Shown here: positions 1-64,000 of the stretch, piece after piece
Numbering within the stretch: the stretch's first letter is position 1
How the letters are laid out: each line of letters begins with the position of its first letter
From: Rhodomicrobium vannielii ATCC 17100
GTDB taxonomy: Bacteria > Pseudomonadota > Alphaproteobacteria > Rhizobiales > Rhodomicrobiaceae
DNA length: 64,000 nt
Assembly: GCF_000166055.1 (NCBI RefSeq)
Contig: NC_014664.1
Location: forward strand, 434,001 to 498,000
Direction: 5' to 3'
Position numbers and translations under genes: made by a program
The notes under the pieces: generated by a model
The model's database searches: none
Told to the model about the DNA's origin: nothing
The model's input: only the letters and a program-made list of their open reading frames with translations

Positions 1-142
1 TGTCAGCTTCGAGTTCGACGCCGAGGCGTGGAACGATCTGGAGCCAGGGGAGGGCCGCGTCCGCCTCTTCATCACGCCGAACACGCTTCCGCCGATAGGT
101 CAGGCGAACACGGCTCCGCCTTATGGCCAAGGACAAGAATAA
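1..142 (+). CDS. C-terminal end of an unidentified protein (cut by window start)
   Basis: An open frame starting at base 2 runs to a TAA at 140-142 and encodes a tail of 46 residues that begins VSFEFDAEAWNDLEP and ends PPYGQGQE. The TAA shares its last A with the ATG of the next gene, so the two are translationally coupled and belong to one operon. The tail does not look like the C-terminus of TrpE, which is the usual gene before trpG. I do not recognise the family. Only the last residues are present, so no function is assigned. Confidence 0.55.
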   Translation, partial: VSFEFDAEAWNDLEPGEGRVRLFITPNTLPPIGQANTAPPYGQGQE

Positions 143-774
143 TGATCATCATCATCGATAATTACGATAGCTTCACCTACAACCTCGTCCATTATTTCGG
201 CGATCTCGGCGTGGAAACGCTGGTCTACCGCAATGACGAGAAGACGGTGGCGCAGGTCTTCGCCGAGAAGCCGGAAGCCATCGTCATGTCGCCCGGCCCG
301 TGTACGCCGAACGAGGCGGGCATCTGCCTCGAACTCGTGCGCGAGAACAAGGGCCATATCCCGCTGTTCGGCGTCTGCCTCGGCCACCAGACCATAGGCC
401 AGGCTTTCGGCGGCAACGTCATCCGCGCGCCGATCCTCATGCACGGCAAGATGTCGAACATTTATCATCAGGGCACGAGCCTGTTTCGCGGCCTGCCGGA
501 TGGGTTCGAGGCGACGCGCTACCATTCGCTGATCGTCGAAAGCGACACGCTGCCCGCCTGCCTCACAGCGACGGCGCGCACCTCGGACGGGCTTATCATG
601 GCGCTCGAACATAAGGATGAGCCGACGTTTGGCGTGCAGTTCCACCCCGAGAGCATCGCGAGCCAGCACGGCCATGCGATCCTCGCGAACTTCCTGACGC
701 TGGCGGGCGTCCGCTTTGCGCCGCGAAAACCGGGGCTTGTGCCGGACGCGGCGTCTTCATCCGTGGCAGCGTGA
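142..774 (+). CDS. trpG: Anthranilate synthase glutamine amidotransferase subunit
   Basis: Class I glutamine amidotransferase of 210 residues. It would release ammonia from glutamine for anthranilate formation from chorismate by TrpE (tryptophan pathway, cytoplasm). It starts MIIIIDNYDSFTYNL, the typical family opening. The nucleophile is Cys79 in GVCLGHQ, and the His168-Pro-Glu170 pair of the triad is in FHPES. The frame is open further upstream, but the ATG at 142 fits the family N-terminus and overlaps the preceding stop as TAATG. A PabA role in folate synthesis is possible in this family, but trpD and trpC directly downstream favour tryptophan synthesis. Confidence 0.95.
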   Translation: MIIIIDNYDSFTYNLVHYFGDLGVETLVYRNDEKTVAQVFAEKPEAIVMSPGPCTPNEAGICLELVRENKGHIPLFGVCLGHQTIGQAFGGNVIRAPILMHGKMSNIYHQGTSLFRGLPDGFEATRYHSLIVESDTLPACLTATARTSDGLIMALEHKDEPTFGVQFHPESIASQHGHAILANFLTLAGVRFAPRKPGLVPDAASSSVAA

Positions 775-782
775 GGCCGCCG

Positions 783-1883
783 ATGACTTCGCCCGTTAAC
801 GCGCCCATCGCTTCCGACCTTCACGCCGGCTTCCGTTTCGCGCTGGAGAAGGCCGCCGTCGGCACAACGCTCAGCGAGGCGGAGGCGCGCGCGGCTTTCC
901 TCGCCATCATGCACGGCTCGGTTTCCGAGATCGAACTGGCGGCTTTCGTCGCTGCGCTGAAGGCGCGCGGGGAGACGGTGGACGAGATCGCGGGCGCGGT
1001 CGCCGCCATGCGGTCGCTGATGGTGCCGGTCGAAGCGCCGGAAGGCGCGCTCGATGTGGTCGGAACCGGCGGCGACGCGAAGGGCACGTTCAACATCTCA
1101 ACCGCCACGGCCTTCGTGCTGGCGGGGGCTGGCGTGCCGGTGGCGAAGCACGGCAACCGGGCGGTATCGTCGAAATCGGGCGCGGCCGACGTGCTCGAAA
1201 AGCTGGGCGTGACGCTGAAAATGCCGGTCGAGCGGCACAAGCGCTGCTTCGAGCGCGCCGGTCTGACGTTCCTGTGGGCACCCACCCATCACCCCGCGAT
1301 GCGCCACGCCGCGCCGGTTCGCGCCGCGCTCAAGCTGCGCACGATCTTCAATCTGCTTGGGCCCCTGACCAACCCGGCCAGCGCCAAACGCATGTTGATC
1401 GGCGCCTATTCCGAGGACTGGCTCCAGCCCATGGCGGAGGTGCTTCGACGCAACGGTGCGCATCATGTGTGGGCCGTGCACGGCGCTGACGGTATGGACG
1501 AACTCTCCACCACAGGCGCGAGCCGCGTGGTCGAACTCAAGGACGGCGCGTTCACCACGTTCGACGTGCACCCTGGCGACGCTGGCCTGCCGGAAGCGCG
1601 GCTCGACCATCTCCAAGCCGGGACGCCGGAAGAAGCGGCCATCGCGATGCGCGCGCTTCTTCGCGGCGAGCGCGGGCCCTTCCGCGACATCGTGCTTTTG
1701 AACGGAGCCGCCGCGTTCATCGTCGCGGGCCGCGCGGCCTCGTTGCGCGAGGGTGCAGCGCTCGCCGCCGCTTCGATCGATGAAGGACACGCGGAGAAGG
1801 CGCTCGACGGGCTGATCGCCGCCAGCGCCGACACCCCCGACGCAGCCAATGACGACCGGCCGAACGCGGCCGTAACAGGATAA
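783..1883 (+). CDS. trpD: Anthranilate phosphoribosyltransferase
   Basis: Transfers phosphoribose from PRPP to anthranilate, the second committed step of tryptophan synthesis. The PRPP loop GTGGD and the segment KHGNRAVSSKSGAADVLE are intact, followed by the family block RTIFNLLGPLTNP. The ATG at 783 has a GAGG at 773-776 at good distance. A GTG at 771 overlapping the trpG stop would add four residues and is the alternative start. The length of about 366 residues is slightly above the usual 340-350, owing to a loose C-terminal tail rich in Ala, Asp and Asn. Confidence 0.95.
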   Translation: MTSPVNAPIASDLHAGFRFALEKAAVGTTLSEAEARAAFLAIMHGSVSEIELAAFVAALKARGETVDEIAGAVAAMRSLMVPVEAPEGALDVVGTGGDAKGTFNISTATAFVLAGAGVPVAKHGNRAVSSKSGAADVLEKLGVTLKMPVERHKRCFERAGLTFLWAPTHHPAMRHAAPVRAALKLRTIFNLLGPLTNPASAKRMLIGAYSEDWLQPMAEVLRRNGAHHVWAVHGADGMDELSTTGASRVVELKDGAFTTFDVHPGDAGLPEARLDHLQAGTPEEAAIAMRALLRGERGPFRDIVLLNGAAAFIVAGRAASLREGAALAAASIDEGHAEKALDGLIAASADTPDAANDDRPNAAVTG

Positions 1884-1886
1884 GCC

Positions 1887-2708
1887 ATGAGCATTCTCGA
1901 CCGCATTGTCGCCTACAAGAAAGAGGAAGTGGCCGCCGCGAAAGCGCAGGTTTCGCTTGCCGAGCTTGAGGAGCGCGCCGCCGCTGCGCCCCGCGTCCGC
2001 GACTTCTTCGACGCTCTGTCGCGCCGCGTCGCCGTGGTTGAGCCCGCGCTGATCGCCGAGGTGAAGAAGGCCAGCCCGTCGCGCGGACTGATCCGCCCGG
2101 ATTTCGACCCTGCCGCCATCGCGCGCGCCTATGAAGCGGGCGGCGCGAACTGCCTCTCCGTGTTGACGGATGGCCCCTCGTTCCAGGGCACGCCCGCCTA
2201 TCTCGTCGCCGCGCGCGAGGCGTGCTCGCTGCCGGTGCTGCGCAAGGATTTCATGGTCGATCCCTATCAGGTGACGGAGGCGCGCGCGATGGGCGCGGAT
2301 TGCATCCTCGTCATCATGGCTTGTACGACCGACGCGCTGGCCGAAGAGCTGATCGCAGCCGCGAGCACGCACAACATGGATGTGCTGGTCGAGGTGCATA
2401 ACGAAGATGAACTCGCCCGCGCGCTCGCCCTCGATTCCTGGCTGATCGGCATCAACAACCGCGACCTCAACAGCTTCGAGACGCATCTCGAAACGACGGA
2501 GAGGCTGGCGCGGCTCATCCCTCCGGGGCGGATTATCGTTTCCGAAAGCGGCATTTTCGCCCCCGCCGACATTGCAAGGCTCATGCGCGAAGGCGCGGGC
2601 GCGTTCCTCGTCGGCGAAAGCCTCATGCGCCATGACGACGTCGAGGCCGCGACGCGCGCGCTTCTCGGCGGTTCGGCTCGCGGCGAAAGGCAGGCAGCCA
2701 CCGCATGA
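1887..2708 (+). CDS. trpC: Indole-3-glycerol-phosphate synthase
   Basis: TIM-barrel enzyme of 273 residues that closes the indole ring on CdRP. Family motifs are visible in order: [13 protein letters not shown] (catalytic Lys and substrate loop), [21 protein letters not shown] and VSESGIF near the phosphate site, then [10 protein letters not shown]. It begins three bases after the trpD stop with a short AGGA ribosome site, and its stop overlaps the moaC start as ATGA. This is a stand-alone TrpC, not fused to TrpF. Confidence 0.96.
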
Positions 2709-3175
2709 GCGGGCTTTCCCATATCGACGGGAAAGGCGAGGCCGCCATGGTCGACGTCGCGGGCAAGGCCGAAACGGAGCGGACGGCGGTCGCCGAAGGC
2801 TGGCTCGTGACGGCGCGGGAAACTCTGGCGCTGATCGAGGATGGCGCGATCGCAAAGGGCGACGTGCTGGCCGCCGCGCGCATCGCGGGCATCATGGCGG
2901 CGAAGCGCACGGCCGAACTCATCCCGCTGTGCCACCCGCTTTCGCTTACGAAAGTCAGTGTAGGCTTCGACCTGCGCCCCGAGCGTCCGGGCGTTCGCGT
3001 GGAAGCGCTCGCCCAGGCGACCGGCAAGACCGGCGTCGAGATGGAGGCGCTTACGGCGGTTTCGGTCGCGTGTCTCACGCTCTACGACATGCTGAAAGCC
3101 GCCGACAAGACGATGGTGATCGATGGCGTTCGCCTGCTGAAGAAGACCGGCGGGCGAAGCAGCAGCGGCTCCTGA
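2705..3175 (+). CDS. moaC: Cyclic pyranopterin monophosphate synthase
   Basis: Second enzyme of molybdenum cofactor synthesis: it converts the 3',8-cyclo-GTP product of MoaA to cyclic pyranopterin monophosphate. The family signatures [13 protein letters not shown] (about residues 75-87) and [26 protein letters not shown] are present, and the length of 156 residues is normal. It overlaps trpC by four bases (ATGA). The trpC-moaC link is common in alphaproteobacteria and is often followed by moeA. Here moeA is absent and a convergent gene follows instead. Confidence 0.96.
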
Positions 3176-3202
3176 GAGAGTGTGAGGCGACTCGCGCGAA
3201 TG

Positions 3203-3220
3203 CGGCACGACGCTGTGCCG
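3203..3220. terminator. Putative bidirectional terminator hairpin
   Basis: CGGCAC at 3203-3208 pairs with GTGCCG at 3215-3220 across a 6-base loop. It sits in the 45-base gap between the convergent moaC and cell-wall hydrolase genes. There is no good T-run, so it may act only as a stabilising 3' structure. Confidence 0.35.
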
Positions 3221-4342
3221 TCAAAGCCCTTCGCTCAGAAGCGCCAGTTGCACGGTGCCCGGCTTCATCCTGTAGAAGATGTGGCCCCCGATCTGGGTGA
3301 TCTTGATAAGCTCATGCCGCCACGACGGGTGCACATAGGTCGCGTGGTAATGCGTGGCGTAGCCCACATCGTCGAGCCACACCTCGCCCGCGATGACCTG
3401 CTTCGCGAGCTTCACCGACGTCGCCCATTCGGCGCGTTCCTTTACGGTGTTGCGTTTGCCGGTGCAGGTAAACGAAAACTGGCAGCCGGTGCGCAGTCGC
3501 TCGCCCTGATAGACGACGCCGCAAATGGTTTTCGGATAGAACGGGCTTCGGATGCGGTTCATGACCACCTGCGCGACCGCGATTTGCCCCTTCACGGGTT
3601 CGTCGCGCGCCTCGAAATAGATCGCGGTGGCCATGCAGCGCAGTTCGCGCGCGCGAAATTCGTCTTCGGTGAGGCCGCCGAACAGTGTTTTCGGCTGCTC
3701 GGGCGAAAGGCTCGCGTTCTTGAGAAGCCCGGCCCACTGCGTGTCGCGCGATTCGACCGGCGGGGGAGGCGCCTCCATCGCGGCGGGCGCTTCCTCGCGC
3801 GGGGCAAACGCCGTCATGAACAGCGAGGCGCTCGCAAGCGCTGCTGTTTGCGCGGGATCGGAGGCCGCCTTCGCCGTGTCGAGGCGCAGGGGATCGGCCT
3901 TCATGCGGCGCGCAATCGTGTCGCTGCCCGCGGCCTTCAGCGCATAGGCGAATTTGTCGGCGCGCGGGCCTTTCTGGCTGTCGTAAAACAGGTGCGCGGC
4001 CTGCGGCGGGAGCGGCTCCGCCACCTCGGCTGTCTCGACGAGGGTAGGAGCGACCTGCGAAACGCCGGTCGTCGTCAGCATCGTCACGCGGTAATCGATG
4101 GCGCGGCGCACATCCGGATCGCGCCAAGCATAGCCGCCAACGGCGAAAATACCTGCGAGTAACGTATATCCCGCAAGTTTCACGAAAGATCGACGTGCTT
4201 TCAAAGTAAGCGGAACGGGTCGCGGCGCTTCAACCGCGAACGCTGGTTTCCGGATGACCTCGAACTGCTGCTGGGGTCGTGAAACGAGCGCCCTGCTTTG
4301 CCCCTGATACCCGGTCATCGGACGGCTACTTCTCATCGACAC
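3221..4342 (-). CDS. Cell wall hydrolase of the SleB family, membrane-anchored
   Basis: A 373-residue protein with a basic cytoplasmic N-terminus, one membrane segment at about residues 56-72 (YTLLAGIFAVGGYAW) and a long Ala/Pro-rich linker. The C-terminal Hydrolase_2 (SleB-like) domain begins near ELRCMATAIYFEARDEP. The catalytic-type Glu of YFEAR, the block GQIAVAQVVMNRI and the cysteines of KTICGVVYQG and GCQFSFTC are all visible. The domain family acts on peptidoglycan, as lytic transglycosylase or amidase depending on the member. In a non-sporulating alphaproteobacterium it probably trims periplasmic murein. The exact bond cut cannot be told from sequence. Confidence 0.88.
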   Translation of the reverse strand: MSMRSSRPMTGYQGQSRALVSRPQQQFEVIRKPAFAVEAPRPVPLTLKARRSFVKLAGYTLLAGIFAVGGYAWRDPDVRRAIDYRVTMLTTTGVSQVAPTLVETAEVAEPLPPQAAHLFYDSQKGPRADKFAYALKAAGSDTIARRMKADPLRLDTAKAASDPAQTAALASASLFMTAFAPREEAPAAMEAPPPPVESRDTQWAGLLKNASLSPEQPKTLFGGLTEDEFRARELRCMATAIYFEARDEPVKGQIAVAQVVMNRIRSPFYPKTICGVVYQGERLRTGCQFSFTCTGKRNTVKERAEWATSVKLAKQVIAGEVWLDDVGYATHYHATYVHPSWRHELIKITQIGGHIFYRMKPGTVQLALLSEGL

Positions 4343-4467
4343 TCCTACGCAACGCAGAACATAACGCCCGAACGGTTAACAGGCCGTTAGGCCACTCGGT
4401 ACAATTCGAGCGTTCTAGCTATAGCTTCGTTGGTGTCAAAATTGCGGAGGTGCTGCGCGACGGACGT

Positions 4468-5430
4468 TCAAGCGCCGTGAGACGGCGTGCGCAAAACACG
4501 AAACTCGGCGGCGGCGCGCCGGATCGTGGTAAACGGCTGGTTATTCCAGTCATTAAAAAATTCGCATTCGGCAAGCGCCAGACCTTTGCGGCCGAATTCG
4601 GAAGCGATTTCGGTTTCGACCCAGTCGCGCGCTTTTACCGCGCGAAGGCGAGCGAGGCGGTCGCCCTCGCGAAGCCACGCCTCGTGCCGGGCGAATGCCT
4701 CGAACAGCGGCGAGAGGCCCGCTCCGCTGGTGACCGATACGGAAAGACATTCCGGCGCCCAAACGTCCGCATCGCGGTGCGACAGCGACAGCGCGCCCTT
4801 GAGATCCGACAGCGCGCGGGTGGCTGCGGCCCCGATGTCGGCCTTCGTTACAACGGCGATATCCGGGATTTCGGCGATGCCCGCCTTCATGAACTGGAGC
4901 GAATCGCCCGAAGCGGGCTGGATGCACAGCACCACGGAGTCCGACACGGAGGTGATGTCCGTCTCGGACTGGCCCACGCCGACGCTTTCGATGATGACGC
5001 GGTCGTAGACGGCGCGGAGCAGGATCGCGGCAGGGTAGGCAATGTCGGCGAGGCCGCCGAGGCGATTGCGCGCGGCGACGGAGCGGATGAATACGCCGTT
5101 GTCCTCGGGATCGCTTCGCATGCGCACGCGGTCGCCCAGCAACGCGCCACCGCTCGCGCGCGACGACGGGTCGACCGCAAGCACCGCGACCGTCTGACCG
5201 GCCTTGCGCCAGCCCGCGATCAGCGCGTTGATCATCGTGGATTTGCCCGCCCCGGGCGGCCCGGTGATGCCGAGCGCGATGCCCTTCGGCTCCTCGTAGG
5301 CTCGGTCGAGCAAGTCCGCCGCTGGTCCGGGATTGGCCTCGATAGCCGACAGCGCGGCGGCGACCTTCCCCTTGCCGCCTTCGCGGATGGCGTCGAGCGT
5401 CGGAAAGAGTGAAGGCGCGGTCGCTGTCAT
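4468..5430 (-). CDS. meaB: MeaB/ArgK-type GTPase (methylmalonyl-CoA mutase chaperone)
   Basis: G3E-family P-loop GTPase of about 320 residues. Visible motifs are Walker A GPPGAGKST, the switch block VDPSSRASGGALLGDR, IIESVGVGQSE (G3 region) and VVTKAD for guanine recognition. MeaB proteins load and protect adenosylcobalamin-dependent acyl-CoA mutases, used in propionyl-CoA and ethylmalonyl-CoA metabolism. The frame extends 34 codons upstream, but the ATG at 5430 matches the family start and is preceded by GGA at suitable spacing. It lies 120 bases downstream of ppdK on the same strand. No mutase gene is in the window. Confidence 0.93.
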   Translation of the reverse strand: MTATAPSLFPTLDAIREGGKGKVAAALSAIEANPGPAADLLDRAYEEPKGIALGITGPPGAGKSTMINALIAGWRKAGQTVAVLAVDPSSRASGGALLGDRVRMRSDPEDNGVFIRSVAARNRLGGLADIAYPAAILLRAVYDRVIIESVGVGQSETDITSVSDSVVLCIQPASGDSLQFMKAGIAEIPDIAVVTKADIGAAATRALSDLKGALSLSHRDADVWAPECLSVSVTSGAGLSPLFEAFARHEAWLREGDRLARLRAVKARDWVETEIASEFGRKGLALAECEFFNDWNNQPFTTIRRAAAEFRVLRTPSHGA

Positions 5431-5550
5431 GCGCTCATCCGGCGGGAGTGTTGTTAGCGGGAGCAGATCAGCCCCGGTTCGCCTCGGAGTTAACTCCCGC
5501 GCTGCCCCGTCGTCCATTGGCCGAAAGAGCAAGCGCGGGCGCTTTTTCGA

Positions 5551-8253
5551 TCAGCGGTCTTCCAGCTTCCTGTTTGAGGCCTTCTTGCTTGCGATGGCGG
5601 CCTGTGCCGCTGCGAGGCGAGCCACCGGCACGCGGAACGGCGAGCACGACACATAGTCGAGGCCGATGGTCTCGCAGAACGCGATGGAGGCCGGGTCGCC
5701 GCCATGCTCACCACAGATGCCGAGCTTGAGTTTGTCACGCGTGGCGCGACCACGCTCGGATGCGAGCTTCACGAGCTCGCCGACGCCAACCGTGTCGATG
5801 GAGACAAACGGATCGGCCGAATAGATCCCGGCCTTCAGATAATCGCCGAGGAACGCGCCCGAGTCGTCGCGGCTGATGCCGTAGGTCGTCTGCGTGAGGT
5901 CGTTCGTGCCGAAGGAGAAAAACTCCGCCGTTTCCGCGATCTCGCCCGCACGAAGCGCCGCGCGCGGAAGCTCGATCATGGTGCCGACCTGGTAGTCGAT
6001 CTTCGTGGCCGTGGCGAGCTGGACGTCATTCGCCACGCGGACGATGATGTCCTTGATGATGTCGAGTTCTTTCTTCGTTGCGATCAGCGGCACCATGATC
6101 TCCGGCACCACCGGTTTGCCAGTTCGCTTTCCGGCTTCCACGGCGGCCTCGAAGATGGCGGCGGCTTGCATCTCCGCGATTTCCGGATAGGTGATCGCGA
6201 GGCGGCAGCCGCGGTGGCCGAGCATCGGGTTCTGCTCGGTCAACTGGTTGACGCGGGCGCGAAGCGTCGCCGGGTCGATATCGAGCGACTGCGCAAGCTC
6301 GACGATTTCCGTGTGGCCATGCGGCAGGAACTCGTGCAGCGGCGGATCGAGAAGCCGGATCGTGACGGGCAGGCCCTGCATGATCTCGAACAGTTCGATG
6401 AAGTCCTGACGCTGCATCGGCAGGATTTTGGCAAGCGCGGTGCGGCGGCCTTCGGTGTCGGTCGCGACGATCATCTCGCGCATCGCCATGATGCGGTCGG
6501 TGTCGAAGAACATGTGTTCGGTGCGGCAAAGGCCGATGCCCTCAGCGCCGAACTTGCGCGCCTGCTCGGCATCGCGCGGGGTGTCTGCGTTGGTGCGCAC
6601 CTTCATGCGGCGTACGACGTCAGCCCATTCCATGAGCTTGGCGAAGTCGCCCGTGAGTTCCGGCTGACGCATCGCAACTTCACCCTGGATCACCTGACCC
6701 GTCGAGCCGTCGATGGTGATGATGTCGCCTTCCTTCAGCGTGACGCCCGAGGCCGTCACCGTCTTGAGTTCGGCGTTGATGCGGAGCGCCGAAGCGCCCG
6801 AGACGCAGGGCCGTCCCATGCCGCGCGCAACCACGGCCGCGTGGCTCGTCATCCCACCGCGCGCGGTGAGAATGCCCGCCGCCGCATGCATGCCGTGAAT
6901 GTCCTCGGGGCTCGTCTCGTTGCGGACGAGGATGACGCTCTTGCCTAGCGCCTTCAGCTTCTCGGCATCGTCCGGCGAGAACACGATTTCGCCCGAAGCC
7001 GCGCCCGGCGAGGCGGGCAGGCCGATGGTCAGGATATTGCGCTTCGCCTTGGGGTCGATTGTCGGATGCAGGAGTTGGTCGAGCTGCGCCGCCTCGATGC
7101 GGCTGATGGCGTCCTCGCGGCTGATGAGGCCCTCATTCGCCATGTCGACGGCGATCCTGAGCGCGGCCGGGGTGGTGCGCTTGCCGTTACGACATTGCAG
7201 CATCCAGAGCTTGCCTTCCTGGATGGTGAACTCGATGTCCTGCATGTCGCGGTAGTGATTTTCGAGCGTATGGCAGATCGCCACGAACTCCTTGAATGCC
7301 TCGGGCATCACGGTTTCGAGCGAAGGCTTGTCGCTGCCCGCCTCGACGCGCGCGACCTCTGTAATGTTCTGCGGCGTACGGATGCCCGCCACCACGTCCT
7401 CGCCCTGCGCGTTCACGAGGAATTCGCCGTAGAGCCGCCCGTCGCCCGTGGACGGGTTGCGCGTGAAGGCGACGCCGGTCGCGCTCGTGTCGCCGCGATT
7501 GCCGAACACCATGGCCTGCACGTTAACCGCCGTGCCCCAGCTTTCCGGGATGTGGTTCAACTCGCGGTATTTGATGGCGCGCGCGTTATTCCAGCTATCG
7601 AACACGGCCGAGATGGCGCCCCAGAGCTGTTCTTCGATGTTCTGCGGGAAGGGCTTGCCGAGCTTGCGCTGTACAACGGCCTTGTATTGCTCAATCAGCG
7701 TGCGCCAGTCGTCGGCAGTGATGTCGGTGTCGAGGTCGTAGCCATTCTGATGCTTGTAGTATTCGAGGATCTCCTCGAAGTTCTCGTGCTTCACGTCGAG
7801 CACGACGTTCGAATACATCTGGATGAAGCGGCGGTAGCTGTCATACGCGAAGCGGCGGTCGCCCGAGCGGATGGCGAGCCCTTCCACCGTCTCGTCGTTG
7901 AGGCCGAGATTGAGGATCGTGTCCATCATGCCGGGCATCGACGCGCGGCTGCCCGAGCGCACGGAAACGAGGAGCGGGTTCGTGGCGTCGCCGAGCATCG
8001 CGCCGACCGTCTGGCCGATATAGCGCACGGACTCCTCGACCTGATCCACGAGGCCCTCCGGCATCTTCTTGCCGTTGGCGTAATAGCCGTTGCAGACCTC
8101 GGTCGTGATCGTGAAGCCGGGCGGCACCGGCAAGCCAAGGTTCGACATCTCGGCGAGGTTGGCACCCTTGCCGCCAAGAAGCTCGCGCATCTCGGCCGAA
8201 CCATCGGCCTTGCCAGCCCCGAAGCGGTAAACGAATTTTTGCGCGCCCGACAT
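5551..8253 (-). CDS. ppdK: Pyruvate, phosphate dikinase
   Basis: A 900-residue enzyme interconverting pyruvate, ATP and phosphate with PEP, AMP and pyrophosphate. The order of domains is as in the family: N-terminal ATP-grasp (LLGGKGANLAEMSNLGLPVPPGF), the central phosphohistidine domain with the catalytic His in GGMTSHAAVVARGMG (about residue 470), and the C-terminal PEP/pyruvate barrel with FGTNDLTQTTYG and ICGEHGGDP. The frame is open a further 66 codons upstream, but the ATG at 8253 has a GGAG about nine bases before it and gives the usual family length. The last residues are a Lys/Arg-rich tail. Confidence 0.97.
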   Translation of the reverse strand: MSGAQKFVYRFGAGKADGSAEMRELLGGKGANLAEMSNLGLPVPPGFTITTEVCNGYYANGKKMPEGLVDQVEESVRYIGQTVGAMLGDATNPLLVSVRSGSRASMPGMMDTILNLGLNDETVEGLAIRSGDRRFAYDSYRRFIQMYSNVVLDVKHENFEEILEYYKHQNGYDLDTDITADDWRTLIEQYKAVVQRKLGKPFPQNIEEQLWGAISAVFDSWNNARAIKYRELNHIPESWGTAVNVQAMVFGNRGDTSATGVAFTRNPSTGDGRLYGEFLVNAQGEDVVAGIRTPQNITEVARVEAGSDKPSLETVMPEAFKEFVAICHTLENHYRDMQDIEFTIQEGKLWMLQCRNGKRTTPAALRIAVDMANEGLISREDAISRIEAAQLDQLLHPTIDPKAKRNILTIGLPASPGAASGEIVFSPDDAEKLKALGKSVILVRNETSPEDIHGMHAAAGILTARGGMTSHAAVVARGMGRPCVSGASALRINAELKTVTASGVTLKEGDIITIDGSTGQVIQGEVAMRQPELTGDFAKLMEWADVVRRMKVRTNADTPRDAEQARKFGAEGIGLCRTEHMFFDTDRIMAMREMIVATDTEGRRTALAKILPMQRQDFIELFEIMQGLPVTIRLLDPPLHEFLPHGHTEIVELAQSLDIDPATLRARVNQLTEQNPMLGHRGCRLAITYPEIAEMQAAAIFEAAVEAGKRTGKPVVPEIMVPLIATKKELDIIKDIIVRVANDVQLATATKIDYQVGTMIELPRAALRAGEIAETAEFFSFGTNDLTQTTYGISRDDSGAFLGDYLKAGIYSADPFVSIDTVGVGELVKLASERGRATRDKLKLGICGEHGGDPASIAFCETIGLDYVSCSPFRVPVARLAAAQAAIASKKASNRKLEDR

Positions 8254-9207
8254 TTCATTGCTCCGATTTTCGCCGGCGGCTGCGCCTGAGCCGTCGCCAG
8301 ATTGTCTTTCGCGTGACCCTGCCGCTGCTGTTTCCCCGCGGTTCCGTTGCACATTCATGATCGTGGCGAAACTTTCTGCAAGGCGCAGATTGGTTTCAAG
8401 GATTTTCACGGTCATGTCTAGGGCAAGCTGGAGGGGGTGAAAGCTGGCCATGGATCAGCTCACGTCGTCTACATGAACATATGGTGCGGCTCCCGTTCCC
8501 CGAATGCCATCTTGCTCGCGCGATCGGTGGCCCTGACGGGCGCAGGCGAGGGCGAGGCAAGGTTGTGCAGCTGGGACAGGACGCATACTCAAGCGTGGTA
8601 ACATCCGGAGGCCGCTACCGCAAATGGTTAACCGTCATTTTTCGCGCGTAGCCGGAAATCGTGATCGCGTTTAGCCGCGTTCATGCCGACGGCGCGGCGT
8701 ATCGCGAGCAATGGACGAGTGCATATCCCGCACCGGCCGCGAAATGGCGCGCGGCGGGTCGTCCTTCCCGTTTCGCCTGCGCTTCTCCACAAAAGGCCAT
8801 CGTGGGTGGGCCCGCTTTGCGGTAACAACGAGACTATTGGCCCGCATTGGCTCTTGCTTGCGCGAATTGTTATAGAAACGGCCGCTGGCAAGAAGATTAA
8901 AATTATAATTATTCTAATTTCAACCTTTAATTATGCATTGACTTTTGGTTTCGTTACTATGTAGCTGTATTCATACGCACATATTTTTAACGCATGCATC
9001 GGACTATCGAGAGGAGAGCCCGCTCTTATGAGTTTCGGAAGTGGAACCTCCACTGCGGTGAGTTTGACATTTGATTGCCATCGCCGAAGGCTCCCATGTC
9101 AAATACCAACCGCACAGGATTCGACGAGTCGCTTGTGCCCCAGAGCATAGCCTCGCGGCAGTTCTTCCCAGCCTTTGACGTCAGCGCGAAACCGTCCGGA
9201 GATAATC
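8254..9207. other. Long non-coding gap with AT-rich promoter-like stretch
   Basis: No convincing gene was found here; short open frames lack family features and ribosome sites. The stretch 8890-8990 is sharply AT-rich compared with its surroundings and precedes the fez-like block, so a promoter is likely there. A hairpin (AGTGGA 9040-9045, TCCACT 9049-9054) and a wider inverted repeat (9063-9103) follow. Confidence 0.5.
9063..9103. promoter_or_regulatory. Inverted repeat TTTGACAT...ATGTCAAA with an FNR-like box
   Basis: TTTGACAT at 9063-9070 is the exact reverse complement of ATGTCAAA at 9096-9103. Inside lies TTGAT-TGCC-ATCGC at 9071-9084, which matches the FNR/FixK consensus TTGAT-N4-ATCAA in 8 of 10 bases. 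It sits about 100 bases before the first gene of the ATPase block. It could be an operator, or simply a copy of the palindromic repeat also seen near 32 kb. Confidence 0.3.
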
Positions 9208-9507
9208 ATGTCCTACGATGACACGCTTTCCAATTTGCTTCACGCCATGCGCCACGGCGACAAGCTTGTGGAGCAGCTTCTGCATGGCGCCCACGGATCG
9301 CCGTTCGATCCCGTGTCGCAGGTTGGCCTTCTGGATCGCGCCACCGTTTCCGACCGGCGTTTCTGGACGGGAGCCGCCATCGGAGCCGCAGCCGTGCTGG
9401 TGGCGGCTGCCGTTCGCAACAAGAGAACGGTGACGATCATGGAGGATGATCCGAAGGCGCCGCTGTCTGACGGCGAGGGACGGCGGAGGTCGAACGGACG
9501 GTATTAA
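9208..9507 (+). CDS. Small single-span membrane protein of the fez-like block
   Basis: A 99-residue protein. The first half is soluble (MSYDDTLSNLLHAMRHGDKL...). One membrane segment lies at about residues 53-71 (FWTGAAIGAAAVLVAAAV), followed by a basic-acidic tail. The ATG at 9208 has GGAG eight bases upstream, and the open frame before it is ignored. I do not recognise a named family. It is the first gene of a four-gene run ending in a P1B-type ATPase, with gaps of 24, 78 and 73 bases. Small hydrophobic proteins of this kind accompany the ATPase in ferrosome gene clusters, so a role in building or shaping that membrane is inferred. Confidence 0.75.
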   Translation: MSYDDTLSNLLHAMRHGDKLVEQLLHGAHGSPFDPVSQVGLLDRATVSDRRFWTGAAIGAAAVLVAAAVRNKRTVTIMEDDPKAPLSDGEGRRRSNGRY

Positions 9508-9531
9508 AGAGAATACCCAAGGAGAAAAATC

Positions 9532-9942
9532 ATGTCGCATAAGCACCATCTTTCCGGCGAGGCTGCGGATGCGGCGCTTCGCTTCGGCGCTTTCGGCGCC
9601 CTCATAAGCGGCGGTATCGTTGCGGGCCAGTCCATTTCGGCGGCGCAGCAGGGTGACAAGTCGGTCCCGCAGGCGGTCACGGATACCCTCGCCGCAGCGA
9701 CGAAAGCCGGTATCGCGGCGGCGGTCGGCGGCGCGGCAGCCGCGGCGGTCGGCGGCCACGGGTTTTCGCGCGTGGCGTCTTTCCTCGCAGGCGCCGCGGC
9801 GGCGGCCTGGGTCATGTCGCCTCCAAGGCGCCCGACGTCGATCTCCGACGCCGCGCAAAACAGGGACGCGCCTTCGCCGAAGAAGAGCGACGACATCATT
9901 CTCGCATCATCGACGCAGGGCGGTAATCCGAAGGCGGTCTGA
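9532..9942 (+). CDS. Small Gly/Ala-rich hydrophobic protein of the fez-like block
   Basis: A 136-residue protein starting MSHKHHLSGEAADAALRFG. Two or three Gly/Ala-rich hydrophobic stretches lie at about residues 17-33 (FGAFGALISGGIVAGQS), 61-80 (GIAAAVGGAAAAAVGG) and 82-95 (VASFLAGAAAAAWV), resembling glycine-zipper membrane helices. A polar tail of about 40 residues follows. The ribosome site AAGGAG lies ten bases before the ATG. It is composed like the small membrane proteins of ferrosome and magnetosome islands, but I cannot assign homology by eye. The His-rich start (HKHH) might bind metal. Confidence 0.75.
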   Translation: MSHKHHLSGEAADAALRFGAFGALISGGIVAGQSISAAQQGDKSVPQAVTDTLAAATKAGIAAAVGGAAAAAVGGHGFSRVASFLAGAAAAAWVMSPPRRPTSISDAAQNRDAPSPKKSDDIILASSTQGGNPKAV

Positions 9943-10020
9943 TCCGCCCGTCCCGTCGCCATCGCACAGGAAAATTCGGTCCCGGACGGCAAACCGACAG
10001 ACTTACGGCAGGAGACATTC

Positions 10021-10569
10021 ATGAGCGATCACAACAACGAAAACAAGACGTACAACGCGCAAGGTCCGAACCCGGCGCAGGCTCCGCAGGGGTGGTATCC
10101 GGGCTACCCGGCTCCGGGGTATGGCGCGCCTTATGGCCACCCCGGCTGGGGTCCGGCTCCGCAGGGTCAGCCGCAGGAACAGGCCGCCCAGCCGCAAGCG
10201 CCGGCCTGGTACGGTCCCGCTCCGGCCTACGGCCCTCATCCGTGGTACGGGCATCACCACCATCCGCATTTCGCGCCCTACGGGTACGGCTATGGCCCGC
10301 AAGCGGCACCCCAGCAGGAAGCCCCGGCGCAGCAGAAAACGAACGGCGGCTTTTTCTCCTCGGGCTTCGACATCCACAACGACGCGCTGGTGAAGGGCGT
10401 CGTGATCGGCGCGGGCCTGACCTACCTCCTGACCAACGAGACGGTGCAGAAGAACCTGATTGGCGCGGCGGTGAAGCTCTGGTCGACGCTTCAGGGCGGT
10501 GTGGAAGAGGTGAAAGAGCGGTTCCGCGACGCCGAAGCCGAGATCCACACGGGGGACAATCACCAGTAA
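10021..10569 (+). CDS. Pro/Gly/Tyr/His-rich protein with C-terminal membrane-associating domain (fez-like block)
   Basis: A 182-residue protein in two parts. Residues 1 to about 110 are low complexity, rich in Pro, Gly, Tyr, Gln and Ala, with repeated PGY/YGP/PAP units and a HHHHPH run near residues 79-84. Residues 112-182 are ordered: FDIHNDALVKGVVIGAGLTY, a hydrophobic helix, TNETVQKNLIGAAVKLW and a charged amphipathic end (VEEVKERFRDAEAEI) that resembles YtxH-type proteins. Its position directly before the ATPase suggests a structural or adaptor role on the same membrane. The His run could bind iron or another metal. Function is inferred from context only. An AGGAG sits seven bases upstream of the ATG. 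Confidence 0.8.
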   Translation: MSDHNNENKTYNAQGPNPAQAPQGWYPGYPAPGYGAPYGHPGWGPAPQGQPQEQAAQPQAPAWYGPAPAYGPHPWYGHHHHPHFAPYGYGYGPQAAPQQEAPAQQKTNGGFFSSGFDIHNDALVKGVVIGAGLTYLLTNETVQKNLIGAAVKLWSTLQGGVEEVKERFRDAEAEIHTGDNHQ

Positions 10570-10642
10570 TCGCCATCGATAATAGCGCCTTGTGCGGAGG
10601 CGGGGAGGCCCCCCGCGCCGTGCTCGTCGGGGGAAACGACGC

Positions 10643-12775
10643 ATGACGATTCGCATTGTGCACGAGACGCCGACGCGGTTGCGGTTCCGGCTCACCGACG
10701 CCGCGACGATGGGGCCGCGCGTGGCGGCGAGCGTCGAATCGCTGCCGGGCGTCACTTCGGTCCGCGTTAACGCGCCTGCGAAAACCCTCGTCGTGCATCA
10801 CGATGGAGACCGGCGCACGCGCACCGGCATTCTCCGCGCAGTCAATCATCCCGCGCCGCCGGATGCCGTGCCGGTCGCAAGCGAGGACGAAGGCCCGGAC
10901 CTTGGCCATGTGTTTGTCTCGGGCGGCATTCTCCTCGCGAGTTTCATCCTTCCGCCGCCGCTCCGCGCGCTCATCTCGGCGGCGAATGTGGCGCCTGTGC
11001 TCGTGCGCGGCGCGCGCAAGCTCGCCAATCGCGGCGTGACCGTCGAAGTGCTCGACGCCATCGCGATCACGCTGCCCGCGTTCAGGCGCGACTGGCGCAC
11101 CGCGAACTTCACGCGCTTCCTGCTCGACCTCGGCGGGCATATCGAGGCCAGCACGTCGGCTCGGTCGGACACGCTGCTCCGCAATCTCCTGAAGGCGCGC
11201 CCGGAAGCCGTCATGATTGAAACCGACGATGGCGCGCTCCGCAGCATCCCCTACGACGAGGTGACCGAAGGCGCGCGCGTCGTCGTCAATACGGGCGACC
11301 GCATCCCGGTGGATGGCGTCGTGCTCTCGGGCAATGCGTGGGTGAACCAGTCGGCCGTAACGGGCGAGAGCATGCCGATTCCGCGCGAGGAGGGCGATGA
11401 AGTGCTGTCCGGCTCCGTCGTCACCGAAGGTCGCCTCGTCATCGTAGCCGAGCGCGTCGGCGACACCACCACCACGGCGCGCATCTCCCGCTATATCCTC
11501 GACGGGCTAACCGATCCATCGGGCATCCAGAGCGAAAGCCATCGCCTCGCCGACCGCCGCGTGTTCATCACGCTCGCTTCGGGCGCAAGCGTCTTCGCCG
11601 CGACGCGCGACTGGCGGCGGCTCGAATCGGTGTTTCTCGTCGACTATTCCTGCGCGGTGAAATTCGGCACGCCCATCGCGGTCAAATCGGCCATGTACCG
11701 CGCGGCGAAAGAGGGGTGCCTCATCAAGAGCGGCCGGTCGCTCGAAACCGTGGGCTCGGTCGATACGGTCGTGTTCGACAAGACGGGCACGCTCACTCAC
11801 AATACGCTGGAAGTGACGGACATTCACCGTCCAACCGACTCGGATCTCGATGACGCGGCGCTTCTCGCGCTCGTCGCGTCGCTCGCCGAGCACACGAGCC
11901 ATCCCGTCGCCGCGGCCGTGGTGGATGTCGCGCGCCGCCGCCATCTTGCGCATATCAGCCACGAAGAGGTTGATTTCCTCGTCGGCCACGGCATCGGCTC
12001 GCACGTCAAGGGCCAGACGATCCGTATCGGCTCGCGCCACTATCTCGAAGAGCATGAAGGCGTCTCTTTCGCGAGCGCGGAAGCGATCATCGAGCGGCTG
12101 GCGGGGGCGGGCAAATCCATGCTGTTCGTCGCGGCGGAAGGCCGCCTCATCGGCGTCATCGGCCTTCGCGACCGGCTTCGCGAGGAGGCGCTGCCCGTGC
12201 TGCGCCAACTCCGCGAGAACGGCGTGAAGTCGATCATCATGATCACCGGCGACCACGAGGCGAAGGCGAAGCAGATCGGCCAGATCCTCGAACTCGACCG
12301 CGTCTATCACGACCAGAAGCCCGAAGATAAGGCGAGCATCATCGAGGCGCTGAAGGCGGAAGGCCGCGTCGTGGCTTTTGTCGGCGACGGTGTCAACGAC
12401 GGCCCGGCGCTGATGGCCGCCCATGTCGGCATCGCCATGCCACGCGCCGCAGACATCGCCCGCGCGACCGCCGACATTCTGCTGCTAGACGACCGGCTCG
12501 ACGGTTTGGCCAAGCTGCGCGGCCTCTCCGGCGAAACGCTGAAGCTCATCCGCTCGAATTTCCGCGCGTCGGTCGGCATAAACTCCGCGATCATGGCGCT
12601 CGCGGTACTCGGCAAGCTGTCGCCCATCGCGACGGCCTTCCTGCACAACGGCACCACCATCGGCATTCTTTTGCGCGCGCTCGCTTCGAACAAGGGGCGG
12701 GAAAAGCCAGCCAACGCTCGCCTTGCGCCGCTGCGGAAGCTGCCTGCGCCCTCACGTCATTCCACGATGAACTGA
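10643..12775 (+). CDS. Divergent P1B-type ATPase, FezB-like (candidate ferrosome iron pump)
   Basis: A 710-residue P-type ATPase. Its actuator loop has TGES (Thr240), the phosphorylation site is DKTGT (Asp379), the nucleotide domain has HTSHPVAAAV, and the hinge is GDGVNDGPAL (near 580). Two features are unusual. The N-terminus has no CxxC metal domain but a basic PTRLRFRL stretch. The metal-site helix reads DYSCAVKFGTP (Ser336-Cys337-Ala338) where copper and zinc pumps have CPC or similar. Hydrophobic segments are few and short. These traits agree with the P1B-6 subgroup to which the ferrosome protein FezB belongs (known from Rhodopseudomonas palustris and others), so iron loading of an internal compartment is the inferred role. 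The ATG at 10643 follows a GGGGGA ribosome site; an upstream start would add 17 Arg-rich residues. Confidence 0.85.
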   Translation: MTIRIVHETPTRLRFRLTDAATMGPRVAASVESLPGVTSVRVNAPAKTLVVHHDGDRRTRTGILRAVNHPAPPDAVPVASEDEGPDLGHVFVSGGILLASFILPPPLRALISAANVAPVLVRGARKLANRGVTVEVLDAIAITLPAFRRDWRTANFTRFLLDLGGHIEASTSARSDTLLRNLLKARPEAVMIETDDGALRSIPYDEVTEGARVVVNTGDRIPVDGVVLSGNAWVNQSAVTGESMPIPREEGDEVLSGSVVTEGRLVIVAERVGDTTTTARISRYILDGLTDPSGIQSESHRLADRRVFITLASGASVFAATRDWRRLESVFLVDYSCAVKFGTPIAVKSAMYRAAKEGCLIKSGRSLETVGSVDTVVFDKTGTLTHNTLEVTDIHRPTDSDLDDAALLALVASLAEHTSHPVAAAVVDVARRRHLAHISHEEVDFLVGHGIGSHVKGQTIRIGSRHYLEEHEGVSFASAEAIIERLAGAGKSMLFVAAEGRLIGVIGLRDRLREEALPVLRQLRENGVKSIIMITGDHEAKAKQIGQILELDRVYHDQKPEDKASIIEALKAEGRVVAFVGDGVNDGPALMAAHVGIAMPRAADIARATADILLLDDRLDGLAKLRGLSGETLKLIRSNFRASVGINSAIMALAVLGKLSPIATAFLHNGTTIGILLRALASNKGREKPANARLAPLRKLPAPSRHSTMN

Positions 12776-12845
12776 ACGGGCGAGAGGAACCGGCGCGCCT
12801 GCATCACCTCGTGACTGAGCGCGGGCCCCGCCTTCAAGCGTTTAA

Positions 12846-12874
12846 CCGATCGGACTGCAATGCAATCCGATCGG
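12846..12874. terminator. Long inverted repeat between convergent genes
   Basis: CCGATCGGACTGCA at 12846-12859 pairs with TGCAATCCGATCGG at 12861-12874 with one mismatch and a one-base centre. It lies in the 143-base gap between the ATPase and the convergent ssuA-like gene, so a bidirectional terminator is likely. The core CCGATCGG is itself palindromic, so a protein-binding site is the alternative. Confidence 0.5.
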
Positions 12875-12918
12875 AACGATCTTCAAACGGATGCTACCGT
12901 CGATGTCGGGTCGGACGG

Positions 12919-13875
12919 CTACGAGCCGCGGTGCCAGATATCGGCGCTTTTCACGTCGACCGGCTTCGGCAACAATTGCTCCTTGAAGAAGGTGTCGGCG
13001 ATGACCTGCTGATCCACGAGGTTGTTCGTCGAGGGCAGACGCACATCGTAGCTGCGGCGGCCGTTCGCCTGCTCGATGATCTTCGTATCGAGGCCCCAGA
13101 TCGGCTTCAAGAGCTCGGCGGCGGCCTGCGGATTGTCCTTCACCCACTTTCCGGCGGCGTGAAGCTCATCGAAGATGACCGCAAGCACGTCGGGCCGTGC
13201 GGTGGCGAAAGCCGTCGCGGCGAGATAGTAGCGTTGATAGAGCGCCACGTCCTTGCCGTCCGCCAGCACGCGCGCGCCCGCCTGGATCTCACCGGCCGAG
13301 AGATAGGGATCCCACGTCACCCACGCATCGACGCTGCCTCGCTCGAAAGCCGCGCGGCAATCGGCTTGTCCCAGATAGACCGGCTGGATGTCCTTGAAGG
13401 TCAATCCCGCCTTTGCCAGCGTCGCAAGGAGAAGATAATGGCCGCCCGTGCCTTTGGTGAGCGCGACCCGCTTGCCCTTGAGCTCGGCTGGCGATTTCAG
13501 CTCCGAGGTGGCGGGGATGAGGATCGCCTGCGCGGTCGGCGACGGTGCTTCCTGCGCGACGTAGATCATTTTTGCGCCAGCGGCTTGCGCGAAGATCGGC
13601 ACGGTGTCGGCCACATCCGCGGTTAGGTCGATCGCTCCGATGTTCAGCGCTTCGAGCATCGGCGGCCCGGAGGTGAACTCGTTCCACTTCACGCTCACGC
13701 CGATTTTCTGAAGTGCGGCGTCGAGCTTGCCTTGTGTCTTCAGCACGGTGATCAGCGTCGACGATTTCTGGAAACCGATGCGCACGGTATCTGGCTTGTC
13801 TTCGGCGGCTGCCGGTGCCTGCCATCCGAAGACGACGCAGGAAGCGGCAAGCAGCAGGGAACTCAGGAAATGCAT
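12919..13875 (-). CDS. ssuA: Aliphatic sulfonate/nitrate-type ABC transporter substrate-binding protein
   Basis: A 318-residue periplasmic binding protein of the SsuA/NMT1 type. It has a signal peptide of about 24 residues ending APAAAE, then TVRIGFQKSSTLITVLKTQG, the typical first strand and helix. LKGKRVALTKGTGGHYLLL and AWVTWDPYLSAGE follow in the second lobe. It would deliver the substrate to SsuC. Four bases separate it from ssuB. The substrate is most likely an organic sulfonate, but no ssuD/ssuE monooxygenase gene is near, so taurine or another organosulfur compound remains possible. Confidence 0.88.
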   Translation of the reverse strand: MHFLSSLLLAASCVVFGWQAPAAAEDKPDTVRIGFQKSSTLITVLKTQGKLDAALQKIGVSVKWNEFTSGPPMLEALNIGAIDLTADVADTVPIFAQAAGAKMIYVAQEAPSPTAQAILIPATSELKSPAELKGKRVALTKGTGGHYLLLATLAKAGLTFKDIQPVYLGQADCRAAFERGSVDAWVTWDPYLSAGEIQAGARVLADGKDVALYQRYYLAATAFATARPDVLAVIFDELHAAGKWVKDNPQAAAELLKPIWGLDTKIIEQANGRRSYDVRLPSTNNLVDQQVIADTFFKEQLLPKPVDVKSADIWHRGS

Positions 13876-13879
13876 GTGT

Positions 13880-14674
13880 CTAAACCTCCTTCAGGATGCG
13901 GGCTTTGATTTCGGCCGATTTCGGATCGATGTGCTCGCGCCTCGGCCGGGGCAGGTCGATGGGAATATCGAGCGCGATGTGTCCCTCGCGTAGCACGAGG
14001 ACGCGGTCTGCTAGCGCCACGGCCTCGGCAACGTCGTGGGTGATGAGGATCGTGGTAAAACGGTTCTCCTGCCAGAGACGCTCGGTGAGCTTGTGCATCT
14101 CAAGGCGGGTGAGCGCATCGAGCGCGCCGAACGGTTCATCGAGCAGAAGGACGCCTGGCCGCGAAACGAGCGCGCGCGCGAGTGCGACGCGCTGGCGCTG
14201 ACCACCGGACAGCACGGCGGGCCAGTCGTTTTCACGGCCAGCGAGGCCAACGTCTTCGAGCGCCGCGCGCGCCGTCTCTTTCCAATCCTTGCCGCGCGCT
14301 ATGCCGACGTTGCCGATCACCGTTTGCCAAGGCAGGAGCCGCGCATCCTGAAAAAGCAGTCGAACCGACGGTTGAAGGCCACAAACACCCTCGCCGTCGA
14401 TGACAACCTCGCCCGAAGTCGGCAGGTCGAGGCCTGCCACGAGCCGCAGAATGGTGGTCTTGCCGCCGCCCGACCGACCTACAATGGCGACGAACAGACC
14501 CCTCGGGATGTCGAGCGTGACGCCCTTCAGCACCTTGAGGCTGCCAAAGGATCGCGCGACGCTGTCGAGCATCAGCGGCAAGCCGATGCCGCCATGCTCT
14601 GGCTCGTCGGTCGTCTCGGTCATCGTGGCGGCGCTATCGTCGGCTTGCGGTTTCGAGAGCGGAAGAAGCGTCAT
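13880..14674 (-). CDS. ssuB: ABC transporter ATP-binding protein, SsuB-like
   Basis: ATPase subunit of the importer, 264 residues. Walker A is GRSGGGKTT, the Q-loop region is [11 protein letters not shown], the ABC signature is [15 protein letters not shown], Walker B is [12 protein letters not shown] and the switch His is in [10 protein letters not shown]. The DARLLPW form of the Q loop is typical for sulfonate/nitrate/taurine importers. The open frame extends 71 codons upstream into ssuC. The ATG at 14674 overlaps the ssuC stop by four bases and is chosen as start. Confidence 0.92.
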
Positions 14675-15468
14675 GCGGTCCTGCCTTTCACTTGGTATGC
14701 GGGATGCCAGGACAGGAGGCGACGTTCGAGGGCTCGCGTCAGCACATCCGCCAGCTTGCCCAGAAGCGCGTAGATCAGGATGCCGAGAACCACGACGTCG
14801 GTTTGCAGGAATTCGCGCGCGTTCATCGTCATGTAGCCGATGCCGCTCGACGCCGAGATGGTCTCCGCGACGATGAGGGTCAGCCACATGATGCCGAGCG
14901 CGTAGCGAAGCCCGACCATGACCGACGACATTGCGCCCGGAAGGATGACGCGGCGAAACAGGGCGAACGGCCCGAGCCCGTACACCTTCGCCATTTCGAT
15001 CAGCCCCTTATCGACGGTCCGAATGCCGTGATAAGTGTTCAGATACATCGGGAACATGACGCCGATAGCCACGAGGAAGATCTTCGCCTCCTCGTCGATG
15101 CCGAACCAGATGATCACCAGCGGGATCATCGCCAGATGCGGCACATTGCGGAGCATTTGCAGCGAGGAGTCGATCAGCACCTCGGCGGGCCGCAGGACTC
15201 CGCACAGGACGCCGAGGAAGAAGCCTGCGCCGCCGCCGATCATAAGCCCCTGGAGCGCGCGTTGTGCGCTGATGCCGACATGCTCGAACAGCGTCCCATC
15301 GCGGATCGCCGCCCAGAACGCCGCGGCCACTTGACTTGGCGCGGGTAGCACGCGCTGCGAGACGATCCCCGCGTTGCAGGCGATTTCCCATGCGACGACG
15401 AGGAGCACCGGAAGCGCCCATGGAGCCAATGTCGCCCCGATACGAGACAGGTAGCCTTGCCGCATCAA
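14671..15468 (-). CDS. ssuC: ABC transporter permease, SsuC-like
   Basis: A 265-residue inner-membrane permease with about six hydrophobic segments. The cytoplasmic EAA-type loop ([29 protein letters not shown]) contacts the ATPase. It is first in the ssuC-ssuB-ssuA operon, and overlaps ssuB by ATGA. It belongs to the BPD_transp_1 family of sulfonate, nitrate and taurine importers. Its 230-base upstream gap presumably carries the promoter; I saw no clear CysB- or Cbl-type site. Confidence 0.9.
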
Positions 15469-15697
15469 ACGCTCACACTGTTGATCGAGGTTGAAAGGTC
15501 CGAAGGAGGCGCGCTGTGGAGCGCTTCAACTGAGGCTTGTGCTCTGGCGCATATATTTGGTCCCTCTTGCTGCATGCTCTCAAGCAAACATGTGCGCCTC
15601 TAGAGTGCTAGCAACTACTTGCATTTTGCGGTTTCTAAGCCGCCATTTGATGGCCGATGCCACCAGCGAGTGTGAGTCGAAGATCAAATCCGCTCCA

Positions 15698-16501
15698 CTA
15701 GTTCTGATTGAGCGCATTGAGGCGCGTTCGGGCCCGCTGGTCGCCGAGTTCATCGGCCTTGCGATACCAGGCGACCGCCTTGGCCTCGTCCGGCTGAAGC
15801 CCCTTCACATACAGTTGCCCGAGCACGATGGGATCATAGGTCTCGCCAATGGCGATGGCTGCATCCGGGTCGCCTTTCAGCGCAAGGACTTCGAAGATGG
15901 CGCGGGCGCCGGCGATGTCGCCGGTCTTGAAGCGCTCGCGCGCTTTGTCGAAGAGGGCGTTTTCGCCAGCCGAGCGCTCATACGCGGCGCGTGGGCGGGG
16001 CTGTCCCGCCGACGTGAACACACCGGACCCGGCAGGCTTTGCAGAAATGGTGACGCTTGCCGTAAGCGTCAGGGGAGGCTTCTCATTCGTGCGGACGCGT
16101 GTCACGGCGATCTGGAACCGGCGCGAAAACGCCTCGGGCGCGAGGATAGCCAGCGAGGTAAGCTCTTTCCGGCGCACGAGCCAGATATCGTCCTGAGGCG
16201 AGCCGCTCGACAGTTTCACCTCGGGCGGCAGGCCCGTAATGGCGAATAGATCTTCCGGCGAGCCCATGTTTTGGGGCTTGATGCCGAGCGCGATCGTCTG
16301 CCCTGATTGCCCCACGACATCGGACACAGTGAACTCTGTCGGCGCAGCCTGCACCATCTTCGTTCGCGAGGGGTGCCGGTCTTCCTTCAGGTCTGCGTCA
16401 AGCGAGGCTGTGGTTCCGGCCAGCCCTTGCGGTGCCAGCAGGCTTCCCGCCACCAAGATGCCGGCTGTCAAAGTTCCAGCCAAAGGTTTCCACGTGCCCA
16501 C
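15698..16501 (-). CDS. Secreted protein with C-terminal Sel1/TPR-like repeats
   Basis: A 267-residue protein. A GTG start gives a clear signal peptide (residues 1 to about 28, ending LAG). A middle region of beta character (TVSDVVGQSGQTIALGIKPQ...) is followed by helices from about residue 185. The end resembles Sel1-like repeats: ARAIFEVLALKGDPDAAIAIGETYDP and GLQPDEAKAVAWYRKADELGDQRARTRL. Sel1 repeats mediate protein-protein contacts. It lies 48 bases downstream of the TAXI-type gene on the same strand, so the two may be co-transcribed. The specific role is unknown. Confidence 0.75.
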   Translation of the reverse strand: MGTWKPLAGTLTAGILVAGSLLAPQGLAGTTASLDADLKEDRHPSRTKMVQAAPTEFTVSDVVGQSGQTIALGIKPQNMGSPEDLFAITGLPPEVKLSSGSPQDDIWLVRRKELTSLAILAPEAFSRRFQIAVTRVRTNEKPPLTLTASVTISAKPAGSGVFTSAGQPRPRAAYERSAGENALFDKARERFKTGDIAGARAIFEVLALKGDPDAAIAIGETYDPIVLGQLYVKGLQPDEAKAVAWYRKADELGDQRARTRLNALNQN

Positions 16502-16549
16502 GTCCCACCGACCTCGTTGGCTTTTTCCTGTTCTTTTACGGTCGCAGTC

Positions 16550-17719
16550 TCATTTCTTTTTCGAGTACCAGGCCATGAACTGCTGGAAGAGCGCCTCCCG
16601 CTCTTCCTTGGAAATCGCAGTTCCGGCTACTTGGCGCGTCTTCAGGAAGGTGTCGAAATCGGTCTTCACCCGCCCGCCTGTCGAAGCGTCGGCCTCCTTG
16701 TGCCCGTCGAGCCATTGCTGCGCCGCCTTGAATCGTGTCCAGCCGGGCACTTCGTAAGCGATGTTGATCTCTTTCCACTTCGGATGGCGACCGGGCCCTT
16801 GAAACTTTGCAATATTGTCGAAGAACTTGGCCACGAACTTCGCCACACGCGTATAGCGTTCAGAGTTCACAGGCCAATTGTAGACGACGAGAAGCATGCT
16901 TCCCGCGATTGTTGGGACTGGCCGGTCATTCGCGATCAGTTGCGGGTAGTATTCGTTCTTGAGAAGCGCGGGCGAATACGTCTTCAGAAGCTCGCTGTAC
17001 CGCTCCGCCCCCACGCTGTCGGCGTCGATCGACAGGAAATGGAATCCGTCGTCGCCCTTGAAGCCAGAGAACGCGTTGTGCGGCGCGCCGGCGTAACGGA
17101 CCATCGCGTCGATGTCGCCGGATCTGAGCCGCGCGCCCGCTTCTTCCTGATCGTAATAGGTCGGCACCACGTTGATTTGCGCCGCCTTGAAGACGGCGTT
17201 GCAGGCGATCTCGGTCGAGCTCAGCTTCTTGAAGAAATTGACTTTCCTGCCTTCGAGATCGGCGAAAGTCTTGATTTCCCTGCGCGCCAGAACCTGGAAC
17301 TCGGAATTGGCGAGCTTCGTGATGTAGTGGATGCGTTGCTCGACATTCGCGAAAACCGCAGGGTCTTTGACGCGTGCCTGCGAAATATCGTCGGCCTCGA
17401 CAACGCCCATGTCGACGCCCTTGAGCAGAAGCACGTCGATCGCATTCTGCGCACCGCCGCGCCCGAGTATCGGCAGCACGCGGAGGCCGCCGGGCACGTT
17501 CGGTTCGTCGACGACGTTCTGGATGTCTTCCGCGAGGCGTGTATACGGGCTCGCCGTGCCCGATCCCATAATGGTTACAACGCTCTCATTCGCCTGTTTT
17601 TTTCGCTCCTGATAGGCAGAAAACGGGCTTTCAGCGGTTGCGGGTACTATCGATATCACGCAACCAAATAAAACTGCGAGATATACGCATCGTGTGGCCA
17701 GTTTTTTGAAATAACTCAT
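16550..17719 (-). CDS. TAXI-family (TRAP-type) solute-binding protein
   Basis: A 389-residue exported protein with a signal peptide of about 29 residues ending ATAES. The fold motifs of TAXI proteins are visible: VTIMGSGTASPYTRLAEDIQ, LLKGVDMGVVEADDI and ANSEFQVLARREIKTFADLEGRKVNF. TAXI proteins bind organic acids for TRAP transporters, but no DctM/DctQ-type membrane partner is in the window, so this is an orphan. Orphan members may act as sensors or serve distant transporters. Upstream of its start is a long AT-rich gap that would hold its promoter. Confidence 0.83.
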   Translation of the reverse strand: MSYFKKLATRCVYLAVLFGCVISIVPATAESPFSAYQERKKQANESVVTIMGSGTASPYTRLAEDIQNVVDEPNVPGGLRVLPILGRGGAQNAIDVLLLKGVDMGVVEADDISQARVKDPAVFANVEQRIHYITKLANSEFQVLARREIKTFADLEGRKVNFFKKLSSTEIACNAVFKAAQINVVPTYYDQEEAGARLRSGDIDAMVRYAGAPHNAFSGFKGDDGFHFLSIDADSVGAERYSELLKTYSPALLKNEYYPQLIANDRPVPTIAGSMLLVVYNWPVNSERYTRVAKFVAKFFDNIAKFQGPGRHPKWKEINIAYEVPGWTRFKAAQQWLDGHKEADASTGGRVKTDFDTFLKTRQVAGTAISKEEREALFQQFMAWYSKKK

Positions 17720-18566
17720 CGGGCACTCTCGCTTTTTTGCCTATATCATGGCCGACTTTGTTCAAATTGCGGCGTCTTGTCTGTGATTGTAATGATAGAA
17801 CATGCGCAACTATGGTTGTATCTTAGATGTATGCAATATATCGTGAAGTGAATAATATTTTTGTTCCGTTTTTCTATCGTTGCGCGTGAAGGCGGAGTGG
17901 AAATGCTTTCACTCTCAGTTTCAATGCAAAGAATTGCCGAAAATGCGCTCGTCCACGAAAACCTGGCGGCTGCATACAATAAGCACGCAGCATCGCTTGG
18001 GAGCGAGGGCGTGCCCGGTGAATCTTACGTTTGTTTCTCGGTGAAGGGTTGGCGCCAGAAGAAAAATAGCACGCGATATCAACGCGATACAGCGCGCGCT
18101 GGCGTCGGCAACGGTGGGCTGGACCCCCGTCCGATGTCGAGGAGCCGCCGCCGCCCCAGCGATATCCGATCTTCGGCTTGAGGCGCGAGAAGAGGACGAC
18201 GCACGAGCGGAGCACCGGCGCTGACCGAGCACCATTGACGAAAATCGTGAGCAGCTTTCCCAAGTGGAAGCACACTCAAAACCGAAGGGCCGGTTGAGCG
18301 GCTAGGCGTCTCCAAGCATCTTCCGTTGAGTTACAACCACATCATAATATAGGTTGAATTGAAAGTCCGCAATTTCGGACTAGTTCATTGTTCGCGGTAC
18401 CTTGGGGCCTGCAGGCGGTCCCATAATTCCAGATATCAACAATTAATAGTTGCAAATCGGATACGTCAATTCAATATTTGCAGCCTAAAATTGCATTAGT
18501 AGTTGCCGAGATTGAACGGACTCGGCCAATCTGGCGCCGAGCGTGGGGAACGCAACGGAGGTAAAA
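17720..18566. other. Long intergenic region, no supported gene
   Basis: 847 bases between two divergent genes. It is AT-rich at 17740-17880 and 18330-18520, as expected for promoters, with a more GC-rich centre. Open frames inside (for example 17874-18275, minus) have no ribosome site or family motif. A small hairpin, AGTCCG-CAATTT-CGGACT, lies at 18364-18381. A degraded gene in the centre is possible but cannot be shown. Confidence 0.4.
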
Positions 18567-19007
18567 ATGGTCACCATGGCTTTTAGGCACAAAATCGCAT
18601 TTTGGGGGCGTGTGCTTGCAAGCGCCTCAGTTTTGACGATAGGAGCGGGTGCTAACGCCGCTACCTTGTCCTATGTCGAAGGTGCGGTATCAGTAAATCG
18701 CGGCAACGGCTACGCGCCGGCCGGTGCCGGTACCTTCCTGGCGCCCGGTGACCGCATACGCGTCAGTGCGGGTTCCGCTGACATCGCCTATGAAAACGGG
18801 TGCGTCGCGAAAGTGGGTGCTGGCCAGACAACGGTCGTCCCCTCTACGCCTCCATCCTGTGGGGAAAGCTCTGTCCAGCCGACAGCGGAGACGGTGGACA
18901 CAGTAGGTATAGGCATCGGCGTTGGTCTTTTCGCTGGGGGCGTGGGCGTTGGAGCTATTCTGGCTAATACGAGCAGTGACGGGGGTACCATCTCTTTTAG
19001 CCCGTAG
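18567..19007 (+). CDS. Exported FecR-like (beta) domain protein
   Basis: A 146-residue protein with a very good ribosome site (GGAGGT, five bases before the ATG at 18567). It has a signal peptide of about 34 residues ending GANA-AT, then one FecR-like unit: LSYVEGAVSVNRGNGYAPA, FLAPGDRIRVSAGSADIAYENG, KVGAGQTTVV. A glycine-rich hydrophobic stretch at about residues 115-136 (VGIGIGVGLFAGGVGVGAIL) could be a membrane or assembly segment. Domains of this type often occur near EPS loci. A decayed paralogue lies at 27539-27849 on the other side of the wza-wzc operon. Specific role unknown. Confidence 0.78.
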   Translation: MVTMAFRHKIAFWGRVLASASVLTIGAGANAATLSYVEGAVSVNRGNGYAPAGAGTFLAPGDRIRVSAGSADIAYENGCVAKVGAGQTTVVPSTPPSCGESSVQPTAETVDTVGIGIGVGLFAGGVGVGAILANTSSDGGTISFSP

Positions 19008-19317
19008 TCGATGGTGGCCGATCTGGTCGGCACCAGAGCTGCGTTTCTTTCTTTTGCAGTTCGCGCCTTCGACCATCTAATCAGCGACGGGGGAGGGCGC
19101 TTCCCCGCCGTTTACATGCGTTTTCAGGCTCGTTGCCGAAACCGGCTGCACAAAGTCGCTATGCTCCTATCCGTGGCGCCACGTTATGAGATGGCCCAAA
19201 CGCTACAGACAGTCCAAACTGCCTTCAGTCTGGTAGCAGTTTCTTCGGAGGATGCCTCATGGCCTTATGCGCTACGCAAAAGCGCCGGGGCGAGCGCCAT
19301 GACCGCTTTTCCCACCC
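19008..19317. other. Gap between convergent genes with weak hairpin
   Basis: 310 bases without a supported gene. A GC-rich imperfect hairpin (CGGGG at 19088-19092 with CCCCG at 19103-19107) may terminate one or both converging transcripts. Nothing else was recognised. Confidence 0.35.
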
Positions 19318-20754
19318 CTATTGCAGGACAGCGCTTGCGTCGGGAACTCGTTCAAGGCGAAGACCGGCAATCCAAGCCTCCCCGGAAATCAGTTCCTCTG
19401 ACGCCGAGCGGGAATCGTGAAAGAATCGAAGGATCTGGCCTCTGCAATCCTCAGTCTGAGGCACATCGGCTTCCAGTGCGAAAATTCGCCACTGCTGAGA
19501 CCGACCCATCAACATATCCGTCTCGCCGAGCACGCGCCTTGATCCGCTGGCGCAAGTGAGTTGCCAGCGGAGGCCACGCTTGGCGGTAATCCAGCCGCGA
19601 AGCTTACCTTCAAGACGATATCGTCCGGGCGGGAGCAGCACGGTCTGCCTAACCTCCGGAAATTTAACACGCCCAACACCGAAAGCGACATGTAGCGCAC
19701 GTTCACCCTCAGAGCCAACGGGCACAAACTCGGAAATGGCGTTGACCCCGCGACTGATCTGCCAGTCAAACGCCAAGCCGCTAGGATCCTGTTCGAAATT
19801 CGCGTGCGTTATTAGGCCCAAAGTGTCAAGTTGATCCTTCGGCAGGAATTGCAGCCACGCGTTGTAAGCTGCGTCAATGAGATTTTTGGCGATTAACGCA
19901 TTCAAGTAAGGCGCAATCTCAGTATTGCCAATTGGCTGGGCACTTCCCCTAAGCGCAGTCATCAGTTTCAAAGGGGTGTCCGTTTGCTTGGCGTTTCGCG
20001 GAAGCGCTGCGAAAAAGGCAGGGCGCCAGCCAGGGCCCTCTGCAAGCTCTTGCACAACGAGGGAGAAGCCAGCCGGGTCTTCGGCGATAGCCGTCAGATA
20101 AGCGAAAACGTAAGGAGACACGTCCGAACGCGTCCGTAACAAGATATCGGCATAACCAAGCGCCGATCCAAAATCCTTCTGATAAGCACTGTCGTTAAGA
20201 AGCCAAAACTGGGCGATCGTTTCATGACGAGACCGCTTGACCGCTTCTCGCATCAGGATACGGACGAGGTCAGGATCATCGGTCGTTTCCGCCAACAAGC
20301 GGTAAGCCTTCGCATTAAGCGGGTCATTTGCTAGAGCGCGAACAGCGAGACGACCGATTTTTCTGCGCAGCGCATCGCGTTCACTTCGCGGCTGTTGGAA
20401 GCTTCCGTCCTGCGCTTCGGGAAGGTGAGCGATGGTATCGCCCTTCGACGCAGTGTCGCCCGCCGACGCGCCTGATTCGTTGCTCCCGGTAAGCATCAAC
20501 AACTGTTCGCGTATATCTTCCGCCTTGGCGAGAAGAGCGACGGGATTATTGGGATTCAAAGCGAGCGCAGTATCGGGAGCGGACGTGGCTAATACGTAAG
20601 GGAGGCTTTTGCTTACAACAAGCCAAACAAGTATTAGACCTGCCGTTATGGAAATGACAGACCGCATGGGATTGCTGGAAACATGCGAGACAAAGCCTTT
20701 GCCCCGTGCAAAAAGCGCGGACCTCAGCTGCTTGCGATGATGAGGTCTTTTCAT
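19318..20754 (-). CDS. Membrane-anchored protein of EPS operon with helical-repeat and C-terminal beta domain
   Basis: A 478-residue protein. One membrane span lies near the N-terminus (about residues 33-52, VISITAGLILVWLVVSKSLP) after a basic cytoplasmic stretch. A TPR-like helical region (ALALNPNNPVALLAKAEDI, ALANDPLNAKAYRLLAETT, QFWLLNDSAYQ) follows. From about residue 330 comes an apparent beta-sandwich (FDWQISRGVNAISEF, QTVLLPPGRYRLEGKLRGW) that looks like a carbohydrate-binding-type fold. It is last in the wza-wzc operon and overlaps the previous gene by four bases. A periplasmic scaffold for EPS assembly is a reasonable inference. No named family was recognised. Confidence 0.75.
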   Translation of the reverse strand: MKRPHHRKQLRSALFARGKGFVSHVSSNPMRSVISITAGLILVWLVVSKSLPYVLATSAPDTALALNPNNPVALLAKAEDIREQLLMLTGSNESGASAGDTASKGDTIAHLPEAQDGSFQQPRSERDALRRKIGRLAVRALANDPLNAKAYRLLAETTDDPDLVRILMREAVKRSRHETIAQFWLLNDSAYQKDFGSALGYADILLRTRSDVSPYVFAYLTAIAEDPAGFSLVVQELAEGPGWRPAFFAALPRNAKQTDTPLKLMTALRGSAQPIGNTEIAPYLNALIAKNLIDAAYNAWLQFLPKDQLDTLGLITHANFEQDPSGLAFDWQISRGVNAISEFVPVGSEGERALHVAFGVGRVKFPEVRQTVLLPPGRYRLEGKLRGWITAKRGLRWQLTCASGSRRVLGETDMLMGRSQQWRIFALEADVPQTEDCRGQILRFFHDSRSASEELISGEAWIAGLRLERVPDASAVLQ

Positions 20755-21341
20755 TTGCGGCTCCCGAGGAGAAGGAAGACTATGCGCCAGAAGTGAGTGT
20801 CCTTGCGCCGTGGACGTATGATTTGTTTGCGGCGTGCGTTTCGGACAACAGCACCAGGTCCATGCGTAAGTCGTGGCACATTCGAGCTTTGCGACCTACC
20901 TCCAGCCAATGAGGTGTCATAAGCCGCGCGCCGTTCGACGGTCTTGATTGTTTCCCACGCCCCGGTCACGCGGCCGACATACAGGCTTCGATCAAAACCG
21001 TCGCTGTTAGGAAAAAGATCCGGATGAAGCCACCTCATGATCAGCGCCATGTGGCGCCTGATCTCGCCATTCGAGGTCTCGCGACTGGCACCTAGGGTCC
21101 GATAGTTGTCGCCATCCCTGTTCAAAAGGATCTGCTCGATGAAGAACCCCGCAGCCTTTCGCAAGACCATTTCAGAACACCCAGTGAGCGCTTCGGCTTC
21201 ACGCACGGCCCGAGTCTCACCCACCGCAACCTCAAGGAGAAACGTGACTCCCGGAGGCAGCGCGGATCGCCGCGCTTGGCGCACCAAGTGTGGGTAACTG
21301 AGCATGCCAAGAGCGGCCGAAAGAGCTTCGTGGCTACGCAT
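20751..21341 (-). CDS. J-domain-like protein in the EPS export operon
   Basis: A 196-residue protein. Residues about 90-145 resemble a degenerate DnaJ J-domain: NYRTLGASRETSNGEIRRHMALIMRWLHPDLF keeps the HPD tripeptide, followed by AWETIKTVERRAAYD as in the last J helix. The basic C-terminus ends in a short hydrophobic stretch (FWRIVFLLLG). J-domains stimulate Hsp70 ATPases. Here the gene sits two bases after the wzc-like kinase and overlaps the next gene, so it is tied to EPS export. Whether it really contacts DnaK is open. Confidence 0.7.
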   Translation of the reverse strand: MRSHEALSAALGMLSYPHLVRQARRSALPPGVTFLLEVAVGETRAVREAEALTGCSEMVLRKAAGFFIEQILLNRDGDNYRTLGASRETSNGEIRRHMALIMRWLHPDLFPNSDGFDRSLYVGRVTGAWETIKTVERRAAYDTSLAGGRSQSSNVPRLTHGPGAVVRNARRKQIIRPRRKDTHFWRIVFLLLGSRK

Positions 21342-21343
21342 CG

Positions 21344-23635
21344 TCAGCTCAAGCCCGGCTTTGCTAACCGCGGCTTCGCATCGGTGGAGTTACCGTACGT
21401 GTAGGCCGACTGTCCGTATTCGTAGCCATATCCGTATCCGTAGTTGTAGCCCACGGCTTTCGAATCGAACTTCGTGAGAACAGCGCCAAGCAGCGTGATG
21501 CGCGCGAGTTGGAGACGCCGCAGCGCCGACCGGATCATCCCTTTACCCTTCTCTCCCGCCGCAATAACAAAGATGGTGCCAGCCGATGCGTTGGCGAGCA
21601 ACTGGGCATCGGCGAGCCCCAGGAGCGGAGGGGCATCAAAAACGATGAGATCGAAAACGTCGCCGCCGAGCGAGACAAGCGAATAGAGGCGGGTCCCGCT
21701 CAGAAGATCAGCAGCGTTCGGCGGAAGTGGACCCGAGGCCATGAATGCGAGGTTGGGATGATCCGTCTTCTGGAGAACTTCCGGTGGAAGCGATGAGCCT
21801 GTCAGATAATTGGTGAGGCCAACCACGTTGTTCAAACATAGCTTCTTGTGAAGAGACGGATTACGGAGATCTGCGTCGATCAGAAGGACCTTGTGACCCA
21901 TTTGTGCGAAATGCCGGGCAATCGCCACCGACGTTGTGGATTTGCCCTCGCCAGGCCCCGCGCTCGTCACCGCAATGGAGCGCGGAAGTCCCGACTCAGT
22001 GGAAAACTGTAAAGTAGTGGCAAGAGAGCGATACGCCTCCGCAATGGCGGAGCGTGGATCCTTCAGGGCCTGATCCACACCCTCGGCAAACTCCAGGCGA
22101 GGGATAATCCCAAGCGTTGAAAGCGCTGAAAGTTGCTCGATCTCCTCGGGAGTGCGAACGCGATCGTCAAGCATTTCAAGCAGAAATGAAATGCCGACTC
22201 CAGCACCAAGGCCAAGAGCGAGCGAGATAAGCAGAGCACGCGGAAAATTAGGCTCCGAGGGGGCGTTTGGCGCCAGTGCCCGATCGACAATGAAGATATT
22301 GTTGGTGCCGACACCGCCTGCAATATTTACCTCTTTGGAACGCTGGAGCAGACTATTATAGAGGCCCCGATTGGTCTCAACCTCTCGTTTCAAGATGTTG
22401 TACTGGATGCCTTTCTTTTGCAGATCGAGTACTTCCCCTCGCAGCGTTTCAATTCTTCCTTTCATCTCGCCTTCTTGCGCGAGCGATGTCTCATAAGCCG
22501 CCTTAAGCGAATTGCGGATAGTTTTGACTTCGGCGGCAAGTTGTCGATCGATCTCTTTGATCTTGTTTGAAATCTGCACCATCGTTGGAAAGCTTGGCTT
22601 GAAATTTTCAAGCTTCTCTTGATAAACGGTCTCAAGCGCTTTCCGCTGGCCGCGCAGCACCTCGATAACCGGGTTCGATAACAGCTGCGGCAAATTGATT
22701 GCAGTGGAACTCTCAAGCTGGCGCCAGAGCTGTTCGTTCTTGATGCGCTCTGAGATCAGTTGCCCTAACGCGGAGTTTGCCGCTGCCAGATTGCTTTCAG
22801 TGATTGACGCTCTGTCGCTGACCTCGATCATCTTCTCCTGCTCTGCGAAAACGAGAAGCGCCCTTTCTGCTTCCTCCATTCGAATTTTGAGCTGTTTGAT
22901 CTGGTCATCGAGAAAGGTTTTGGCGTAAGAATTGGCCTCGAACCTCTTATCCAAGTTGGACGCAATATAAGCGTCTGCGTATCCATTCGCGATTTGTTGC
23001 GCACGCACTGCGCTCGGATCTGAGTAGCGAACATCAACGAGCCTGGAATTTGCAACAGGCAAGACCGCCACATTGGAAAGCACAATGCCAACTGCCCAAC
23101 CCTGCCGCGCAGTTGGCAAAGGAAGCTCCTTCTTAGAAGAAGAGAACAAGGCAGCGCCCAACAAACCAAGTGCTGAAACATCACGCGGCTTAAAGAGCCC
23201 TTCGTCATCATAAAGGCGCTGCATCGAGACGACTCGCTCGGCCATTGCCCGACTTTTTATCAGCTCATATTGGGTTCTCAAAAAATCGGTACTTCCCGCT
23301 TCCTCCGGCGATGTCGTCCCGCCCTCCACGATCTTAGCCGGCTCCCGTTCGATCTGGATTCTCACGCTGGCTGAGTAGAGCGGCGTCTTGAGCAGCGTAA
23401 AAACGCTTCCCAGAACTGTAAACACAAGCGCTGTACCCAAAATGAGCCATTTGCGTTTGAGAACCATATAAAGATATTGGCGAAGGGTGACAGCGAGATC
23501 GCTTTCTTCTTCACCCTGTGCTTGCCCATAGCCCTGTGGCCCGAAATTTTCGCCCTTTAACTGTGCTATCGCAGCCGATTGAGAAGGAACCAGAGCCCGC
23601 CTCTCATCGCCAAGATCTTTTTGAGAGTCACGCAT
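21344..23635 (-). CDS. Polysaccharide co-polymerase with tyrosine autokinase domain (Wzc/ExoP-like)
   Basis: A 763-residue inner-membrane protein controlling EPS chain length and export. Order: cytoplasmic start, first membrane span at about 63-82, Wzz domain, long coiled-coil periplasmic region, GNVR-type segment (VETNRGLYNSLLQRSKE), a second span (ALLISLALGLGAGVGISFLL) and a BY-kinase domain. Walker A is SAGPGEGKSTT (near 563) and Walker A' is VLLIDADLRNP (near 583). The C-terminus has a tyrosine cluster at about residues 727-748 for autophosphorylation. It starts 16 bases after the wza-like gene. Confidence 0.93.
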   Translation of the reverse strand: MRDSQKDLGDERRALVPSQSAAIAQLKGENFGPQGYGQAQGEEESDLAVTLRQYLYMVLKRKWLILGTALVFTVLGSVFTLLKTPLYSASVRIQIEREPAKIVEGGTTSPEEAGSTDFLRTQYELIKSRAMAERVVSMQRLYDDEGLFKPRDVSALGLLGAALFSSSKKELPLPTARQGWAVGIVLSNVAVLPVANSRLVDVRYSDPSAVRAQQIANGYADAYIASNLDKRFEANSYAKTFLDDQIKQLKIRMEEAERALLVFAEQEKMIEVSDRASITESNLAAANSALGQLISERIKNEQLWRQLESSTAINLPQLLSNPVIEVLRGQRKALETVYQEKLENFKPSFPTMVQISNKIKEIDRQLAAEVKTIRNSLKAAYETSLAQEGEMKGRIETLRGEVLDLQKKGIQYNILKREVETNRGLYNSLLQRSKEVNIAGGVGTNNIFIVDRALAPNAPSEPNFPRALLISLALGLGAGVGISFLLEMLDDRVRTPEEIEQLSALSTLGIIPRLEFAEGVDQALKDPRSAIAEAYRSLATTLQFSTESGLPRSIAVTSAGPGEGKSTTSVAIARHFAQMGHKVLLIDADLRNPSLHKKLCLNNVVGLTNYLTGSSLPPEVLQKTDHPNLAFMASGPLPPNAADLLSGTRLYSLVSLGGDVFDLIVFDAPPLLGLADAQLLANASAGTIFVIAAGEKGKGMIRSALRRLQLARITLLGAVLTKFDSKAVGYNYGYGYGYEYGQSAYTYGNSTDAKPRLAKPGLS

Positions 23636-23651
23636 CCGCTTTGCTCGCTTA

Positions 23652-24443
23652 CTAAAGTAAGGACACTAAGGTGAACAGCGGGAGAGCCTTGAAAACCGCA
23701 CCGATCCCCTCTTTTACGCTGGAGCTTGGAGCGACGATCACATCACCGGCCTCCAACGCAGGGTCTTCGGCTATTCCGTCACGGATACGCGACACATCGT
23801 ACTTGGCAACCTGGCGCTGACCATTTACCTGCCGGAAGATAAGGACAGTTTCATCCGCCTTGTCCTCGAACCCTTGCGCCTGCGCGACGGCCTGCAACAG
23901 AGACAGCCCGCCGGTGATGGGATAGACGCCCGGCTTTTTGATGGCACCCTCCAAGGTGACACGCTGACTATTATAATTTTTTATAAAAACTGTGATCTGA
24001 GGATTCTGCAGATATTTATCCCCAAGCTTGAGGCTCAACTCTCTCTCAATCTCGCGCCCAGTCTTCCCACCCGCTTGAAACTCTCCGATGAGCGGGAAGT
24101 TTATAGTTCCCGCTTCCGAGACCTGAACAGTCTTCGACAGCTCCGGCACATTGAAGACAGTGATATCGACGACGTCGAGGGGACCGATCTTATAAGTGTT
24201 GCTGGCGGGATCCGATACCGCTGACATGGAAAGAGCAACTTTGCGTAAAGTCTCTTTATTGTCGGGCGCCTGAGCGGAGTCTTCCTTTGAACTCGGAGCC
24301 GCAGGTTTCTGGGCTGGTGATGAATCCGAGACGGCACCCGACTCGAGCTTGGGGTCAGTCATGTCGCCGCCTGAAGAAACGCCGCAAGCAGTGATAAAGG
24401 CCGCCGCGACTGCGGGAAGCAGAAGTCTGATCAACGCCGACAT
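23652..24443 (-). CDS. Polysaccharide export outer-membrane lipoprotein (Wza-like)
   Basis: A 263-residue protein with a lipoprotein signal: the lipobox FITAC places the lipidated Cys at about residue 20. A Ser/Asp/Lys linker is followed by the Poly_export domain (YKIGPLDVVDITVFNVPELSKTVQV, GTINFPLIGEFQAGGKTGREIE) and a SLBB-type domain (VTLEGAIKKPGVYPITGGLSLLQAVAQAQG). Such proteins form the outer-membrane EPS exit pore. GAGGAG lies about ten bases before the ATG. It is first in the operon, but the sequence upstream is interrupted by an IS66 element 192 bases before the start, so transcription may have changed. Confidence 0.92.
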   Translation of the reverse strand: MSALIRLLLPAVAAAFITACGVSSGGDMTDPKLESGAVSDSSPAQKPAAPSSKEDSAQAPDNKETLRKVALSMSAVSDPASNTYKIGPLDVVDITVFNVPELSKTVQVSEAGTINFPLIGEFQAGGKTGREIERELSLKLGDKYLQNPQITVFIKNYNSQRVTLEGAIKKPGVYPITGGLSLLQAVAQAQGFEDKADETVLIFRQVNGQRQVAKYDVSRIRDGIAEDPALEAGDVIVAPSSSVKEGIGAVFKALPLFTLVSLL

Positions 24444-24635
24444 GTCTTTTGCGACTCCTCTTCGACCAAATACCTGGAATTGGGATTATTGGGCTGCTGG
24501 CTGATCGGTAACAGTTCAGCAGGAGCAGCAGATATGGCGATGCCGGAGTAGTCCCGCTCGGTACGAGGCCAGTCGCGACGTGATTGCAGGCTGCGGCCTA
24601 AGCAAAAGAGCACGTTTCTCGATACGCTTTTCAAG
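24444..24635 (-). other. Short leader of wza operon, severed from its upstream sequence by IS66
   Basis: Read on the minus strand, an open frame runs through this stretch and ends at 24431, overlapping the wza-like start. When the IS66 element and one 8-bp duplication are removed, the same frame continues into 27203-27260, giving a possible small protein (..NKEDLRDGLLKSVSRNV..RTERDYSGIAIS..) with only TTG or similar starts. It may be a genuine interrupted small gene or chance coding potential in a leader. Confidence 0.3.
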
Positions 24636-24681
24636 GTAAGCATCCGGTGAGGGCCGCAGCGTGAGCGCTTGCGGTTGATGA

Positions 24682-26316
24682 CTACGCCGCCAGTTGCAAG
24701 CCGGGCTGCTTCCATTCCCAGGGCAGCAGCTCATGGAGTCGGCTTTGCGGCTGGCCTGCGATGCGGGCGAGCACATCGGCCAGCCAAGCCATCGGATCGA
24801 TGCCGTTGAGTTTGGCCGTCATGATCATCGTCATCATAAAGGCGGCCCGGTCGGCGCCGCGATCTGAACCGGCGAAGAGCCACGACTTTCTTCCGAGCGC
24901 AAAACCTCTCAGCGCTCGTTCGGCCGAGTTGTTGCTCAGGCAGATGCGGCCGTCGCCAAGGAAAGCGGCGAACCGATCCCAGCGCTTGAGCAGATAATCG
25001 ATGGGCCTGGCGACGGAAGCCGAGCGCGACAATCGCGAGCGCTCCTCGCCAAGCGAGGTTTTCAGATCGGCCAGAAGCGGCGCGCTTTGCTTCTGGCGCA
25101 CGCGCAGGCGCTCGCTGGCGGGAAGGCCGTTGATGGAGCGCTCGATGTCGAACAGCGCGTCGATGCGCTTGACCGCTTCCAGCGCAATCGGGGAGATGGC
25201 CGGCGCCTGTTTGCCGCGCTTCGCGTTGGCGGCGATGTCAGCCAGTTCGAAGAACTGGCGCCTGGCGTGCGCCCAGCACAGCGCCGAGACGATGGCGCCT
25301 TTTTCGCGCGCCGGATCGTAAAGCCCGTTATAGCCGCTATAGGCGTCGGCCTGCAAAATGCCGGCGAAGTCTCGAAGATGGCTCTCGGGATGCTCCTGCC
25401 TTCGGTCTCGCGAAGCGTAGTAAAGCGCGGCCGGCGGCGCGGTCCCGCCAAAAGGGCGATCGTCTCTGACATAGGTCCAGATGCGGCCGGTGACTGTCTT
25501 GCCTTTCGCCAGGATCGGCACCGTCGTGTCGTCGCCAAACAACCGTTCGGCCGAAAGAACATGGGCCTCGATCAGCGCCTGGAGCGGTTGCAGCGCCGCC
25601 ATGCAGGACCCAACCTGATCGGCCAGCGTCGAGACGGAAAGTTCGACGCCTTCGCGCGCATACCGCTCGCTTTGCCGGTTGAGAGGCTGGTGCTGGCCGA
25701 ACTTCTCGAACAAGATCATGGCCAAAAGGCCCGGCCCGGCAAAACCGCGCGGCGTTGCATGAAAGGGCGCCGGCGGTTGCGCGATCGCCTCGCAGCACCG
25801 GCAGGAGAACTTCTCGCGCACCGTTTGGATGACTTTCCAGCGGCGCGGAACAACCTCGAGCGTCTCGGTGACGTCCTCGCCGAGCTTCGACAGCTTCGTC
25901 GAGCCGCAAGACGGACAACATGTCGGCGCCGGGAGCACCACGCGCTCGCGCGGCAGATGCGCCGGGAAAGGCTTGCGCGATGGATGCTTGCGCGTAGAGG
26001 ATGGCGTGCCTTGCGTCCGGGCTGTGGCTGTCTCGGCGAGAAGCTCGTCCTCGGCCGCGGCTGTCTCCAGCTCTTCGAGCTGAAGCTCCATCTGCTCCAG
26101 GAGCCGCGCCTTGTGCTCCGAGCGGCTACCGTAAAGCACCCGCCGCAGCTTCTCGATCTCGAGCCTCAGATGAGCGATCAGCGCGTCCGTGCTGGATGTC
26201 GCCGCGCGAGCGCGAGCCGCAACGGCCTCGGCGGAAAGGCGGGCGGCGCGCTCGGCGAGGATCATCGCATGCGCGGCGGCAAGGTCGGAAGGAAGAGCGT
26301 CAAGCGGCGTGGTCAC
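24682..26316 (-). CDS. tnpC: IS66 family transposase TnpC (copy 1)
   Basis: A 544-residue DDE transposase with a GTG start. It has an N-terminal leucine-rich coiled coil (LRLEIEKLRRVLYGSRSEHKARLLEQM), a zinc-finger-like CCPSCGSTKLSKLGEDVTETLEV, a second Cys pair (KFSCRCCEAI) and the catalytic core. The core includes FGDDTTVPIL, LQADAYSGYNGLY, CWAHARRQFFELAD and ISNNSAERALR-type (LSNNSAERALRGFALGRKSW) motifs, and it ends LLPWEWKQPG. Its translation is the same as that of copy 2, so it looks intact. Confidence 0.95.
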   Translation of the reverse strand: MTTPLDALPSDLAAAHAMILAERAARLSAEAVAARARAATSSTDALIAHLRLEIEKLRRVLYGSRSEHKARLLEQMELQLEELETAAAEDELLAETATARTQGTPSSTRKHPSRKPFPAHLPRERVVLPAPTCCPSCGSTKLSKLGEDVTETLEVVPRRWKVIQTVREKFSCRCCEAIAQPPAPFHATPRGFAGPGLLAMILFEKFGQHQPLNRQSERYAREGVELSVSTLADQVGSCMAALQPLQALIEAHVLSAERLFGDDTTVPILAKGKTVTGRIWTYVRDDRPFGGTAPPAALYYASRDRRQEHPESHLRDFAGILQADAYSGYNGLYDPAREKGAIVSALCWAHARRQFFELADIAANAKRGKQAPAISPIALEAVKRIDALFDIERSINGLPASERLRVRQKQSAPLLADLKTSLGEERSRLSRSASVARPIDYLLKRWDRFAAFLGDGRICLSNNSAERALRGFALGRKSWLFAGSDRGADRAAFMMTMIMTAKLNGIDPMAWLADVLARIAGQPQSRLHELLPWEWKQPGLQLAA

Positions 26317-26361
26317 CCGACAAGAGAATCATGGTTCGCCAACGTTTTCAAAGGCAAACCG

Positions 26362-26708
26362 TCAGCCAACCGAAGTCGGTCTCCAGGTTTTTTGCGGATT
26401 GCGCCAATCGATCCCGGAGAGCAGATAGCCAAGCTGCGCGGGCGAAATCGAGATCGCGCCGTCAGCCGGGCTCGGCCACAAGAACCGGCCTTTCTCCAGA
26501 CGCTTCGTAAAAGGCAGGCGCCCTGGCCGTCATGCCAGATCACCTTCAGAAGATCGCCCCGGCGGCCGCGAAAGCAAAACAGATGGCCGCTCAAAGGATC
26601 GCGCTGCAAAACCTCCTGGACCTGCAAGGACAGCGACGGGAAGCCCCTGCGCATATCGGTGTGACCCGTCGCCAGCCACACCCGCACGCCGGTCGGAACC
26701 GGGATCAT
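26362..26708 (-). pseudogene. tnpB: IS66 TnpB (copy 1), frameshifted
   Basis: It begins MIPVPTGVRVWLATGHTDMRRG, the typical TnpB opening (IS66 Orf2-like), through VIWHDGQGACL. It then leaves the family frame because a T-run in the GACLFTKRLEKG region has four T instead of the five in copy 2. The frame continues as unrelated residues beyond the element's tnpB end. The downstream A/T-run here has six bases, which in the correct frame would give the normal ending NPQKTWRPTSVG. So this copy has a single disabling deletion. Confidence 0.85.
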
Positions 26709-27154
26709 GGTCTCCTCCCGTCGGCAATATCGAGAATGCGCTTCAACGCGCCCATGTCGGCGCCGGGGCCAACCCGCACGCGCCGCCCGTTCAAAAGCTC
26801 GATCTCGATGCGATTATCGGCGGCGGGCGCGTCACTGGCGCTGTGATCGTAGATCGTGTCGCGGCTCTTCCCTGGCGCCGTCAGAGAGACCGGCAGGAAT
26901 GCCGGTGCGGGCTCTGGCTTCTCGTCGTTCTTGGCCAGCTTCCGCCAACGAAACAGAAGGCTTGGCTTGATCCCATGCCTGCGGGCGACCGCTGACACAT
27001 TCACGCCGGGCTGCAAAGCCTCGGCGATGATCGCCTGCTTCTCGTCCTCGCTCCAGCGGCGCCGGGTATCAGCAACTACGGAATACCGGCGGGCAAAAGT
27101 ATCTCCAGACATAGGCACGGGCATAGCTCCTGTCGCGACAAGCGTCACAGACAA
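26705..27154 (-). CDS. tnpA: IS66 TnpA accessory protein (copy 1)
   Basis: A 149-residue protein with an N-terminal helix-turn-helix of the transposase_8 type (RRRWSEDEKQAIIAEAL, NVSAVARRHGIKPSLLFRWRKL) and a short C-terminal IS66 segment (IEIELLNGRRVRVGPGADMGALKRIL). Its stop overlaps the tnpB start by ATGA, as usual for IS66. The start could be the first or one of two internal Met codons. Confidence 0.92.
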   Translation of the reverse strand: MSVTLVATGAMPVPMSGDTFARRYSVVADTRRRWSEDEKQAIIAEALQPGVNVSAVARRHGIKPSLLFRWRKLAKNDEKPEPAPAFLPVSLTAPGKSRDTIYDHSASDAPAADNRIEIELLNGRRVRVGPGADMGALKRILDIADGRRP

Positions 27155-27280
27155 GACCTGTCTCTTACACGCCCCGCAAGGCGGCCCTCAGCGGAGGCTT
27201 ACTTTTCAAGAGGCCATCGCGAAGGTCTTCTTTGTTCAAGGCTTCCTCATACAGCAATAAAACCTACAACCCGCAAGTCA

Positions 27281-27341
27281 TCAAGGTTGATAGCGAGTTA
27301 CGCCAATCGACATAAAGGGCTCCTATCATGGTCAACCTTGA
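27281..27341. promoter_or_regulatory. Spaced inverted repeat in the original promoter region of the wza operon
   Basis: TCAAGGTTGA at 27281-27290 and TCAACCTTGA at 27332-27341 are exact reverse complements, 41 bases apart. They lie in the gene-free 330-base stretch that was upstream of the wza-like gene before IS66 copy 1 inserted. They could be paired operator half-sites or a hairpin; no known regulator consensus was recognised. Confidence 0.25.
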
Positions 27342-27538
27342 GCAGCAACTTTAAATTGTAGCTCCTTAGCGTCAGGACGGATTCTGTGGTGTATAGGTGA
27401 CTCTGCGCTGCTCGTGTGGATTGGTCATTCCCATACCATTGCAACCCTTGCGTCAGTAAACAAAGTGCGCTACCGATAGGTCGTCTCAATTTTTCGATTG
27501 GGTAACAGTATGGTCAGATTGAAAAAAGGTTGTGATCG

Positions 27539-27849
27539 ATGATTTCGACGGCCTTGACCGGGCGTCCTGGCGGCAACAAGCGCGCACAAGCTGCGCTACT
27601 CGCCAACGTTGAGGGAGTGGTATCGGTTGATCGCGGCGATGGTTGCAGGCCCATCGGCGAGGCAGGGACTTCGCTTGTTGCAGGCGACTAGGTTCAGTCC
27701 GCTTCGGTGCCGCCGACATCGTCTATGAGAATGGCTGTTCTCAGAAGGAGCCGAACCAAACTGTGATCGTTCTCTTCTTTGCAACGGCTCGCAAGGGAGC
27801 GCGGAAGTCATTGATGAAACTGGCATTAGCGCGACTGATACTGTGCTGA
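27539..27849 (+). pseudogene. Decayed FecR-like protein gene (paralogue of 18567-19007)
   Basis: Frame 1 reads ALLANVEGVVSVDRGDGCRPIGEAGTSLVAGD and then meets TAG at 27689-27691. After a shift of frame the match continues as FGAADIVYENGCSQKEPNQTVIV. This lines up with LSYVEGAVSVNRGNGYAPAGAGTFLAPGDRIRVSAGSADIAYENGCVAKVGAGQTTVV of the intact gene at 18567. There is also no signal peptide. The stop plus frameshift mark it as a dead copy. It lies just before the O-antigen-ligase-like gene. Confidence 0.8.
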
Positions 27850-27934
27850 CCGGGGATTGGTCTCAGGCGATACGGTCGGTTTCGGATTGCAAATTCGAGT
27901 AGTAGCAACGGGCAAAGCCTTAGACGAGTACGCC

Positions 27935-29431
27935 ATGCTATATTTATTATGTGGAGCAACTTTGTTGGCTTCGCTCGTACTGGGCGGAGGCACTCATAGC
28001 GGGTTCCTGGGCGACGTTGTTGTCCAACTGCTATCCATACCCTTGCTCATTTTGGCCCTATGGGCAGCTTTCAGTGATGAGCCAGCGCGCAAGGAGAAGG
28101 GGCGAATCGCCCTTGCGCTTTGCGGTGGGCTGACACTTGTTGTTGTCTTGCAAGTTCTTCCGTTTCCTTTCGATACTTGGTCTGGAGGAGCACGACTATT
28201 TTCTGAGGGCGCCGAGACTCCCTTCACTCTTCCGTCAAGTTGGAACCCCCTCTCAATCGCGCCACAGGCCACATGGGCGGCGGCTGTCTCTCTACTCGTT
28301 CCGTTGGCTATATTTTGTTCTGTGCTACAGCTCGACTTGACACAGCGCATGGTGCTCTGTTGGGGGGTGTTTGGTTTTGGTGTAGTCTCTTTGGCGTTGG
28401 GCTTCATACAGGTTGCTGCGGGTACCGAGAGTAGCCTACGCTTCTTTGAGATTACAAACCCAACGGAAGCTGTCGGCTTCTTTGCAAATCGCAATCACTT
28501 CGCTGCACTATTGAACGTCACTCTTGTTCTTTCGGCGCTTTGGCTCAATGCGACGATGGAGTCATCTCTGAAAAGCGGAGGTTCTCGGACGCGTTCGATT
28601 TTATGGCTGGCCGCCGCAGGCACATTAGTCGTGGCGGTCCTGGCCGGTCTCATGATGGCGCGGTCGAGGGCTGGGGTTTTTATCGCCGCAGGTGTTCTTG
28701 CCGGAGTTGCGGCAATGATGATTTTGCACCGCTTATCAGAGCACACAAGTGAAGAGCCACGGCACACGTGGCGAGGCCGCCGCTTTTCTTTGGCCGTGGC
28801 TATGTTTGCCGCGCTTTTCGCGGTGCATTTCGGCTTGGCAGGATTTCTGACGCGTTTCGAAAGTAATATGGCAGACGATGCCCGGATTCCTTTGACGAAG
28901 ACGACGCTCGAGACAGCCTTGAAGGGGCTGCCGTTTGGTACCGGACTTGGATCCTTCGTTCCCGTCTATGCTACTGTCGAGAAAAGCGCCGATGCAACGG
29001 CTGGATTCGCCAACCGGGCTCACAACGACCTCGCTGAGATACTGCTGGAAACCGGAATCATTGGAGCCGCTCTTCTCGTTGCTTTTCTTGGCTGGTTCGG
29101 CCGCAAGGTCATGACGGCATGGGGCAGGTCGCCACGTGATGACGACCCCCGGCAAGCCGCGCTTGCGCGTGCTGCGACGCTCATTGTGGCATTGTTGCTT
29201 GCGCATTCGCTTGTGGATTATCCGCTAAGAACTACCGCTCTCAGTGTAACCTTCGCGTTTTTCTCCGCACTCCTTGTCTCGCCGCTCAGTGTACCTCGCG
29301 TCGAGTTGCCCAAATCCCCGAGTGGAGGAGGTCGTGTCCGTCAAAGACATACCGAAGCACCAGTGGGCGGTGCCTGGAGCCCCGGTGTACCTTGGCCAGA
29401 AAGCTGGCAAAACAGGACAACGGGCACTTAG
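27935..29431 (+). CDS. O-antigen ligase/polymerase family membrane protein
   Basis: A polytopic membrane protein of 498 residues from the ATG at 27935, with about ten hydrophobic segments. A TTG at 27857 would add 26 residues that overlap the dead FecR-like gene, so it is less likely. The Wzy_C-type periplasmic region includes NRNHFAALLNV, ARSRAGVFIAAGV, and GTGLGSFVPVYATVE..AHNDLAEILLETG, with the conserved His and Glu. Such proteins join or polymerise undecaprenyl-linked glycans. It faces away from the export operon, toward the synthesis genes, but two IS elements separate it from them. Confidence 0.87.
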   Translation: MLYLLCGATLLASLVLGGGTHSGFLGDVVVQLLSIPLLILALWAAFSDEPARKEKGRIALALCGGLTLVVVLQVLPFPFDTWSGGARLFSEGAETPFTLPSSWNPLSIAPQATWAAAVSLLVPLAIFCSVLQLDLTQRMVLCWGVFGFGVVSLALGFIQVAAGTESSLRFFEITNPTEAVGFFANRNHFAALLNVTLVLSALWLNATMESSLKSGGSRTRSILWLAAAGTLVVAVLAGLMMARSRAGVFIAAGVLAGVAAMMILHRLSEHTSEEPRHTWRGRRFSLAVAMFAALFAVHFGLAGFLTRFESNMADDARIPLTKTTLETALKGLPFGTGLGSFVPVYATVEKSADATAGFANRAHNDLAEILLETGIIGAALLVAFLGWFGRKVMTAWGRSPRDDDPRQAALARAATLIVALLLAHSLVDYPLRTTALSVTFAFFSALLVSPLSVPRVELPKSPSGGGRVRQRHTEAPVGGAWSPGVPWPESWQNRTTGT

Positions 29432-29575
29432 TCGCCCTTGTTCGTGAGCGGGGGGCGTTGCCAAGGCGGGATTGCCGAGATCACGAAGATCATCGATCAT
29501 GGGCGTCACGAAGCAGCCCGAGGCGGCGAATCTGAGGCGTGGCGCGATGAATTAGCTGCCCGCCCGGTGCCTAGT

Positions 29576-30592
29576 TGTTTAATCCCAGATTTTGATGGTG
29601 CATTATTCTCCCTCGGCTGGAAGGATGCGCTATGGGACAAATTCTTCATGGGAGCGCCACAACGACTGAGGCGGTCCGTCGAGCGATACAGCATAGTCAA
29701 GAGAGCTTGAGGGCCCTGGCCAAGCGCTACGGCATCAACACGAAGACGGTCTCGAAATGGAAGAAGCGCTCATCCGTCGCCGATGTGCCGACTGGACCGA
29801 AAGAGCCGAAATCCACGGTTCTGTCGGTCGAGGAAGAGGCGATAATCGTCGCCTTCCGCAAGCATACGCTCTTGCCGCTCGACGATTGCCTCTATGCGCT
29901 ACAGGCGACGATACCGCATCTGACTCGCTCGTCGCTGCATCGCTGTCTTCAACGCCACGGTATTTCTCGGCTGCCGGACGTCGAAGGCGACAAGCCCGCC
30001 AAGAAGAAGTTCAAGTCCTATCCGATCGGCTATTTTCATGTCGACATAGCCGAAGTGCAGACGGCCGAAGGCAAGCTCTATCTCTACGTCGCCATTGACC
30101 GCACGAGCAAATTCGCCTTCGTGCAACTCGTCAAAAAGACCGGCAGGACGTCCGCTTCAGCCTTCCTCGTCGCCCTGATAGAGGCAGTTCCCTACAAGAT
30201 TCACACGGTGCTCACCGACAACGGCATCCAGTTCACGTTTCCGCCGCGTTATGCCGATGGACCAACGGCCAGATACATGACGCACATGTTTGACATGCGA
30301 TGCAGCGAGAACGGCATTGAGCACCGCCTCACCAAGGTCAAGCATCCCTGGACAAACGGCCAGGTCGAGCGAATGAACCGGACGATCAAGGAGGCGACGG
30401 TCAAACGCTATCACTACGACCGTCACGAGCAGCTCGAAACCCATCTATCGGACTTCATCAACGCCTATAACTTTGCTCGCCGACTAAAGACCCTCAAAGG
30501 CCTCACGCCTTATGAGTTCATCTGTAAATGCTGGACGAATGAGCCGGAAAGATTCAAGATCGATCCAATCCATCAAATGCCGGGACTAAACA
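29576..30592 (+). mobile_element. IS481-family insertion sequence
   Basis: 1017 bases. The left end TGTTTAATCCCAGATTTTGA matches the reverse complement of the right end, TGTTTAGTCCCGGCATTTGA, with few differences. The 6-bp target duplication CCTAGT (29570-29575 and 30593-30598) fits the NCTAGN preference known for IS481. The right duplication overlaps the left tip of the adjoining IS630 element, so the IS481 inserted into the boundary of an IS630 already present. Confidence 0.88.
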
Positions 30593-30597
30593 CCTAG
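29632..30597 (+). CDS. IS481 family transposase
   Basis: A 321-residue DDE transposase. It has an N-terminal helix-turn-helix (SLRALAKRYGINTKTVSKWKKR) and a catalytic core with GYFHVDIAEV (first Asp), VLTDNGIQFT (second Asp) and HPWTNGQVERMNRTIKEA (Glu). The frame is intact. Its stop codon TAG (30595-30597) lies in the duplicated target site, outside the element itself. Confidence 0.94.
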   Translation: MGQILHGSATTTEAVRRAIQHSQESLRALAKRYGINTKTVSKWKKRSSVADVPTGPKEPKSTVLSVEEEAIIVAFRKHTLLPLDDCLYALQATIPHLTRSSLHRCLQRHGISRLPDVEGDKPAKKKFKSYPIGYFHVDIAEVQTAEGKLYLYVAIDRTSKFAFVQLVKKTGRTSASAFLVALIEAVPYKIHTVLTDNGIQFTFPPRYADGPTARYMTHMFDMRCSENGIEHRLTKVKHPWTNGQVERMNRTIKEATVKRYHYDRHEQLETHLSDFINAYNFARRLKTLKGLTPYEFICKCWTNEPERFKIDPIHQMPGLNT

Positions 30598-31679
30598 TGC
30601 ACTGACTCATTCAGAAGGTGCAGATTGAGGCGGTTGAGCTTGTCGAAGATTTCATCGGCGGTTTTGGTCCAGACGAAGGGTTTTGCGTTCCGGTTGTGAT
30701 CGGCGATGTAGCGCTTGATGGCGTCTTCGAGGTCGGCGACGGATTTGAAGACGCCACGACGGATGCGCCGCCGGGTAATGGCGGAGAAGAAGTTTTCGAC
30801 CGCGTTCAGCCAGGACGCCGAGGTCGGCGTGAAGTGAAAAACCCACCTCGGATGATCCGCCAGCCAGGCGTCCACCTTGGGATGCTTGTGGGTTCCGTAG
30901 TTGTCCAGAATGACGTGGATGATCTTGCCGGCTGGGACCTTGCGCTCCACGGCGTTGAGGAATTTGATGAACTCCTGATGGCGGTGGCGCTTCATGCAGC
31001 GGCCGAGCACGGTTCCATCCAGCACGTTGAGTGCGGCGAACAGCGTGGTGGTTCCGTTGCGCTTGTAATCGTGGGTCATGGTCGCGCATTTGCCGGGCTT
31101 CAACGGCAGGCCCGGTTGAGTGCGGTCGAGCGCCTGGATCTGGCTCTTCTCGTCGATGGACAGGACCACGGCATGGCAGGGCGGGCTCATGTAGAGGCCC
31201 ACCACATCCTCGACCTTTTCGGCGAAGGCGGGATCGTTCGACTTCTTGAACGTGCGCAAGCGGTGCGGCTGAAGGCGGTGGGCTCCCCAGATGCGCTGCA
31301 CCGTGCGCAAGCTGACGCCCGCCGCCTTGGCGACAGCGCGTCCGGTCCAATGCGTGGCGTTTCCGGGGGGCTCGGAACACGGCAGCGCCAGCACTTTCGC
31401 GACGCTCTTCGCTGACAAAGGCGGCTTGCCTGGCTTGCGGGTCTGGTCGCGCAACAGCCCGTCCACCCCTTTTTCGGCGTAGCGCCGCTGCCAACGCCAT
31501 ACGGCTGGCCGGCTGACGCCGCTTGAGCGGGCGACGTCGAAAACGGAACGGCGCTCAGCAGAATGAAGCACGATCTTTGCCCGCTGCGCGTGCTTCTGCG
31601 GGCTGTTGCGGTCCCCGATGACCGCCGCCAAACGTGAGCGGTCTTCGGACGAGAGAAGGATGCAGACGGTTTGAGCCAT
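30594..31679 (-). CDS. IS630 family transposase
   Basis: A 361-residue protein. It has an N-terminal pair of helix-turn-helix units (DVARSSGVSRPAVWRWQRRYAEKGVDGL and AKAAGVSLRTVQRIW) and a DDE core with LSIDEKSQIQALDRTQP (first Asp), HVILDNYGTHKHP (second Asp) and HFTPTSASWLNAVENFFS (last Glu). The frame is complete. The stop codon is the complement of CTA at 30594-30596, using the flanking TA target. Confidence 0.94.
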   Translation of the reverse strand: MAQTVCILLSSEDRSRLAAVIGDRNSPQKHAQRAKIVLHSAERRSVFDVARSSGVSRPAVWRWQRRYAEKGVDGLLRDQTRKPGKPPLSAKSVAKVLALPCSEPPGNATHWTGRAVAKAAGVSLRTVQRIWGAHRLQPHRLRTFKKSNDPAFAEKVEDVVGLYMSPPCHAVVLSIDEKSQIQALDRTQPGLPLKPGKCATMTHDYKRNGTTTLFAALNVLDGTVLGRCMKRHRHQEFIKFLNAVERKVPAGKIIHVILDNYGTHKHPKVDAWLADHPRWVFHFTPTSASWLNAVENFFSAITRRRIRRGVFKSVADLEDAIKRYIADHNRNAKPFVWTKTADEIFDKLNRLNLHLLNESVH

Positions 31680-31736
31680 GCCTGAAGCATGCCTTGCTTC
31701 GTCTGCTTTGTGAATCCTATGTTTGCGTCAGTGCAC
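30597..31736 (-). mobile_element. IS630-family insertion sequence
   Basis: 1140 bases bounded by the target dinucleotide TA at 30595-30596 and 31737-31738. The ends carry the inverted repeat GTGCACTGAC followed by CA after one differing base. Before insertion the site would have read ..GGTGCC-TA-GCGGCTC.. The left boundary was later hit by IS481. Confidence 0.9.
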
Positions 31737-31913
31737 TAGCGGCTCTCAAACTCATGCGCGCGCGGTTCCTTGGAGAGTTCCATCCCTTCGCACCGCATGC
31801 TGGCTGAAGGCGCCCACTATCAGTTGCCAGTGTTGATCTCAACTGCGCGCGACGCTTTGCGAGATTGGCCCGAAAACGCCTCCGCCGAACGAAGGAACGG
31901 CTACTCGTGGTCC

Positions 31914-31965
31914 GATTCCGACATTTGCATCCGTTCGCAGCACCTCCTGAGCAAATGTCGGAATC
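31914..31965. repeat. Palindromic repeat element (form B)
   Basis: GATTCCGACATTTGC at 31914-31928 and its exact complement at 31951-31965 are separated by 22 bases. The core GACATTTG is shared with the elements at 9063 and 32007. Confidence 0.7.
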
Positions 31966-32006
31966 ACAAGGAGCACTAGCAACTTGATGATTTTAGCGGA
32001 GCTTTT

Positions 32007-32060
32007 GAATTTGACATTTGAGCGAGAGCTCGCGGAAACGGGGACTCAAATGTCAAATTC
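32007..32060. repeat. Palindromic repeat element (form C)
   Basis: GAATTTGACATTTGAG at 32007-32022 and its exact complement at 32045-32060 form a 16-bp stem. Inside the spacer is a second hairpin, GCGAG-AG-CTCGC (32022-32033). The right side continues GCTCCACT, a string also found at 15682-15692 after CAAATCC. Confidence 0.7.
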
Positions 32061-32106
32061 GCTCCACTCGGTGCTCCAACCACCTCTTCCTCGTGTGTGA
32101 CGGAAC

Positions 32107-32520
32107 GCTGGCCTTTGCGTCAGTGATGATCGTCGTTCCGCAGCGCTGGCCGAAACGCCAACTCGAGTTGCTAACGCTCACTCGATCGAAATCGTGGCTG
32201 GCGGCGCGACGGCTCGCACGCGCGGCGGTGCTGCGCGCCGTGAAGGCCGTCGCATGATCGTGCCGCCAACCAATGTTCGGGTGCTGATCGCCACAAAGGC
32301 GGTCAATTTCCGCCGAGGGATCATGGGGCTGGCGGTGATTGTGGAAGCGGAGTTCAAGGCCGATCCATTTTCGGGGGTGATTTACGTGTTCCGCTCGAAG
32401 CGAGGGGACAGGATAAAAGTGCTGTTCCGGGATGGAACCGGCATATGCCTTCTGATCAAACGCCTGGAGAGCAAATTTCGCTCGCCCAGGATCGAGGACG
32501 GCGTGATGCGCCAATTGTAA
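32107..32520 (+). pseudogene. IS66-family remnant: tnpA end and truncated tnpB
   Basis: 32254-32520 encodes an 88-residue TnpB-like protein (MIVPPTNVRVLIATKAVNFRRG.., IYVFRSKRGDRIKVLFRDGTGICL, ending IEDGVMRQL), shorter than normal TnpB. Just before it, 32107-32256 has pieces of TnpA C-terminus in two frames (SIEIVAGGATART and AAVLRAVKAVA), so tnpA is frameshifted. No tnpC follows. This is a different IS66 subtype from copies 1 and 2 and is an old fragment. Confidence 0.8.
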
Positions 32521-32790
32521 AAGGTGGCGTCGCCTGACCGACTTGGAGCTTATCTACTCGCAAGGCGCAGGAGTGGTTGTAATTGCACCGGTGTTGAACA
32601 AACGAATCCGATATCCAATGCCATGGATTCTTGATTAGAAGCAGAATACTAGTGAAGTGCGATACAGGTTGTAATCTTAATTGCTGCAATCGTGGATAAA
32701 CAGTTGGCTGCGCCCGAATAGGATTGCATTTGCGTTTTTATCCCGTAGAAGTTGTATGGCTATTGGTTAAAGCTGGTATGGTGCGCACGG

Positions 32791-34293
32791 ATGCCTCGCT
32801 TGGGTCTTCTGATCTTGGATGTTAGCCTCGCCGGTGTCGGAAGCCTGTTGGCCCTAGCGCTCAGAGAGAATTTTGACCTGACGCGTGATCGCTTGTTAGA
32901 GTTTCTCCCCTATTTTACTGCCACTGTAGCGGTGGCTTTTCTTGTTTTTGCTATTGGCGGGATTACTCGTGCCATCTGGAGATTCAGTAGCCAGCCGGAA
33001 TATTTGAAGATAACTGCGACATTGATACTGGTTATCATTGGCGCGGTCTTGATAACGTTCGCCTACAATCGCCTTGACGGTGTTGCTCGTTCCTTGCCAC
33101 TCATTCAATGCCTGGTATGTGTGGCATTGTTGATCGGCGCGCGTGTTCTTCACAAGATCGCCCACGATGGCCGGCAGATCCGCAAAGCCTCGGCAGGTTT
33201 CCTCCGACATACTGATGCCGAGCCGGTCTCGACACTTTTGGTCGTAGGCATTTCCAAGCTTGCCGAAACTTACCTGCAGGCAATCACTGAACTGGCCCCT
33301 GGCCGCATCGTGATAGCGGGTGTAGTCGGTCGGACCGATCGCCATGTTGGGCGGCTCGTTGCCACTCATCCTGTCCTGGGCGAACTTCGAGATATCGACG
33401 ATATCCTCAATGACCTTGAAGTGCATGGGATCGCTATCGACAAAATCGTCGTTGCGACCTCTTTCGATGCGCTCACGGCTGTGGACCGCGCTACTCTGCT
33501 AACTCTGGAGCGCTCCAGAAACATCACTGTGCAATTCCTGGCGGAGCACTTGGGCCTCGATTTGAAGCCGCAAGCAACACCCTATCGGTCGAATTGCCGG
33601 TCGGAGCTCAGCTTTGAAATTCCACCCCTTGAGCTTCGAGAGATAGGCAAGCGGCGTTACTGGAAGGTCAAGAGAGCAATCGATGCAATTGTTGCTTTCG
33701 CAGCGCTCGTAATATTCTCTCCCTTCATCGTGATCGTGGCCTTCGTCGTGGCGGCCACTGTTGGCTTTCCAGTCATATTCTGGCAACAGCGGCCGGGGCT
33801 CGGCGGCACGCCCTTCAGGCTTTACAAATTCCGCACCATGAAAGCGGCTCACACCTTCGATGGCCGCCGGCTTTCCGACGACGAGCGTCTCTCAAGCATC
33901 GGCACCCTGATGCGCAGGGTGCGCATGGACGAGTGGCCCCAGCTCTTCAATATCATGCGGGGCGACATGTCCATTATCGGTCCGCGACCGCTGTTGCCCT
34001 GTGATCAGTCAGAAGCTTACAGGGCGCGCCTGCTTGTGCGCCCTGGGCTCACAGGATGGGCGCAAGTTGTTGGCGGGCGGACGATTTCTCCCGAAGATAA
34101 GGCCGCTCTCGACGTCTGGTACGTTCGCAACGCGAGCTTGCGCCTGGATCTTGAGATCGCTGCAAGGACCATACCGATGGTTCTGTTCGGGGAACGAATC
34201 TGCATCCCCGCAATCGAACGGGCTTGGCGCGACTTGAGCGCTGGCGGCGTCCTGAAGGGAACACTTGCTTACAAAACAGAAAATGCCTTGTAG
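32791..34293 (+). CDS. Undecaprenyl-phosphate sugar-phosphate transferase (WcaJ/polyprenyl glycosyl-1-P transferase)
   Basis: A 500-residue membrane enzyme that starts EPS repeat-unit synthesis by placing a sugar phosphate on undecaprenyl phosphate. N-terminal hydrophobic segments are followed by a nucleotide-binding-like middle domain (TLLVVGISKLAETYLQAI). The catalytic bacterial sugar transferase domain starts RRYWKVKRAIDAIVAFAAL and contains QQRPGLGGTPFRLYKFRTM, RVRMDEWPQLFNIMRGDMSIIGPRP and RPGLTGWAQV. A TTG at 32752 would add 13 residues and is an alternative start. The sugar is not predictable. It opens the plus-strand synthesis genes. Confidence 0.92.
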   Translation: MPRLGLLILDVSLAGVGSLLALALRENFDLTRDRLLEFLPYFTATVAVAFLVFAIGGITRAIWRFSSQPEYLKITATLILVIIGAVLITFAYNRLDGVARSLPLIQCLVCVALLIGARVLHKIAHDGRQIRKASAGFLRHTDAEPVSTLLVVGISKLAETYLQAITELAPGRIVIAGVVGRTDRHVGRLVATHPVLGELRDIDDILNDLEVHGIAIDKIVVATSFDALTAVDRATLLTLERSRNITVQFLAEHLGLDLKPQATPYRSNCRSELSFEIPPLELREIGKRRYWKVKRAIDAIVAFAALVIFSPFIVIVAFVVAATVGFPVIFWQQRPGLGGTPFRLYKFRTMKAAHTFDGRRLSDDERLSSIGTLMRRVRMDEWPQLFNIMRGDMSIIGPRPLLPCDQSEAYRARLLVRPGLTGWAQVVGGRTISPEDKAALDVWYVRNASLRLDLEIAARTIPMVLFGERICIPAIERAWRDLSAGGVLKGTLAYKTENAL

Positions 34294-34417
34294 CGCAATA
34301 AACGACCATAGCTCTTCGCAATCTCAAAGTCATACGCATTAGCCGCAATAAAGCATGCCATCAAGGTAGCAGTTTCCATCGTATATGGCGCTATTTTGAC
34401 TATCAATTGTCTGACAG

Positions 34418-34444
34418 CTTCGGGTGAATGCGTTTCACCCGAAG
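34418..34444. terminator. Strong hairpin between the sugar transferase and dehydrogenase genes
   Basis: CTTCGGGTGAA at 34418-34428 pairs perfectly with TTCACCCGAAG at 34434-34444 over a 5-base loop. It lies about 130 bases after the transferase stop and 130 bases before the next start. There is no T-run, so it could be a terminator, attenuator or RNA-stabilising structure. Confidence 0.45.
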
Positions 34445-34575
34445 TGCGGTAGCTTGGGTGAGAGCGCCTGCTGACGACCACAAAGCTTCGAGACCAGCGG
34501 TGTTCGTCCTTGACCGGATCGTCTCTCCCCCTTCGCAAGACATTTTGCTCAACGAGCTCCCAAGGTATTCAGCTA

Positions 34576-35853
34576 ATGGATCTGAGCGACAAAACTATTG
34601 GAGTCATCGGCCTCGGGTATGTCGGGCTTCCGCTTGCCGTCGAGTTCGGCAAGATACGGTCCGTCGTCGGTTTCGATGTCAGCGCCGCCCGTGTTGCGGA
34701 CCTTCGCGAAGGGATCGACCGCACGCGGGAAGTCGAACCGCATGAGCTGGCCGCCGCCCGCTATCTGACCTACACGACTTCTCTGGAAGAGCTTCGATCC
34801 TGCGGGGTCTTCATCGTCGCGGTGCCGACACCGATCGACGCCGCCAAGCGACCCGATATCACGCTTTTGAAACGAGCGGCCGAGTCTGTGGGCAAGGTAA
34901 TCAGCCGTGGCGGCGTCGCGATCTTCGAGTCTACTGTCTATCCGGGCTGCACTGTCAACGATTGCGTTCCCATCATCGCGAAGCACTCGGGCCTTACCTT
35001 CAACCGCGACTTCTTCGTCGGCTACAGCCCGGAACGCATTAATCCCGGCGATAAACTGCACCGGTTAACGTCGATCATGAAGGTAAGCAGCGGCTCGACG
35101 CCGGGAGCTGCGGAGGCCATCGACCGTCTCTACGCCAGCATCATCACGGCCGGCACGTACAAGGCCGCATCTATCGAGGTCGCCGAGGCCGCTAAGGTCA
35201 TCGAGAACACGCAGCGAGACCTCAACATCGCGCTGATGAACGAGCTTGCCCTCATCTTCCACAAGCTCGGCCTCGACACCGGCGAGGTGCTCGCCGCCGC
35301 CGCCACAAAGTGGAACTTCCTGCCGTTCAAGCCAGGCCTCGTCGGCGGCCACTGCATCGGCGTGGACCCCTACTACCTGACCCATCGCGCGCAGGAGATT
35401 GGCTATCATCCTGAGGTGGTGCTCGCCGGCCGGCGTATCAACGACGGCATGGGCGGCCATGTCGCCGACCGCGTCGCGCGCCTGCTGATGAAGCGCGGCT
35501 TGCCTGTCGTCGGCTCTCGTATCCTGGTGATGGGCCTGACGTTCAAGGAAAACTGCCCGGATTTGAGGAACTCGCGCGTTATCGACCTGATCCGTGAGCT
35601 CAAGGGCTTCAACGCGACGGTCGAGGTGTGGGATCCCAGGGCCGACCCGGCGGAGGCGCACAAGGAGTTCGGCATCACGCTGGAGAGCGGGGAGCCTGCG
35701 GCTAGCCGCTACGACGCCGTCATACTCGCCGTCGGCCATAGCGAGTTCGCTGAGATGGGGCCAGCGCGCGTGCGGGCCCTTGGTCGCCCCGAAGCCGTAT
35801 TATTCGACGTCAAGGGCCTGTTTCCCAAGGCCGCTTCGGATGGGAGGCTGTAG
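34576..35853 (+). CDS. Nucleotide-sugar (UDP-HexNAc-type) dehydrogenase
   Basis: A 425-residue enzyme oxidising C6 of a UDP-sugar to the uronic acid. Motifs in order: NAD site IGVIGLGYVGLPLAVEFGK, VAVPTPID, FESTVYPGCT, GYSPERINPGDK, EAAKVIENTQRDLNIALMNE, KWNFLPFKPGLVGGHCIGVDPYYL (catalytic Cys) and LTFKENCPDLRNSR. This pattern is that of TviB/WbpO-type UDP-N-acetyl-hexosamine dehydrogenases rather than plain UDP-glucose dehydrogenase. The ATG at 34576 fits the NAD-site spacing, with AAGG upstream. A decayed duplicate of its 3' end follows. Confidence 0.9.
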   Translation: MDLSDKTIGVIGLGYVGLPLAVEFGKIRSVVGFDVSAARVADLREGIDRTREVEPHELAAARYLTYTTSLEELRSCGVFIVAVPTPIDAAKRPDITLLKRAAESVGKVISRGGVAIFESTVYPGCTVNDCVPIIAKHSGLTFNRDFFVGYSPERINPGDKLHRLTSIMKVSSGSTPGAAEAIDRLYASIITAGTYKAASIEVAEAAKVIENTQRDLNIALMNELALIFHKLGLDTGEVLAAAATKWNFLPFKPGLVGGHCIGVDPYYLTHRAQEIGYHPEVVLAGRRINDGMGGHVADRVARLLMKRGLPVVGSRILVMGLTFKENCPDLRNSRVIDLIRELKGFNATVEVWDPRADPAEAHKEFGITLESGEPAASRYDAVILAVGHSEFAEMGPARVRALGRPEAVLFDVKGLFPKAASDGRL

Positions 35854-35854
35854 C

Positions 35855-36112
35855 GATGACGATCCTCGTCTGCGGCGTGCGGATACACGTGGTGGCCCTA
35901 CGTTCAAGGGCAACTGCCAAGATTCGAGGATCCGGATCCGCGCGGTAGTCAGGCTTATCGCCGCCCAGCCAGCTGATAGGATCTATGACGCTGTGACCCA
36001 CCGCGAGTCCGGGACACAGCCGAAGCTCGCTCGCCGCGACTGCAAACCGCACGAAGTTCGCATCGACGTCCAGTCGGCCATCGATCGGACCGAGACCGAC
36101 TGCCATATTTAA
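35855..36112 (+). pseudogene. Decayed duplicate of the 3' end of a nucleotide-sugar dehydrogenase
   Basis: This stretch reads GPTFKGNCQDSRIRIRAVVRLIAAQ, then PADRIYDAV, then HEVRIDVQSAI. These align in order with GLTFKENCPDLRNSRVIDLIREL, ASRYDAV and EAVLFDVKGLF of the intact gene just upstream. The middle part (about 40 residues) is missing and residues around it are changed. It is best explained as an old tandem partial duplication or the trace of a second dehydrogenase. A start-like MTILVCG at 35856 may belong to another lost gene. Confidence 0.6.
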
Positions 36113-36169
36113 TTGAGATTATATAATAGAAGCGCCCAGCGTTGTTGGGGTTCCCAGAAGGGTGTCTTG

Positions 36170-37105
36170 ATGAAAGCCTATAGTTTCGTCGACGTTCAGC
36201 GCTGCAATATGTGTGGTGCCAATATGAATGACGCCCGTGTTCTCGGCACGCGTCTCAGCACCTCGCAGGGCTACAAGCCGCGCACAAAGACGGGCATAGC
36301 CATAACTGTATGCCGCTGCGGCGGCTGCGGGCTCATCTTTGCGGCGCCGATGCCGATGCCTCGCTCCCTCGATGACCACTACGGAATACCACCCGAGACG
36401 TACTGGAAGGACCAATACTTCACGCCGGCGCCAGACTACTTCCGCAAGCAAATCGAGGCGGCGAAGACCCTCCTCGGGCCGCGTGAGCACCTAACGGCCC
36501 TTGATATCGGCGCCGGTATTGGCAAGGCGATGAGGGCAATGCGGAACGCCGGGTTTGACGTTTGGGGCATAGAGCCGTCCGCGACGTTTCACAATAAGGC
36601 GATTGAACTTGGCGGGTTGCCTGCGGAACGGCTGCAATGCGCGTCAGTCGAAAACGCAACATTCGCACCGCGCTTCTTTGATTTCATCACCTTTGGGGCG
36701 GTCCTCGAGCACCTCTATGATCCCTCTGGCTCGATCGCCAAGGCTCTTACTTGGCTTAAGGACGATGGCATCATACATATCGAGGTGCCATCCTCTAATT
36801 ACCTCATGTCAAAATTACTAAACTTCTATTTCAGGGCTGTCGGAACCAACTATGTTACCAATATCAGCCCGATGCATTCCCCGTATCATCTCTACGAATT
36901 CACGCCAACGAGTTTTAAGGCCAACGGTGCCCGCATTGGCTACACTGTGGCGCAGCATCACATCGAGGTTGCCTCCATTCGGCTCCCCTCCGTGGTGCAA
37001 CCGCTAATGCGCTACGTCATGGACCGGCAAGGGAGTGGAATGCAGCTCGTCGTCTACCTGCGCGCGAAAAGCGGGACTCGCTCGTTAGAGGAAGCTGTAG
37101 GATGA
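36170..37105 (+). CDS. SAM-dependent methyltransferase with N-terminal zinc ribbon
   Basis: A 311-residue protein. An N-terminal metal-binding module has Cys12, Cys15, Cys48, Cys50 and Cys53 (RCNMCG and VCRCGGCG). The class I methyltransferase fold follows: [15 protein letters not shown] (SAM loop), [22 protein letters not shown] and GIIHIEVPS. Zinc-ribbon methyltransferases of this architecture act on sugars or their nucleotide forms in polysaccharide loci. The ATG at 36170 has AGAAGGG upstream; the earlier open frame is not family-like. It overlaps the next gene by four bases. Confidence 0.87.
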
Positions 37106-38127
37106 AAATCCTCGTAACCGGAACGGCGGGATTCATCGGCTTCCATGTTGCCAGGACGCTCTTGGCGCGCGGCGCGGACGTGGTCGGCTTCGATGTGGTC
37201 AACGCCTATTACGACCCATCGCTCAAAGAGCGGCGGTTGGAGTTACTGGCTGAAGCTTCCCGCGCGCCCGAATCCGGCAGTTTCACCTTCATCCGCGCTA
37301 ACCTCGCAGATCAGGCGGCGGTCAACTCGGCCTTCGCTGCCCATCGCTTCGACCGCGCCATTCATCTGGCCGCCCAGGCTGGCGTGCGACACAGCCTGAC
37401 GCACCCGCACGACTATGTGCAGTCCAACATCGTGGCCTTCACCAACATCCTTGAGGCGTGCCGGCACAATGATACGCCTCATCTGACCTACGCCTCGACA
37501 TCGAGCGTCTATGGCGCGAATACCGCGATGCCGTTCTCGGAGCATGTGGGCGTCGATCATCCCCTTCAGTTCTACGCGGCGACAAAGCGGGCCAACGAGC
37601 TGATGGCGCATGCCTATAGCCACCTGTTCCGCCTTCCGACGACGGGCTTGAGGTTCTTCACCGTCTACGGTCCTTGGGGTCGGCCGGATATGGCGCTGTT
37701 TCTGTTCACAAAAGCGATCCTAGCTGGCGAGCCGATCAAGCTCTTCAACCACGGTCATCACACCCGCGATTTTACCTATGTCGAGGACATCGCCGAGGGC
37801 GTGATCCGCGCGTCGGACAGCATTGCGGAACCGAACCCGGACTGGTCGAGCGACCGGCCGGATCCGGCCACGTCGAACGCGCCGTTCCGCATATTCAACA
37901 TCGGTAACAACCAGCCTGTTAGACTGATGGAGTACGTGGCTGCGCTAGAGGAGGCGCTCGGGCGAACGGCGCAGGTGGAACTTCTGCCGCTCCAGCCGGG
38001 TGACGTGCCGGACACGTTTGCCGACGTCTCGCGGCTCGAACGCGCGGTCGGCTACAAGCCGGCGACGCCCGTTAACGAGGGAGTTTCCCGTTTCGTCGCC
38101 TGGTACCGCGATTACTACGGTGTGTGA
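37102..38127 (+). CDS. NAD-dependent sugar epimerase, UDP-glucuronate 4-epimerase-like
   Basis: A 341-residue extended SDR enzyme. The NAD site is [12 protein letters not shown], followed by [22 protein letters not shown], the Ser/Thr-x-Tyr-x3-Lys catalytic set ([16 protein letters not shown]) and [20 protein letters not shown]. The [10 protein letters not shown] block is typical for UDP-glucuronate 4-epimerases (LspL/Cap1J type), which make UDP-galacturonate. With the dehydrogenase upstream this suggests uronic or acetamido-uronic acids in the EPS. Confidence 0.9.
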
Positions 38128-38304
38128 CCGGAGCGAGCGGGATCGGTACGCGTGAGCCATCTGCCGTTCAGTCTATCGGATCGCGACGGTTTGGCCCCGC
38201 ACCTCATCGCCGCCGCTCGGCGCGGCGGCATCATCTGTCGGTGCTCTCGCTCAAAGGCGTCGTCATGTCGATGTGCGTTATGAGCCCCAAACAGGAGACC
38301 AGCC

Positions 38305-39231
38305 GTGCTTGACAACAATCGCGCTGCCCTGCGCGCCGTGCTGAAGAGAACGCTGCCGCGCCCGATGACCCAGTCGATAGCGGTAACAGCTAACTATGGA
38401 CGGCGTCTTGTCGCGTGGCTGCGCGTGTTGCGCAGCGTCCGTGGTAGAACATCGGCCGACCGGCGCGTATTGCGGCGCTCGGCGATGCGGGCGCCGTTCG
38501 ACGCGCTCGCCGATATCGGCGAGTGGCGCGAGCCGATGTTGCTCACCGATGCCGAGATCGGCGTGTCTGGTCTTGGAGCGTTCGCAATCCGTGGCGGTTC
38601 GGACGATCTCGGGCATGTGCTTCTGGCAACCCACGCCGACATATTCCGGGTGATCGGCGCGCACTTGAAGCCAGGCGACGTCGCCATCGACGCTGGCGCG
38701 AACATCGGGGTTGTAACGGTATTCATGGCTCGGCTCGTAGGGCCTCACGGGCATACGATCGCGGTAGAGATGATGCCTGATACCGCTGCACGGTTGCGCC
38801 ACAACGTGGCGCTCAATGGGCTGGAGGCGGTAGAGGTCGTCGAGCAAGCTTTGTCGGACTGTGCAGGCAAGAAGGTGCATGCCCAGGTTGCGGACGGTTT
38901 GTTCGGTCAGGCGAGCATTGCAAACGTCACCAATCCCCAACGCGCTTTGCGCCGCGTCGAGGTGGAGACGACGACACTAGATGCGCTCACCAAGGGCGTC
39001 GAGACGATAGCAATAATGAAGATGGACCTTGAGGGAGCGGAGCCGCAGGCGCTCGCGGGAGCCGGTGAAATGCTCCAACGGACCCGTGCCGTGGTGTTCG
39101 AGAGCTGGGCACGCGACGGCGGCAGAACTTCATCAATCCTTACAGCCGCCGGCTTCGCCATCACCGCAATCGACGGCCTCAACTTCCTCGCGACGCGAGT
39201 CGAGATGCCGACGAGGGCTTCGGGCGCATGA
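38305..39231 (+). CDS. FkbM-family methyltransferase
   Basis: A 308-residue protein. The N-terminal 100 residues are basic and not recognised. From about 115 the FkbM domain reads LKPGDVAIDAGANIGVVTVFMARLVG (SAM loop), IAVEMMPDTAARLRHNVALNGL, VEVETTTLDAL and IAIMKMDLEGAEPQALAGA. FkbM enzymes O-methylate sugars and polyketides. It uses a GTG start with AGGAGA eight bases before. A 177-base gap precedes it, in which I see no other feature. Confidence 0.87.
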   Translation: MLDNNRAALRAVLKRTLPRPMTQSIAVTANYGRRLVAWLRVLRSVRGRTSADRRVLRRSAMRAPFDALADIGEWREPMLLTDAEIGVSGLGAFAIRGGSDDLGHVLLATHADIFRVIGAHLKPGDVAIDAGANIGVVTVFMARLVGPHGHTIAVEMMPDTAARLRHNVALNGLEAVEVVEQALSDCAGKKVHAQVADGLFGQASIANVTNPQRALRRVEVETTTLDALTKGVETIAIMKMDLEGAEPQALAGAGEMLQRTRAVVFESWARDGGRTSSILTAAGFAITAIDGLNFLATRVEMPTRASGA

Positions 39232-39385
39232 AGGCGGCAGCGCGCTCGATGATAAAACGCGTGGTGTTCGCCGCGCTAGGGTCCGATCCGGCGCGTGCAT
39301 GGCCTGCGCCTTGCGGAGATGTAGCACGATGTCATGGAGCAAGAACGCCAGCGTTGCGCGAACTGGCAGTGGACGGTAGAGAGCC

Positions 39386-41395
39386 ATGTGCGGCATAGCA
39401 GGCATCTGGTGGCCGGAAGGCCAGCGGCAGGGTGAGGCCGAGGTCGTCGCGGCTGCCATGGCAGCGCGGCTCCATCATCGAGGCCCCGATGCGCGGGGCG
39501 TCTGGGCCGACGGCGCAGCGGGCATAGCACTCGGCCACGCACGGCTTTCGATCCTTGATTTGTCGCCCGCGGGTGCCCAGCCCATGGTCTCCGCGTCTGG
39601 CCGCCATGTCGTGGTCTTCAACGGCGAAATTTACAATCATCTGGATTTGCGCAGAGAGCTTGAAGCGGCGGGAGCCGCCCCGGTCTGGCGCGGGCATTCG
39701 GACACGGAGACGCTGCTTGCCCTCTGCGATCGCCACGGCATCGAGGCGGCGCTGAGAAGCGCGACAGGTATGTTCGCTCTGGCCGTCTGGGACCGGGCCG
39801 AGCGAACGCTGACGCTGGCGCGCGACCGGATGGGTGAAAAGCCGCTCTATTTTGGCCGCGCAGATAGGGCGCTGGTGTTTGCCTCCGAGCTTAAGGCGCT
39901 GCGCGCAGCCCCAGGCTTTGAGGCCGAGATTGATCCGGCGAGCGTCGCGGCCTACTTGCGCCATTCTTGCGTACCCGAGCCGCATTGCATCTATCGAGGT
40001 GTGCGGAAGGTCGAGCCCGGTGCACTGGTGCGTCTTTCGCACCCGGCCGAGGCGGCATTCGCTGAGCCCCGCAGCTACTGGTCGCTCGGCGCTACGATAG
40101 CCGCCGCCGAGCCGCTCGGCGGCGATTACCGTGCGATGTGCAACGAGGTCGAGGCCTGCCTGGCGGAGGTCGTGCGTTCCCAGATGCTAAGCGACGTGCC
40201 GCTCGGTTGCTTCCTCTCTGGCGGCATAGATTCCTCGCTGACGGCGGCCTTGATGACGCGCGCGGCAAAAGGGCCGGTGCGGACATACGCCATCGGCTTC
40301 GAAGATGCCCGTTTCAACGAGGCACCGCACGCGCGCCGCGTGGCGGAGCATCTCGGCACAGCACACACCGAGTTCACATTGACGGAGGTGGACGCACTCA
40401 GCGTTATCAGTGAATTGCCGGCGATCTACGATGAGCCTTTCGCCGATCCCTCGCAGATACCAACGCTGTTGCTCGCCCGGCTGACCCGACAGCACGTCAC
40501 CGTCGCCCTGTCGGGTGACGGCGGGGACGAGGTATTTGGCGGCTACAACCGCTACACCTTCGGCCCACGCATGTTGGAATGGGGCCAGTTGTTGCCAGCA
40601 CCCTTACGCCGAGCGGCTGGCCGCTCGATCCAGGCGCTGCAACGAATGGGCACAAGTGAAAGCTCGTGGCTCAGGCCCGCAGCGCGCGGCCTCGGTCTGC
40701 CGATGACCACCGTTGACAAACTCTCGCGGTTCGGACGGGCATTCGCGGACGCGGGCGACACCGAAGCCCTCTATCGTGGGTTGGTTAGCACCTGCAACGC
40801 GCCAGCCTCGCTGATGGCGTCGCCAGCCGCAGAGGCGGCAAGCCGTTCCCTTGGCGCTGTCGCGCGTGATCTCACGCCGGCTGAATGGATGATGGCGACG
40901 GATGCGCTGACGTATCTGCCAGGGGACATCCTGGTGAAGGTCGACCGCGCGGCGATGAGCGCGTCGCTGGAGACGCGGGCACCATTTCTCGATCGTCGGG
41001 TGGTGGAGCTTGCTTGGCGACTTCCGATATCGGCACGCATCGAGGACGGCAAAGGCAAGCGCATACTCCGCGATATTCTCAATCGGTACGTGCCTCGCCA
41101 ACTGATGGAACGGCCAAAGCAGGGTTTTGCCATCCCCTTGGATGCCTGGCTCAGGGGGCCCCTGCGCGCGTGGGCGGAAGATCTGATTACACCCGCCGTG
41201 CTGCGCGAAACCGGTGTCCTTGACGCGGGAGCCGTCGGCCCTCTTTGGGATGCACATCAGGGGGGGCAGGATAATGCGGGCTGGACACTCTGGGCCATTC
41301 TGATGCTGCAAAGCTGGCTGAGGACAAGCGACCTGAAGATGCAACCTCAAAGGAGGGAAGAAATCGTGGCCTCCACAGTGTTCACGAGGGCCTGA
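39386..41395 (+). CDS. asnB: Asparagine synthase (glutamine-hydrolysing)-like, EPS locus copy 1
   Basis: A 669-residue two-domain enzyme. The N-terminal glutaminase begins MCGIAGIWWPEG with nucleophile Cys2 and has HHRGPDARG and FNGEIYNHLDLR. The synthetase domain has the ATP pyrophosphatase loop SGGIDSSLTAALM and LSGDGGDEVFGGYNRY. In polysaccharide loci such proteins probably amidate uronic acid carboxyls rather than making asparagine, which fits the uronate-forming genes upstream. That is an inference. A related copy is found at 50322-52331. Confidence 0.9.
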   Translation: MCGIAGIWWPEGQRQGEAEVVAAAMAARLHHRGPDARGVWADGAAGIALGHARLSILDLSPAGAQPMVSASGRHVVVFNGEIYNHLDLRRELEAAGAAPVWRGHSDTETLLALCDRHGIEAALRSATGMFALAVWDRAERTLTLARDRMGEKPLYFGRADRALVFASELKALRAAPGFEAEIDPASVAAYLRHSCVPEPHCIYRGVRKVEPGALVRLSHPAEAAFAEPRSYWSLGATIAAAEPLGGDYRAMCNEVEACLAEVVRSQMLSDVPLGCFLSGGIDSSLTAALMTRAAKGPVRTYAIGFEDARFNEAPHARRVAEHLGTAHTEFTLTEVDALSVISELPAIYDEPFADPSQIPTLLLARLTRQHVTVALSGDGGDEVFGGYNRYTFGPRMLEWGQLLPAPLRRAAGRSIQALQRMGTSESSWLRPAARGLGLPMTTVDKLSRFGRAFADAGDTEALYRGLVSTCNAPASLMASPAAEAASRSLGAVARDLTPAEWMMATDALTYLPGDILVKVDRAAMSASLETRAPFLDRRVVELAWRLPISARIEDGKGKRILRDILNRYVPRQLMERPKQGFAIPLDAWLRGPLRAWAEDLITPAVLRETGVLDAGAVGPLWDAHQGGQDNAGWTLWAILMLQSWLRTSDLKMQPQRREEIVASTVFTRA

Positions 41396-41399
41396 GCAG

Positions 41400-42446
41400 T
41401 TGATTTATATTTCTTCCTATGCGGCGCTTCTCCTTGCAGGCTTTCTGTCTTTCAAAAGCGCATCGCTTCGCCGGGCCTTGTTCCCGATCGTAGCGCTTTT
41501 TTTATTTGCCTTCGTCGCTTTTCGATACGAGGTTGGATGCGATTGGAGCGGATACCGAACTAACTACGATTTAGCACAATATCTGACCGTTGAAGAGGCA
41601 GTGTCGGGACCGGAACCGGGCTATTGGCTGCTGTTGACGCAACTTCATTCGCTCGGCTTCGAATATCCCTATCTTAACGTCCTCATGGCGAGCCTCTTTT
41701 TCTGGGGGCTTACGAGACTTGCAGTAAGGGAGCCTAATCCTCTGGCCATATTGATTCTGGCTTTTCCTGTTCTTGTAATCAACTTGCCGATGTCCGGCAT
41801 CCGACAAGGCGCAGCGGTCGGCATGATTTGCCTCGCGCTCAATGCGTTTCGCGCGCGACGCCTCATCACCTACGTAGCTTTGGTAGTTTTTGCGAGTTTC
41901 TTTCACACAAGCGCGCTCGCCTTCCTGGCACTCGCCCCTTTTGTCAAGTTCAGGGTGACGCGGGCCACCTTGATCCTTTCTGCAATTCTCGTGCTGCCCA
42001 GCGTCGCTTTCCTGCTAAATGACAAAGTGGCCTTCTATTCCGACCGCTACGTCGATACAGGCGTCGATGCCGCTGGCGCCGTATACAGGACCGGGATGCT
42101 TGCAGTCGTCGGCGGCTATTTCCTGCTCGTTCTGCGGCAGGCCTACCTGGAACGGTTTCCAGCCGATTACAAATTGGCGCTTATCGGTGCCTGGACGATG
42201 CTCGGTACACTCGCTCTCTTACCAATTTCGTCAGTGATCAGCGACCGCTTCGGCTATTATGTTGCGCCGATCCAGCTTATGATCATGGCGCGGACGCCCT
42301 ATCTTATCAAAGGTCGCAGTCGACTCGTTCTCAGTGCAGCACCCTACGCGGCTCTCGGGGTAGTGCTGATTGTTTGGACGTCCTCCTCCGCGCTCTTCAA
42401 CCAGTGCTATCTGCCGTATCAGACATGGCTGGACTGGCCGCTATAG
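41400..42446 (+). CDS. EpsG-family membrane protein (probable EPS polymerase)
   Basis: A 348-residue polytopic membrane protein with about ten hydrophobic segments. Family-type features are FRYEVGCDWSGYRTNYD after the second span, EPGYWLLLTQLHSLG, SGIRQGAAVGMICLALN and FFHTSALAFLAL. EpsG/Wzy proteins polymerise repeat units on the periplasmic side. It begins with TTG four bases after asnB, preceded by GAGGG, so translation may be coupled. This is the best polymerase candidate in the window. Confidence 0.85.
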   Translation: MIYISSYAALLLAGFLSFKSASLRRALFPIVALFLFAFVAFRYEVGCDWSGYRTNYDLAQYLTVEEAVSGPEPGYWLLLTQLHSLGFEYPYLNVLMASLFFWGLTRLAVREPNPLAILILAFPVLVINLPMSGIRQGAAVGMICLALNAFRARRLITYVALVVFASFFHTSALAFLALAPFVKFRVTRATLILSAILVLPSVAFLLNDKVAFYSDRYVDTGVDAAGAVYRTGMLAVVGGYFLLVLRQAYLERFPADYKLALIGAWTMLGTLALLPISSVISDRFGYYVAPIQLMIMARTPYLIKGRSRLVLSAAPYAALGVVLIVWTSSSALFNQCYLPYQTWLDWPL

Positions 42447-42473
42447 TGTTTCGACGCCCCTCCACCTTATCTA

Positions 42474-42483
42474 CCCCCCCCCC
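42474..42483. repeat. Run of ten C bases
   Basis: A homopolymer of ten C lies between the EpsG-like stop and the acetyltransferase start, 56 bases before the latter. Such tracts slip easily and could alter promoter spacing or mRNA structure. Confidence 0.6.
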
Positions 42484-42539
42484 AGTAATATCATTTCTCG
42501 GCCAATGAGGCTTGAACCTAGAGCTCATACTGAATTGAA

Positions 42540-43556
42540 ATGTCCATGATTGACTACGAAATCTACAATCCCTCTCATTGGGAAGACCTGCGCGATCTGT
42601 TCAAACGTGTCTGGGGTGCGTCGCGCTCAGTCGAGTACGACCAGAAACACTGGAACAACACTATTATCGGGACAGCGCCAGGAATCGTTGCTCTTGAAGG
42701 TGGTCAGATCGTAGGATTTTACACTGTGTGGCCGGTGCCGCTGACCGACGGCGCAAAGGTTGTGACCGGGGGACAACCGATCGACAGTATGGTCGACAGG
42801 CAATTCCAGGGACGTGGATTGTTGCGCGAACTGGGACGTCGCTGCTATCAGGAGTGCGCGCGCCACTCAATTGTCGTGATGTACGGCGCGCCCAACAGGG
42901 CTGCACTTGCCGGAAACCTCGGTGGGCTCAACTGGTCACATGTGAGCGAAATCGTCGATTACGTGCGTCCCGTTCTCAGGCAAGCTCGCCGTTCAGGCTT
43001 CCTAGCAAACCTCATGGAACAGGACCAAGCCATCAAAGGGCTGACGGTGTCGGCAAGGTACGGCGCGCTAGATGCCGTTGCCGTTTTCTACGCGAATGTT
43101 GCGGCCCATGAAGACGCCAAAAAGACCTGGCGCCTTGCACAGTCGATAGAGTGGGTTCGATACCGGTACGGTTCCACGCCCGAGGTTCGGTATGTGACGC
43201 TTATAAGCGGCGAAGGCGACGCGATCCGAGGGGCAGCTGTATGCGGAATCCGGTTCAAGGATGATCGGAACGAGTCCGTAATCAAGTTAACGATCAGTGA
43301 ACTCGTCGGACGCGACAACGCCGCCTGTCGCGAGCTGATAGGGGGCATAGTTAGCTTGGCGGCGGCATGCGGTGCTCCTTATGTTCAGGCGAAATCGTCC
43401 GGGGCGGGGTTGGGCTCGGTGCTTCTGTCCGCAGGTTTCCTTCCGTATCGCAGGACACCCCTCATTTCGCGAACACTCGACGCGAGCTGTCATCGCGCCA
43501 ATCCCTTGGCGAAAAGTGGATGGGCGCTGTTCGGTGGCGCTTTCGATACGGTCTAG
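42540..43556 (+). CDS. GNAT-family N-acetyltransferase of the EPS locus
   Basis: A 338-residue protein. The N-terminal GNAT fold includes GQIVGFYTVWPVPL and an acetyl-CoA loop (FQGRGLLRELGRRCYQEC). A second, GNAT-like half follows from about residue 190, ending IVSLAAACGAPYVQAKSSGAGLGSVLLSAGFLPYRRTPLI. It probably acylates an amino-sugar of the EPS. The two-lobed length resembles FemAB/GNAT enzymes found in EPS loci with deacetylases. No close name can be given. Confidence 0.78.
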   Translation: MSMIDYEIYNPSHWEDLRDLFKRVWGASRSVEYDQKHWNNTIIGTAPGIVALEGGQIVGFYTVWPVPLTDGAKVVTGGQPIDSMVDRQFQGRGLLRELGRRCYQECARHSIVVMYGAPNRAALAGNLGGLNWSHVSEIVDYVRPVLRQARRSGFLANLMEQDQAIKGLTVSARYGALDAVAVFYANVAAHEDAKKTWRLAQSIEWVRYRYGSTPEVRYVTLISGEGDAIRGAAVCGIRFKDDRNESVIKLTISELVGRDNAACRELIGGIVSLAAACGAPYVQAKSSGAGLGSVLLSAGFLPYRRTPLISRTLDASCHRANPLAKSGWALFGGAFDTV

Positions 43557-43581
43557 CGTCTGCAAGAAAGCGATTTAGACT

Positions 43582-44526
43582 ATGGCCGGTTCGTTTTTAA
43601 TTTCATTCGACTGCGAGGGTAACTGGGGCATAGCCGACAGGCGGGAGCGGATTGAGAGCCGGTTCATTACGCGTCAGCGATTGTCACAGTCTTACCTTGC
43701 ACTGTTAAAGCTTCTCGATGTCTATGACATGCCCGCGACTTTCGCATTCGTCATGGCGTTCATCCTCCGGGATAGCGAACGTGCTGATTGGCAGCCGCGC
43801 TTAACTGACGTGACGTGCGACGGTCGGAACTGGATGGAGAACTTCCGTCGCGCGGAAAGCAGCGGTGATCTTGATGGCTGGTTCTGTCCCGAAGCCTTGG
43901 ATATGGTCATGGCTGACAGGCGGCATGAAATCGGATGTCATGGCCTCCGGCATGTTCCGTTCACCGGTGAGGGTGTGACTGAAGAAGTCATTAGAATCGA
44001 GCTTGCATGCGCCAGGGAAATCGCAAGTTCTCGTGGAATCGACTTACGGACCTTCGTTTTTCCTCGTAACGAGGTTAGCCGACCAGACCTCTTGGCCGAG
44101 TACGGCTATCGCGGGTTCCGCAATGCGCATCCCAGCCTAGGTCGCTTAGGCCGTATAGGAAATCTATTGCGCGAGTGCGACGTCTGGGAACGGGCGCAGC
44201 CGGAAGAAGCGCCTGTTTCCGGACTCGTTTCCATTCCTGGCGGCTGCTTCATCAATTGGCAAAAGGGCGCGCGCCGCTTGGTTCCACGTGCGCTGTGCCG
44301 TGCAAGATGGAAGTCTATCATCGCTGATGCGGCTGATAACGACCGCATCGCAGGCGTCTTCTTGCATCCGCATAATCTTATCGACGGCCCCGAGACGCTC
44401 CTCTTTTTGGAAGATGTTCTGGAGCTGTTGGCCGAGTACCGCGAGAAGCGAGCACTCAGAGTGGTGACCCAGGCAGAGTATTGTGCCGAGCGGGCGATTG
44501 CGCATTGCATGCCCGCCTTCAACTGA
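43582..44526 (+). CDS. Polysaccharide deacetylase-family protein
   Basis: A 314-residue NodB-like protein. ISFDCEGNWG carries the metal-site Asp, and EIGCHGLRHVPF carries the conserved His-x3-His pair. FVFPRNEVSRPDLLAEYGYRGFR corresponds to the later motif, normally FRxPxG, here changed to FPRN. No signal peptide is seen, so it would act in the cytoplasm on a lipid-linked or nucleotide sugar. It lies 25 bases after the acetyltransferase, and the two may remodel the same acyl group. Confidence 0.85.
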   Translation: MAGSFLISFDCEGNWGIADRRERIESRFITRQRLSQSYLALLKLLDVYDMPATFAFVMAFILRDSERADWQPRLTDVTCDGRNWMENFRRAESSGDLDGWFCPEALDMVMADRRHEIGCHGLRHVPFTGEGVTEEVIRIELACAREIASSRGIDLRTFVFPRNEVSRPDLLAEYGYRGFRNAHPSLGRLGRIGNLLRECDVWERAQPEEAPVSGLVSIPGGCFINWQKGARRLVPRALCRARWKSIIADAADNDRIAGVFLHPHNLIDGPETLLFLEDVLELLAEYREKRALRVVTQAEYCAERAIAHCMPAFN

Positions 44527-44614
44527 TCAGCATGCGATTTTGCAGTTGGCCCTCCGCTCGCGCGCTGCCTCGGTTACACTATAAGTCGCAGCGAGAGACG
44601 AGAGGTTCTCAAGG

Positions 44615-45739
44615 GTGAGCCGCATTCGCGTCCTTCATACTCTTTGCCGCATTCACAGTGGTGGCGTTGAGCAGCGGCGCATCCTTCTGGCTCAAGCGCT
44701 GGGACAGGATCGATATGAGCACGCTGTGATCTGTCAGGAGGCAGACGGCCCGATTCCTGGCGTGCTTCGCGACGCCGGCTGGACAATCCATGAGATTGGC
44801 TTGGCGCACAGCATCCTTGATCCGGCGTGGCACGCTCGTGCTCACGCTATTGCGCGAGCTTTTCAGCCGGACATCGCGCATGGTGCAGTTTATGAGGGTG
44901 AGGCGCTAGCATGTAGCATCGGCCTGCGGATACCGAGGGTCAAAGTTGTCATGGAGGAAACCTCGGATCCAGTTGATCGCCGCTGGACAGGAAATGCGCT
45001 CATGCGTGCCATGTGCATGCGTGCCGACGCATGTATTGGCGTATCGCCCAAGGTCACCGGATATTTGCGCGAAACATTGCGCATTCCACAGCGCAAGATA
45101 CATCTGATCAACAACGCCGTCCCAAGCGTGCCGCCGCCAAGTTTAGCGCGGATGGCCGAGATGCGCGCCAGACTTGGAATCAGCGAAGGCGACGTGATAA
45201 TTGGCAGCGTTGGGCGCGTTGACGGAAACAAGCGCTTTAGTGACATCATTCGAGCACTGCCCATGATCCGGTCAAGTCAACCGAGAGCGCGGTTGCTTAT
45301 CGTAGGGGATGGGCCGGATCGGGTAATGTTGGAACGTCTGACAGAGGAACTGGACGTCACTGGTGCCGTCATCTTTGCTGGTTATCAGGGCGCTCCTCGA
45401 GATTATTATCATCTGATGGACGTCTTCGTGCTAGCCTCTGCGCACGAAGCCTTTGGCCTAGTCTTGGTCGAGGCGATGTTATCGGGCGTTCCTGTAGTGG
45501 CGACAGAGGTGGGTGGAATCCCATTCGTTCTGGCTGAGGGCAAGGCTGGCGTCCTGGTGCCAGCCAAGCAACATGCAGAACTTGCGAACGCCGTCATTCG
45601 CCTCCTGGCGGATCAGAGTTCTGCTCAGGCCTTCAGCTCTGCTGGACTCGAGAGAGCGTTGTCGGCCTTTGCCCCAGAACGATATGTTGCCGAAGTTGCA
45701 CAGCTGTATGCTGACTTGGTCAGACAAGAAAGGGCTTAG
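44615..45739 (+). CDS. Glycosyltransferase family 4
   Basis: A 374-residue GT-B enzyme. The N-terminal acceptor lobe begins RIRVLHTLCRIHSGGVEQRRILLAQAL. The C-terminal donor lobe has IIGSVGRVDGNKRFSDIIRALPMI, LLIVGDGPDRVMLERL, FAGYQGAPRDYYHLMDVFVLASAHEAFGLVLVEAMLSGVPVVATEVGG (the EX7E-type region). It transfers a sugar to the lipid-linked repeat unit at the inner membrane. GTG start with AGAGG upstream. Confidence 0.92.
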   Translation: MSRIRVLHTLCRIHSGGVEQRRILLAQALGQDRYEHAVICQEADGPIPGVLRDAGWTIHEIGLAHSILDPAWHARAHAIARAFQPDIAHGAVYEGEALACSIGLRIPRVKVVMEETSDPVDRRWTGNALMRAMCMRADACIGVSPKVTGYLRETLRIPQRKIHLINNAVPSVPPPSLARMAEMRARLGISEGDVIIGSVGRVDGNKRFSDIIRALPMIRSSQPRARLLIVGDGPDRVMLERLTEELDVTGAVIFAGYQGAPRDYYHLMDVFVLASAHEAFGLVLVEAMLSGVPVVATEVGGIPFVLAEGKAGVLVPAKQHAELANAVIRLLADQSSAQAFSSAGLERALSAFAPERYVAEVAQLYADLVRQERA

Positions 45740-45742
45740 AAT

Positions 45743-46918
45743 TTGTCGAGATGTCTGTTCATAACCTGGGACGGCCCTCAGGTCAGCTATCTCGAAGGGC
45801 TCTTCTTGCCCATTTTTGAAGGCTTGGCCGAACACGGGCACCGATTTCATGTTCTTCAGTTCACTTGGGGAAATCCTGATCGCATTGCGGCCATCGAGGC
45901 GCTGTGCCGGACCGCTGGGATCCCATACCGAGCCGTGATGGTTAACCGAAGGTTCGGCGCTATCGGACCATTAATAACCGCGGTGTGGGGCGCGAAACAT
46001 ATCAAGTCAGTTGTCCGAGACTGGCAGATTGATACGCTGATGCCGCGCAGTCTGATGCCAGCCTTGTCTACGCTCGCGATGCGAGACCGCAAGGGGCTTC
46101 GGGTTATTTTCGATGCTGACGGGTTTGCGGCCGATGAACGAGTGGACTTTTCCGGCTTATCGCCGCACAGCCTCAACTATCGGATCATGCGTGATATTGA
46201 GGCGCAAATGGTTCGCGTGTCCGATGCCGTCTTGACCCGAACAGAAGCTGCCATCCCTATCTTGCGGGCGCGTGCCGGGGCGGGTGCGGACTCTTCGAAA
46301 TACTATGTGGTCACGAATGGGCGACGGATCTCGCCGCTGCCTCGTGATCCTCAATCACGCAGTGAACGTGACGGTCCAGCTATTTGCTATGCTGGATCTA
46401 TTGGTGATCAGTACTGCCCCGACACCATGCTGGCTGTCGCTTGCGCGATACGCGCCAGTCACCCTGACCTGAAGTTCAAGGTCTTCTCGGCAGATGGCGA
46501 GAATATGAAAAATGCAATCGCTGCATCCCGCCTGAACGATAGCGAATGGATCTCGATCGAACGTGTTGCGCCGCAAGATGTACCAAGTCAACTGGCACGC
46601 TGCGATGTAGGTTTCTCGTTTCGCAAGCCCACATTTTCGACCCAGGGAATCGCCCCGATTAAATTGGGCGACTACCTTCTTGCTGGTTTGCCGATCATTG
46701 GATCGGCGGGTGTTGGTAATACCCAACCGCTCATCGAGGCAGGCGTGTTCTTCCCGAGCGACGGCTCCAACAAGGATGAGATAGTGGACTGGGTCAGCGG
46801 GACAGTGATGAAGAATCGCGAAACTATACGTGAAACATGTCGCAACATCGGTGCAACGTGGTTTTCCGTATCGGATTCAGTGGATCGCTACCTTTTGAGT
46901 TTCAAAGCTCTGCAATGA
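45743..46918 (+). CDS. Glycosyltransferase (GT4-like)
   Basis: A 391-residue GT-B protein. FITWDGPQVSYLEGLFLPIFEGLAEHGHRFHVLQ forms the N-terminal lobe and ICYAGSIGDQYCPDTMLAVACAI the start of the donor lobe. DVPSQLARCDVGFSFRKPTFSTQGIAPIKLGDYLLAGLPIIGS holds the substrate-loop region. It uses a TTG start three bases after the previous stop. It is the last gene of the plus-strand EPS block; a long inverted repeat begins seven bases after its stop. Confidence 0.85.
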   Translation: MSRCLFITWDGPQVSYLEGLFLPIFEGLAEHGHRFHVLQFTWGNPDRIAAIEALCRTAGIPYRAVMVNRRFGAIGPLITAVWGAKHIKSVVRDWQIDTLMPRSLMPALSTLAMRDRKGLRVIFDADGFAADERVDFSGLSPHSLNYRIMRDIEAQMVRVSDAVLTRTEAAIPILRARAGAGADSSKYYVVTNGRRISPLPRDPQSRSERDGPAICYAGSIGDQYCPDTMLAVACAIRASHPDLKFKVFSADGENMKNAIAASRLNDSEWISIERVAPQDVPSQLARCDVGFSFRKPTFSTQGIAPIKLGDYLLAGLPIIGSAGVGNTQPLIEAGVFFPSDGSNKDEIVDWVSGTVMKNRETIRETCRNIGATWFSVSDSVDRYLLSFKALQ

Positions 46919-46924
46919 GCCGAG

Positions 46925-47031
46925 GCGCTGTTCTTCTACTCGCGCCATAGCCGACATAGGAGTAGGACCAGCCAGAGAGATGAGTTGCGGGGTGCTCGCC
47001 GCCGCAGTCGGGCGAGTAGAAGAACAGCGCC
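46925..47031. repeat. 107-bp element with perfect 20-bp terminal inverted repeats
   Basis: GGCGCTGTTCTTCTACTCGC at 46925-46944 is exactly complementary to 47012-47031. The 67-base interior codes for nothing recognisable. No target duplication is evident at its edges. It may be a small non-autonomous element (MITE-like) or a large terminator hairpin for the EPS operon. Confidence 0.65.
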
Positions 47032-47424
47032 GCGGTGGCGCTCGTCCGCCAAAAGGACAGTATCCGCTATGGATCTGCCACTGAGGCGGTTCAGGCTGCC
47101 GTTTTCAGGGCTTGCGCGTGAGCCGCGCGCGGTTTTCCAGTTCCACGGCAGGAGCTCGGCCAGTTGATGGCTTTTGTTCTGGCCGGAGACAATGCGCTCA
47201 AGGATATCGGTGAGCCATGGCTGCGGGTCGACATCGTTGAGCAGTGCGGTGTTGATGAGCGAGGCGAGAACCGCCCATGAGTCTGCCCCGTTTTTGCTGT
47301 CCGCGAAGAGGCTGTTGCGCCTGCCGAGGCCATGGGACGCATGTCTCGCTCTACGGTGTTGTTGTCCACTTCCACGGTAAGCCTCCGCTGAGGGCCGCCT
47401 TGCGGGGCGTGTAAGAGACAGGTC

Positions 47425-47874
47425 TTGTCTGTGACGCTTGTCGCGACAGGAGCTATGCCCGTGCCTATGTCTGGAGATACTTTTGCCCGCCGGTATTCCG
47501 TAGTTGCTGATACCCGGCGCCGCTGGAGCGAGGACGAGAAGCAGGCGATCATCGCCGAGGCTTTGCAGCCCGGCGTGAATGTGTCAGCGGTCGCCCGCAG
47601 GCATGGGATCAAGCCAAGCCTTCTGTTTCGTTGGCGGAAGCTGGCCAAGAACGACGAGAAGCCAGAGCCCGCACCGGCATTCCTGCCGGTCTCTCTGACG
47701 GCGCCAGGGAAGAGCCGCGACACGATCTACGATCACAGCGCCAGTGACGCGCCCGCCGCCGATAATCGCATCGAGATCGAGCTTTTGAACGGGCGGCGCG
47801 TGCGGGTTGGCCCCGGCGCCGACATGGGCGCGTTGAAGCGCATTCTCGATATTGCCGACGGGAGGAGACCATGA
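47425..47874 (+). CDS. tnpA: IS66 TnpA accessory protein (copy 2)
   Basis: A 149-residue protein with the same translation as the copy 1 gene: a helix-turn-helix of transposase_8 type (NVSAVARRHGIKPSLLFRWRKL) and a C-terminal IEIELLNGRRVRVGPGADM. It overlaps tnpB by ATGA. Confidence 0.92.
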   Translation: MSVTLVATGAMPVPMSGDTFARRYSVVADTRRRWSEDEKQAIIAEALQPGVNVSAVARRHGIKPSLLFRWRKLAKNDEKPEPAPAFLPVSLTAPGKSRDTIYDHSASDAPAADNRIEIELLNGRRVRVGPGADMGALKRILDIADGRRP

Positions 47875-48233
47875 TCCCGGTTCCGACCGGCGTGCGGGTG
47901 TGGCTGGCGACGGGTCACACCGATATGCGCAGGGGCTTCCCGTCGCTGTCCTTGCAGGTCCAGGAGGTTTTGCAGCGCGATCCTTTGAGCGGCCATCTGT
48001 TTTGCTTTCGCGGCCGCCGGGGCGATCTTCTGAAGGTGATCTGGCATGACGGCCAGGGCGCCTGCCTTTTTACGAAGCGTCTGGAGAAAGGCCGGTTCTT
48101 GTGGCCGAGCCCGGCTGACGGCGCGATCTCGATTTCGCCCGCGCAGCTTGGCTATCTGCTCTCCGGGATCGATTGGCGCAATCCGCAAAAAAACCTGGAG
48201 ACCGACTTCGGTTGGCTGACGGTTTGCCTTTGA
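47871..48233 (+). CDS. tnpB: IS66 TnpB (copy 2), altered C-terminus
   Basis: A 120-residue protein in the normal family frame through GACLFTKRLEKGRFLWPSPADG and SGIDWRNPQK. An A-run at 48187-48193 has seven A instead of the six in copy 1, so the end reads NLETDFGWLTVCL instead of the expected TWRPTSVG. Only the last dozen residues are affected, so it may still work. Confidence 0.88.
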   Translation: MIPVPTGVRVWLATGHTDMRRGFPSLSLQVQEVLQRDPLSGHLFCFRGRRGDLLKVIWHDGQGACLFTKRLEKGRFLWPSPADGAISISPAQLGYLLSGIDWRNPQKNLETDFGWLTVCL

Positions 48234-48264
48234 AAACGTTGGCGAACCATGATTCTCTTGTCGG

Positions 48265-49899
48265 GTGACCACGCCGCTTGACGCTCTTCCTTCCGACCTT
48301 GCCGCCGCGCATGCGATGATCCTCGCCGAGCGCGCCGCCCGCCTTTCCGCCGAGGCCGTTGCGGCTCGCGCTCGCGCGGCGACATCCAGCACGGACGCGC
48401 TGATCGCTCATCTGAGGCTCGAGATCGAGAAGCTGCGGCGGGTGCTTTACGGTAGCCGCTCGGAGCACAAGGCGCGGCTCCTGGAGCAGATGGAGCTTCA
48501 GCTCGAAGAGCTGGAGACAGCCGCGGCCGAGGACGAGCTTCTCGCCGAGACAGCCACAGCCCGGACGCAAGGCACGCCATCCTCTACGCGCAAGCATCCA
48601 TCGCGCAAGCCTTTCCCGGCGCATCTGCCGCGCGAGCGCGTGGTGCTCCCGGCGCCGACATGTTGTCCGTCTTGCGGCTCGACGAAGCTGTCGAAGCTCG
48701 GCGAGGACGTCACCGAGACGCTCGAGGTTGTTCCGCGCCGCTGGAAAGTCATCCAAACGGTGCGCGAGAAGTTCTCCTGCCGGTGCTGCGAGGCGATCGC
48801 GCAACCGCCGGCGCCCTTTCATGCAACGCCGCGCGGTTTTGCCGGGCCGGGCCTTTTGGCCATGATCTTGTTCGAGAAGTTCGGCCAGCACCAGCCTCTC
48901 AACCGGCAAAGCGAGCGGTATGCGCGCGAAGGCGTCGAACTTTCCGTCTCGACGCTGGCCGATCAGGTTGGGTCCTGCATGGCGGCGCTGCAACCGCTCC
49001 AGGCGCTGATCGAGGCCCATGTTCTTTCGGCCGAACGGTTGTTTGGCGACGACACGACGGTGCCGATCCTGGCGAAAGGCAAGACAGTCACCGGCCGCAT
49101 CTGGACCTATGTCAGAGACGATCGCCCTTTTGGCGGGACCGCGCCGCCGGCCGCGCTTTACTACGCTTCGCGAGACCGAAGGCAGGAGCATCCCGAGAGC
49201 CATCTTCGAGACTTCGCCGGCATTTTGCAGGCCGACGCCTATAGCGGCTATAACGGGCTTTACGATCCGGCGCGCGAAAAAGGCGCCATCGTCTCGGCGC
49301 TGTGCTGGGCGCACGCCAGGCGCCAGTTCTTCGAACTGGCTGACATCGCCGCCAACGCGAAGCGCGGCAAACAGGCGCCGGCCATCTCCCCGATTGCGCT
49401 GGAAGCGGTCAAGCGCATCGACGCGCTGTTCGACATCGAGCGCTCCATCAACGGCCTTCCCGCCAGCGAGCGCCTGCGCGTGCGCCAGAAGCAAAGCGCG
49501 CCGCTTCTGGCCGATCTGAAAACCTCGCTTGGCGAGGAGCGCTCGCGATTGTCGCGCTCGGCTTCCGTCGCCAGGCCCATCGATTATCTGCTCAAGCGCT
49601 GGGATCGGTTCGCCGCTTTCCTTGGCGACGGCCGCATCTGCCTGAGCAACAACTCGGCCGAACGAGCGCTGAGAGGTTTTGCGCTCGGAAGAAAGTCGTG
49701 GCTCTTCGCCGGTTCAGATCGCGGCGCCGACCGGGCCGCCTTTATGATGACGATGATCATGACGGCCAAACTCAACGGCATCGATCCGATGGCTTGGCTG
49801 GCCGATGTGCTCGCCCGCATCGCAGGCCAGCCGCAAAGCCGACTCCATGAGCTGCTGCCCTGGGAATGGAAGCAGCCCGGCTTGCAACTGGCGGCGTAG
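48265..49899 (+). CDS. tnpC: IS66 family transposase TnpC (copy 2)
   Basis: A 544-residue DDE transposase, GTG start, with the same translation as the copy 1 protein, including the zinc-finger CCPSCGSTKL, FGDDTTVPIL, CWAHARRQFFE and LSNNSAERALRG. It appears intact. Confidence 0.95.
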   Translation: MTTPLDALPSDLAAAHAMILAERAARLSAEAVAARARAATSSTDALIAHLRLEIEKLRRVLYGSRSEHKARLLEQMELQLEELETAAAEDELLAETATARTQGTPSSTRKHPSRKPFPAHLPRERVVLPAPTCCPSCGSTKLSKLGEDVTETLEVVPRRWKVIQTVREKFSCRCCEAIAQPPAPFHATPRGFAGPGLLAMILFEKFGQHQPLNRQSERYAREGVELSVSTLADQVGSCMAALQPLQALIEAHVLSAERLFGDDTTVPILAKGKTVTGRIWTYVRDDRPFGGTAPPAALYYASRDRRQEHPESHLRDFAGILQADAYSGYNGLYDPAREKGAIVSALCWAHARRQFFELADIAANAKRGKQAPAISPIALEAVKRIDALFDIERSINGLPASERLRVRQKQSAPLLADLKTSLGEERSRLSRSASVARPIDYLLKRWDRFAAFLGDGRICLSNNSAERALRGFALGRKSWLFAGSDRGADRAAFMMTMIMTAKLNGIDPMAWLADVLARIAGQPQSRLHELLPWEWKQPGLQLAA

Positions 49900-50132
49900 T
49901 CATCAACCGCAAGCGCTCACGCTGCGGCCCTCACCGGATGCTTACCTTCCACGCGGCCGTCGGCGAGGAACACAGTGAGCCCCTGCCAGTGGTTGAGCGT
50001 GTAGCGGATCGCGGCGGCGAGCGGCGCCGAGACCTCCTTCAGCCGGCCGTCAACACCGCTCCGCGCCACTATCGTGGTGCCTTCGGCCAGTGTTGACCGC
50101 CGCTGCGCGCGGCGCTTCGCGATGTCAGGCCG

Positions 50133-50156
50133 CGACGGAGAAACGCCTCTCCGTCG
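50133..50156. terminator. Hairpin downstream of the second polysaccharide operon
   Basis: CGACGGAGA at 50133-50141 pairs perfectly with TCTCCGTCG at 50148-50156 across 6 bases. It lies 166 bases after the end of the minus-strand asparagine synthase gene. No T-run follows on the minus strand. The gap 50131-50321 holds nothing else recognised. Confidence 0.4.
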
Positions 50157-50321
50157 AACAAAGAAAAGTCGCCCCAGTTCGAAGGGTCCCTTTTGCACGC
50201 CGATCCGGGGTTCCGATTGGACGCCGATTGACAGGTTCGGCGTTGAGCTCGTCAGCGCAACAGGTCGGGCGACGTCGTCGCTCACGTCTCCCCGCACTTT
50301 GCAGCAAACGCTACAGCCGTC

Positions 50322-52331
50322 TCAGGCCGGCGTTTCCACACGGACGCGGTCGATATTGCTCATTTGTACCGCCCTCCACGCCATGAACATCAGCACGATC
50401 CACAACCGGTACGTCCAGTCGCGGCGGCCGGACAGGTGTTCGGCCCAGGCTTGGCGAACCGGTGCTGGATCAATCAGGTCGTCTCTGGCGAGGGCGTCTT
50501 CCGACAGCAAATCCTCAGCCCAGCTACGTAATGGACCGCGCAGCCATTCTCCGACAGGGATGCCGAAGCCAGTTTTCGGGCGTTCGATCAGTTCGCGCGG
50601 GACATGGCGGTAGAGGATCTGCCTCAGCGCCCATTTCCCCTGTCCATCGCGGATCCTCATGTCCGGCGGCAATCGAGCCGACAGGCTCATGACTTCGGGA
50701 TCGAGGAAGGGCACCCGCGTCTCCAGACTCACACCCATGGCGGCGCGGTCGACCTTGCAAAGGATATCGTCGGGCAGGTAGGTGCGCATGTCCTGCGCCA
50801 TCATCCGTCCGACCGGATCATCCTCCAGGACGGAGGGGAGCAGCGGATCGTCGAGAACGCCGCCTAGATCCGCAGAGAACCCCCGGACGAGCCGCTGACC
50901 CGGCCATTCCGACACGAGGCTGCGGTAGAGATCGTCCTGCGTCTCGACTTCGCGCAGTCTGGCTGCTAGCCGGTGCGCCTTGTCGCCCGGTCGGCTGACG
51001 GACCTGCTTACGATCGCCCCGGCCCGGTCCCAGACCGGAACCGGCACCGCTGCGATCGCATGCCCCAGCGACCGCCTGAGACCGAAGGGCATCCAGTCGA
51101 GCCGGCGCCAGACGCGCGGTCCCCAGAAATAGCGGTTGTACCCCCCGAACAATTCATCTCCCGCATCGCCGGACAGCGCCACGGTGACTTGAGCGCGCGC
51201 GGCACGACAGACGAGATGGCTGGGGATCTGTGACGAATCCGCGAAGGGCTCATCGTACAGGTCAGGAAGTTGGGGGATGACCTCGCGCGCTTCGTTCTCG
51301 GTGACGACGAGTTCGGTGTGATCGGTCCCCAGATGGCGCGCCACGGCGGCGGCGAAGGGCGCTTCATCGAAGGCGGGGTTTTCGAAGCCCACGGTAAAAG
51401 TCTTCACCGGCCGCGACGATTGCACCTGCATAAGGGCCACGATCAGCGAACTGTCGATCCCGCCCGACAGAAAGGCGCCCAGCGGCACGTCGGCGAGCAT
51501 CTGGCGTCCCACCGCAGCGCGCAGGGCAGTGTCGAGCGCTCCGAGCGCCGCGACCTCGTCGGTAAAGCGGTTCCGGCCGCCGGCCTCGATCGCCTCGTTC
51601 AGCGACCAGTAGCGTCGGATCGACAAGCTGCCGTGACGGTCGCCGGGGCGTAGCGGGTCTTGCGGCGGAGCCGCCGGCGGGGTGTCGTCGACTGTGAGGA
51701 TGCAGCCCGGTTCCAGCTTGTAGACGCCGGGATGGATGCTCCGAGGCGCCGGCACATAGGCAAACCGCAGATAGAGCGCGAGCGCCTGCCGACAGACGTC
51801 GCGCGGAAAGCCGGGATGCTGGCGCAGCGCCTTCAGCTCGGACCCGAAGACAAGCGCCCCCCCGGCCCAGCCCCAGTAGAGCGGCTTCTCGCCAATCCGA
51901 TCGCGGGCAAGCGACAGGCGCCTTTCCTTGCGGTCCCAAAGCGCGATGGCGAACATCCCGGCCGCGCGCCGCAACGTTTCGTCCAGGCCCCAATGCGCGA
52001 TCCCGGCGAGCAGCGTCTCGGTATCCGAATGCCCGCGCCAGTCGGGCGCGACGCCCGCCGCCTCCAGATCGCGTCGCAGATCAAGGTGATTGTAAATCTC
52101 GCCGTTGAAGGCGATCACGAACCGCCCGCAAGCGGACCGCATCGGCTGCGCCCCCGCCTCGGACAGGTCGAGGATCGACAACCGCCGGTGCCCTAGCGCG
52201 ATCCCGTCCTCCGCCCAAAGCCCTTCGGCATCTGGCCCGCGGTGGTGGAGGGCGGCTGTCATGCGGGCAATCGTGCCGCGTACGTCGTTCGACGGGGGGG
52301 CCGCGCTCAGGATGCCGGTCAGTCCGCACAT
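50322..52331 (-). CDS. asnB: Asparagine synthase (glutamine-hydrolysing)-like, EPS locus copy 2
   Basis: A 669-residue protein, the same length as the copy at 39386 and with the same order of motifs: MCGLTGILSA (Cys2), LHHRGPDAEG, FNGEIYNHLDLRRDLEAAG, SGGIDSSLIVALM and LSGDAGDELFGGYNRYFWG. It differs throughout, so it is a homologue and not a recent duplicate. It is last in the second operon and overlaps the preceding gene by 13 bases. Amidation of a uronic acid in the glycan is the likely role, although no uronate-forming gene is in this operon itself. Confidence 0.9.
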   Translation of the reverse strand: MCGLTGILSAAPPSNDVRGTIARMTAALHHRGPDAEGLWAEDGIALGHRRLSILDLSEAGAQPMRSACGRFVIAFNGEIYNHLDLRRDLEAAGVAPDWRGHSDTETLLAGIAHWGLDETLRRAAGMFAIALWDRKERRLSLARDRIGEKPLYWGWAGGALVFGSELKALRQHPGFPRDVCRQALALYLRFAYVPAPRSIHPGVYKLEPGCILTVDDTPPAAPPQDPLRPGDRHGSLSIRRYWSLNEAIEAGGRNRFTDEVAALGALDTALRAAVGRQMLADVPLGAFLSGGIDSSLIVALMQVQSSRPVKTFTVGFENPAFDEAPFAAAVARHLGTDHTELVVTENEAREVIPQLPDLYDEPFADSSQIPSHLVCRAARAQVTVALSGDAGDELFGGYNRYFWGPRVWRRLDWMPFGLRRSLGHAIAAVPVPVWDRAGAIVSRSVSRPGDKAHRLAARLREVETQDDLYRSLVSEWPGQRLVRGFSADLGGVLDDPLLPSVLEDDPVGRMMAQDMRTYLPDDILCKVDRAAMGVSLETRVPFLDPEVMSLSARLPPDMRIRDGQGKWALRQILYRHVPRELIERPKTGFGIPVGEWLRGPLRSWAEDLLSEDALARDDLIDPAPVRQAWAEHLSGRRDWTYRLWIVLMFMAWRAVQMSNIDRVRVETPA

Positions 52332-53560
52332 GGCGTCATCATTTCCTCTGCAAGGACGGCATTGGCCGCGCCGGTCAGGGTAGCGTAAAGTGCCGCATAG
52401 GCTCGGGTGCCTGCCTGCAGAGAGAACACCTCTTCCGCCGCCTGCCGACAGCGCGCGCCAGTTTCCGGGTCTGACAGCAGCGTCAACAGCCCGTCCCAAG
52501 CGGCCTGCATCTGCGCCAATTCGAGCCCATCGAGCAGAACGCCGACCCTGCGATCGCGGATGATCCGGGCGACATCGCCGACACCGTCATTGGCCACGAC
52601 CGGCAGGCCACAGCCAAGGATTTCGGCCATGCGGGTTGGGGAGCGTCCCAATTCCGAGACCTGTCCACCCGCGTAGAACATCACCGACGCCGTCTGTCCT
52701 TGCAGCACCAAGTGCACATCTTCGGGGGCCACCGCGGCAATGCGCAGTCGGTCGCCCAGCCGTCCGTCCGGATCGAGCCCGGCGCGCACCCGCGCGGGAT
52801 CGTCGCGTGTGGTCAGTTCGAATATCGCATTGGGATCGCGCGCGGCTGCAAAGGCCAGGAACGCCGCCAGCCAGTCGAGCCGGAACCAACCGCTCAGCAC
52901 CGTCCCAAGACAGCCGATCACCCATCGATCCGGCCTCCCCTCAGCCGGAACAAACCGGTCGAGGTCGGCGCAGGTCGGGATCACCGCAACGGTCTGGCCC
53001 GCCATGTCAGATGGATAGATCTGTTTCAGGTGATCGTGGGCCGCATGGGTCAGCGACACTACGGCGTCAGCCCGTCGCAGGCAGGCGCGTTCGGCAGCGA
53101 CGATCGCACGATGCAGCAGGGACCCGCGCCGCAGCCGCCCCGCGGTTATCAGCTCTTCGGGCCAAAGGGCGCGCATGTCGAAGATGAACGGCACGCCGGT
53201 CAGCCGTCCGACAATCATTGCAACAGCGGCGGGGATGTAGGAACGGGCATGGATCAGCCGTGCGCCCTGTCCCTCGACCTCGCGCCGTACCAGCCAGATC
53301 ATCCGCAGCATGCTCAGCCCGGGGGCGATGATCTTTGGCCGAGGCGCGAACCGCTGCGGCAGCCAGCGGATGCCCAGCCTGTCGCATTCGGCCCGCGCAG
53401 CGCCCATCCGCGCGGCATCGGCCCGGTCCTCGTCCTTTTCATAGGTGATCAGCGTGATCCGGTAGTCGCTCGAAAGCCCCCGCAGATAGGCGAAGACCTG
53501 GCTTTGCCCCAGCGGTTCGAGCAGCCCGTTGCGGGTCATATAGAGCGTCGGAGTCATCAC
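52319..53560 (-). CDS. Glycosyltransferase (GT4-like)
   Basis: A 413-residue GT-B protein. LYMTRNGLLEPLGQSQVFAYLRGLS (N-lobe glycine loop), HARSYIPAAVAMIVGRLTGVPFIFDMRALWPEE (acceptor side) and VSELGRSPTRMAEILGCGLPVVANDGVGDV (donor side) are visible. It overlaps asnB by 13 bases and the upstream gene by four, so translation is coupled. Acceptor and donor are not predictable. Confidence 0.88.
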   Translation of the reverse strand: MMTPTLYMTRNGLLEPLGQSQVFAYLRGLSSDYRITLITYEKDEDRADAARMGAARAECDRLGIRWLPQRFAPRPKIIAPGLSMLRMIWLVRREVEGQGARLIHARSYIPAAVAMIVGRLTGVPFIFDMRALWPEELITAGRLRRGSLLHRAIVAAERACLRRADAVVSLTHAAHDHLKQIYPSDMAGQTVAVIPTCADLDRFVPAEGRPDRWVIGCLGTVLSGWFRLDWLAAFLAFAAARDPNAIFELTTRDDPARVRAGLDPDGRLGDRLRIAAVAPEDVHLVLQGQTASVMFYAGGQVSELGRSPTRMAEILGCGLPVVANDGVGDVARIIRDRRVGVLLDGLELAQMQAAWDGLLTLLSDPETGARCRQAAEEVFSLQAGTRAYAALYATLTGAANAVLAEEMMTPCAD

Positions 53561-54642
53561 AGGCCCATGAGGTCGAGGTACTTCCGTGCCGCGATGCCGG
53601 GCGCAAAGTCTGCCGCCCGGCGGCGCAGGGCGTCGCGGTCCACGGGCGCGTCGAGCGCCGCCTCCATCGCGCGCGCCAGGGCGTTCGCATCGCCCACCGG
53701 GACCAGGCGGCCGAAGCTGCCGTTATCGAGGATTTCCGCCGGGCCCGAGGGACAATCGGTAGACACGACGGGCAAGCCAAAAGACAACGCCTCGACAATC
53801 ACGTTGCCGAAGCCTTCATGGTCCGAGGATAGAACGAACAGGTTGGCGGTCGCATAGAAGGCCGAAGGATCGGCATGGAAACCGGCAAAGATCACACGGT
53901 CGGCAATGCCAAGCTCTGCCGCAAGTCCCCGCAACATCGTTTCGTTCTGGCCCTGACCCAAAATCATCAGCCGTGCGTCCGGTCGCGGCATGGCGGCGAA
54001 GGCTCGTAAGAGAAGGGGGTGGTTTTTCTGCTCTTTCAGGCTTCCCACCGTCAGGATTCGCAGCCCCGGCGGGCAATTCCAGAGGCGCTCGGCCAACGTC
54101 GTGGCCTGAAGCAGCGGCACTGCACGCGGTGGGATCGGATTGTGGAGAACAGCGACGCGCTCCCTGCCCAACCCTGCCAGCCCTGCGGTATGGCGCGCCG
54201 CCCCTTCTGACACTGCGGCAACACGATCGGCCAGACGATAGGTCGTAAGAAGACTGGCCCGCATCATCATGTTATGGGACCAACCCCAGGAAGCATATTG
54301 GTTCGAGAGCGTAATGTGCTCCACAAGAAGGAGGCGTGTTCGCTGCATCGACAACATGCGACCAGCAACCGCGGCCGATGTCAGCGGCCACATGTTCGCG
54401 ATCAGCGCATCGGGGCGACGTGCACGCAGATAACGGGCGAGGGGCACGGGAACCTGCCCGGTCTTCCGAATGTCCAGATCGACCACCGGGAAACCCCGCT
54501 GCGCTTCGCTTAGAAAATCCCCCTCTGCCCGCATGAGCACGAATTCAACCGGATGTCCCAGCGCCGCAAACGCCCGCGCCAGATCGACACTGACCCGCTC
54601 GGCACCGCCACCGCGCAAGTCGGGGAGAAGGATGGAGATCAA
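53557..54642 (-). CDS. Glycosyltransferase family 4
   Basis: A 361-residue GT4 enzyme. ILLPDLRGGGAERVSVDLARAFAALGH is the standard N-terminal loop. LRILTVGSLKEQKNHPLLLRAFAAM, LMILGQGQNETMLRGL and ATANLFVLSSDHEGFGNVIVEALSFGLPVVSTDCPSGPAEIL carry the donor site and EX7E motif. The family resembles enzymes that add GalNAc-type residues, but the donor is not certain. It overlaps both neighbours by four bases. Confidence 0.92.
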   Translation of the reverse strand: MISILLPDLRGGGAERVSVDLARAFAALGHPVEFVLMRAEGDFLSEAQRGFPVVDLDIRKTGQVPVPLARYLRARRPDALIANMWPLTSAAVAGRMLSMQRTRLLLVEHITLSNQYASWGWSHNMMMRASLLTTYRLADRVAAVSEGAARHTAGLAGLGRERVAVLHNPIPPRAVPLLQATTLAERLWNCPPGLRILTVGSLKEQKNHPLLLRAFAAMPRPDARLMILGQGQNETMLRGLAAELGIADRVIFAGFHADPSAFYATANLFVLSSDHEGFGNVIVEALSFGLPVVSTDCPSGPAEILDNGSFGRLVPVGDANALARAMEAALDAPVDRDALRRRAADFAPGIAARKYLDLMGL

Positions 54643-55607
54643 CTCGCGATCCTGCGGTACAATGAGACTGGCAAGAACAGCCTTAGTGCGGCGCGCAGTG
54701 ATTTTGTGTCTCTCGGCTTCATGAAAAAGTTTCTAACTAGTGGAGTTATAATCCGTTGCTCCTGGTTTATCTCAAGGAGGTTATTGTAGAACGCAATATT
54801 TTTTTTAATAATATTAATTTGTTTTGAAGATAATTTGTAAGGAAGACTTTTGGAGTCATCAAGCATCTGTTGAAATGCAGAAAGGTACCAATTTGTAAAC
54901 TTTATGGGCTCAGAACTCCTTCTTTTGTTAATATCTGCGCCTGAGTAGGTGGACACCCCGCACCCTATTCTGTAGTGAGTTAAACATTGATCGACAAATG
55001 CCACTTTGCCGAGTGAGGACTCTCGAAATGCCATCGCTATGCCTTCTTGTGTAAGATCGGCTCTGAATGGCCCAAAAAAATCGAAAACGGACTTTCGGAA
55101 TGCATGTGACTGAGTGATTACGGATTGCCCTCGTTGAATAACTTTGTCCAATGAAGTGGTTGATTCCAGGCTAGTGTGAAGTCGTTCTCGAATAGGTTGA
55201 CCGACGAGATTAATTTCAAGGACATTCGAATGAACGCCGACATTTCCTGGATCTGCAAGGAGCTTCTCAACGAATATTTCGGTTCGATTCGGCAATGCGA
55301 TATCGTCGCCGGCAGCCCAGCTAACAATCTCGCCGCTTGACGCGGCGATTACTTTATTAATATGCCCGGCTAGTCCTAAGTTTTTTAAATTTCTCCTCAA
55401 CCTGATTTTGTGCGGCCCCTCATACTCTGCTGCCATTTCCTGCATGATCTCAAACGTCTGGTCGGTCGAACAGTCGTCAGATAGGATGATCTCCAGCGGT
55501 TCGTATGTTTGAGAAAACGCGCCGTTTATGGCCTCCCTGACAAACTGCGCCTGATTGTAAGCAACTACAGCAAACGTTATGAGCGGACGCTCGGTATTCT
55601 CTTCCAT
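54639..55607 (-). CDS. Glycosyltransferase family 2
   Basis: A GT-A enzyme of 322 residues from the ATG at 55607. An ATG at 55619 would add four, but GGGTGA just before 55607 looks like its ribosome site. LITFAVVAYNQAQFVREAI opens the fold, EIILSDDCSTDQT carries the first Asp pair and VSWAAGDDIALPNRTE the DxD-type metal site. The C-terminal half is AT-rich with different codon use from the neighbours. Its N-terminal 70 residues are nearly the same as those of the next upstream gene product. Confidence 0.9.
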   Translation of the reverse strand: MEENTERPLITFAVVAYNQAQFVREAINGAFSQTYEPLEIILSDDCSTDQTFEIMQEMAAEYEGPHKIRLRRNLKNLGLAGHINKVIAASSGEIVSWAAGDDIALPNRTEIFVEKLLADPGNVGVHSNVLEINLVGQPIRERLHTSLESTTSLDKVIQRGQSVITQSHAFRKSVFDFFGPFRADLTQEGIAMAFRESSLGKVAFVDQCLTHYRIGCGVSTYSGADINKRRSSEPIKFTNWYLSAFQQMLDDSKSLPYKLSSKQINIIKKNIAFYNNLLEINQEQRIITPLVRNFFMKPRDTKSLRAALRLFLPVSLYRRIAS

Positions 55608-56728
55608 AATTTCACCCATGTTGCGGAAAAACTCCGATGCGGGATGCCTCTATCGCGCCTTCTTCCAAATGACTTTGCAATTTTAACAGTCAAACGGTAA
55701 ATCGGACTATCCGCGTAACCAAGAGCATGCACAAGTTCAGACAGGCGATGCTTCATCTTTGCATCGATCGCATAATGAAAAAAATATATATAAATAAATT
55801 TAGTTTTCCATAACAGCCCTGGCGTAGGTTTATTTGGGCGTATAAACGCAGAAAGAGCTCTTATTTTATTTCTGTATTTCCGGTCTAGCCGCCGACTTGG
55901 CTTTGCGGGCAAATCGGAAACGGACAGGTCCTGCACTTTTGTTATATAACTGATAATTTGGCTTCTTATAAAACGATTCCATCGGCTCGAATCAAGTATG
56001 TTATTGCAGCGTCCACTTGAATTAATTGACATTCTTATAGCAACAAGTGGCTCTGGAACGTATATGATTGGACCGGTCAAGAGACATCGTAGCGCCATGG
56101 GGCCGTCTTCGATAATTGACCCGCCACAAAACGGACCGAAACGCTCAAAGACCTTTTTTGAATATGCACACGTTGGCGCGATAAAGGGCAGCAAGTCAAT
56201 TTTCATCCACCGTTCAAGCTCGTTTTTTAAAATAATACTCGATGCTCTTGGTAATAAAATATCTCTCCGCTGTCCAATATCATTTAATTCCAAGGCACAA
56301 CTATGAATACATGAAACCGCTTTATCATGTTCGAGCCAAGAGTTTACAATTGCTTGCGTTCTTGATGGCAATGAAATATCGTCCCCAGCGGCGACTATTA
56401 ACAGCTCTCCACGAGCCATCTGCGCTACGGCGCTGAGGTGCTGCGCCGTACCCAGGTTTATCTCGCCTCTTCGCAGATATACGCTGTGCGGCCCCACATA
56501 CGCCGCCGCCATCTCCTGCATGATCTCGAATGTCCGGTCGCTGGAACAGTCGTCAGACAGGATGATCTCCAGCGGTTCATAGGTCTGGGAAAACGCTCCC
56601 TCCACCGCCTCGCGGATGTATTTCTCCTGATTGTAGGCAAAGAGCGCGAAGGTCACGAGCGGTCGGTCCGCCATGCCCTCGGTCAGGCTTGCGTTGCCGC
56701 AAGAACTTTTCGTCAGTCGGTCATCCAT
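55577..56728 (-). CDS. Glycosyltransferase family 2
   Basis: A 383-residue GT-A enzyme. LVTFALFAYNQEKYIREAVEG, EIILSDDCSSDRTFEIMQEMA and LIVAAGDDISLPSRTQ (metal site) mark the family. The C-terminal half (GDGPMALRCLL-like region onward) is AT-rich and unlike its partner. It overlaps the following glycosyltransferase gene by about 31-43 bases, an unusually long overlap, and the flippase gene by eight. Confidence 0.9.
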   Translation of the reverse strand: MDDRLTKSSCGNASLTEGMADRPLVTFALFAYNQEKYIREAVEGAFSQTYEPLEIILSDDCSSDRTFEIMQEMAAAYVGPHSVYLRRGEINLGTAQHLSAVAQMARGELLIVAAGDDISLPSRTQAIVNSWLEHDKAVSCIHSCALELNDIGQRRDILLPRASSIILKNELERWMKIDLLPFIAPTCAYSKKVFERFGPFCGGSIIEDGPMALRCLLTGPIIYVPEPLVAIRMSINSSGRCNNILDSSRWNRFIRSQIISYITKVQDLSVSDLPAKPSRRLDRKYRNKIRALSAFIRPNKPTPGLLWKTKFIYIYFFHYAIDAKMKHRLSELVHALGYADSPIYRLTVKIAKSFGRRRDRGIPHRSFSATWVKLWKRIPSVRS

Positions 56729-58214
56729 TTCTCACCCTTTCACCCAGCGCCGCCATGCGACCGAGCCTTCCGCCCGCTCCAGTTTTTTCGGACAAGCGCA
56801 TCACAGTCCAGAACGCCATGCCCAGCGCCAGCACCATTCCCAGCACTGCACCCAGCGGCTCCGACCAGCGCGCCGCTGAGTCCACCGCGACGGCGGCCCC
56901 AATCACCGCAATCGCCTGCACCCGCACTGCGCGCGTCCAACAAAATCCGATCTGGCGCCTTCCCAGCCACCACACCAGCGGCAGGTGGACGACGTAGAGG
57001 GCAAGGAACGCCACCCCCGTTGCCGTGACCCCGATAAGCGGCAGACCAAAATAGACGCCCAGCACGAAGACACATATCCCCAGCGACTCAGTCACGATGA
57101 AGGTCTTGCCCGCCCCTGCGGCGAGGATGATAAAGCCGAGCGGCCAACTCATCACCTTGAAGATGTCGCCCAGAAGCTGCCAGCGTAGTATCTCGACCGC
57201 AGGGCCAAATTCCGCCGTGTAGAGCAGCCGGATCACCCACGGCGCGCAGCCCAGCATCGCCACAATCACGGGGCCGCAGAGAAGCAGCGCGACCTCGGTC
57301 TGCTCGTTGACGAGCCGCACCGCTGCGGCGCGGTCGCCGATCGCTGCGGTGAGGCGGGGGTAGTAGTCGGTCCCCATCGCCCCGAGCACGAAGCCCAGAT
57401 AGGTCATCCCAATCGCCCAGGCGGCCTGAAACTGACCGAGCGCCTCGGCCCCAAGCTCGCGCTGAACCAGCACGCGCACGGCGAGGAACCCCGCCATGGC
57501 GATCAGACCGCTCATCATGAAGGCGAAGCCGAGCCGCGCCATGGCACTCCATTCGCGAGCGAGGAGCGGCAGCGGATCGGACGGGCCGGAAGGCCGCTCG
57601 AGCCGCGAGACGTACAGGTGGCCAAGCAGAAAAGTAACGACCGGCGCCGCCAGGACCATCGCAATAAGCCCGTCCTCGCCCCAGAGCCAGAGCGCCGCCA
57701 CACCGAGCACTGCCCCCCCGCTACCCGAGCCGACCTGCACCCGAGCAATGTCGCCAATCCGGCGCAACCCGATCAGTAGTGCGCTCTGCGCCCCAGCCGC
57801 GACCGAAAGTCCGACACCGAGCGAGAGCCACGCCACTTGAGCCGCCCGCTCCGGGTCAGCCACGAAGCGTGTGGCGATCCAGCCGCTGGCCAGCCAGAAC
57901 AGCGCCGCACCGAGGATCGCTTGGGCGAGTGTGCCCCAGAAAAGCGCCCGTCGAACACGTCCGACCTCTGCTGCCCCGCCATCGGCGCTGGCCGCCGCAA
58001 TCTGGCGAGTGCCGGAATTGGTCAAGCCCAGCCCAGCAACAGACCCGGCAGTCTGCATCAAGCTCTGATAAAGACCCACGAGCCCCACCCCGGCCGGGCC
58101 CAGCAGTACCGCCGCAATTTTCATTTTCACGAGGCTAGCGAGGATATTCACCACAGATGCCCCGCCGATAATCGACGAGGACCGTAGCATCGTGCGGTAG
58201 GACGATTTGCTCAC
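56721..58214 (-). CDS. Polysaccharide flippase (Wzx/O-antigen translocase-like)
   Basis: A 497-residue membrane protein with about 12-14 hydrophobic segments. The N-terminal SSIIGGASVVNILASLVKMKIAAVLLGPAGVGLVGLYQSL is the typical opening of Wzx/RfbX proteins. It would move the lipid-linked repeat unit across the inner membrane. It is the only flippase seen in the window, so it may also serve the first EPS region. It overlaps both neighbours. Confidence 0.92.
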   Translation of the reverse strand: MSKSSYRTMLRSSSIIGGASVVNILASLVKMKIAAVLLGPAGVGLVGLYQSLMQTAGSVAGLGLTNSGTRQIAAASADGGAAEVGRVRRALFWGTLAQAILGAALFWLASGWIATRFVADPERAAQVAWLSLGVGLSVAAGAQSALLIGLRRIGDIARVQVGSGSGGAVLGVAALWLWGEDGLIAMVLAAPVVTFLLGHLYVSRLERPSGPSDPLPLLAREWSAMARLGFAFMMSGLIAMAGFLAVRVLVQRELGAEALGQFQAAWAIGMTYLGFVLGAMGTDYYPRLTAAIGDRAAAVRLVNEQTEVALLLCGPVIVAMLGCAPWVIRLLYTAEFGPAVEILRWQLLGDIFKVMSWPLGFIILAAGAGKTFIVTESLGICVFVLGVYFGLPLIGVTATGVAFLALYVVHLPLVWWLGRRQIGFCWTRAVRVQAIAVIGAAVAVDSAARWSEPLGAVLGMVLALGMAFWTVMRLSEKTGAGGRLGRMAALGERVRNG

Positions 58215-58813
58215 AGTGACCTGACAAGAGTGGCCGGGTTACCGGCGGCTATAACATTTGGCGGAATATCAGAGACAACGACCGCACCAGCGCCGATCAC
58301 TGCCCCGTCGCCAATCGAGACACCCTTGAGGACGATGGCTCCCGCACCGATAAAGACGTCATCGCCGATCTTCACTGACCGCTGCACGATGGCCGTAGCG
58401 TTTGTTCGATCTGAAACGCGCAGCACATGGAAGTCACTATCAAAAATTGTGACCCTTGGCCCAATCAAGCAACGATGGCCAATTTCGATTTTTTTGGCCT
58501 CTGCAATCGCAGTGAAGTCATTGTTCAGGTAGGTGCCATCGCCGATGCAGATCTCGGCCGTTTCACTTCGCACTTCGATATGGCAAGCGCCACTGAAATA
58601 CCCAGGCGACGGAAACACTCCGATCGTCACATTGCGTCCAATCGTAATCTTGCCGCTACCAAGCGCATGCACTGGTTGAAAAATGCGCAGTCCTTGGCCG
58701 GAGAGCTTATTAGTTGATACAATTTCATAGACTAGTATTCTTAGCTTCTGCAGTTGACCGAGCAGTGTCAACCTTAGACGTCTCACTATTCTAGGTATGA
58801 GCGGCCTAGACAT
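58211..58813 (-). CDS. Hexapeptide-repeat acyltransferase (WbbJ/LbH type)
   Basis: A 200-residue left-handed beta-helix protein. Hexapeptide repeats run from about residue 53: [49 protein letters not shown] (catalytic-type His) and [33 protein letters not shown]. It ends in the family [14 protein letters not shown]. It probably acetylates a sugar hydroxyl or amino group, and may be the acetyltransferase finishing the 3-amino sugar made by the FdtB-like enzyme encoded beside it. Confidence 0.88.
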
Positions 58814-59888
58814 TTGACATAACCCGCACCGCGTCAGCCAACGCGAGTTGCGGCCCCATCGGCAGGCTCAGCACTTCCTCGGCAAGTTGCCGCGCCAACG
58901 GCAGAGCGTCAGGGGCAAGGCCAAGCCCGGCATAGGCGGCCTGCATGTGCGGCGGAATCGGGTAGTGGATCAGCGTGCCAACCCCCGCTTCGGCCAAACG
59001 CTTCTGGAGACCTGCCCTGTCGGGCGAACGAACGACATACAGATGCCAAACCGGATCGGCCCAGTCTGGAACATGGGGCAGGATCAGGCCGCTGTCCCGC
59101 AGCCCCTCGGCATAGGCGGCAGCGATGGCGCGGCGGCGGTCGGTCCATGCGTCGAGATGCGGCAGCTTGGCGCGCAGCACCGCCGCCTGGATGGGGTCGA
59201 GGCGCGAATTCGCACCCTGTACCTCGTTCCGGTATTTCAAACGGCTGCCATAGTTGCGCAAGACGCGGATCCGGTCCGCCAGATCGGCGCTGTTCGTCGT
59301 GATCGCACCGCCATCGCCAAGCGCACCCAGGTTCTTGCCGGGATAGAAACTCCAGCAGACGACATCGCCATGCGCCCCGATCCGCCGTCCCTTGTAGCGG
59401 GCACCATGGGCCTGGGCAGCATCCTCGATCACCGCTATGCCGCGCTGACGGGCCAGCGCAAGGATCGGGTCGAGGTCGGCGGGCTGGCCGTAAAGATGTA
59501 CGGGCAGAAGGGCCTTGGTCGCTGGTGTGATCGCGGCGGCGATGCGGGCAGGGTCGATGTTGTGGGTCGCGGGGTCGGGTTCAACCGGCACCGGCCGCGC
59601 GCCGACTGCCGTCACAGCAAGCCAAGTGGCGATATATGTGTTCGACGGCACAATCACCTCGTCGCCCGGTCCGATGTCAAGTGCCCTGAGCGCGAGGATC
59701 AGCGCATCAAGCCCGTTGGCCACGCCCACCGCATGATCCGCGCCGCAAAAGCCCGCCCATTCCGCCTCGAAGGCCTCGACCTCGGGACCAAGGATATACC
59801 AGCCGGAGTCGAGCACGCGATGGATCGCGGCGTCGATCTCCGCTTTGAGTTCGCGATAGGCGGCGCCGAGGTCGAGGAAGGGGATCAA
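58806..59888 (-). CDS. Sugar aminotransferase (DegT/DnrJ/EryC1), FdtB/QdtB-like
   Basis: A 360-residue PLP enzyme. [74 protein letters not shown] and [19 protein letters not shown] (PLP Lys) are the family motifs. With FdtA-like activity encoded upstream it would make dTDP-3-amino-3,6-dideoxyhexose. The start is odd: a TTG with AAGGAG upstream, whereas the truncated copy at 61998-62138 keeps an ATG-ACG. The original start seems to have been lost at the recombination joint with the acyltransferase gene. Confidence 0.9.
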
Positions 59889-59899
59889 TTCAAGCTCCT

Positions 59900-61927
59900 T
59901 CAGTTGGGCATAGCTCTGAATGCGGCTTTTGCCATGACTGGATCCGTGGGGCCTCGGACCTGTCCATGGGAGGCCTCGATGACCAAGGCAGCAAGGTCGT
60001 GCAACCTGCCGAGCGCGCTGGAACCCGCAGCAGACAAGTGACCGTGGTCACGGTAGGCCGGAACGTCCTGCACGGTGGTATGGCAGACTCCGTCGCTACA
60101 GAGGAAATCGTCCAGCCAGATCACCGGAACAGCACCCTCCACAGAGTGGAGCAGATCACGCGGCAGAGTGCTGAACCTGTAGTGGTCGACTTGCGGAAAA
60201 TCGCAGGATGCCGTGGTTCTGCTCATCAGCCGGGTCCGTATATGGCACAATCCGAGGTCGTGTCCGGTCCGTGGCGGCGGCGAGACAATGACGAGCTGTT
60301 TGCCTGCCACTGCTAGCTGCGCCGCCAATGCCTCAATCCGGGCAGCCAGGGCCGCCTGCCGAGCTGCGGTTTCGGTGATGAAAGAGCCATCGCGGGTAAA
60401 TAGATTTCTAACGCTTTGCTCGAAGGTTGAGCTGATGACCACGGTTTTCACCGTTTTCTGGGCGAGTATCCAGGCAAGTGCAGAATCGTTAAAGTCAATG
60501 CAGCTTTGCCAACTGGTCAAGGTATCATTCAGTGCAAGACCGGGAATCGGGCCACATTGGCTGAGCGTCAGTTGGGCGAAGGGGCGGGCCGAAGGGCTGT
60601 CCCGAAGTGCCTGCGCCAAATGCATGGCGAAGCTGTCGCCCCAGAGCGCAAGTTCAGGCTGGTCCGACAGCCGACAGGCTGGAGCAGTGGTGAAACGGCC
60701 TGCATCACAATCTGGATGCAGTCCGAAATTCGGTGCCAGCGGATCCAGATCGATACTAGCAAATGTTTGTCCCCCAGGGGACTTGCGCCCGGAAAAACCG
60801 CTACCGTCCACTAGAACCGCGCCTACCAGACAGGCCGTGCCAATGCAGGTCAGGGCGGCAAGCACAACGCGGCGCCCACCGGGTGAATATGGAACTGCTC
60901 TGCGGAAAGGCTGTTCGACAAAACGCCAGCTGAGCCAAGCCAAGATGAAGGTCGCCAGCAGCAGTACTGCAAGCAGCAGTCCCTCCGGTGGCGAAATGTT
61001 ACCGATCCGGGCAAAGGCCAGAAGTGGCTGATGCCAGAGATAGGCACTATAACTGATCAATCCGATGGCGACCAGCGGCCGCCAGCAAAGCAGCCGGGCT
61101 GCTAATGTCCCCTGCCGCGCAAAGCCCAGCGCTAGCGCGGCCCCGACCACCGGGATCAGCGTCCATAGGCTGGGCATCGGCGTCATAGCGTCAAAGCTCA
61201 CCACGCTGTAAGCGATTAGCGCTAACCCGACAAAGCCTGCCAGTTCCGCCAAGTTGCGCCTTTCCGTTGTACCGCCCCGGCTGTGGTACTGCGCGACAAT
61301 AGCGCCAATCAAAAGCTCCCACACCCGCGAGGGCATTAGATAGAAATTCGCAGTTGGCGCATGATCGCTTCCCCATTCGGCGACTATCAGGCTGGTCATG
61401 CTGACGACGAGAAGCGCCGGCAACAATAGTGCCCGGCGCCAGCGCCATAGCAGCGCCAGCATTCCTGGAAAAATAAGGTAATACTGTTCCTCGATCGCCA
61501 AAGACCAAGTATGCAATAGAGGTTTCAGTTCGGCCGCCGCGCTAAAGTAGTCAGTTTCCCGCCAGAACAATATGTTGGAGCCGAATAAGGCTGTGGCGAT
61601 GAGGCTTTTGCCGAAAGCGACAAGTTCCTCGGGCAGCATCCAGGCCCAAGCGAACGGAACACAGACCAGCATCACTACGGATAGTGCAGGAAGGATACGC
61701 CGGGCCCGCCGTTCATAGAACTTCGCCATCGAAAAGCGACCTGCCGCAAGATCGGCGAGCAGGATTGCAGTGATCAGATAACCGCTGATCACAAAGAAAA
61801 TGTCTACCCCTACAAAACCGCCGGAAAATCCAGCAATACCAGCGTGAGAAAGGATGACCGGCAATAAGGCGACCGCCCGCAGTCCGTCGATTTCAGTGCG
61901 GTACTTCATATTTGCCACCTCGGGCAA
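59900..61927 (-). CDS. OafA-type acyltransferase with C-terminal SGNH domain
   Basis: A 675-residue membrane protein. The acyltransferase-3 domain opens [22 protein letters not shown] (with the conserved His) and [19 protein letters not shown], with about ten membrane spans. A linker leads to a periplasmic SGNH-like domain with [16 protein letters not shown] (the GDS Ser). A DxxH-type motif near the end is less clear ([13 protein letters not shown]). Such proteins O-acetylate surface glycans. ATG codons at 61927 and 61909 are both possible starts. It lies between two copies of the fdtB 5' end. Confidence 0.9.
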
Positions 61928-61997
61928 TTGCGATTAAGATCGCCGCAAACTTTGCGCTACGCCTTTCACACTCTGCAAAAACTTTACTTAATTTATC

Positions 61998-62138
61998 TCA
62001 GTAACGATCGGCCTCGAAGGCCTCGACCTCGGGGCCCAGGATGTACCAGCCCGAGTCGAGCACGCGATGGATCGCGGCGTCTATTTCTGCCTTGAGTTCG
62101 CGATAGACGGCGCCGAGGTCGAGGAAGGGGATCGTCAT
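61998..62138 (-). pseudogene. Truncated 5' copy of the FdtB-like aminotransferase gene
   Basis: It starts ATG at 62138, overlapping the stop of the FdtA-fusion gene, and encodes [33 protein letters not shown] before a stop at 61998-62000: 46 residues. Positions 62012-62132 match 59765-59885 of the full gene over 121 bases without gaps, with about nine differences by eye. This is the stump left when the acyltransferase-fdtB segment was joined in. Confidence 0.88.
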
Positions 62139-62893
62139 TACCCGCGCTTTTCCAATTCTGCGAGGAAGTCGTCATAGGTTCGCAGATAATCATCGGCTTC
62201 GTAGGTCCGCGATGCGAATACCAGAAGAGCCGCATCAGGGCTGTAACGATACTGGGTTCCCCAGATCATATCCGGCATGAATACCCCCATGTCTGGCCGG
62301 TCGAGGGTCACTTCGCATCGGCTCTGCCCGTCATCAAGCAACACGCGACATGTGCCGTGGAGGCAGATGAGGAACTGCTGACATCGCCTGTGTGCATGTT
62401 CGCCCCGCAATTCCAGAGTAGGGACATCGAAAACGACAAAATAACGGGCGGGCGAGAAGGGCACCTCGGTCGGCACTTCGCCAACGGTCAGCGCCCCGCG
62501 AGCGTCGGTGATCCGGCGCATGAGAAACAGCGCGCTTTCGCCCACACCGAGATCAACCTTTGACGGGCGAGGGAGGTGGCTGAAGGCGCGAATGTCGATG
62601 TGTTTCGGATCGGGGCGCCTCTGGGAGCCGCCGTCAAGATAGCCGACCACTTGCGCGGGGTTGCCTTCGACGATTGCATTCGGGGGCACCGAGCGCAGAA
62701 CGACGGCGCCAGCCTTGACCCATGCGCCCTGCCCAATGGTCACGTCCGCGCCGATAACGCAGGCGGCATCAAGCCGTACATTCTGCCGAAGCACGATCCC
62801 GTCTCCCGCGAGGACGACCCTTGGACCAAATGTGACGCCTTCAGCGATCTGTGCGTTTTCGGAAATTATGCAGTCAACGGGCCTTTCAGTCAT
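62138..62893 (-). CDS. Bifunctional acyltransferase/dTDP-4-oxo-6-deoxyhexose 3,4-ketoisomerase (WxcM-like)
   Basis: A 251-residue fusion. Residues 1 to about 95 form a left-handed beta-helix acyltransferase ([49 protein letters not shown]). Residues about 115-251 form an FdtA/QdtA cupin ([41 protein letters not shown], with catalytic-type His residues). The cupin isomerises dTDP-4-oxo-6-deoxyglucose to the 3-oxo sugar for transamination by FdtB. It overlaps the next upstream gene by four bases. The first domain seems short for a full active trimer, so its activity is less certain. Confidence 0.9.
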
Positions 62894-63444
62894 TCCTCAC
62901 GCTCCCCTTCGAGGATTGCCATGTATCTGGGGCGGTCGGTCAGAAACCGGTCGCGGGCATAGGCGAAATAGATGTCGCGCGCGTCACGGCGGATTTCCGT
63001 CATACCCAGACGCCGATAGAAAGCCTGTGCATGATCGTTCTCGACACGCACGTCGACGTTTGCTGTTGGTAAATCGAGACCTTCGAACCCGACACCGAAG
63101 GACAGCACCGCGCTCTCCAGCGCCGCCTTCCGCGTCTTGTTGCGGTCAAGGATCCAACTGCCCCAGGTAAAGCTGTCTTTCCCGATGTCATAGAGTCGGA
63201 CCAGCCCGCAGCGGACGCCATCGCGGCGTTCGATGACATAATAGAGTTCTCGCAAGTCCCCCTCGCGCGCCTTGTAGTCTTCGATCCAGCGACGCTGGTC
63301 CTCGGCTGTGCCGCGTACCTCCGAGAGGTGCTGGCTGTAGGCTTGATCGGTGCGCAGGGCGTGGACGTAGTCTGCATCCTCGGGCCAGATGAGGCGCAGG
63401 ACGATGTTTGGGCCCTCGATACGGGTGAGGTCAGTGTGAACCAT
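62890..63444 (-). CDS. GNAT-family N-acetyltransferase (RimJ/RimL-like)
   Basis: A 184-residue protein. IVLRLIWPEDADYVHALRTD opens the fold. YYVIERRDGVRCGLVRLYDI, KAALESAVLSFGVGFEGL and NVDVRVENDHAQAFYRRLGM match RimJ/RimL-type enzymes that also occur as sugar N-acetyltransferases (PseH-like). In this context it may acetylate the 3-amino group of the dideoxyhexose. It overlaps the FdtA-fusion gene by ATGA. Confidence 0.86.
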   Translation of the reverse strand: MVHTDLTRIEGPNIVLRLIWPEDADYVHALRTDQAYSQHLSEVRGTAEDQRRWIEDYKAREGDLRELYYVIERRDGVRCGLVRLYDIGKDSFTWGSWILDRNKTRKAALESAVLSFGVGFEGLDLPTANVDVRVENDHAQAFYRRLGMTEIRRDARDIYFAYARDRFLTDRPRYMAILEGEREE

Positions 63445-63611
63445 CGGATCCTCAATTCATGCAAGCCGAACATGCTAAGGTCGAAGAAAACGCCGTCGTT
63501 TCGACAATAAACGTGTAGGTCAGCGAGCTAGGCCGGCGGATTCGTGTCCAGTCAACGGCCGACGTCGTAGCGCATGGAAAACAACTCGTTGGGCGTCGCC
63601 AAATACAAGGC
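63445..63611. other. Intergenic gap within the second polysaccharide operon
   Basis: 167 bases without a supported gene, in an operon whose other genes overlap. It may carry an internal promoter; nothing specific was recognised. Confidence 0.35.
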
Positions 63612-64000
63612 TTAGCAAGCTCGGCTTTTTTCTGCCACGTCCAGCAGCAGTGCAGCGACACGGGGTCCCCAGACCTGGAGCGAATAGTGCTCTTCGACCT
63701 TGCGCCGACCAGCGGCTCCCATCCGCTGGCGCAACGCGGGATCGCGTAGCAGCGTTGCCAATGCGTCGCTCCACTCGGCTTCCGTGGTCACCAGAAAGCC
63801 ATTCACCCCATGTTCGACGATCTCGGCGTTAACGCCAACTGGCGAGGCCACGACGGGTAGCCCGCAGGCCATGTACTGGATCAGCTTGTAGCCACATTTC
63901 CCCCGCGCCCATGGCGTATCGGTTAGCGGCATGATGCCGATGTCCACAGCTTGCAGAAACGGCACTTCGGCGGCTTCGCTCCACTCAAACAGATCGAGGA
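63612..64000 (-). CDS. Glycosyltransferase, GT4-like (C-terminal part, cut by window end)
   Basis: The frame is open to the window edge and encodes the donor-lobe end of a GT-B enzyme: LQAVDIGIMPLTDTPWARGKCGYKLIQYMACGLPVVASPVGVNAEIVEHGVNGFLV, followed by helices EWSDALATLLRDPALRQRMGAAGRRKVEEHYS. The KxxQYMACGLPVVASPVG stretch is typical of GT4. About two thirds of the gene lies outside the window. Confidence 0.88.
   Translation of the reverse strand, partial: LDLFEWSEAAEVPFLQAVDIGIMPLTDTPWARGKCGYKLIQYMACGLPVVASPVGVNAEIVEHGVNGFLVTTEAEWSDALATLLRDPALRQRMGAAGRRKVEEHYSLQVWGPRVAALLLDVAEKSRAC

Follow-up and report, generated by a model that had tools for sequence, protein, structure and literature searches.

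Ferrosomes, the membrane-bounded iron stores of some bacteria, have been described recently, and little is known of the roles of their small proteins. In Rhodopseudomonas palustris, ferrosome formation is reported to depend on six fez genes, and the fez operon of strain CGA009 corresponds to RPA2333-2338. For C. difficile, a review names FezA, a membrane protein, and FezB as required (PMC12574912), and another article presents FezC as a DUF4405-related cytochrome (PMC10979944). A second iron organelle is also of concern here, as the magnetosome membrane protein MamC (Mms13) carries the magnetite-binding pair Glu66/Asp70 (PMC6584501).

Here, we describe a block of Rhodomicrobium vannielii which is very probably a compact four-gene ferrosome (fez) operon, given that its ATPase falls in a clade containing Rhodopseudomonas sequences and that one of its small proteins, g2, stands beside such an ATPase in 31 of 41 related loci. 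An ORF check of the window, that is, the whole stretch of 64 kb that was analysed, recovered four co-directional ORFs on the forward strand at 9208-12775, two of them for small hydrophobic proteins, just as the initial annotation had placed them (Table 1).

Table 1. Features of the putative fez operon and its upstream region (positions within the window)
Feature	Position	Strand	Description
Possible Irr-type (ICE) inverted repeat ATTATAATTATTCTAAT	8902..8918	+	AT-rich block upstream of g1; weak candidate
g1	9208..9507	+	99 aa, one hydrophobic segment FWTGAAIGAAAVLVAAAV
g2	9532..9942	+	Ala/Gly-rich membrane protein of 136 aa with three helices predicted at 9-39, 45-72 and 78-95; MamC-like
g3	10021..10569	+	182 aa, Pro/Gly/Tyr/His-rich N-terminus, hydrophobic helix, charged helical tail EEVKERFRDAEAE
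FezB-like P1B ATPase	10643..12775	+	710 aa; RLRFR in the HMA-like N-terminus, DYSCAVK at the membrane site, DKTGT, HNGTT

The intergenic gaps are 24 (g1/g2), 78 (g2/g3) and 73 nt (g3/ATPase), and a GGAG-containing sequence lies upstream of the starts of g1, g2 and g3. The longest frame of the ATPase opens at a GTG at 10592; the start common to its relatives is the ATG at 10643. All four genes look coding and subject to purifying selection, with dN/dS values of 0.08-0.22 when three Rhodomicrobium genomes were compared pairwise for each gene (12 comparisons). Gene order is kept in four of the five Rhodomicrobium genomes searched, and the fifth (88% complete) gave no ATPase match at 1e-90. The cluster is neighbored by pyruvate phosphate dikinase and by an ABC transporter set (nitrate/sulfonate-type, read by eye), and no iron gene was found among these neighbors.

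The ATPase contains two cysteines only, C337 and C359, and neither a CxxC nor a CPC motif, in agreement with the initial annotation. In a tree of 103 extracted ATPases, obtained after the removal of eight (seven near-copies and the non-P1B paralogue L005), all 34 sequences with DYSC, DYAC or DFSC lie on one side of a single branch (SH-aLRT 98). This clade takes in sequences from Rhodopseudomonas, Desulfovibrionaceae and Lachnospiraceae, and the CPC-type pumps fall outside it together with three P1B paralogues from the same genome (L002, L003 and L004). We assign the ATPase to the FezB (P1B-6) group through its clade with Rhodopseudomonas-genus sequences, these relatives, rather than a verified FezB sequence, anchoring the tree. 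The fez-type cluster that had been suggested is upheld by both lines, the ATPase standing apart from the CPC pumps and the small proteins being conserved beside the same ATPase. Loci L156-L159 show about 34-36% identity to the ATPase, with at most residues 111-681 covered.

The Rhodopseudomonas identity of the anchor was read from PufM, which in genome G939 matches chain 6z5r_M with 706.6 bits (558.4 for the next chain); 6z5r is presumably from R. palustris, and this best match led us to assign genus g437 (G939, G966 and G897) to Rhodopseudomonas. Another candidate, genus g16 (G483 and G448), whose cluster also looks like one of six genes, was rejected, its family comprising three genomes in the collection, with a PufC-like cytochrome (by eye) after pufM and a congener that gave no reaction-centre match.

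Besides g2, the partners g3 and g1 accompany the related ATPase in 35 and 25 of the 41 loci, respectively; the loci were hand-picked, several being close kin of each other, and as the table omits frames above 420 aa, g3 of L124 was missed. In alignment A2, row L132 opens a few codons ahead of the start. Partners of the g1-g3 type occur in alpha-, gamma- and epsilonproteobacteria and in a Desulfarculaceae member, and g2 and g3 also in a betaproteobacterium. The Rhodopseudomonas clusters contain g2 and g3 too. The earlier view of the partners as unlike any described proteins is not supported. Judged on related loci rather than on deposited FezA or FezC sequences, the partners are not novel, and the oddity of the cluster is its absent HMA-like genes. 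The families of g1 and g3 are mutually related, in a pool from which four Rhodomicrobium loci, being short or duplicated, were excluded (L006, L007, L008 and L021), and g1 is a short form whose counterpart in many related clusters has a Pro/His/Gly-rich N-terminus. Residues 1-108 of g3, which has no Pfam match, include 22 Pro, 15 Gly, 11 Tyr and 8 His. The structure model leaves this N-terminus without structure and predicts helices at 121-138 and 140-178 (pLDDT about 80 over 121-160 and 65 by 171-180, whole-model mean 56), consistent with the Pro/Gly/Tyr/His-rich protein with a membrane-type tail first noted.

The unexpected result concerns g2, which, as judged by profile comparison, is homologous to MamC, being MamC-like and not MamC. 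The NCBIfam MamC profile matches 16 of 22 g2 proteins (best E 5.6e-15), the window g2 among them (25.7 bits, E 1.1e-5, profile 7-84 of 97), and the two families are colinear over about 90 residues. A common Ala/Gly-rich hydrophobic composition, with no common descent, might produce such matches: the window g2 and the best family member (55.4 bits) both stay below the equivalog cut-off of 100 bits, six of the 22 proteins have no match at E 1 and one Rhodopseudomonas g2 none at E 0.1, the reverse search needed a composition-bias correction of 10.8 bits, and the shuffles used as controls preserve composition, not hydrophobic pattern. However, other families match at most two of the 22 members each, the MamC profile matches none of 10 shuffled g2 sequences and none of seven other small proteins of these clusters, and the reverse search, from the g2 profile to MamC, gave 53.3 bits after bias correction (E 1.2e-14) against 13.7 bits for the best of 4600 shuffles. 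We therefore regard shared composition as a very unlikely source of the match. A MamC family search across Alphaproteobacteria found matches at E 0.01 in four of 385 genomes, including that of the window, and none over the cut-off, so that no genome with a true MamC was reached and a presumed MamC sequence was used for comparison with g2. At the positions of Glu66/Asp70, the window g2 has Gln/Asp, and as both positions are acidic in five of 29 g2 proteins, the pair is not a feature of the g2 family and was rejected as a signature common to g2 and MamC. The g2 structure model has a mean pLDDT of 61, too low, like that of g3, to support a fold search, and the g2 profile found nothing credible among solved structures (best E 0.023, designed proteins). 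In titles, abstract openings and passages on MamC together with ferrosomes or Rhodopseudomonas and on MamC homologues, the primary ferrosome papers apart, no mention of the g2-MamC relation was found.

The putative operon may be regulated by iron. The ICE-like site upstream of g1 has three mismatches to the Irr-type ICE consensus, and as a random sequence of 64 kb would yield 0.46 sites of this quality, it appears no better than chance; it is kept as a weak candidate, and the AT-rich block around it is conserved in four genomes. In the 400 nt upstream of g1 the best Fur box has at least five mismatches, and a sigma-70 scan of 8450-13000 gave one site, located inside the ATPase gene. Four ferritin-family matches in the genome exceed the cut-off, which means that iron could be stored in other ways than in ferrosomes. 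The points counted against the fez reading are the lack of an adjoining iron gene, the missing HMA-like partners, the chance level of the ICE-like site and the presence of ferritins. P1B ATPases are mostly efflux pumps and an organelle is invisible in sequence, which, together with the first of these points, would suit a plasma-membrane efflux pump for Fe(II) or another metal, with the small proteins as modulators and the vesicle absent. This is nevertheless unlikely, as the six-gene cluster of Rhodopseudomonas, the type reported to make ferrosomes, has its ATPase in this clade, and as the pump is adjoined by two or more of g1, g2 and g3 in 35 of these 41 loci, beyond the expected need of efflux. 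HMA-like genes stand beside 25 of the 31 g2-bearing loci versus none of the four Rhodomicrobium clusters, which marks the window operon as reduced, and neither this genome nor that of R. udaipurense has a PF19991 match at 1e-3. Such losses might also have left a degenerate fez remnant that no longer forms ferrosomes and retains residual pump activity only, but four intact genes under purifying selection argue otherwise. In addition, since FezA and FezB are the proteins named as required in C. difficile (PMC12574912), the HMA partner may be dispensable, and a remnant seems extremely improbable. An HMA-like or FezC-type gene, usual for fez clusters, was taken as non-defining, as was the gene count (four, compared with six in R. 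palustris).

In the ferrosome operon that we propose, g1, g2 and g3 would be, by homology, small membrane proteins that mark out a vesicle from the cytoplasmic membrane and give it its shape; g2, of the MamC family, would be built into the vesicle membrane as a scaffold, with its short polar turn pointing towards the lumen. The FezB-type ATPase, whose HMA-like domain is R-rich and which has D-Y-S-C where copper/zinc pumps have CPC, would drive Fe(II) into the vesicle, where the iron would be stored as mineral. A joint reading, which we offer as plausible if somewhat short of probable, is that one core family of membrane proteins is common to ferrosomes and magnetosomes, with g2 and MamC deriving from one organelle-membrane protein with a lumen-facing turn touching the iron mineral; given such an ancestor, magnetosomes may have borrowed a ferrosome part, or the reverse. 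The acidic pair would then be a late specialisation, and the Rhodomicrobium genes would be the smallest set with which a proteobacterium can make a ferrosome. The g2-MamC relation ties two iron organelles through a common protein family, gives an unannotated ferrosome protein a testable function and suggests a possible origin for one abundant magnetosome protein, and the natural four-gene set of this cultivable purple phototroph could serve as a minimal system in reconstitution work.

In comparison with the known systems, g2 resembles MamC in colinear homology and differs from it in equivalog score and in the acidic pair; MamC belongs to the magnetosome gene cluster, whereas g2 precedes a fezB-like gene. 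FezC has no counterpart in the 64-kb window in two single-sequence searches, and possible counterparts in related clusters are an HMA_2 protein with a sub-threshold DUF4405 signal (L022) and a sub-threshold DUF4405 signal alone (L020). The position of g3, directly upstream of the ATPase gene, is that of DUF6110 proteins in Lachnospiraceae-type clusters. In L030 (Lachnospiraceae), L070 (Ruminococcus), L035 (Mailhella) and L028 (Duodenibacillus), these proteins are small, have a hydrophobic segment and are encoded shortly upstream of the ATPase gene; they were recruited by the iterated g3 profile, which afterwards contains them, and the long Pro/Gly/Tyr/His-rich N-terminus is peculiar to g3. Among these loci, the clade of the tree includes the ATPases of L030 and L035 only; the tree sample lacks L028 and L070, neither of which offered one frame bearing the required motifs. 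Our guess is that the DUF6110 protein corresponds to FezA.

The likeness to the CGA009 operon is drawn through genus relatives and not CGA009 itself. The Rhodopseudomonas loci, whose ATPases share the clade and are 44-45% identical to that of the window, combine the ATPase gene with two HMA-like genes and with g2 and g3, which lie directly ahead of it as in the window; L160 and L162 add one small membrane protein, giving six genes, in agreement with the number reported for R. palustris. They have no g1 match, whereas the window has g1 and neither the HMA-like genes nor the additional membrane protein. Iron genes adjoin several related clusters: a FUR-family gene lies upstream in L161 (Pfam 2.8e-20), the Cereibacter cluster is flanked by annotated FeoA and TonB-dependent receptors, and the Azospirillum cluster by an iron ABC transporter. 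The window form, g1-g2-g3-ATPase, recurs in another species of the Rhodopseudomonas genus (G950, ATPase 69% identical), where it stands behind feoA and feoC (both Pfam-confirmed) and a feoB-like frame, and in genus g398 (G692, G821 and G850), presumably Blastochloris. The ATPases of G950 and g398 are 69-71% identical to that of the window, and all four genomes carry directly upstream of g1 the HMA-like gene that the four Rhodomicrobium loci lack.

The four same-strand genes, here called g1, g2, g3 and the ATPase gene, very probably constitute a fez-type operon, and we infer from sequence comparison that this cluster may form ferrosomes. All four genes proposed in the initial annotation exist at the coordinates given there, and the ATPase indeed carries neither CxxC nor CPC, having two cysteines and the membrane site DYSCAVK. 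An HMA match at residues 27-59 of the ATPase lies below the HMA cut-off, and dN/dS is 0.08-0.22 for all four genes among three Rhodomicrobium genomes. Because both neighbours, read by eye as pyruvate phosphate dikinase upstream and an ABC transporter set downstream, are on the opposite strand, the four genes stand alone; the window is part of one 4,014,469-base contig. A ~70-nt block upstream of g1 is conserved in four Rhodomicrobium genomes, and an inverted repeat inside it has 3 mismatches to the Irr consensus; since 37 of 100 shuffles gave one or more such sites, the Irr-like repeat is a hint only. Elsewhere in the window, a repeated stretch in a 169-aa frame is probably an insertion sequence.

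Features of the window and of related loci
Feature	Position	Observation
Conserved block to g1	8980-9207	Length varies among Rhodomicrobium genomes; L131 and L132 have a shorter stretch than the window and L133
g1	9208-9507	Single hydrophobic segment
g2	9532-9942	Ala/Gly-rich; three predicted helices, low model confidence
g3	10021-10569	N-terminus Pro/Gly/Tyr/His-rich, without structure in the model; tail predicted helical
P1B ATPase	10643-12775	TIGR01525, 455.8 bits; last of the four genes
169-aa-frame repeat	25188-25409; 49172-49393	Two of ten identically scoring genome copies
L020 (133-kb Arcobacter plasmid, chicken meat)	3339-4022	DUF2202-annotated protein within fez-type cluster
L121 (genome G483)	3632-8089	g2 copies flank Gly/Gln-rich g1, 246 aa
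L164 (genome G950)	G950:C15:25000-39000	Single ATPase match at 1e-95 in that genome

In a P1B phylogeny, CPC pumps and three paralogues from the window's genome fell outside the clade of the ATPase. The maximum-likelihood tree held 103 ATPases after removal of 8 extracted rows (loci L028 and L070 are absent) and was built by a quick method without bootstrap, with long branches on some outgroup rows; all 34 ATPases with a DYSC, DYAC or DFSC membrane site lay on one side of a single branch (SH-aLRT 98). This fez-type clade includes the window ATPase, Rhodopseudomonas-type rows, Desulfarculaceae, Desulfovibrionaceae (Mailhella), Lachnospiraceae and Spirochaetales. Its sister group comprises P1B-like ATPases in which D-x-(G/M)-T-G-(I/V/L)-R replaces the cysteine site (L031, L033, L034, L038, L071, L086 and L130), together with L061 and L090; L034 and L130 encode small hydrophobic proteins of their own upstream of the ATPase, and the group is possibly a further metal-handling family.

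The Rhodomicrobium udaipurense ATPase is 98% identical to that of the window, and 4 of 5 Rhodomicrobium genomes carry the gene with E no higher than 1e-90; the remaining genome is 88% complete. At E 1e-95, matches occurred in 15 of 397 genomes of the same order, one of which (G471, locus L130) sits outside the fez-type clade, and in 16 of 391 genomes of one family, four spanning little beyond residues 111-681. Among plasmids, 75 records matched at E 1e-60, and in 21 of these the match spanned 80% or more of the query. Loci from the scan of named genome contigs are the best 80 among at least 80 matches.

The part that a specialist would not expect is the relation of g2 to the magnetosome membrane protein MamC. 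Against the NCBIfam MamC model, the window g2 scored 25.7 bits with an E-value of 1.1e-5, well short of the 100 bits set as equivalog cut-off. Of 22 g2 proteins, some of which are closely related, 16 gave a match at E 1 or lower (the best at 5.6e-15); among 18950 families searched, none besides MamC matched more than two of the 22. Examined singly, seven of nine g2 proteins matched MamC (0.0011 to 5.6e-15) and two did not, and two additional ones matched at 3.5e-4 and 4.6e-5; no MamC match was obtained with one Rhodopseudomonas g2, ten shuffled g2 proteins or seven other small cluster proteins. Conversely, a profile of the 22 proteins that contained no MamC recovered a MamC sequence (itself validated at 146.7 bits) across ~90 residues, scoring 53.3 bits once 10.8 bits had been deducted for bias (E 1.2e-14). 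The best of 4600 shuffles scored 13.7 bits, a control that is not the hardest possible because shuffling keeps composition and loses the hydrophobic pattern. MamC is described as two transmembrane helices with a helical connecting loop, in which the placing of Glu66 and Asp70 fits the spacing of iron in magnetite (PMC7604359, PMC6584501). By our own reading of the loop, these residues are E45 and D49 of the MamC sequence used; of 29 proteins in the g2 family, 12 are acidic at the first position, 9 at the second and 5 at both, and the window g2 has Gln and Asp. The case for homology is therefore strong, with shared mineral binding a candidate property. Excerpts of the ferrosome and MamC literature other than the primary ferrosome papers contained no mention of this relation.

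Profiles of g1, g2 and g3 were run over 41 loci of our choosing, the better score being kept where the g1 and g3 profiles overlap. Adjoining the ATPase, g2 was found in 31, g3 in 35 and g1 in 25 of these; g2 is missing in L167, L168, L169, L170, L127, L035, L040, L030, L070 and L028. At L030, L070, L035 and L028, the small protein before the ATPase was recruited on iteration of the g3 profile and matches Pfam DUF6110 over cut-off. The gene g2 occurs twice in L121 and in L122 (G448), and has duplicated in the small phototrophic family of G483 and G448. An HMA-like gene lies within the stretch examined in 25 of the 31 g2-bearing loci and was not found in four Rhodomicrobium loci, with flanks of at least 4.9 kb, or in L023 and L025, with flanks short on at least one side. 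HMA-like genes being missing at its loci, the Rhodomicrobium cluster is read as a reduced form. PF19991 (HMA_2) had no match in the window's genome or in R. udaipurense; a diverged copy may exist in these genomes, because the model gives weak matches to known positives too (3.1e-4 in one). FezC is described as a DUF4405-related cytochrome (PMC10979944). One L022 cluster protein combines HMA_2 with a DUF4405 signal and one from L020 has the DUF4405 signal alone, both signals being sub-threshold; two single-sequence searches found neither type in the window.

The genus g437 is taken to be Rhodopseudomonas on the basis of its PufM, for which the best solved chain is 6z5r_M (706.6 bits, next 558.4), an R. 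palustris structure. At L160-L163, from four genomes of this genus, the ATPase gene is accompanied by g2, g3 and two HMA-like genes; at L160 and L162 the mapped genes include one further small membrane protein, giving six; in L161, a FUR-family gene lies upstream. Six fez genes of R. palustris are reported to make ferrosomes (PMC12016538). The fifth genome, G950, has the window gene arrangement instead, with an ATPase 69% identical to that of the window, directly behind feoA, a feoB-like frame and feoC (feoA and feoC Pfam-confirmed), which suggests that the usual six-gene cluster was replaced there through transfer.
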